A stretch of 20,307 nucleotides of DNA from a virus: the IMG/VR virus record IMGVR_UViG_3300006033_000130, positions 1 through 20,307 of that record, one strand, 5' to 3'. This document shows, in pieces, positions 1 through 20,307 of the stretch. Within the stretch, counting starts at the first letter, position 1, and the number at the start of each line of letters is the position of its first letter. The position numbers and the translations under genes are program-made. Below the pieces are notes generated by a model, which was given only the letters and a program-made list of their open reading frames with translations, was not told where the DNA came from and searched no databases.

Positions 1-2
1 CC

Positions 3-1106
3 CGCAAGCACAGCGATGAGCAGATCATGGAGCTGCGGCGTTCGATGCGCGAGTTCGGCTTCGTCAATCCGCTCCTGATCGACAAGGATAAAAGGATCAT
101 CGCCGGACATGGGCGCCTCGTTGCGGCGGTAGCCGAAGGAATGAGCGCGGTGCCGTGCATTTTCGTGGAGCACCTGACCGAGGCGCAGCGGCGCGCGTAT
201 ATGCTCGCGGACAACCGCCTTGCCGAGCATGCGACGTGGGATATCGGCCTGTTGAATGAGGAATTGAAGTTTCTGGACGACCTTGGCTTCGACGTGAGCA
301 TTACCGGATTTGACCTACCAGAGGACGAAACGGATGCGGTTGACGATGATTACGATCCGGTTGTGCCGGAGATAGCAAGAAGCAAGGTCGGGCAAATCTA
401 TCAGCTCGGCCGCCACCGGCTTATGTGCGGGGACAGTACGGAAGCGGAGCATGTTGCGCTACTCATGAACGGCGCGCAGGCGGACCTGCTGCTGACTGAC
501 CCGCCGTATAACGTCGATTACAAAGGCAAAACGAAAAAGCAGCTCACCATCGAAAACGACGCGCAGGCGGATGATGTGTTTTATACCTTCCTCGTAAAAG
601 CATTCACTAACGCGCAGTCGCATTTGAAGCCGGGCGCGGTGTTCTATATCTGGCACGCCGATTCCAACGGCTACATCTTCCGCGCTGCGGTGCAGGAAGC
701 CGGGCTTATCGTGCGCCAGTGCCTGATCTGGGTCAAGAACAGTATGGTGATGGGCCGACAGGACTACCAATGGAAGCACGAGCCCTGCCTCTATGGCTGG
801 AAGGAAGGGGCCGGGCACCTCTGGGCGAGCGACCGCAAGCAGACCACCGTGCTCGAGTTTGATCGTCCAACATGCAGCAAAGAACACCCGACGATGAAAC
901 CCATCCCGCTGTTTGATTATCAGATGAAGAACAACACCAAGGGCGGCGATCTCGTGGCGGATCTCTTCGGCGGCTCCGGCACGTCGATCATCGCCGCTGA
1001 GCAGAACGGCCGCGTGTGCTTCATGATGGAATTCGATCCGCGGTATGTGGACGTGATTATCGACCGGTGGGAGAAGTTCACCGGACAAACGGCGGTGCTG
1101 CTGTAA
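3..1106 (+). CDS. ParB-domain DNA adenine/cytosine-N methyltransferase (5' end outside window)
   Basis: This is a probable phage DNA-modification enzyme that transfers methyl from SAM to an exocyclic amino group in DNA. The first part is a ParB/Srx-like domain, with the AGHGR motif at about 102-116. It is followed by a beta-class MTase: DPPY catalytic motif at 498-509, an HPTMKP motif near 887-904, and the SAM-binding FGGSGTS motif at about 966-986. This order (catalytic motif first, FxGxG last) is typical of beta-class N6-adenine or N4-cytosine enzymes. The first ATG is at 27, but the frame is open to the window edge and the upstream codons read RKHSDEQI, which matches the usual start of this ParB domain. 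The gene therefore begins before the window. It lies directly upstream of the terminase, as often in prophages. It may protect packaged DNA from host restriction. The family is secure; the target site is unknown. Confidence 0.9.
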   Translation, partial: RKHSDEQIMELRRSMREFGFVNPLLIDKDKRIIAGHGRLVAAVAEGMSAVPCIFVEHLTEAQRRAYMLADNRLAEHATWDIGLLNEELKFLDDLGFDVSITGFDLPEDETDAVDDDYDPVVPEIARSKVGQIYQLGRHRLMCGDSTEAEHVALLMNGAQADLLLTDPPYNVDYKGKTKKQLTIENDAQADDVFYTFLVKAFTNAQSHLKPGAVFYIWHADSNGYIFRAAVQEAGLIVRQCLIWVKNSMVMGRQDYQWKHEPCLYGWKEGAGHLWASDRKQTTVLEFDRPTCSKEHPTMKPIPLFDYQMKNNTKGGDLVADLFGGSGTSIIAAEQNGRVCFMMEFDPRYVDVIIDRWEKFTGQTAVLL

Positions 1107-1135
1107 TGCGGTAAGGATGATTGGAGGCGCACCCA

Positions 1136-2713
1136 ATGGCGCAGAAAGGCAAGCAGGTCGTATGGGCGGAGAGCGACTATAAGAAGTTCGAAAGTCTCTG
1201 CGCGATACAGTGTACACAGCAGGAAATCTGCTCGATTATGGAGGATATTGACCACCGAACACTGGCGCGTTTGATCGCGGAACGGTACTTCGATGAGGAC
1301 GGCAATCCGCTCGACTATGCCAACGCTTATAAAAAGTACTCTGCAACTGGCAAAGCGAGCCTGCGGCGTTCGCAATTCAAGCTCGCGGAGAAGAACGCCA
1401 CCATGGCAATCTTCCTCGGCAAACAGTATCTTGGCCAGCGCGACGCTGCCGACCTTGATAACGCCAATCACGGCATGCCGATTATCCCTGACGCGGTGTG
1501 GCGCGAGATCATGAACCCCGCATACGGCGAACGGCTAACGGATGTGCGTCCCACGCAGATCTTCTTCGGCGGCTCTTCGAGCGGCAAATCGTATGGTATC
1601 CTCGGTCAGCGCACGGTGCGGGACATGCTCCTGGGTGAGCGCAATTACCTCGTGCTGCGAAAGACCGCGCGCACCATCCGCAACTCCTGCTATAACGAAA
1701 TCCGCAAATGCATCACGCGCATGGAGCTCGCGGATCAGTTCGACATCAGCAAGACGGACATGGTCATCACCCACAAGGCCAGCCGCAGACAGATACTCTT
1801 CGCCGGTCTGGATGACGTAGAAAAGATGAAATCCGTCACGCCGGAATGTGGCGTGGTCACCGATATAATGGTCGAGGAAGCAACAGAGATCGACTATCCC
1901 GACTATAAGCAGCTGCTCAAGCGTCTGCGCGGCGGCGACGACACTCCAAAACGCATGATCCTGCTCTTTAACCCCGTTTTACAGGATCACTGGATTTACA
2001 GGGAGTTCTTCGCAGGTAAATTTGACGAGGTGAAGGGCGAGTATTATGACGATAACCTTCTCATCCTGCGCACAACATATAAAGACAATCGTTTCCTGAC
2101 GAAAGAGGATATCGAACGCCTCGAGAACGAATCGGATAAATACTATTACGACGTATACACGCTCGGCCACTGGGGCGTGCTGGGCAGGCTGATCTTCACC
2201 AACTGGGAGATCAAGGACCTCACCGAACGCGCGCAGTCGGAAGCACGGCCGAAAAACGGTCTGGATTTCGGCTTCTTCCCCGATCCCAACGCCTTCGTGC
2301 GCTGCGGGCTGGATAAACGCAAGATGGAGGTCTATGTCTACCGCACTGAGGGTGCGAACTATCAGGACAACCGCGCGCTGGCGGATATGCTGCTGCCCAT
2401 CGTGAAACACGAGGTGGTCACCAGCGACAACGACATGCTGAACATTCAGGAGCTTAACAGCTTCGGCATCCGTGCGATTCCGGCACGAAAAGGGCCGAGC
2501 AGCGTAGAGTTCGGCATCAAATACCTTAAGCGCATGAAGCATATCTATATCGATCCTTCGTGCATCGATCTCGTCCGCGAGATGCGCATGTATAAGTACA
2601 AGGAGGATCGCGACGGCAACATTCTGCCGGAACCGGTCGATAAGGACAACCACTGGATCGACGCGCTGCGTTACGCACTCGAAGAAGCCATGCTTGAAAC
2701 GAAGGTAAGCTGA
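1136..2713 (+). CDS. Phage terminase large subunit (PBSX-like) with fused TerS-like N-terminus
   Basis: This is the ATPase-nuclease motor that cuts and packages phage DNA through the portal; 525 aa. Start: ATG 1136 follows GGAGG (1123-1127) at normal spacing. The in-frame TTG at 1121 lies at that ribosome site and is rejected. Residues about 1-105 resemble a small-terminase DNA-binding region, including the stretch SLRRSQFKLAEKN and then IFLGKQYLGQ (93-102). The ATPase follows: Walker A GGSSSGKS (145-152) and an acidic Walker B DIMVEEATE (243-251). The C-terminal RNase H-like nuclease has candidate acidic residues D377 (GLDFGF), D431 (SDND) and D509 (HWIDALRY). No separate terS gene lies between the methyltransferase and this gene, which fits a fusion. 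It ends 12 bases before the portal. The large-subunit call is firm; the TerS role of the N-terminus is inference. Confidence 0.93.
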   Translation: MAQKGKQVVWAESDYKKFESLCAIQCTQQEICSIMEDIDHRTLARLIAERYFDEDGNPLDYANAYKKYSATGKASLRRSQFKLAEKNATMAIFLGKQYLGQRDAADLDNANHGMPIIPDAVWREIMNPAYGERLTDVRPTQIFFGGSSSGKSYGILGQRTVRDMLLGERNYLVLRKTARTIRNSCYNEIRKCITRMELADQFDISKTDMVITHKASRRQILFAGLDDVEKMKSVTPECGVVTDIMVEEATEIDYPDYKQLLKRLRGGDDTPKRMILLFNPVLQDHWIYREFFAGKFDEVKGEYYDDNLLILRTTYKDNRFLTKEDIERLENESDKYYYDVYTLGHWGVLGRLIFTNWEIKDLTERAQSEARPKNGLDFGFFPDPNAFVRCGLDKRKMEVYVYRTEGANYQDNRALADMLLPIVKHEVVTSDNDMLNIQELNSFGIRAIPARKGPSSVEFGIKYLKRMKHIYIDPSCIDLVREMRMYKYKEDRDGNILPEPVDKDNHWIDALRYALEEAMLETKVS

Positions 2714-2725
2714 CGGAGGGGCTAT

Positions 2726-4282
2726 ATGATCATTACGCAAACGGAGCTGCAAAGCATGCGACTGGCGAAATCTGGCTCCATGTCCGAAGCAGAAATCCTA
2801 ACCGATCTCATTCGAGAGGATAAACAGAGCCCTTCCTACAAGATGGCCGAGGATGCCGAGCGGTATTACGACGGGCAGCATGATATCCGTAAGCACGACT
2901 TCCGCACGGAATTCATCGCGGAAACGCAGACGAACGACGACGGCGAGGAGATCGAGGTCTCGACTGCATTTACCAATCCAAACCGATCCAACGAGCGCAC
3001 CCCGAATCCATTCTTCTGGATTCATGTCATTCAAAAGGCGCAGTATGTGCTCGGCAAAGAACCGTCCATCAGCGTTGGCGAGGATGCCGCAAGCGGGGAT
3101 GCGTTCAGTGAAGCGCTAAGCCGCACCACCGATGCGGTGTTTATGAACCTACTGACCGAGTGGGCGACCGAGGCGGCCAAGGGCGGCAAGGCGTGGATCA
3201 AAGAGTATCGCGACCGCAACGGCCGCCTGCGGCAGGCGGTGATCTCCCGTAAAAACGGTATCCCCGTGTACGACACCGCGCACGATCAGGAATTGGTCGA
3301 GTTCATCTATCATTATCCCGTTGAGATGCGCATCGGACGCGATAAGCGCGTGACGCGTACATATGCCGAGTGGTGGACGCAGCAGGGTGTCACCTTCTGG
3401 TATGCCGATGGGGATGCGGTGTTTCAGCCTGATCCGGAGCGCGCGGGCGTGCAGCCGCACTTCCGCGCGACAACGTATGTCACCGGCAAGGATGGCGTGA
3501 CGCCGGTGGTAAAATCGAGTGTCGGCAAAACGTGGGAGCGGTTACCGTTCGTCGAGCTTTCCAACAACGAAAGCGGCACGAGCGACCTTGCCCGATACAA
3601 AGACCTCATCGACGCATATGACCTCGTGCAGTCCATGGGCACCAACAACGTGCTCGATTTCAATGAATTCTGGGCGGTGCTGCAGGGATTTGGCGGTGAC
3701 GTTGCCAATTCCGTGGTGCGAAAACTGCACATCAACCGCGCGGTGCATATCGCAGGACAGGGCGGCAATATCGAAATGAAGCAGCTGGATCTGAACATGA
3801 CAGGACGCATCGACTGGCTCAAACTCCTGCGCGACGCGATTCATGAGTTTGGCATGGCGGTAGACATCCGCAACGCCACGTTTGGCACCGCACCTTCCGG
3901 TGTTGCGCTCAAATTTCAATATACCCTGCTCGACCTCAAGGCGAACGCGCTGATTGCGCGGATGCGCATGGCGCTGGAAGATCATTTCTGGTTTATCACA
4001 CAGGAGATCAACAAGCAGGGCAATGTGAAATATGATCCAACAAGCATCGAGGTGACGTTCAATAAGAGTATGATCACCAACGATGTGGAGACCGTGAACA
4101 TGATCATAGCCTCGGCCGATCTGGTTCCGGAGCGCATCCTCATGGCGGCACACCCGCTCGTGGACGATCCCGATAAGGCCATGCAGGAGATGGAGAAACA
4201 GCGCAAAAAAACCGCTGCGGAAGCGCGCAAGAACATGGGCTCCTATGGTATGCCCGCTGAAGATGAGGATAATGCGAAGTGA
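2726..4282 (+). CDS. Portal protein, SPP1 gp6-like
   Basis: This is the dodecameric ring at one head vertex, the channel for DNA and the docking site for terminase and connectors; 518 aa, a usual length for the family. ATG 2726 has GGAGGG at 2715-2720. Features typical of SPP1 gp6-like portals are YYDGQHDI (47-54), a long helical N-terminal half with the FFWIHVIQKAQYVLG stretch (96-110), LPFVELSNNE at about residues 273-282, and the conserved segment after it containing LIDAYDLVQS. The C-terminus is charged and rich in Glu, Lys and Gln, suggesting a flexible tail. The stop overlaps the GTG start of the minor head gene by GTGA, which implies translational coupling. Confidence rests on gene order plus these motifs. 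Confidence 0.93.
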   Translation: MIITQTELQSMRLAKSGSMSEAEILTDLIREDKQSPSYKMAEDAERYYDGQHDIRKHDFRTEFIAETQTNDDGEEIEVSTAFTNPNRSNERTPNPFFWIHVIQKAQYVLGKEPSISVGEDAASGDAFSEALSRTTDAVFMNLLTEWATEAAKGGKAWIKEYRDRNGRLRQAVISRKNGIPVYDTAHDQELVEFIYHYPVEMRIGRDKRVTRTYAEWWTQQGVTFWYADGDAVFQPDPERAGVQPHFRATTYVTGKDGVTPVVKSSVGKTWERLPFVELSNNESGTSDLARYKDLIDAYDLVQSMGTNNVLDFNEFWAVLQGFGGDVANSVVRKLHINRAVHIAGQGGNIEMKQLDLNMTGRIDWLKLLRDAIHEFGMAVDIRNATFGTAPSGVALKFQYTLLDLKANALIARMRMALEDHFWFITQEINKQGNVKYDPTSIEVTFNKSMITNDVETVNMIIASADLVPERILMAAHPLVDDPDKAMQEMEKQRKKTAAEARKNMGSYGMPAEDEDNAK

Positions 4283-5535
4283 GCGATTATTGGGAGAAGC
4301 GTGCGCTCGAGCGAATGCTGCGCATTGAACTGATCGGCGACGACTATGCCGTGCGCATCTTCCGGCTCTACAAAGACGCATTCGACGAATTGAGCGCGGA
4401 GCTTTCCGCGCTCTTTGAACATTATGCCAAGCAAGGTGATTTGTCACCAATAGAAGCGGCGCGGTATCTGCGCGAGCCGCTGCCCCGCGCGCGGGCGGAT
4501 GCCCTTATGAAACTCATTTCTGAGGTCGACGATCCGGATGTGCGGCGAAAGCTGCTCGCCCGCACGAACAGTGCGCAGTACGGCGCTCGGATGAAACGCC
4601 TGCAGGCGATGCAGGAAAACATTCGCGCAGAGTGCGCAAAGGTTGCGGATCGCGAGATCGCAATCCATCAGGAAGCAGAGCGTAAGGTTGGTTCAGAGGC
4701 ATATTACCGCACGGTGTTCGATATGCAACAGGGCACCGGCGCTGCAATCCCGTTTTCACAGATCACCATTGAGGAGATCGACGCGGTGTTGTCCCAGCGT
4801 TGGGCGGGAGAAAATTACTCGGCACGCGTCTGGCAAAACGCGGATGAACTGGCGGAGAAGCTTGGCAAGATCGTTCGCGTCAACGTCGCCACAGGGCGGC
4901 CGTGGGAGCATTGTCTGCGTGAGCTGGAGTCATTCATGGCCTCGCCCGATCAGGGCGGCGTGTACGCCGCGGCGCGGCTGCTGCGTACGGAGACGATGTA
5001 TGTTTACAACGAAATGTCTGCCGAAGCGAGTAGCTCCATGGGCGCGAAACGGTATCGGTTCATCGCGGTGCTGGATTTGAAAACCTCCGGCATCTGCCGC
5101 CTGCACGATGGATTGAAAGACCCGGACACAGGCAAGTTTTACTCGTACGCAACGCGCAAAGCAGGCGTGAACTTCCCGCCGCTGCATCCCTGGTGTCGTT
5201 CCATCGAAGCGCCATTTATCGACAAAAGCACCCTCGCGGAGATCACGCGGCCCGCGAGAAATCCGATCACGGGCGAGATCATTCAGATACCGTCCGCGAT
5301 GACGTATCCGGAGTGGTATAAAAAGTATGTCGTGGGTGATCCGCAGGCGGTGCTAAACGAGCGGACAATCAAAAACACCGCGCCTGACCGCCGCCAGTGG
5401 CAGCGGTATCGCGAGGTGATCGAGGATGTCCCCAAGACGCTTGCGGAATTTCAGCGCATGAAATACACCAATGAAAAATGGTGGGAAGCACTGAAGTTGA
5501 AGTATCGCGATATCCGATCCCTCTATCCTTTCTGA
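4279..5535 (+). CDS. Minor head protein, Mu F / SPP1 gp7-like
   Basis: This is a head morphogenesis protein that binds the portal and is packaged in small copy number; 418 aa. It starts with GTG 4279 in a GTGA overlap with the portal stop; GAGG at 4265-4268 is the ribosome site. The first two thirds are mostly charged helix. The Mu F-like domain covers about 230-312: RTETMYVYNEM, then D266, C273 and H276 in the TSGIC...H stretch, an aromatic FYSYATR strand, and the signature PPLHPWCRS (300-308). The pattern of paired Cys/His in this domain suggests metal binding, a family expectation not proven here. The C-terminal 100 residues are family-variable. Only 89 bases separate its stop from a terminator, beyond which the late operon is interrupted by a reverse-strand gene. 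Confidence 0.92.
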   Translation: MSDYWEKRALERMLRIELIGDDYAVRIFRLYKDAFDELSAELSALFEHYAKQGDLSPIEAARYLREPLPRARADALMKLISEVDDPDVRRKLLARTNSAQYGARMKRLQAMQENIRAECAKVADREIAIHQEAERKVGSEAYYRTVFDMQQGTGAAIPFSQITIEEIDAVLSQRWAGENYSARVWQNADELAEKLGKIVRVNVATGRPWEHCLRELESFMASPDQGGVYAAARLLRTETMYVYNEMSAEASSSMGAKRYRFIAVLDLKTSGICRLHDGLKDPDTGKFYSYATRKAGVNFPPLHPWCRSIEAPFIDKSTLAEITRPARNPITGEIIQIPSAMTYPEWYKKYVVGDPQAVLNERTIKNTAPDRRQWQRYREVIEDVPKTLAEFQRMKYTNEKWWEALKLKYRDIRSLYPF

Positions 5536-5624
5536 TAACCCAGAGAAACACATGAAGATATATCCAGCGGACTAAGAAAGGTATAAGAATGGAATCCCGC
5601 AGACATACTACGAGCAAATAAGAA

Positions 5625-5652
5625 ACCGAGGTGCGAGACACTCGGTATTTTG
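5625..5652. terminator. Bidirectional intrinsic terminator between minor head gene and moron
   Basis: ACCGAG (5625-5630) pairs perfectly with CTCGGT (5641-5646). A bulged G and a further TG/CA pair can extend the stem. On the + strand ATTTTGTGTT follows; on the - strand TTTCTTATTT follows. It can therefore end both the minor-head transcript and the reverse-strand small gene that stops at 5659. Confidence 0.7.
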
Positions 5653-5658
5653 TGTTCC

Positions 5659-5913
5659 TCAATTATCAATTATATGGAGCGGGTTTGCATTGAGCCGTTC
5701 AATTTCTTCCTCGCTAAGTTCGACAACATCGACCTTGTAGATATGCAGTGGTTGTGGAAGTTCCTGCGAAAATCTAGTGTTCGCGATGTTTTCTACATAT
5801 TCATCTAATGGCAAGGAATATGTATGTGGCATGTACATCACCACTGGTTTTGATCCAAAGGGCTCACCGCCACCACCATTTGCAAGCCAGTATTTTAAAT
5901 AGGTCTTTTTCAC
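5659..5913 (-). CDS. Small accessory protein of unknown function (moron candidate)
   Basis: This 84-aa protein is read against the direction of the whole late operon. The start is GTG at 5913-5911, preceded 7 bases upstream by AGGAGG within AGGAGGTGATC, the best ribosome site in the window. The open frame continues upstream to 6057, but that part lacks such a site and overlaps the promoter region. I do not recognise the family. The sequence is soluble and mixed: a basic N-terminus (KKTYLKYW), a Gly-rich turn ANGGGGEPFG (11-20), a hydrophobic strand KPVVMYMP, then an acidic helix-prone tail VELSEEEIERLNA. No signal peptide or membrane segment is seen. The codons are AT-richer than those of its neighbours. 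With its own ribosome site, promoter candidate, operator-like repeat and terminator, it resembles a phage moron: a gene expressed separately, often for lysogenic fitness, superinfection exclusion or defence. Its actual function is unknown. Confidence 0.72.
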   Translation of the reverse strand: MKKTYLKYWLANGGGGEPFGSKPVVMYMPHTYSLPLDEYVENIANTRFSQELPQPLHIYKVDVVELSEEEIERLNANPLHIIDN

Positions 5914-5932
5914 AAGATCACCTCCTGCACTG

Positions 5933-5960
5933 AGTATAGCAGAATGCCGTGAAAACACAA
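5933..5960 (-). promoter_or_regulatory. Candidate sigma-A-type promoter of the reverse-strand small gene
   Basis: On the - strand, TTGTGT (5960-5955) and TATACT (5938-5933) are 16 bases apart. The -10 is one mismatch from consensus and the -35 is weak. Transcription would start just before the AGGAGG site, giving a very short leader. An alternative pair on the same strand is TTGATA with TATTGT, 16 bases apart and slightly upstream. Either way the inverted repeat at 5958-5978 overlaps the promoter. Confidence 0.45.
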
Positions 5961-5978
5961 CAATAAAGTGTATTGTTG
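5958..5978. promoter_or_regulatory. Operator-like perfect inverted repeat CAACAATA-5-TATTGTTG
   Basis: CAACAATA (5958-5965) and TATTGTTG (5971-5978) are exact inverted copies separated by AAGTG. The site overlaps the candidate -35 of the reverse-strand gene and lies upstream of its transcription start, so it is better explained as a protein-binding dyad than as an RNA hairpin. A dimeric helix-turn-helix repressor is the simplest binder; none is encoded in the window. Confidence 0.5.
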
Positions 5979-6006
5979 GCCTATCAACGAAGAATCGTAG
6001 TTCAAT

Positions 6007-6012
6007 TATAAT
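6007..6012 (+). promoter_or_regulatory. Isolated consensus -10 (TATAAT) facing the scaffold gene
   Basis: This is a perfect TATAAT on the + strand in the AT-rich gap. No good -35 lies 16-18 bases upstream and there is no TG extension. TTGGCC is present but 25 bases away. Any transcript would start near 6019 and meet the hairpin at 6048-6070 within about 60 bases. Weak evidence. Confidence 0.2.
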
Positions 6013-6047
6013 CGCAGGCTCATGTACTAGTATATTTTGCAACCTAG

Positions 6048-6077
6048 GGACGCTCATAAAACGAGCGTCCTTTTGTT
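6048..6077 (+). terminator. Intrinsic terminator upstream of the scaffold gene
   Basis: GGACGCTC (6048-6055) and GAGCGTCC (6063-6070) form a perfect 8-bp stem with loop ATAAAAC, followed directly by TTTTGTT. On the other strand no T run follows, so it acts on rightward transcripts only. It lies inside the late operon, about 100 bases before the scaffold start. Confidence 0.75.
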
Positions 6078-6179
6078 ATACCCAAAATCAGCCGACCATG
6101 CAGGCGCTTAAACGCATGGACACCCCGGCGCGGAGTGGCCGCGCGTTTATAAATCAAATCGCGGGTGGAAAGGAACACA
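6078..6179 (+). promoter_or_regulatory. Structured leader of the scaffold-capsid transcript
   Basis: This is a non-coding leader with two hairpins. The first is CCATGC (6096-6101) with GCATGG (6114-6119). The second is GCGCGG (6128-6133), loop AGTGG, and CCGCGC (6139-6144), followed by GTTTATAAAT. The second stem is short and very GC-rich; its T content downstream is weak for a terminator, so a processing, stability or translation-control role is as likely. No convincing promoter is seen on this strand. Confidence 0.35.
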
Positions 6180-6758
6180 ATGCCGGAATATCTCAAAAAG
6201 CTGTTTGGCGAAAAACCGCTGTCCTACGACGAATTCAAGTTAGTCTACGACGCGCAGGAGAGCGCAAAGGACGGAGTGAAGATCGCTAACCTGACAGACG
6301 GCGGCTATGTCAGCCTCCAGAAGTTCAGGGACAAGGAAACGGAGCTCAAGACCGCGACGGACACCCTCAAGGGCCTTCAGGATACCGTCAAAAAGTTTGA
6401 TGGCGTCGATCTGGATGCGCTGAAGAGCGCCGCAACAACCGGACAGAAAAAGTACGATGACGATCTTGCGGTATTCCGCAGGGACAGCGCGGTGAATTTA
6501 CTCCTCGCGCAGTCTGGCGCGCGGAACATCAAGGCGGCGAGCGCGCTGCTTGATCTATCCAAGGTGAAGGTCAAGGAGGACGGCAGCGTGGAGGGCGTGG
6601 ATATCGACGCTCTGAAGAAGTCCGATCCCTATCTCTTCGTCATCGAACAAACCCGGGAGGAAGGCGACGGCCACGCGGGAGCCGCCGACGCCGGAAAGGA
6701 CAAGCCCGCCACGCTCGAGGCCGAGATTCTGAGCGGGCTGTACGGCACCGCAAAATAA
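6180..6758 (+). CDS. Capsid scaffolding protein, phage GP20-like
   Basis: This is an internal scaffold that directs capsid assembly and leaves the prohead; 192 aa. The start is ATG 6180 with GGAAAGGA six bases upstream; the in-frame GTG at 6165 is rejected. The N-terminus MPEYLKKLFGEKPLSYDEF is the hallmark of the GP20 scaffold family. Residues about 45-105 are a coiled coil (KFRDKETELKTATDTLKGLQD onward). A family-typical helical region follows (NLLLAQSGARN, then ALLDLSKVKV), then SDPYLFVIE at 148-156. The C-terminus is acidic and low in complexity. It lies 21 bases upstream of the capsid gene, the usual position. No protease gene is seen near it. Confidence 0.9.
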   Translation: MPEYLKKLFGEKPLSYDEFKLVYDAQESAKDGVKIANLTDGGYVSLQKFRDKETELKTATDTLKGLQDTVKKFDGVDLDALKSAATTGQKKYDDDLAVFRRDSAVNLLLAQSGARNIKAASALLDLSKVKVKEDGSVEGVDIDALKKSDPYLFVIEQTREEGDGHAGAADAGKDKPATLEAEILSGLYGTAK

Positions 6759-6779
6759 CCAATATGGAGGTAAAACGCA

Positions 6780-7733
6780 ATGCCCATTACGCTGGCACAG
6801 GCGCAGCAGCTCTCGCAAAGCAAGCTGACGCATTTTGTCATTGACGAGTTCCGGAAATCGGCGCTCCTTGACAAGCTCCCCTTTGACAACACGGCAAAGC
6901 CGCAGGGTGGCGAAACGCTGTCGTACGTCTATAACCGCGTAACCACGCTGCCCACCGCCGCGTCCCGCGCGCTGAACACCGAGTATGAGGCGCAGGAAGC
7001 CGCAACGACCAAACAGGTCGTCGACCTGAAGGTGTTCGGCGGTTCGTTCAAGGTTGACCGCGTGATCGCGGAACACGAACGACAGGTGGTTGAGCATGTG
7101 CAGTTTCAGGTGCAGCAGAAAACCAATGCGACTATCGCGCTGTATCACCACATGTTCATCAACGGCGACTCCGGCATCGGCGATGGTACCGCCTTCGACG
7201 GCATCGACAAGGCGATCACCGGCAGCACGACCGAGCTAATCCCGACCGCGAACATCGACCTCTCCAGCTCCACGGCCATCGACACGAACTGGAAAACGTT
7301 CCTCGACCTGCTCCGCAGGCTCCGCGCGCGGATGGATGCAACACCGACGCTGTACCTGATGAATCAGGACATGTTCGCGGTGTTTCAAAGCGTCATGGAT
7401 CGCGCGGGTGTCAACCTCGCCTCCAAGGAAAACTATGGCTTCGAGGCGCTCCAGTGGGGTCCTTCCATCGTCATGCCGCTGGGCGACAAGCCCGGCACGA
7501 GCAATCCGGTCATCGAGACCGATCAGGACGGCCTGACCAGCATCTATCCGGTGCGGCTTGGCCTTGACGGTGTTCACGGTGTTTCACCGGATGGCAATAC
7601 GCTGGTGAAAACCTATCTGCCGAACATGAGCGCGCCGGGCGCGGTGAAAACAGGCGAAGTCGAGATGGTCGCGGCCATGGCACTCAAAGCATCCCGCTCC
7701 GCGGCGGTGCTGCGCAAGCTGAAGGTCGGGTGA
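6780..7733 (+). CDS. Major capsid protein (HK97 fold)
   Basis: This is the main shell protein; 317 aa, at the short end for the HK97 fold. ATG 6780 follows TATGGAGGT. No N-terminal delta domain precedes the fold, which agrees with a separate scaffold gene upstream. Visible features are an N-terminal arm (MPITLAQAQQLSQSKLTHFV), an E-loop-like region rich in Thr and Ala at about 40-75, a GGSFKVDRV strand (about 83-91), a long spine-type helix with QFQVQQKTNATIALYHH, and a C-terminal domain ending in an Ala-rich strand (EMVAAMALKASRSAAVLRKL). The assignment rests on position directly after the scaffold, length and these segments. The stop overlaps the next gene by GTGA. Confidence 0.9.
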   Translation: MPITLAQAQQLSQSKLTHFVIDEFRKSALLDKLPFDNTAKPQGGETLSYVYNRVTTLPTAASRALNTEYEAQEAATTKQVVDLKVFGGSFKVDRVIAEHERQVVEHVQFQVQQKTNATIALYHHMFINGDSGIGDGTAFDGIDKAITGSTTELIPTANIDLSSSTAIDTNWKTFLDLLRRLRARMDATPTLYLMNQDMFAVFQSVMDRAGVNLASKENYGFEALQWGPSIVMPLGDKPGTSNPVIETDQDGLTSIYPVRLGLDGVHGVSPDGNTLVKTYLPNMSAPGAVKTGEVEMVAAMALKASRSAAVLRKLKVG

Positions 7734-8029
7734 GGAACGTGTATCGCATCAAATCAAACCTCGATGTCAACGGTACCCACTGGGGGCTGGAGTTCCACCA
7801 TGGTGAAGCGACGACCGAACGGGATGACCTCGCCCGCCGCCTGCGCTCGCTTGGCTATCAGGTGGAGGAGCTGAAGAATCCCGCCATCGATAAACCTGCC
7901 GACGAGCTTGATGCAGATCCGGCGACCGATAGCGAGGATGTTATCTCCTGCCCGGTCTGCGGGAAGGAGATCGGCAGCAAGGGCGCACTGACGCGCCACA
8001 TGAACAAGGAACACCCCGAACACAACTAG
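7730..8029 (+). CDS. Small head-module protein, YqbF-like N-terminus plus C2H2 zinc finger
   Basis: This 99-aa protein overlaps the capsid stop (GTGA). GTG 7730 is taken as start; GTG 7739, after GAGGA, is a possible alternative three codons in. Residues about 4-48 (YRIKSNLDVNG, LARRLRSLGYQVEEL) resemble the small YqbF-type domain that often lies between capsid and connector genes. A Pro/Asp-rich linker follows, then a classic zinc finger with C74, C77, H90 and H95 in the spacing Cx2Cx12Hx4H, ending three residues before the stop region. Such fingers bind DNA or protein and are uncommon in phage structural clusters. It could be a minor head protein, a capsid decoration partner or a DNA-contacting factor. 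The motif is certain; the role is not known. Confidence 0.75.
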   Translation: MRNVYRIKSNLDVNGTHWGLEFHHGEATTERDDLARRLRSLGYQVEELKNPAIDKPADELDADPATDSEDVISCPVCGKEIGSKGALTRHMNKEHPEHN

Positions 8030-8045
8030 GAAGGAGAGCTGATGG

Positions 8046-8414
8046 ATGTCGGTCATAGAAACGCTCACGGAAAAAGCGCGCGTGCACCTCGGCGTTGCCG
8101 GGAACGATGCACTGTTGACGCTCACCGTGGAAACCACACTGGATAAGGTATTGGCGGACATTCATCAGCGCAATCTTCCGCGCGAGCTGTACAACACAAC
8201 CGCCGAGATGATTGGCGACGCTTACCGTATGGCGAAGACCGCAAACGGCGAGAATGCGGGCAAGATCGTCGGCAGCATTTCGAGTGTCACAGACAACGGG
8301 CAATCGGTGTCCTATCGCGAAAACCCGTATGCCACCGCGGTGGCGAAAGCCTGCGAGACCGTACTCAAGGACTATGACCGCATGCTGTCGAGATTCAGAA
8401 AGGCGGGTTGGTAG
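8046..8414 (+). CDS. Head-tail connector protein (gp15/gp6-like)
   Basis: This is a helical adaptor that forms a ring under the portal; 122 aa. ATG 8046 follows AAGGAG (8031-8036) with 9-base spacing; an ATG at 8042 is out of frame. The protein is mainly alpha-helical: IETLTEKARVHLG, a central LDKVLADIHQRNLP, then LYNTTAEMIGDAYRMAK, and a C-terminal helix ending YDRMLSRFRKAGW. This layout fits the SPP1 gp15 / HK97 gp6 class. It is followed immediately by the closure protein, whose start codon comes directly after this stop. The call depends strongly on gene order. Confidence 0.75.
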   Translation: MSVIETLTEKARVHLGVAGNDALLTLTVETTLDKVLADIHQRNLPRELYNTTAEMIGDAYRMAKTANGENAGKIVGSISSVTDNGQSVSYRENPYATAVAKACETVLKDYDRMLSRFRKAGW

Positions 8415-8756
8415 ATGAAGATTCCGCAGAGTTTTCTCGATGCGCAGGCGGTGACGTTTTACGACAGGCTCATCACGCTACTGGATATGGTCGAAACCAT
8501 AGATGCGCTCGGCGGCATCACACGCTCGCCCGGCACGGCCGTTTCCATGCACCAATGCAATGTGCAGTATGTGAGCGACAAGCTCACCGTGGAGGAATAC
8601 GGCCTCAAGATCGGTCAGGATATCATCGTGACCGCGGCGGAGCTTCCCATCGGGAAAGGTGATTTCATCCGTTGCGGCGGGATCACGTTTCGCGTGGTCG
8701 AAGCGCCGCGGTACGACGCGTACATCAAACTGCTCGCCAAGCGGGTGGACCCGTGA
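8415..8756 (+). CDS. Head closure / head-tail adaptor (SPP1 gp16-like)
   Basis: This is a small beta-barrel protein that seals the connector and forms the tail docking surface; 113 aa. The ATG at 8415 directly follows the stop of the connector gene. The sequence is rich in beta-strand: DIIVTAAELPIGKGDFIRCGG, then ITFRVVEAPRYDAYIKLLAKRV. The GDFI..GG..FRVVE pattern is common in closure proteins. Two Cys (in QCNV and IRCGG) are present without a clear metal site. It overlaps the next gene by GTGA. Confidence 0.72.
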   Translation: MKIPQSFLDAQAVTFYDRLITLLDMVETIDALGGITRSPGTAVSMHQCNVQYVSDKLTVEEYGLKIGQDIIVTAAELPIGKGDFIRCGGITFRVVEAPRYDAYIKLLAKRVDP

Positions 8757-9271
8757 GCGGCATTACGTTTTCGTGCGATCAACTGCTCAACCGCCTGCGA
8801 CGCATCGATAGCAAGAATACCGCGGCGGAGGTCGTGCGGAACCTGATCGCGCGCGGCCTGAACATCGCAAAGCCGCTCGCGCAGGCAACCAAGAGCGATC
8901 TCGGTGCGGCGATCAAAGCTGATCCGGTACAGACAAATGGAGCTATCGCAAGCGGCGGGTTTGGTGTTCACCATGCACTCGCGCCGTATATCGAGTACGG
9001 CACCGGCCTGCCGGGGCATCAGGGAGCGGTGGCAAACGGCGCGCCGCGTAACCCGGTTGCGGCGGGATTTACCTATACGCTGCAGACGGTGATCCTCTCC
9101 GGCCCGCACGCGGGCGAGATCCGCGATGGCTGGGTCTACTGCAAAGATGGAACGTTCATCCATACGCTCGGACAGCCTGCAAAGCCGTTTCTCTATCCGG
9201 CGCAGGCCGTTTTGGAAAAAGAAGCGGCCGAGATCGCGGGCGTTACCGTGCGCGACAACATCGGGAGGTAG
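8753..9271 (+). CDS. Tail completion / head-tail joining protein, HK97 gp10-like
   Basis: This 172-aa protein starts at GTG 8753 in a GTGA overlap with the closure gene; GGTGG just upstream acts as ribosome site. A longer reading from 8672 would overlap the closure gene and is rejected. It has an N-terminal helix (CDQLLNRLRRID). A family-typical core follows: APYIEYGTGLPGHQG, then GWVYCKDGTFIHTLGQPAKP, with a final FLYPAQAVLEKEAAEIAG helix. APY-EYGTG and GQP--PFLYPA are the recognisable landmarks of HK97 gp10-like proteins, which connect head and tail. The length is normal. The next gene begins five bases downstream, with GGGAGG at 9263-9268. Confidence 0.85.
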   Translation: MSGITFSCDQLLNRLRRIDSKNTAAEVVRNLIARGLNIAKPLAQATKSDLGAAIKADPVQTNGAIASGGFGVHHALAPYIEYGTGLPGHQGAVANGAPRNPVAAGFTYTLQTVILSGPHAGEIRDGWVYCKDGTFIHTLGQPAKPFLYPAQAVLEKEAAEIAGVTVRDNIGR

Positions 9272-9275
9272 CTAG

Positions 9276-9671
9276 GTGAACATCGAACAGCTGATTAAGG
9301 CAATCATCGACGCGATTGCGGGCATAGACTGGTCGCCGGGCACATACCCGCAGCGGCTGAACAACATCCGGCAATCGCCTGCGGGCGCGTGGTCGGTTAC
9401 CACCGGCAGCGGGTTGTCTACCAGTACGCGCCGGATGGCGACCATCGAAACCTCGGTTCAAATCTCCATCTGGACGTCGAGCCCGGCGCTTCGCGCGGCT
9501 TGTAAAAGCGCTGTCATGTCGGCGTTTGCCGCGGTGGGTTTTCTCGCACTGGTGCCATCGGATGCTGAGGTCGTGATCGAAGCAGAAACGACCGCGTATG
9601 TTTCCAGCATGACGTTTCGCGCATGGATCGATACCGCAACCGGATGGGTTTATCAGAATCAACATTCATAA
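9276..9671 (+). CDS. Tail terminator protein (SPP1 gp17-like)
   Basis: This protein probably caps the tail tube and joins it to the head connector; 131 aa. Start GTG 9276 has GGGAGG seven bases upstream. The fold expected of tail terminators, a mixed alpha/beta protein, fits the pattern: an N-terminal helix MNIEQLIKAIIDAIAG, strands in ATIETSVQISIWTSS, a helix SPALRAACKSAVMSAFAAVG, and C-terminal strands VVIEAETTAYVSSMTFRAW. It lies in the expected place between gp10-like and tail tube genes. It shows no strong unique motif, so gene order carries most weight. Confidence 0.7.
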   Translation: MNIEQLIKAIIDAIAGIDWSPGTYPQRLNNIRQSPAGAWSVTTGSGLSTSTRRMATIETSVQISIWTSSPALRAACKSAVMSAFAAVGFLALVPSDAEVVIEAETTAYVSSMTFRAWIDTATGWVYQNQHS

Positions 9672-9686
9672 CGAAGGAGGAATCAT

Positions 9687-10124
9687 ATGCCAGACAGGCT
9701 AGTTTCCATGGGGACGCTGCTCAAGATCAAGGCGAGCGGCGCACCGACATTTACGCAGGTGCCGGACGTAAAGAAGTTCCCCGCGTTCATGGGCTCCGCC
9801 GAGCAGGTGGAGACCTCCTGTATCGAGGACAAGCAAAAGACATATGCGCCCGGCCAATCCGATCCAGGCGATATGGAGTTTACGCATGCCTACACCGGCA
9901 TGCAAACGGGCACCAACTGGGACACGCTGCGCGCGGTACAGCTTGCGGATGCAGTAGCATCCTTTCAGGTGATCTTTCCCGACGGTTCCGGCTTCCAGTG
10001 GGATGCCAAGGTCGCGCTCTCCATGGGCGAGGTTGGCGACGGCAACAGCCCGCTGGAATTCTCCAGTAAGCACTTCCCCATCGGGGAGATCCTGCCGCTC
10101 AGTGAAGCGGGCAGCGCATCCTAA
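9687..10124 (+). CDS. Major tail tube protein
   Basis: This is a tail tube protein of siphovirus type; 145 aa, shorter than many but normal for this family. ATG 9687 is preceded by a strong AAGGAGGA. The sequence is beta-rich with a typical layout: MGTLLKIKASGAP at the start, a loop region with IEDKQKTYAPGQSDPGDME, strands AVASFQVIFPDGSGFQWDAKVALS, and C-terminal FSSKHFPIGEILPL. The GDMEF and SFQVIFPDG segments resemble the core strands of tube proteins. A strong hairpin with a T run (10145-10176) follows, as expected for a gene made in large excess over the next one. Confidence 0.8.
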   Translation: MPDRLVSMGTLLKIKASGAPTFTQVPDVKKFPAFMGSAEQVETSCIEDKQKTYAPGQSDPGDMEFTHAYTGMQTGTNWDTLRAVQLADAVASFQVIFPDGSGFQWDAKVALSMGEVGDGNSPLEFSSKHFPIGEILPLSEAGSAS

Positions 10125-10144
10125 ACAACATAACAGATATTCTT

Positions 10145-10176
10145 CGGAGAGGGCGATACGCTCTCTCCGTATTTTT
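10145..10176 (+). terminator. Attenuator-type terminator after the tail tube gene
   Basis: CGGAGAGGGCG (10145-10155) and CGCTCTCTCCG (10159-10169) form an 11-bp stem with one G-U pair and a three-base ATA loop, then TATTTTT. The next ribosome site, GGGAGG, begins just after the T run, so some read-through must feed the downstream tail genes. Confidence 0.75.
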
Positions 10177-10186
10177 GGGAGGAAAT

Positions 10187-10558
10187 ATGGAAACATCTTT
10201 TGTACTCACGGTTGTAGATGAAGAGCACCGGCTTTCACTGCCGTCGGCTTGGGTGATGGAAGCGGAGAAAAAGCTCGGCGAATCCCTGCTCGCGGCAATG
10301 GACCACATCGACCGCACGAGCGTAATCGCCACCGTCCTTTGGGCAGCCATGCAAAAGCTCGACCACGGCATGACGATGAACAAGGTCACTGCCCTGATCG
10401 ATCGCATGTTGCTAGATGGCTGCGAGTTTGGCGGCGCGACATTTGAGGACTTCTCCATTGAAGTCCGCGTCAAGCTCTACACCCAGCTCATGGTCATCTC
10501 CGGTTTTTTTACGAAGGAGACAGCGCAGACGATGCTGGAGGAATCGGCGAAGAATTAA
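10187..10558 (+). CDS. Tail assembly chaperone, zero-frame product (gpG-like)
   Basis: This chaperone coats the tape measure during tail assembly; 123 aa. ATG 10187 follows GGGAGGAAAT; the in-frame TTG at 10175 is in the terminator T run and is rejected. The protein is mainly helical: WVMEAEKKLGESLLAAMDHID, then VLWAAMQKLDHGMTMNKVTALIDRML, and FSIEVRVKLYTQLMVISGFF. The zero frame ends at TAA 10556-10558. A T7 run (10504-10510) near its 3' end allows a -1 shift into the next open frame, the standard G/GT arrangement of siphophage tails. Position between tail tube and tape measure agrees. Confidence 0.85.
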   Translation: METSFVLTVVDEEHRLSLPSAWVMEAEKKLGESLLAAMDHIDRTSVIATVLWAAMQKLDHGMTMNKVTALIDRMLLDGCEFGGATFEDFSIEVRVKLYTQLMVISGFFTKETAQTMLEESAKN

Positions 10559-10944
10559 CCCGTGAGCCGTACAGCGCGTCAGCGATCCTGCGGGATGTAT
10601 ACGAAGACGCAATCTATGCGGGTATCCGGCCTGCAGAGTTCTGGGAGTTGTCCTACGGCGAGATCAAAGCGTACATCCGCATGTACAACCGACGCGAACA
10701 GGATCGCGCGGAGGAGCAGCGGCTCAAGCAAAAGAGCCTGGTTAGCATCGTCTACCGCACGGCCGCGCTCGTCGGCATCTTTACATGGGAGCCGAAGAAA
10801 GCGCCGACACTGGAAAAGGCGTTTCCGGAGTGGTTTACCGAAGAGCAGCCGACCGTTCCGCTATGGAAGCAGCAGCAGGCAGGCATGGCGGCGTATGTCG
10901 CCGCATATAACCAATCGTATCAGGCAAAACAGAAAGAGAGGTGA
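10187..10944 (+). CDS. Tail assembly chaperone -1 frameshift fusion (gpGT-like)
   Basis: The fused product is 252 aa. The ribosome reads GGT TTT TTT and slips back one base on T TTT TTT (10504-10510), then continues with TAC GAA GGA in the -1 frame to TGA 10942-10944. That frame is open across the whole interval and encodes a plausible T domain: ILRDVYEDAIYAGIRPAEFW, LSYGEIKAYIRMYNRREQ, then a helical C-terminus. The T frame has no good start codon or ribosome site of its own; the first possible start, TTG 10648, is weak. This supports translation by frameshift only. I saw no upstream Shine-Dalgarno-like stimulator and no clearly stable downstream pseudoknot, so efficiency is unknown. Confidence 0.85.
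10504..10510 (+). promoter_or_regulatory. -1 ribosomal frameshift site T TTT TTT
   Basis: Seven T bases are in the correct phase for tandem -1 slippage (GGT TTT TTT ACG in the zero frame). Both P- and A-site tRNAs would re-pair perfectly with TTT. The -1 frame downstream is open for 144 codons. Confidence 0.85.
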
Positions 10945-10949
10945 GCAGC

Positions 10950-13544
10950 ATGGGCCGGGCGACGGAAGAAATCAAGGTTTTGATTACGGGTGACGCATCC
11001 AAGCTCAACCGCGAACTGACGTCGGCCGAAAAAGCCGTGCTGCGCGCCAAGGGTATCGTGCAGAGCGCAGGCGGCGCGGTCAGCGGTTCGAGCAACGCTT
11101 GGACAAAGTACCGCACCACAGCGGTTTCTGAAATGAACAAGGCCATGGAGGGTGTACGTAAAGCGCAGGAAAAAGTGCGCGTCATCCGCGAGCAGGTTCA
11201 GGCCACCACGATGTCGGATAACGATCTGGAGCCGTATATCCAGGCGATGCTCAAGCAGGGCCGGAGCGACGAAAGTATCCAGTCCATGGTGGACGAAATG
11301 CAGCGCCCGAGCCCCGCCCTGCAGCAGAAATATGACGAGGCGAAAGCCGCGCTCGCAGCGTATCAGAAGGCGGCGGACGAGGCCGCACAGAGCGTTCAGT
11401 GGCTCAACCAGAAGGTAGCGGAGAGTGCGCAGGCGGAGCAGGCGCAGCTGGAAGCGGCACGTTCCGCCACCGCGCGCGCGAAGGAGCAGGCAAGAACCGC
11501 GCGGGAAAGCGCGAAGGCACATCGCGAGTCTGAAACATCCTCACGCGCTTCCGGCTCTGGGCTGCTGCGCTTTTCAAGAACTGCCGGATTTGCCATGCTC
11601 GGCGTTGCCTCGCTGTATGCGGGACTGCGCCGCTTAATCACAGCAATGTTGGAAACGGCAAAGGCGGATGCGTCGCTGAGCTCCAGTCTTGGCCAGATCA
11701 AAGGTAATCTGGGCGTTGCGTTTCAGGCTGTCTATCAGGCGGCACTTCCGGCGCTGCGCGCACTGGCGAGCATGCTGGCAACGGCGACGAGCTGTCTGGC
11801 GCAGTTTCTGTCGATGCTGTTCGGCATTTCGTGGGCATCGGCATCCAAAGGCGCTCAAGACTATGCCACGAGCGTCGGCGGCGCGGGAGCGGCCGCTAAA
11901 GCCGCCGCGCAAAACATGATGGCCATCGATGAGCTGAACGTTATGAACGCCCAGGGCGGCGGTGGCGGTGGCAGCGGCGGTATCGAGGCGATCTATCAGG
12001 AACGCGAGATGCCGGAATGGCTCAAGAAGCTTGTCGATTGGCTGAAGCCGGTCACGACCGCCGTTTCAGAGCTGGCAGGCTCGATTAAGGAATTCATCGA
12101 TGGTGTGATCGAAACTGTGAAGCAATCTCCCGCGATGGACGCTCTGGCTCAGGGCCTGATGGATATCCGTGATGCACTCTCGGATGTAGTTCTGTTTTTA
12201 AGCGATCTGTTCAAGGATAAGACCTTCCAGTCGCTCGTGGGAGGCATCATCTCCATCGCGCTGTACACGGTCGGAACGGCGCTTTCGATTGTCGCAAAAG
12301 GGATTCAACTGGTGGTGTCCTTGCTCAAGGGCGACGGCAAGGGCGCGCTGCAGAACTTTGTCGGTATCCTGATCGAGGCGGGCCGATGGGTGAAATCGAT
12401 TCTGATCACGCTTGAGTACGGCTTCAATGCGATCTTTCAGGGCATTGCCCTGGGTGTCAATCTGCTGTATGCGAGCTTCAACGATACCATTCTCAAGTGG
12501 CTCGGCTTTGGCGACGAAGCCGGGCAGATGGCACACGATGCGGTCGCGAACGTTCAGGCGGCGATAGAGCAAAACGGCGCGAAGTATGAGCTGGAACTGG
12601 CTTTGAATGAATCCTCGGCTGACGCGGCGCTTGCCGAAGTGGATCGTTGGTTCGGTGGGGCCGGTGAATCCGCCAGCACTGCAAAAACGGAGATCGAGGC
12701 GTTTGACAAAGAGTTGCAAGCGGCAAAGGGTTCGACGGAGGAGCTGACGCGTTCAGCAACGGATTCCATTGAGGCGTCCTCGAGCGCCATCGCGCAGGCC
12801 CTGCAAAAGACCCCGACCGTTGAGGCAGCGCAGCAGCTCGGTGCGGATCTCATGAAGGGATTCAGCGCAGGCATTTCTGAAAATGCCTCGATGGTCATGG
12901 ACGAGATGACGAGCAGCATCAGCGCGGGCGGCACGTCCATCATTGCGTCGGCTAAGAAGATCGCAGAGGAAGCCAAGGCAAAAGTGCTCGCGATTACAAA
13001 CGATATGATTCGTAGGATCGAGCAGGCGTTTTCCGATCTGTTCGATCAGATCCACTTTGATTTGGCATACTTGCTCGGCGCTATCGTGATCGACATCGCG
13101 TACATGGTCACCGGCATCAACCTCGCGCTTTCAAAGATCAAAACCCAGCTCTCGTTCAAGATCAACGTTGAATATACCTCCTCCGGAGCACCATCTCTGC
13201 CGCTGCCCTCCATTCTGAAAATGGCGCGCGGCGGGATCATCCACGCAGCCGCGGGCGGCGGCGGGTTCACCACAGGTCAGCTCTTCGTCGCACGCGAAGC
13301 GGGGCCGGAGCTGGTCGCGAACCTCGGCGGTGGCAAATCGTCGGTCATGAACAACGACCAGATCGTGGAATCCGTCTCGAGCGGTGTTTATCGCGCGGTC
13401 GTCGAGGCTATGAGCGCGATGCAGTCCGGTGATTCCGGCGATTTCGTGGTCAACGTGGACGGTCGCGAACTGCTGCGCGTGACGCGCAAAGCCGAGCGCG
13501 CGAACGGCTATCGCCTTTCCGGCAATCCGTCGTTCGCGCGATAG
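10950..13544 (+). CDS. Tail tape measure protein
   Basis: This 864-aa protein sets tail length and helps DNA enter the cell. ATG 10950 lies after AGAGAGGTGA; GTG 10941 is too near that site. Residues about 55-200 are a long coiled coil rich in Ala, Glu, Gln and Arg. Hydrophobic segments follow at about 203-228, 265-292 and 430-510. A glycine run occurs at 336-343. Another helical region covers about 520-690, then a Gly/Ala-rich C-terminus with MARGGIIHAAAGGGG and AREAGPELV, both common in tape measures of Gram-positive phages. At roughly 0.15 nm per residue the tail would be about 130 nm, an inference. No peptidase domain was recognised. Confidence 0.93.
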   Translation: MGRATEEIKVLITGDASKLNRELTSAEKAVLRAKGIVQSAGGAVSGSSNAWTKYRTTAVSEMNKAMEGVRKAQEKVRVIREQVQATTMSDNDLEPYIQAMLKQGRSDESIQSMVDEMQRPSPALQQKYDEAKAALAAYQKAADEAAQSVQWLNQKVAESAQAEQAQLEAARSATARAKEQARTARESAKAHRESETSSRASGSGLLRFSRTAGFAMLGVASLYAGLRRLITAMLETAKADASLSSSLGQIKGNLGVAFQAVYQAALPALRALASMLATATSCLAQFLSMLFGISWASASKGAQDYATSVGGAGAAAKAAAQNMMAIDELNVMNAQGGGGGGSGGIEAIYQEREMPEWLKKLVDWLKPVTTAVSELAGSIKEFIDGVIETVKQSPAMDALAQGLMDIRDALSDVVLFLSDLFKDKTFQSLVGGIISIALYTVGTALSIVAKGIQLVVSLLKGDGKGALQNFVGILIEAGRWVKSILITLEYGFNAIFQGIALGVNLLYASFNDTILKWLGFGDEAGQMAHDAVANVQAAIEQNGAKYELELALNESSADAALAEVDRWFGGAGESASTAKTEIEAFDKELQAAKGSTEELTRSATDSIEASSSAIAQALQKTPTVEAAQQLGADLMKGFSAGISENASMVMDEMTSSISAGGTSIIASAKKIAEEAKAKVLAITNDMIRRIEQAFSDLFDQIHFDLAYLLGAIVIDIAYMVTGINLALSKIKTQLSFKINVEYTSSGAPSLPLPSILKMARGGIIHAAAGGGGFTTGQLFVAREAGPELVANLGGGKSSVMNNDQIVESVSSGVYRAVVEAMSAMQSGDSGDFVVNVDGRELLRVTRKAERANGYRLSGNPSFAR

Positions 13545-13553
13545 GAGGCACAC

Positions 13554-13940
13554 ATGGCATATATCCAGACAAAAGAAGGCATCGTCCTGCCCGCTCCGGC
13601 GTTCGGTTCGGGCGGGATTACCATCGCTACCAACGTAGACGGCGGCAGAAACGAGAGCGGCAACTTCATCGGTCAGGTGGTCGGCGACGACAAGCTGAAG
13701 ATCGAGTGCTCATTTGCATATATGGAACCGGTGGCGTTTCAAAACTTCCTCAAGATATGGGATCGCAAGCAGGGCGGCAAATTCGTCAACGAGTTTGTGG
13801 TGTTCGATCCGCGCATCAACGATTTTTGCACCCTGCGCATGTATGTTGGCGACCGCTCCGGCAGGCCGTATCTGGTCAATAGAATCACGTCCCGACCAAC
13901 GTTCTGGGTGGACATCAAAGCGAATCTGATCGAGGTGTAG
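13554..13940 (+). CDS. Small tail protein, DUF6711-like
   Basis: This 128-aa protein lies between tape measure and hub. ATG 13554 follows ATAGGAGGC. It resembles a family of small siphophage tail proteins that I associate with DUF6711: an N-terminal loop TKEGIVLPAPAFGSGG, a central strand-helix LKIECSFAYMEPVAFQNFL, and the C-terminal segment MYVGDRSGRPYLVN followed by FWVDIKANLIEV. The YVGDRS and W-DIK-NLIE pieces are the closest matches to memory. It could serve as a distal tail or tube-hub linker. The family call is moderate; the role is inferred from position. Confidence 0.65.
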   Translation: MAYIQTKEGIVLPAPAFGSGGITIATNVDGGRNESGNFIGQVVGDDKLKIECSFAYMEPVAFQNFLKIWDRKQGGKFVNEFVVFDPRINDFCTLRMYVGDRSGRPYLVNRITSRPTFWVDIKANLIEV

Positions 13941-13943
13941 CAC

Positions 13944-16211
13944 ATGTATTCTGTTTCGAGCGCGTATCGCGAGGCGATTCAGCTGCACCGTGCGCAGGGT
14001 GTACGCAACCGCTCGTATGCGCAGATCTACATCGGCCAGTTTGATGCTTCCGCGCGCGGCGACGCAATGCTTTCTATGAACGACGGCGGTGTTGATTATT
14101 CCAACTTCGGCAGCGTGAATACAGATGCGGAGCAGGGAGCGGCATATGCCACATGGGAGCAGGACTTCTTTCGGCTCGATGGCGCGCAACGGTTTCTGCC
14201 GGAGAACACGGCCGATTGGCAGCAGCAAGGCTTCGTCTCCACGCGGCTGTCCGGTGTTGACGGTAGCTTTGCTGTGCCGGTTGTGCTCACGATCAGCTTC
14301 TCTGGCCTGCACAGCATGAGCGGCATCACGCTGTTGTTCGACGATGCGAGTGATGCATATGCGAGAGAATTCACTGTGTCCACCTACCTCAATTACGATC
14401 TGGTGGAGACACACGATATTGTGAACACCGACGCGAAGTATGAAGGCATCCTCACGCTGGCGGAGCACAATCGGATGGTGATCACATTCCATGTCACCGC
14501 GCGGCCATATCAGCGCCTGCGGTTACAGCATCTGCTGTTTGGCATAGGGCTCGTGTACAGCAACGAGGAGATCATGGACTTGGCGCTCAAGCGCTCGGCC
14601 AGTCCGGTCAGCCTTGAGCTTCCGTCAAACAAACTCAACTTTTCGCTGTATAACGAGGACGGCATCTTCACACCGGACAGTCCTACTTCCGTGTCGTCTT
14701 TCTTCTCACAGGATCAGGAATGTAAACTCATGCTCGGCTACGATGTGAGCGGCAACGGCGACATCGATTGGATCGGTACCGGTAAGTTCTGGCTGTCCGA
14801 GTGGACGGTCGATGGCATTACGGCGCGGTTTGAGGCCGCGGACATCTTTGAGCGTATGAGCACGGGAATCTATCGCCGCGGTACTTATGGCAGCAAATCG
14901 GCCAAAGCGATGATCGACGATGTCATGGCGGATTTTGGTTATGACAACTATGACGCAAGCGCGCACGAGCTCGAAAGCACCATCATCACCAATCCGCTGC
15001 CGATTGGATCGCATGCGGAGTGTCTGCAGCTGATCGCAAACTGCGTGATGTGCACGCTCGAAACCGACGCGGACGGCAGGATTTATTTCCGCTCACGCGC
15101 GGCTGCCGTTCCGGAGAACATATCTGCGAACCAAACAGATGCGCATCTACCCAGCTCGTCCGTTGCGAACCTTACGGCATATGAAGATAAAATCCTTGAA
15201 TATGCTTCTTGGGAAGAGGACGGATTTGCACTCTCCGGCGATATGCGGTTTCTGCCGGAGGCCGCAGATCCATATCTCAACTGCGGTATCGGTTGGAATC
15301 TATATCCGCAGGCCGATGGCCGCTACGCAAACGTGCCAGAGGTATTGTTTGAGTTCGCTGCTAACGTGACGTTTGGATCGGTCGTGATCGACTTTGGATC
15401 AAACTTCCTGCCTTCGAGTGTGCGGCTGCGCGGGCGACGAGATGATGGAGGCAGCGGCTATAAGACCGTGTACGAGCGCGAATGGCCTGTAACATCGGCG
15501 CATATGATCATCATAGACAATTTTGATCGCATCGTGCGCATGCTGCTAACCATTCAGGGCAATGCAAAAGTGCAACGTCCGCGCATCCAGCGAGTCGCAT
15601 TCAACTGGGAAAACGGTTATGAGATCACGGCGGATGATATTTTCGGCAACCCCAAAGGAACGAAGCTGACTAACTGCCGCAATGTAGTCGCTCTGCTCGA
15701 CAACCGTACTGCCGAAGTGCCTGCCGAGATCAAGAAAGCAACGATCCCCGCGGGTGAGGAAACATGGATTGAACACGGCGATATGTATATGGACGTAACC
15801 GCGGCAACATCCGCCAGCGGCGCGGTGCTCACCTATACTTCTTTTGCATATGCCACTTGCGTTACCGTCACCGGCGTGACCGGCGACGTGGAAGTGGTGC
15901 TGACCGGAAAGAAACTGATCCAGTGTGCGGAGGACGCGCGGATGATTGCAGTCAACACCACCGGCGAGGACTGCACCATTGAAAACCCGCTGTTGTCCGG
16001 CGCATCGATCAAACCCGGTTATCTGGCGTGGCTTGCGGCGCATTTCGGCAACAGCGTCGAATGGAGCGCGGAGACGCTCGGTTATCCGGAGCTGCAGCCT
16101 GGCGACTTGATCGGCTATAAGGGTATGCAGGCAAGCATCCTCGACGCAAATATTACCTATCAATACAGCCTGCGGGAGCAGTTCACCCTGCGGAAAGAGG
16201 AGACAAGCTGA
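13944..16211 (+). CDS. Tail hub / baseplate protein with duplicated discoidin-like domain
   Basis: This large protein of the tail tip is 755 aa. ATG 13944 follows GAGGTG, three bases after the previous stop. It has a short N-terminus (1-65), then domain A (about 68-200) starting YATWEQDFFRLDGAQRFLPE. A hub-like domain follows (about 205-390) with LNFSLYNEDGIFTPDSP and WIGTGKFWLSEWTVDG. Domain B (about 420-555) starts YASWEEDGFALSGDMRFLPE and is a diverged copy of A. The last 200 residues include ATIPAGEETWIEHGD and end with LGYPELQPGDLIGY, typical of hub proteins. Domains A and B look like beta-sandwich, discoidin-type modules. They may bind cell-wall sugars. No lytic motif is seen. The next gene overlaps by one base (TGATG). 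Confidence 0.82.
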   Translation: MYSVSSAYREAIQLHRAQGVRNRSYAQIYIGQFDASARGDAMLSMNDGGVDYSNFGSVNTDAEQGAAYATWEQDFFRLDGAQRFLPENTADWQQQGFVSTRLSGVDGSFAVPVVLTISFSGLHSMSGITLLFDDASDAYAREFTVSTYLNYDLVETHDIVNTDAKYEGILTLAEHNRMVITFHVTARPYQRLRLQHLLFGIGLVYSNEEIMDLALKRSASPVSLELPSNKLNFSLYNEDGIFTPDSPTSVSSFFSQDQECKLMLGYDVSGNGDIDWIGTGKFWLSEWTVDGITARFEAADIFERMSTGIYRRGTYGSKSAKAMIDDVMADFGYDNYDASAHELESTIITNPLPIGSHAECLQLIANCVMCTLETDADGRIYFRSRAAAVPENISANQTDAHLPSSSVANLTAYEDKILEYASWEEDGFALSGDMRFLPEAADPYLNCGIGWNLYPQADGRYANVPEVLFEFAANVTFGSVVIDFGSNFLPSSVRLRGRRDDGGSGYKTVYEREWPVTSAHMIIIDNFDRIVRMLLTIQGNAKVQRPRIQRVAFNWENGYEITADDIFGNPKGTKLTNCRNVVALLDNRTAEVPAEIKKATIPAGEETWIEHGDMYMDVTAATSASGAVLTYTSFAYATCVTVTGVTGDVEVVLTGKKLIQCAEDARMIAVNTTGEDCTIENPLLSGASIKPGYLAWLAAHFGNSVEWSAETLGYPELQPGDLIGYKGMQASILDANITYQYSLREQFTLRKEETS

Positions 16212-16657
16212 TGTGGCAAAAACCAAAGACCGATTGGGAAATCAAGCCGTTTGTCAACGGCCGTTATATGGGCGACTGGTTCAACGCGGAGGATTACAAC
16301 CGCATCATCGGGAACCTGCGATATCTCCACGCCGCGGGGCGGAACGTATATGCGGTGGTGTTCGATATTCTCGGCATGACGCCGCAGGATCGCTCCGGAT
16401 TTCCGCACGCGGGCGATATCAATGCGCTCGAGGAGAGCCTGTACCGGATCACAACCAACACCTATGCACCGACTTACTACACCGGAAAGGTGACGTGGGC
16501 GGGTAATGGCAAAACGCCGACCGCAGACGACTTGAATCGCATCGAACGCGCCTGCGCGGCGATTTTTGCAAAGCTCAACGAAACCCCGCTGAAGGCTTAT
16601 CGCACGGCGGACGGCGGGGCATTCATCGCGAGCGGCAATACATTGATGGTGAGATAA
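16211..16657 (+). CDS. Baseplate/tail-tip protein with two helical repeats
   Basis: This 148-aa protein is translationally coupled to the hub gene by a TGATG overlap. It contains two related helical units: WFNAEDYNRIIGNLRYLHA (about 23-41) and TPTADDLNRIERACAAIFAKL (about 102-122). Both fit the pattern [ST/N]-A-(E/D)-D-x-N-R-I-x-x-x, which I recall in tail-associated proteins of Firmicutes phages. Each unit has a lead segment with Trp and Gly (KTDWEIKPFVNGRYMG and KVTWAGNGK). The C-terminus is short (DGGAFIASGNTLMVR). A structural role in the baseplate or fibre attachment is inferred from the neighbours. Confidence 0.6.
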   Translation: MWQKPKTDWEIKPFVNGRYMGDWFNAEDYNRIIGNLRYLHAAGRNVYAVVFDILGMTPQDRSGFPHAGDINALEESLYRITTNTYAPTYYTGKVTWAGNGKTPTADDLNRIERACAAIFAKLNETPLKAYRTADGGAFIASGNTLMVR

Positions 16658-16666
16658 GGAGCAACC

Positions 16667-17227
16667 ATGGAAGATTACAACAGCGCCTACTCCGGCGCAC
16701 AGATTGACGAGGCGGCGCGGATCGCCGCGGCGAACCAGTCGCCGTTTGAAGCAACGCTGCTGGCGGCAAACTGGGCCGATGCCGATGTGTTCGGCAAACG
16801 CACGAACGTCGCAAGCGGCATTGTCGCAATGAACACGGTGACGTTCAAGAGCGCACTGTCCAGCACACCCGCCGTGAAGACGTTCACATACAGCAGCGCG
16901 GCCGCATCATGGCAGCTCGGCGGCGCGAACGTTTCGCTTGCAACCTACGGCATATCGCTGACCGGCACACCCGCGAACGGCAACGTGATCGTTGCAGAAT
17001 ATGCCGTACGAAAGGCACAAACACTCGCAATCACCGGCGTGTCGGCAGATCATACGCTCACTTGCGATTTGAGGTTTGTGGAAGACGGTGTTCCAAGTGA
17101 AGAAGCGGCGCAGGCGGTGGCATGGGCGCTCGTGTTGAAGTATCTCATCGGCACGAATTCCATCACGTTTTATTGCGGAGACACGGCCCCGGCGGTGGAT
17201 ATTCCGATTCAGCTTTGGGAGGCATGA
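16667..17227 (+). CDS. Tail fibre-type protein
   Basis: This 186-aa protein starts at ATG 16667 after AAGGAG. The first residues MEDYNSAYSGAQIDEAA match the short motif (AYSGAQIDEA) often found at the beginning of tail-fibre proteins in Gram-positive phages. The rest is beta-rich, with many Ala, Thr and Ser: FTYSSAAASWQLGGANVSLATYG, then SLTGTPANGNVIVAEYAV. It ends with ITFYCGDTAPAVDIPIQLWEA. No coiled coil, collagen-like repeat or enzyme motif is present. It probably connects hub and receptor-binding protein, or forms part of the fibre. The fibre label is based on motif and position. Confidence 0.6.
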   Translation: MEDYNSAYSGAQIDEAARIAAANQSPFEATLLAANWADADVFGKRTNVASGIVAMNTVTFKSALSSTPAVKTFTYSSAAASWQLGGANVSLATYGISLTGTPANGNVIVAEYAVRKAQTLAITGVSADHTLTCDLRFVEDGVPSEEAAQAVAWALVLKYLIGTNSITFYCGDTAPAVDIPIQLWEA

Positions 17228-17228
17228 C

Positions 17229-18023
17229 ATGAACGCAAGCGGCAGAATCATCCGGCGCGGCGGCGCGGGCGGCCGGGCGATCCAGTACGACTACGTATCG
17301 GCGGCCAGTTACGCGAACCTTCCGTCCATCGCAGAAGAGAACACATTCGGCTTCATCACCACTCTGGCGATTGCGGACGTGCTGATTGCTAACGACCGCC
17401 CGGCTGGAAGGCCGACCGGCGAGATCCGCGTGAAAATCGGATCAAAGTCCCTAAGGCTGCTGACCATTTTGGAAGATCCGCTGGTGACCGGATATGTGCT
17501 GACGGCATATCAGTACAACGGAACCTCCTGGGTGCTTCTGGAAGCATATCTGAGAGAATCCGCAACATGGAAAAGAATCCGGTCTGAGTTTTACAACGCT
17601 GGCGCTGTCGGATTGGTTGGCAGTTTTTCAGGGACCTCAACAGGGGCCGCGAACTACACAATTGGCTCCAATACCCTTGTGTTGCGCATGACCACCGGAG
17701 GGACATCCGGGTATGCCCGTGTTAACGGCGCGAATCCGATTAACGTGACCGACTTCGACACCCTCAAAATCGACTATGCTCGATATCGCGGAGGATCGTC
17801 TGGATCACATAAGGCATATCTGTTTCTTAATCCGACCGTGTTGTCGGGGACGAACGCAGGCTTCTCCACAGGCGTAGCTGGCGTCGATCTCTCAACGGGT
17901 GCAAAGACCTTGTCTCTGGACGTGTCCGCGCTGACCGGGCTTCAATATATTCATGTGGCGCTCGGCAAGAGCAGCTATTATGAAACAGACGATTTGACTG
18001 TAAACGCTATATATGGAGAGTAG
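17229..18023 (+). CDS. Candidate receptor-binding tail fibre protein
   Basis: This 264-aa protein has ATG 17229 one base after the previous stop, with GGGAGG upstream. Residues about 20-115 resemble a domain common in Clostridia phage fibres: ENTFGFITTLAIADVLIAND, a P-x-G-E-I-R segment, then YQYNGTSWVLLEAYLR. A second part (about 118-264) is a Gly/Ser/Thr-rich beta-sandwich with strands NTLVLRMTTGG, DTLKIDYARYRG, KAYLFLNPTV, TLSLDVSALTG and LQYIHVALGKSS. It resembles carbohydrate-binding domains and may touch the cell surface. The DNA for this second part appears less GC-rich than the neighbouring tail genes, which may show module exchange. No chaperone or cleavage motif is seen. Confidence 0.6.
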   Translation: MNASGRIIRRGGAGGRAIQYDYVSAASYANLPSIAEENTFGFITTLAIADVLIANDRPAGRPTGEIRVKIGSKSLRLLTILEDPLVTGYVLTAYQYNGTSWVLLEAYLRESATWKRIRSEFYNAGAVGLVGSFSGTSTGAANYTIGSNTLVLRMTTGGTSGYARVNGANPINVTDFDTLKIDYARYRGGSSGSHKAYLFLNPTVLSGTNAGFSTGVAGVDLSTGAKTLSLDVSALTGLQYIHVALGKSSYYETDDLTVNAIYGE

Positions 18024-18031
18024 GTGCTGAT

Positions 18032-18238
18032 ATGGACGAAATCATTACTGTGACGGTGTATCTGGATTCCGAATACCGTTGCTACGCCGAACCGGCTGAG
18101 GGGTTTGCCCCTTACGCCACAGAGTTCTTTGTCGGTTGCGAGGACTTGATTCCGCGCTACCGGATCGTTCCGCATGGGGAATCGTGGACGCGCGCGGATG
18201 GTGCGGTCTTTTATGGTGAGATGATTGCTCCTATTTAA
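18032..18238 (+). CDS. Small conserved protein after tail fibre gene
   Basis: This 68-aa protein has ATG 18032, with TAGGTG upstream. The sequence is compact: MDEIITVTVYLDSEYRCYAE, two aromatic turns (FAPYATEFFVGCED), and a C-terminal GESWTRADGAVFYGEMIAPI that I have seen in short proteins next to tail fibre genes of Firmicutes phages. Two Cys (in RCYAE and GCEDL) are far from any metal pattern. The function is unknown; a small structural or fibre-assembly protein is the simplest guess. It is the last gene before the terminator at 18279. Confidence 0.65.
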   Translation: MDEIITVTVYLDSEYRCYAEPAEGFAPYATEFFVGCEDLIPRYRIVPHGESWTRADGAVFYGEMIAPI

Positions 18239-18278
18239 ACCATAGCTATATCAAATCAATTGTTGTGCGTGTTGCATT

Positions 18279-18310
18279 GACCGCTGTGTTCGTCTCGGCG
18301 GTCTTTTTTT
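18279..18310 (+). terminator. Intrinsic terminator at the end of the tail module
   Basis: GACCGC (18279-18284) pairs with GCGGTC (18298-18303), extended by T-G and G-C pairs, and is followed by TTTTTTT (18304-18310). It separates tail and lysis genes. The interval 18239-18350 contains no gene; no convincing promoter for the lysis genes was seen after the T run. Confidence 0.85.
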
Positions 18311-18350
18311 GTGAGCATTTCATATCAAACTAAGACGGGAGGAAAAGCGA

Positions 18351-18677
18351 ATGGATGAGATCAAAGACTTGATCAGCACCCTGGCCATTATCATGGGCAT
18401 GGTTTTCGGTATCGTGGCGCTGTTTCGCAATAAAAAGGCCGATGACTCCGGTGACGGTCAGAAGATGGGCATGATCATGTCTGACCTTGGCTACGTGAAG
18501 TCGAACACGGACGAGATCAAAGCTGAGCAGCAGCGGCAGCGTGATACCAACACCAACTTCGCTGTTGAGCTTGCCAGAGTGGATGCCTCTACCAAGCAGG
18601 CGCACAAGCGGCTCGATGAGCACATCGGCGCGAGCGGAAAGACGGCGCGCAGGGTAACTGAAAGGGAGAACGGGTGA
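18351..18677 (+). CDS. Membrane-anchored coiled-coil lysis-cassette protein (XhlA-like role)
   Basis: This 108-aa protein starts at ATG 18351 after GGGAGG. One membrane segment occurs near the N-terminus (LISTLAIIMGMVFGIVALF, 7-25), then basic RNKK and a charged coiled coil (about 45-95: YVKSNTDEIKAEQQRQRD, then VDASTKQAHKRLDEHIG). Similar short proteins lie before endolysins in many Firmicutes prophages. Their role is comparable to XhlA, which helps holin and endolysin act at the membrane; but XhlA has its membrane segment at the other end, so this is analogy only. It ends one base before the endolysin start, consistent with one lysis operon. Confidence 0.65.
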   Translation: MDEIKDLISTLAIIMGMVFGIVALFRNKKADDSGDGQKMGMIMSDLGYVKSNTDEIKAEQQRQRDTNTNFAVELARVDASTKQAHKRLDEHIGASGKTARRVTERENG

Positions 18678-18678
18678 T

Positions 18679-19446
18679 ATGAGCATTCGAATCGGTCACG
18701 CGGTCATGGACGAACTGGGCAAGACCATCGGGCTCAACCCCGGCGACCAGACCGGCAAGGAGATCACCATCTCCAAGTGGTATGCCAAGAATAGTGTGGG
18801 CCGCGTCTGGAAATATTATCTCGAATGTACCGACACCGCCATGGCGGAGCGCGCGGCGCAGTATATGGAACAAATCTGCGCTGACAGCGCCTACGGTTAC
18901 TCGCAGGACAAGGTGCGCCGATGGGACGGATACCGCGCCATTGTCGCCAACAGCGGCCGCACAGCGGGCGCAGGCGGCGACTTCGACTGCAGTTCGCTGA
19001 TCATATGCTGCTTCATTTTCGCCGGGCTGAATCTAAAACCGGATGGCTACACCGGCAATCTGCGCGAGAAACTGCTTGCCACCGGCAAGTTTAAATACTA
19101 CTCCGATAGCGCTCATGTCAGCTTCGATGCACTCGCCAAGCGCGGCGGTGTCTTCCTGCGCAACGGTCATGTGTTGATGGCGCTGGAGGACGGCAACGAC
19201 GCGCACGGCACACTTGAAGCAAACAATCTCAAGGTAGTCGGCAAGATTATCGTTGATGAGATCAACAAGTGGTGCAACGTCCGCAGCGGTCCCGGGCTGG
19301 AATACACCATAGTCGGCCGCGCAAAGAAGAACGACGTTTACAACGTTTATGGTGTCGCTGAGGACTGGTACCAGATCGATTACAACGGCTTCGTCGGCTA
19401 CATCTTCGGTGATCTTGCATCTGAAATCTTGCCCGGCAATGTGTGA
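18679..19446 (+). CDS. Endolysin, NlpC/P60-type peptidase with SH3 domain
   Basis: This cell-wall hydrolase releases progeny; 255 aa. ATG 18679 follows the previous stop by one base. The N-terminal part carries a signature of Clostridia phage endolysins (IRIGHAVMDE near residue 3, then NPGDQTGKEITISKWY, 20-35). Catalytic candidates are C104 in DFDCSS and H164 in RNGHVLMAL, as in NlpC/P60 cysteine peptidases that cut peptide stems of peptidoglycan. Residues 197-249 form a bacterial SH3 domain (KWCNVRSGPGLEY, then WYQIDYNGFVGYIFGD), the likely wall-binding part. No signal peptide is seen, so export depends on holin. The third catalytic residue was not identified with certainty. Confidence 0.9.
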   Translation: MSIRIGHAVMDELGKTIGLNPGDQTGKEITISKWYAKNSVGRVWKYYLECTDTAMAERAAQYMEQICADSAYGYSQDKVRRWDGYRAIVANSGRTAGAGGDFDCSSLIICCFIFAGLNLKPDGYTGNLREKLLATGKFKYYSDSAHVSFDALAKRGGVFLRNGHVLMALEDGNDAHGTLEANNLKVVGKIIVDEINKWCNVRSGPGLEYTIVGRAKKNDVYNVYGVAEDWYQIDYNGFVGYIFGDLASEILPGNV

Positions 19447-19454
19447 GGGCAACC

Positions 19455-19718
19455 ATGGCGAAGATACCGACACTGACGAAGTTTATCGTCTTATCCATGG
19501 CGGCGATCACAACCTACACCTTGGTGCTGCTGTGGTTGCGTGTACAGTACGACTTCTGGATTGATACGGAGTATTCCCGCCTCTGGTATGGCTTCTGGGG
19601 ATCGGAAATCTTCATCTGTTCCGGACTGAAAACGGGCAAGCTGATCCTCGGCCGGATCAATCCGTTCATTATGCAGAACAGCAAAATAGAAACCAACAGC
19701 GATGAGGCTGTGGGATAA
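19455..19718 (+). CDS. Small membrane protein after endolysin
   Basis: This 87-aa protein starts at ATG 19455, with GAGGG at 19445-19449; an in-frame GTG at 19443 would overlap the endolysin and lacks a better site. One clear membrane helix (FIVLSMAAITTYTLVLLWLRV, about 10-30) is followed by an aromatic segment (YSRLWYGFWGSEIFIC) that may dip into or cross the membrane. The C-terminus is polar. Its place in the lysis cassette suggests a holin, antiholin or other regulator of lysis. I do not recognise the family. Confidence 0.6.
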   Translation: MAKIPTLTKFIVLSMAAITTYTLVLLWLRVQYDFWIDTEYSRLWYGFWGSEIFICSGLKTGKLILGRINPFIMQNSKIETNSDEAVG

Positions 19719-19735
19719 ATGAAAGGGGAAATTAT

Positions 19736-20032
19736 ATGGATTTGGCAAATTTGATTATTTTGGCGCTCTTTGTGGAGGCGATCGTACAAACACTCAAGCC
19801 CATCTGGGACAAGACCGCGGGAAAGATCTCCATTGCTGAGATCGTGAGCATGGGCATAGGGATTGTGATTGCCGTCGTGGCGAAGATTAACTTCCTTGCG
19901 GGTGTGATTGACGTGACGCAGCCAGTGTTGCTTTATGTGCTGTATGCACTCACAGGGGCTGCACTGGGTAGAGGACCGAGCTTTGTGCATGACTTGTGGG
20001 TGAGAGTAAGAGACAGTATTGAAATCAAATAA
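19736..20032 (+). CDS. Holin-like membrane protein
   Basis: This 98-aa protein starts at ATG 19736 after AAAGGGG. It has an N-terminal hydrophobic helix (LANLIILALFVEAIVQTL), a second (IVSMGIGIVIAVVAKINFL) and a third (PVLLYVLYALTGAALG), then a conserved-looking GRGPSFVHDLW and a short polar tail. Three membrane segments, small size and the position at the end of the lysis cassette fit a holin. Similar proteins are common in Firmicutes prophages. Which of the two small membrane proteins forms the lethal pore cannot be told from sequence. Confidence 0.68.
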   Translation: MDLANLIILALFVEAIVQTLKPIWDKTAGKISIAEIVSMGIGIVIAVVAKINFLAGVIDVTQPVLLYVLYALTGAALGRGPSFVHDLWVRVRDSIEIK

Positions 20033-20043
20033 GAAGCCATTTG

Positions 20044-20075
20044 AAAAGAGCTCCTACGAATGTGGGAGCTCTTTT
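20044..20075. terminator. Strong bidirectional terminator between converging genes
   Basis: AAAAGAGCTCCTAC (20044-20057) pairs with GTGGGAGCTCTTTT (20062-20075) through 14 positions with one wobble and a GAAT loop. The ends are an A run and a T run, so both strands terminate: the lysis operon from the left and the DUF4268-like gene from the right. Confidence 0.9.
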
Positions 20076-20078
20076 ATG

Positions 20079-20307
20079 CTATATGTTGTGTTTTAATGCC
20101 TCTTCTAGTGGGGTTCTGAAAACATCTCTCAGTTTTGGAAGATATGTACAATAGAACTCAATAATGTTTCCCCATTGTTTCTCGTCTATTAAACCACTTG
20201 GAAAATGGATACATATCCTACAAGCTCTCTTTTCAGGCAATTCTTGCCAATCAAGTTGCGATTCAAATTTCGCATCGAGGTTCAACTGCATATCTTTTAA
20301 CACATGA
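20079..20307 (-). CDS. C-terminal end of a probable DUF4268 protein (5' end outside window)
   Basis: The reverse frame is open from 20079 to the right edge. GTG 20303 is the first start-like codon, but the frame is still open upstream to the edge, so it is probably internal. The readable 75 residues include SQLDWQELPEKRACRICIHF and FYCTYLPKLRDVF. This matches my memory of the C-terminal half of DUF4268 (W-x-x-LPxKxAxRI, then a helix pair ending LxxVFxP). DUF4268 proteins are associated with a PD-(D/E)XK nuclease-like fold, and some occur near mobile elements; no catalytic motif is visible in this fragment. The gene is AT-rich and converges on the phage late operon, so it may be an accessory gene or the host flank. 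Confidence 0.55.
   Translation of the reverse strand, partial: HVLKDMQLNLDAKFESQLDWQELPEKRACRICIHFPSGLIDEKQWGNIIEFYCTYLPKLRDVFRTPLEEALKHNI

Follow-up and report, generated by a model that had tools for sequence, protein, structure and literature searches.

A probable moron of a new small protein family between the minor head and scaffold genes of a phage contig

Introduction

Morons are an already known kind of phage gene, and a described gene of identical anatomy to the one studied here is pid of phage P22, an 86-aa ORFan that is encoded on the opposite strand to its late-region neighbors with a canonical Shine-Dalgarno (SD) sequence and a 3′ terminator, and whose product derepresses the dgo operon of the Salmonella host (PMC3573128). 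Three further systems bear on the question of function. The anti-CRISPR genes of Pseudomonas Mu-like phages lie in accessory region G, a low-G+C stretch among the late genes (PMC4378225), the P2/P4 phages have antiviral hotspots, which are small high-turnover loci between two conserved phage genes (PMC9122126), and Tad2 is a sponge-type anti-Thoeris protein (PMC12043709).

The locus described here lies in a stretch of 20,307 nt (IMG/VR record IMGVR_UViG_3300006033_000130, positions 1 to 20,307), referred to below as the window. Like pid, it consists of a small single gene opposite the late operon with an SD and a 3′ terminator, at a site that is empty or differently filled in relatives; unlike pid, which sits between P22 orf25 and orf80, it lies between the minor head and scaffold genes. 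With region G it shares the low G+C content, the high turnover and the placement in the late or structural part of a phage that is probably temperate, but no sequence relation to region G was found, no Aca regulator accompanies it and it is a single reverse-strand gene. Tad2-like (PF11195) proteins, small and soluble as well, occupy the identical genomic site in three other phages, although their genes run on the plus strand and show no sign of a reverse promoter of their own. The P2/P4 hotspots are comparable in being small, high-turnover loci between conserved genes, whereas the site examined here has smaller cargo (~0.2–1.3 kb in the closest relatives), mostly of unknown function, and differs in position and host.

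Results

The insert and its closest relatives

Three viral contigs (L002, L003, and L004) match the window at 85–90% DNA identity to the left and to the right of the insert, and the four phages differ exactly at the insert. The features of the region are as follows.

4279–5535, plus strand: minor head protein gene, left neighbor (Phage_Mu_F-like, phrog_115)
5547–6040, no strand: whole insert relative to the empty site of L004 (~0.5 kb, 41% G+C)
5620–5651, no strand: bidirectional terminator downstream of the moron gene, an imperfect hairpin with T-runs on both strands
5659–5913, minus strand: probable moron gene of 84 aa with GTG start, encoding a small acidic protein of no curated family, with homologs
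5916–5926, minus strand: SD AGGAGGTGATC, an 11-base match
5933–5941, minus strand: extended −10 promoter element TGCTATACT, conserved with homolog L154
5955–5960, minus strand: −35 candidate TTGTGT, weak, 16-bp spacer
5958–5978, no strand: perfect 8-bp inverted repeat CAACAATA-n5-TATTGTTG across the −35 region, a possible operator that the homologs lack
6046–6072, plus strand: intrinsic terminator bordering the insert on the right, found in L002, L003, L004, and L078 as well, regardless of cargo
6087–6179, plus strand: GP20-a RNA (RF02991), leader of the scaffold gene, conserved in the same four
6165–6758, plus strand: capsid scaffolding protein gene, right neighbor (PF06810)

L004 represents the empty site, in which the stop of the minor head gene runs directly into AACCCAGGGACG, followed by the terminator and then GP20-a. 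L002 has a 58-aa plus-strand gene at the insertion point, and L003 has a gene for a 421-aa protein (L003:6277–7542) that is coiled in its N-terminal part and ends in a NUDIX domain, with a domain of unknown type in the middle; this is possibly a prophage-borne defense or nucleotide-pool gene. Cargo size in these closest relatives is ~0.2–1.3 kb.

The terminator and GP20-a (6046–6179) are conserved in L002, L003, L004, and L078 while the cargo before them changes. For the second half of the head operon, GP20-a may control read-through or translation; literature searches on this RNA gave nothing. The arrangement shows how an insert in a late operon can be tolerated at a spot flanked by a conserved terminator and RNA leader.

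The reverse-strand ORF is a gene with its own expression signals

The original prediction described an 84-codon, AT-richer gene on the opposite strand, and the ORF at 5659–5913 is exactly that, with 84 codons, a GTG start and a TGA stop, and with 41.6% G+C against 56.1% for the window and a GC3 of 0.40 against 0.69–0.79 for the genes on either side. It might nevertheless be a chance open frame inside an AT-rich decaying insert, and of 2000 dinucleotide-shuffled versions of the insert 11.5% did contain a start-to-stop ORF of at least 84 codons, so that length alone is weak evidence. When GGAGG or AGGAG before the start was required as well, the figure fell to 0.15% (2000 shuffles), and the ORF together with its SD is therefore good evidence for a gene. 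In addition, the homologous proteins described below are in frame, the differences among their genes are distributed 39/37/59 over the three codon positions with third positions in excess, and the DNA from promoter through SD to start codon is conserved. A lack of homologs with conserved reading frame had been named as what would speak against the gene, and in-frame homologs were found in other phages; for practical purposes these comparisons refute a chance frame, to which we give next to no credence. Two other frames were rejected: an upstream ATG at 6057, giving a 132-aa form, would begin upstream of the promoter and shows no homology, and a 52-aa plus-strand ORF overlying the gene has a TTG start and no SD.

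The SD AGGAGGTGATC occurs once in the window, and even AGGAGGTG has no second occurrence on either strand, in agreement with the earlier view that this is the best ribosome site of the window. As to the promoter candidate that had been proposed, the best hit of a consensus scan (9/12) was no better than chance. The extended −10 element TGCTATACT, located 20 bases upstream of the start codon, is the better candidate, and it is conservation in a homolog, not the consensus scan alone, that shows it. The hairpin at 5620–5651, with its T-runs on both strands, bears out the terminator. The inverted repeat at 5958–5978 could be a repressor operator, but we treat it as a lead only, because it is absent from homolog L154 and because a second inverted repeat of 9 bp and similar quality lies inside the ORF.

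Homologs define a small protein family

The protein (P0001) had no match in Pfam (E up to 1), PHROGs, NCBIfam or PADLOC and none to the Tad2-like PF11195 profile, and tblastn against annotated phages and plasmids returned nothing significant. The statement that no family could be assigned thus holds for all four collections, but the protein is not an orphan. Pattern searches of viral and genome contigs with the protein alone missed its relatives, which were found only by searching chosen genomes. A targeted search identified L154 (33% identity over 80 residues, E 4e-9); its contig is that of L078, which belongs to the window's phage lineage. L154 is encoded on the reverse strand and immediately precedes the terminase, a position that differs from that in the window; between the −10 and the start codon the two loci have CTGCTATACT-n4-GCAGGAGGTGA in common, while the flanks differ. 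With a profile of the window protein and L154, a second homolog, L159/L162, was detected at E 1.5e-10 in a genome on the Christensenellaceae side; its contig, which is also in IMG/VR as a 42-kb virus, is prophage-like with an unrelated head module. The L159 gene is also a reverse-strand gene; it has late-regulator-side genes on one side and HNH/terminase on the other, and a TTGACA-17-CATAAT promoter precedes it. Both clear relatives are thus reverse-strand genes with promoters of their own, inserted directly before packaging genes. A weaker fourth member, L163 (E 1.3e-4), comes from the same GTDB family as the L159/L162 genome and lies outside recognizable phage genes.

The conserved core of the family is an N-terminal Y-x-K-x2-L...GxGG...G, with NPDGGP in the two relatives. 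L154 touches phrog_28565, of unknown function, at only E 0.0025; this phrog gave no match in any of 148 genomes, nor in the 14 controls, and its absence therefore carries no information. No family member was found in 50 other related virus records or among 345 genomes from a different order, the one to which the Oscillospiraceae MAG G004 belongs, and 391 class-level genomes yielded none apart from the one already known. The 84-aa gene represents a new protein family, which appears to move among unrelated phages of a single small group of Christensenellaceae-like bacteria. This defines a new family of small proteins with a recognizable regulatory cassette.

The minor-head/scaffold junction as an accessory-gene site

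The wider lineage was surveyed at 94 non-redundant minor-head/scaffold junctions, with the nearest large plus-strand ORF taken as the left neighbor. The gap had a median of 329 bp and exceeded 200 bp in 62 of the 94. The original prediction had the two genes normally side by side; this is the case in L004, but in the wider lineage small genes often lie between them. SD-led ORFs within the gaps numbered 73 on the plus strand versus 4 on the minus strand, and since the three minus-strand ORFs other than that of the window (L049, L132, and L015) are all doubtful, the window's cargo is the sole convincing reverse-strand one among the 94 junctions. Tad2-like domains of the anti-Thoeris family (domain matches to PF11195, E 1e-22 to 3e-26) were found at three junctions.

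L082:3814–4251, plus strand: Tad2-like
L111:3676–4140, plus strand: Tad2-like
L115:2898–3152, plus strand: Tad2-like

Other cargo included a BRO-N protein (L039), a 222-aa protein with a weak CdiA_C-like C-terminal domain (L138:3586–4251, E 2.7e-5) and a lipoprotein-like gene (L085), while most cargo had no known function. Judged by these comparisons, the junction is an established accessory-gene site in the lineage, at which the window's cassette is unusual in being reverse-strand and self-contained. The junction of this large Firmicutes phage lineage serves as a docking site for accessory genes, sometimes with anti-defense domains, and comparing it across related phages offers a simple route to candidate counter-defense or host-takeover genes.

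Predicted expression of the cassette

A search of all viral contigs for the cassette GCTATACT-n4-GCAGGAGGTG gave six loci, namely one on the contig of L154 itself and five others. Three of these five begin genes for CI/Cro-like regulators (HTH_3/HTH_26); of the remaining two, one begins a gene for a small membrane protein and the other a lipoprotein-like gene. CI/Cro-like regulators are typically made in lysogens, and the presence of the cassette before such genes, small as the numbers are, supports expression of the window gene from a prophage. The window contig, a 20-kb fragment, has no integrase; a tyrosine integrase is present on the contig of L004 and serine recombinases on both homolog contigs (those of L154 and L159), and the window phage and its relatives are therefore probably temperate, as far as gene content indicates. 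Independent expression, probably in the lysogen, had been proposed at the outset and gains indirect support from the regulators behind the cassette and the integrases of related phages.

Discussion

The sequence features by which a moron is recognized were found together at this locus. The gene separates two genes that are direct neighbors in L004, has its own promoter on sequence evidence (the extended −10 conserved with L154, and TTGACA-17-CATAAT in L159), its own terminator (5620–5651) and a composition unlike that of its neighbors, while relatives have other cargo at the site and conserved-frame homologs exist elsewhere. The idea that it is a moron thus gained from each comparison. We consider it likely that the insert is a ~0.5-kb autonomous reverse cassette at a recurrent accessory site, encoding a small soluble acidic protein of a mobile family that is probably expressed in the lysogen and whose likeliest role is in defense conflict. 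The cassette, with its extended −10, strong SD, one 84-aa gene and bidirectional terminator, would have been inserted backwards, behind the minor head gene and ahead of the terminator/GP20-a leader of the scaffold gene. With its own host-sigma-type promoter, it could be transcribed even when the late operon is switched off, which would most likely be in the prophage and shortly after the DNA has entered the cell.

The three clear members are acidic (pI 4.5–5.0) and have no signal sequence and no hydrophobic or transmembrane segment, the highest 19-residue hydropathy being 0.2–0.4. AlphaFold predicted a beta-beta-alpha-beta-alpha fold with moderate confidence from three sequences (pLDDT 78, pTM 0.68), whereas a single-sequence model was poor (pLDDT 69). 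Foldseek searches of PDB and viral structures gave no match at E up to 0.001, and the best VIA-align score, Z 5.4 to NE1680 (2hfq; rmsd 3.1 over 73 residues), was within the range of chance arrangements.

The product would bind a host protein and so act in the cytosol. The partial association of the site with Tad2-like domains and the small acidic character of the protein favor a role in defense conflict, and from location, size and charge we tentatively propose, at somewhat below an even chance, that it binds and inhibits a host factor in such a conflict, as counter-defense for its carrier or for exclusion of competitors. A stricter form, in which it is an anti-CRISPR, anti-Thoeris, anti-CBASS or DNA-mimic protein neutralizing one host immune system early after injection, draws on the same small acidic product, on a site in common with the Tad2-like proteins of three other phages and on the similar placement of the Pseudomonas anti-CRISPR genes; we rate it somewhat improbable, as PADLOC, Pfam and NCBIfam gave no match, most cargo at the site is without known function, and no Aca-type (HTH) regulator lies beside any family member, with none next to the window gene and none recognized among the ORFs listed near L154 and L159. 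In the broadest form, the new small acidic family would spread as an autonomous promoter-gene-terminator cassette and neutralize a known or undescribed immune system, or exclude rivals, in uncultured Christensenellaceae-like bacteria, and the junction would be an anti-defense docking site in this phage lineage, which is possible but doubtful.

A host-regulatory role is a serious rival, because Pid, with like anatomy, proved to regulate an operon of its host. The protein or an antisense transcript would here retune host or phage gene expression and have no part in defense conflict, and weak fold similarity to small RNA-polymerase-binding proteins (RNAP epsilon/YkzG, Z 2.9–3.4; T7 Gp2, Z 3.0) points the same way. 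These values are, however, at noise level, within the background among many unrelated rows, and the tblastn matches in annotated phages, taken up to E 10, did not include P22; a purely regulatory moron seems rather unlikely to us. Superinfection exclusion had also been suggested at the outset, and a membrane or lipoprotein of the Ltp/Imm type would have a typical moron role and a parallel in the lipoprotein-like gene at the L085 junction. The absence of a signal sequence and of any hydrophobic segment in the three members makes this membrane type very unlikely. The preferred reading remains a moron acting in defense conflict.

Elsewhere in the window, a reverse-strand AT-rich ORF of 74 aa follows the lysis genes (20079–20303), and the contig ends soon after it. 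It matches the C-terminal half of DUF4268 (PF14088, E 5.7e-9) and is a candidate for another moron or a prophage-edge gene.
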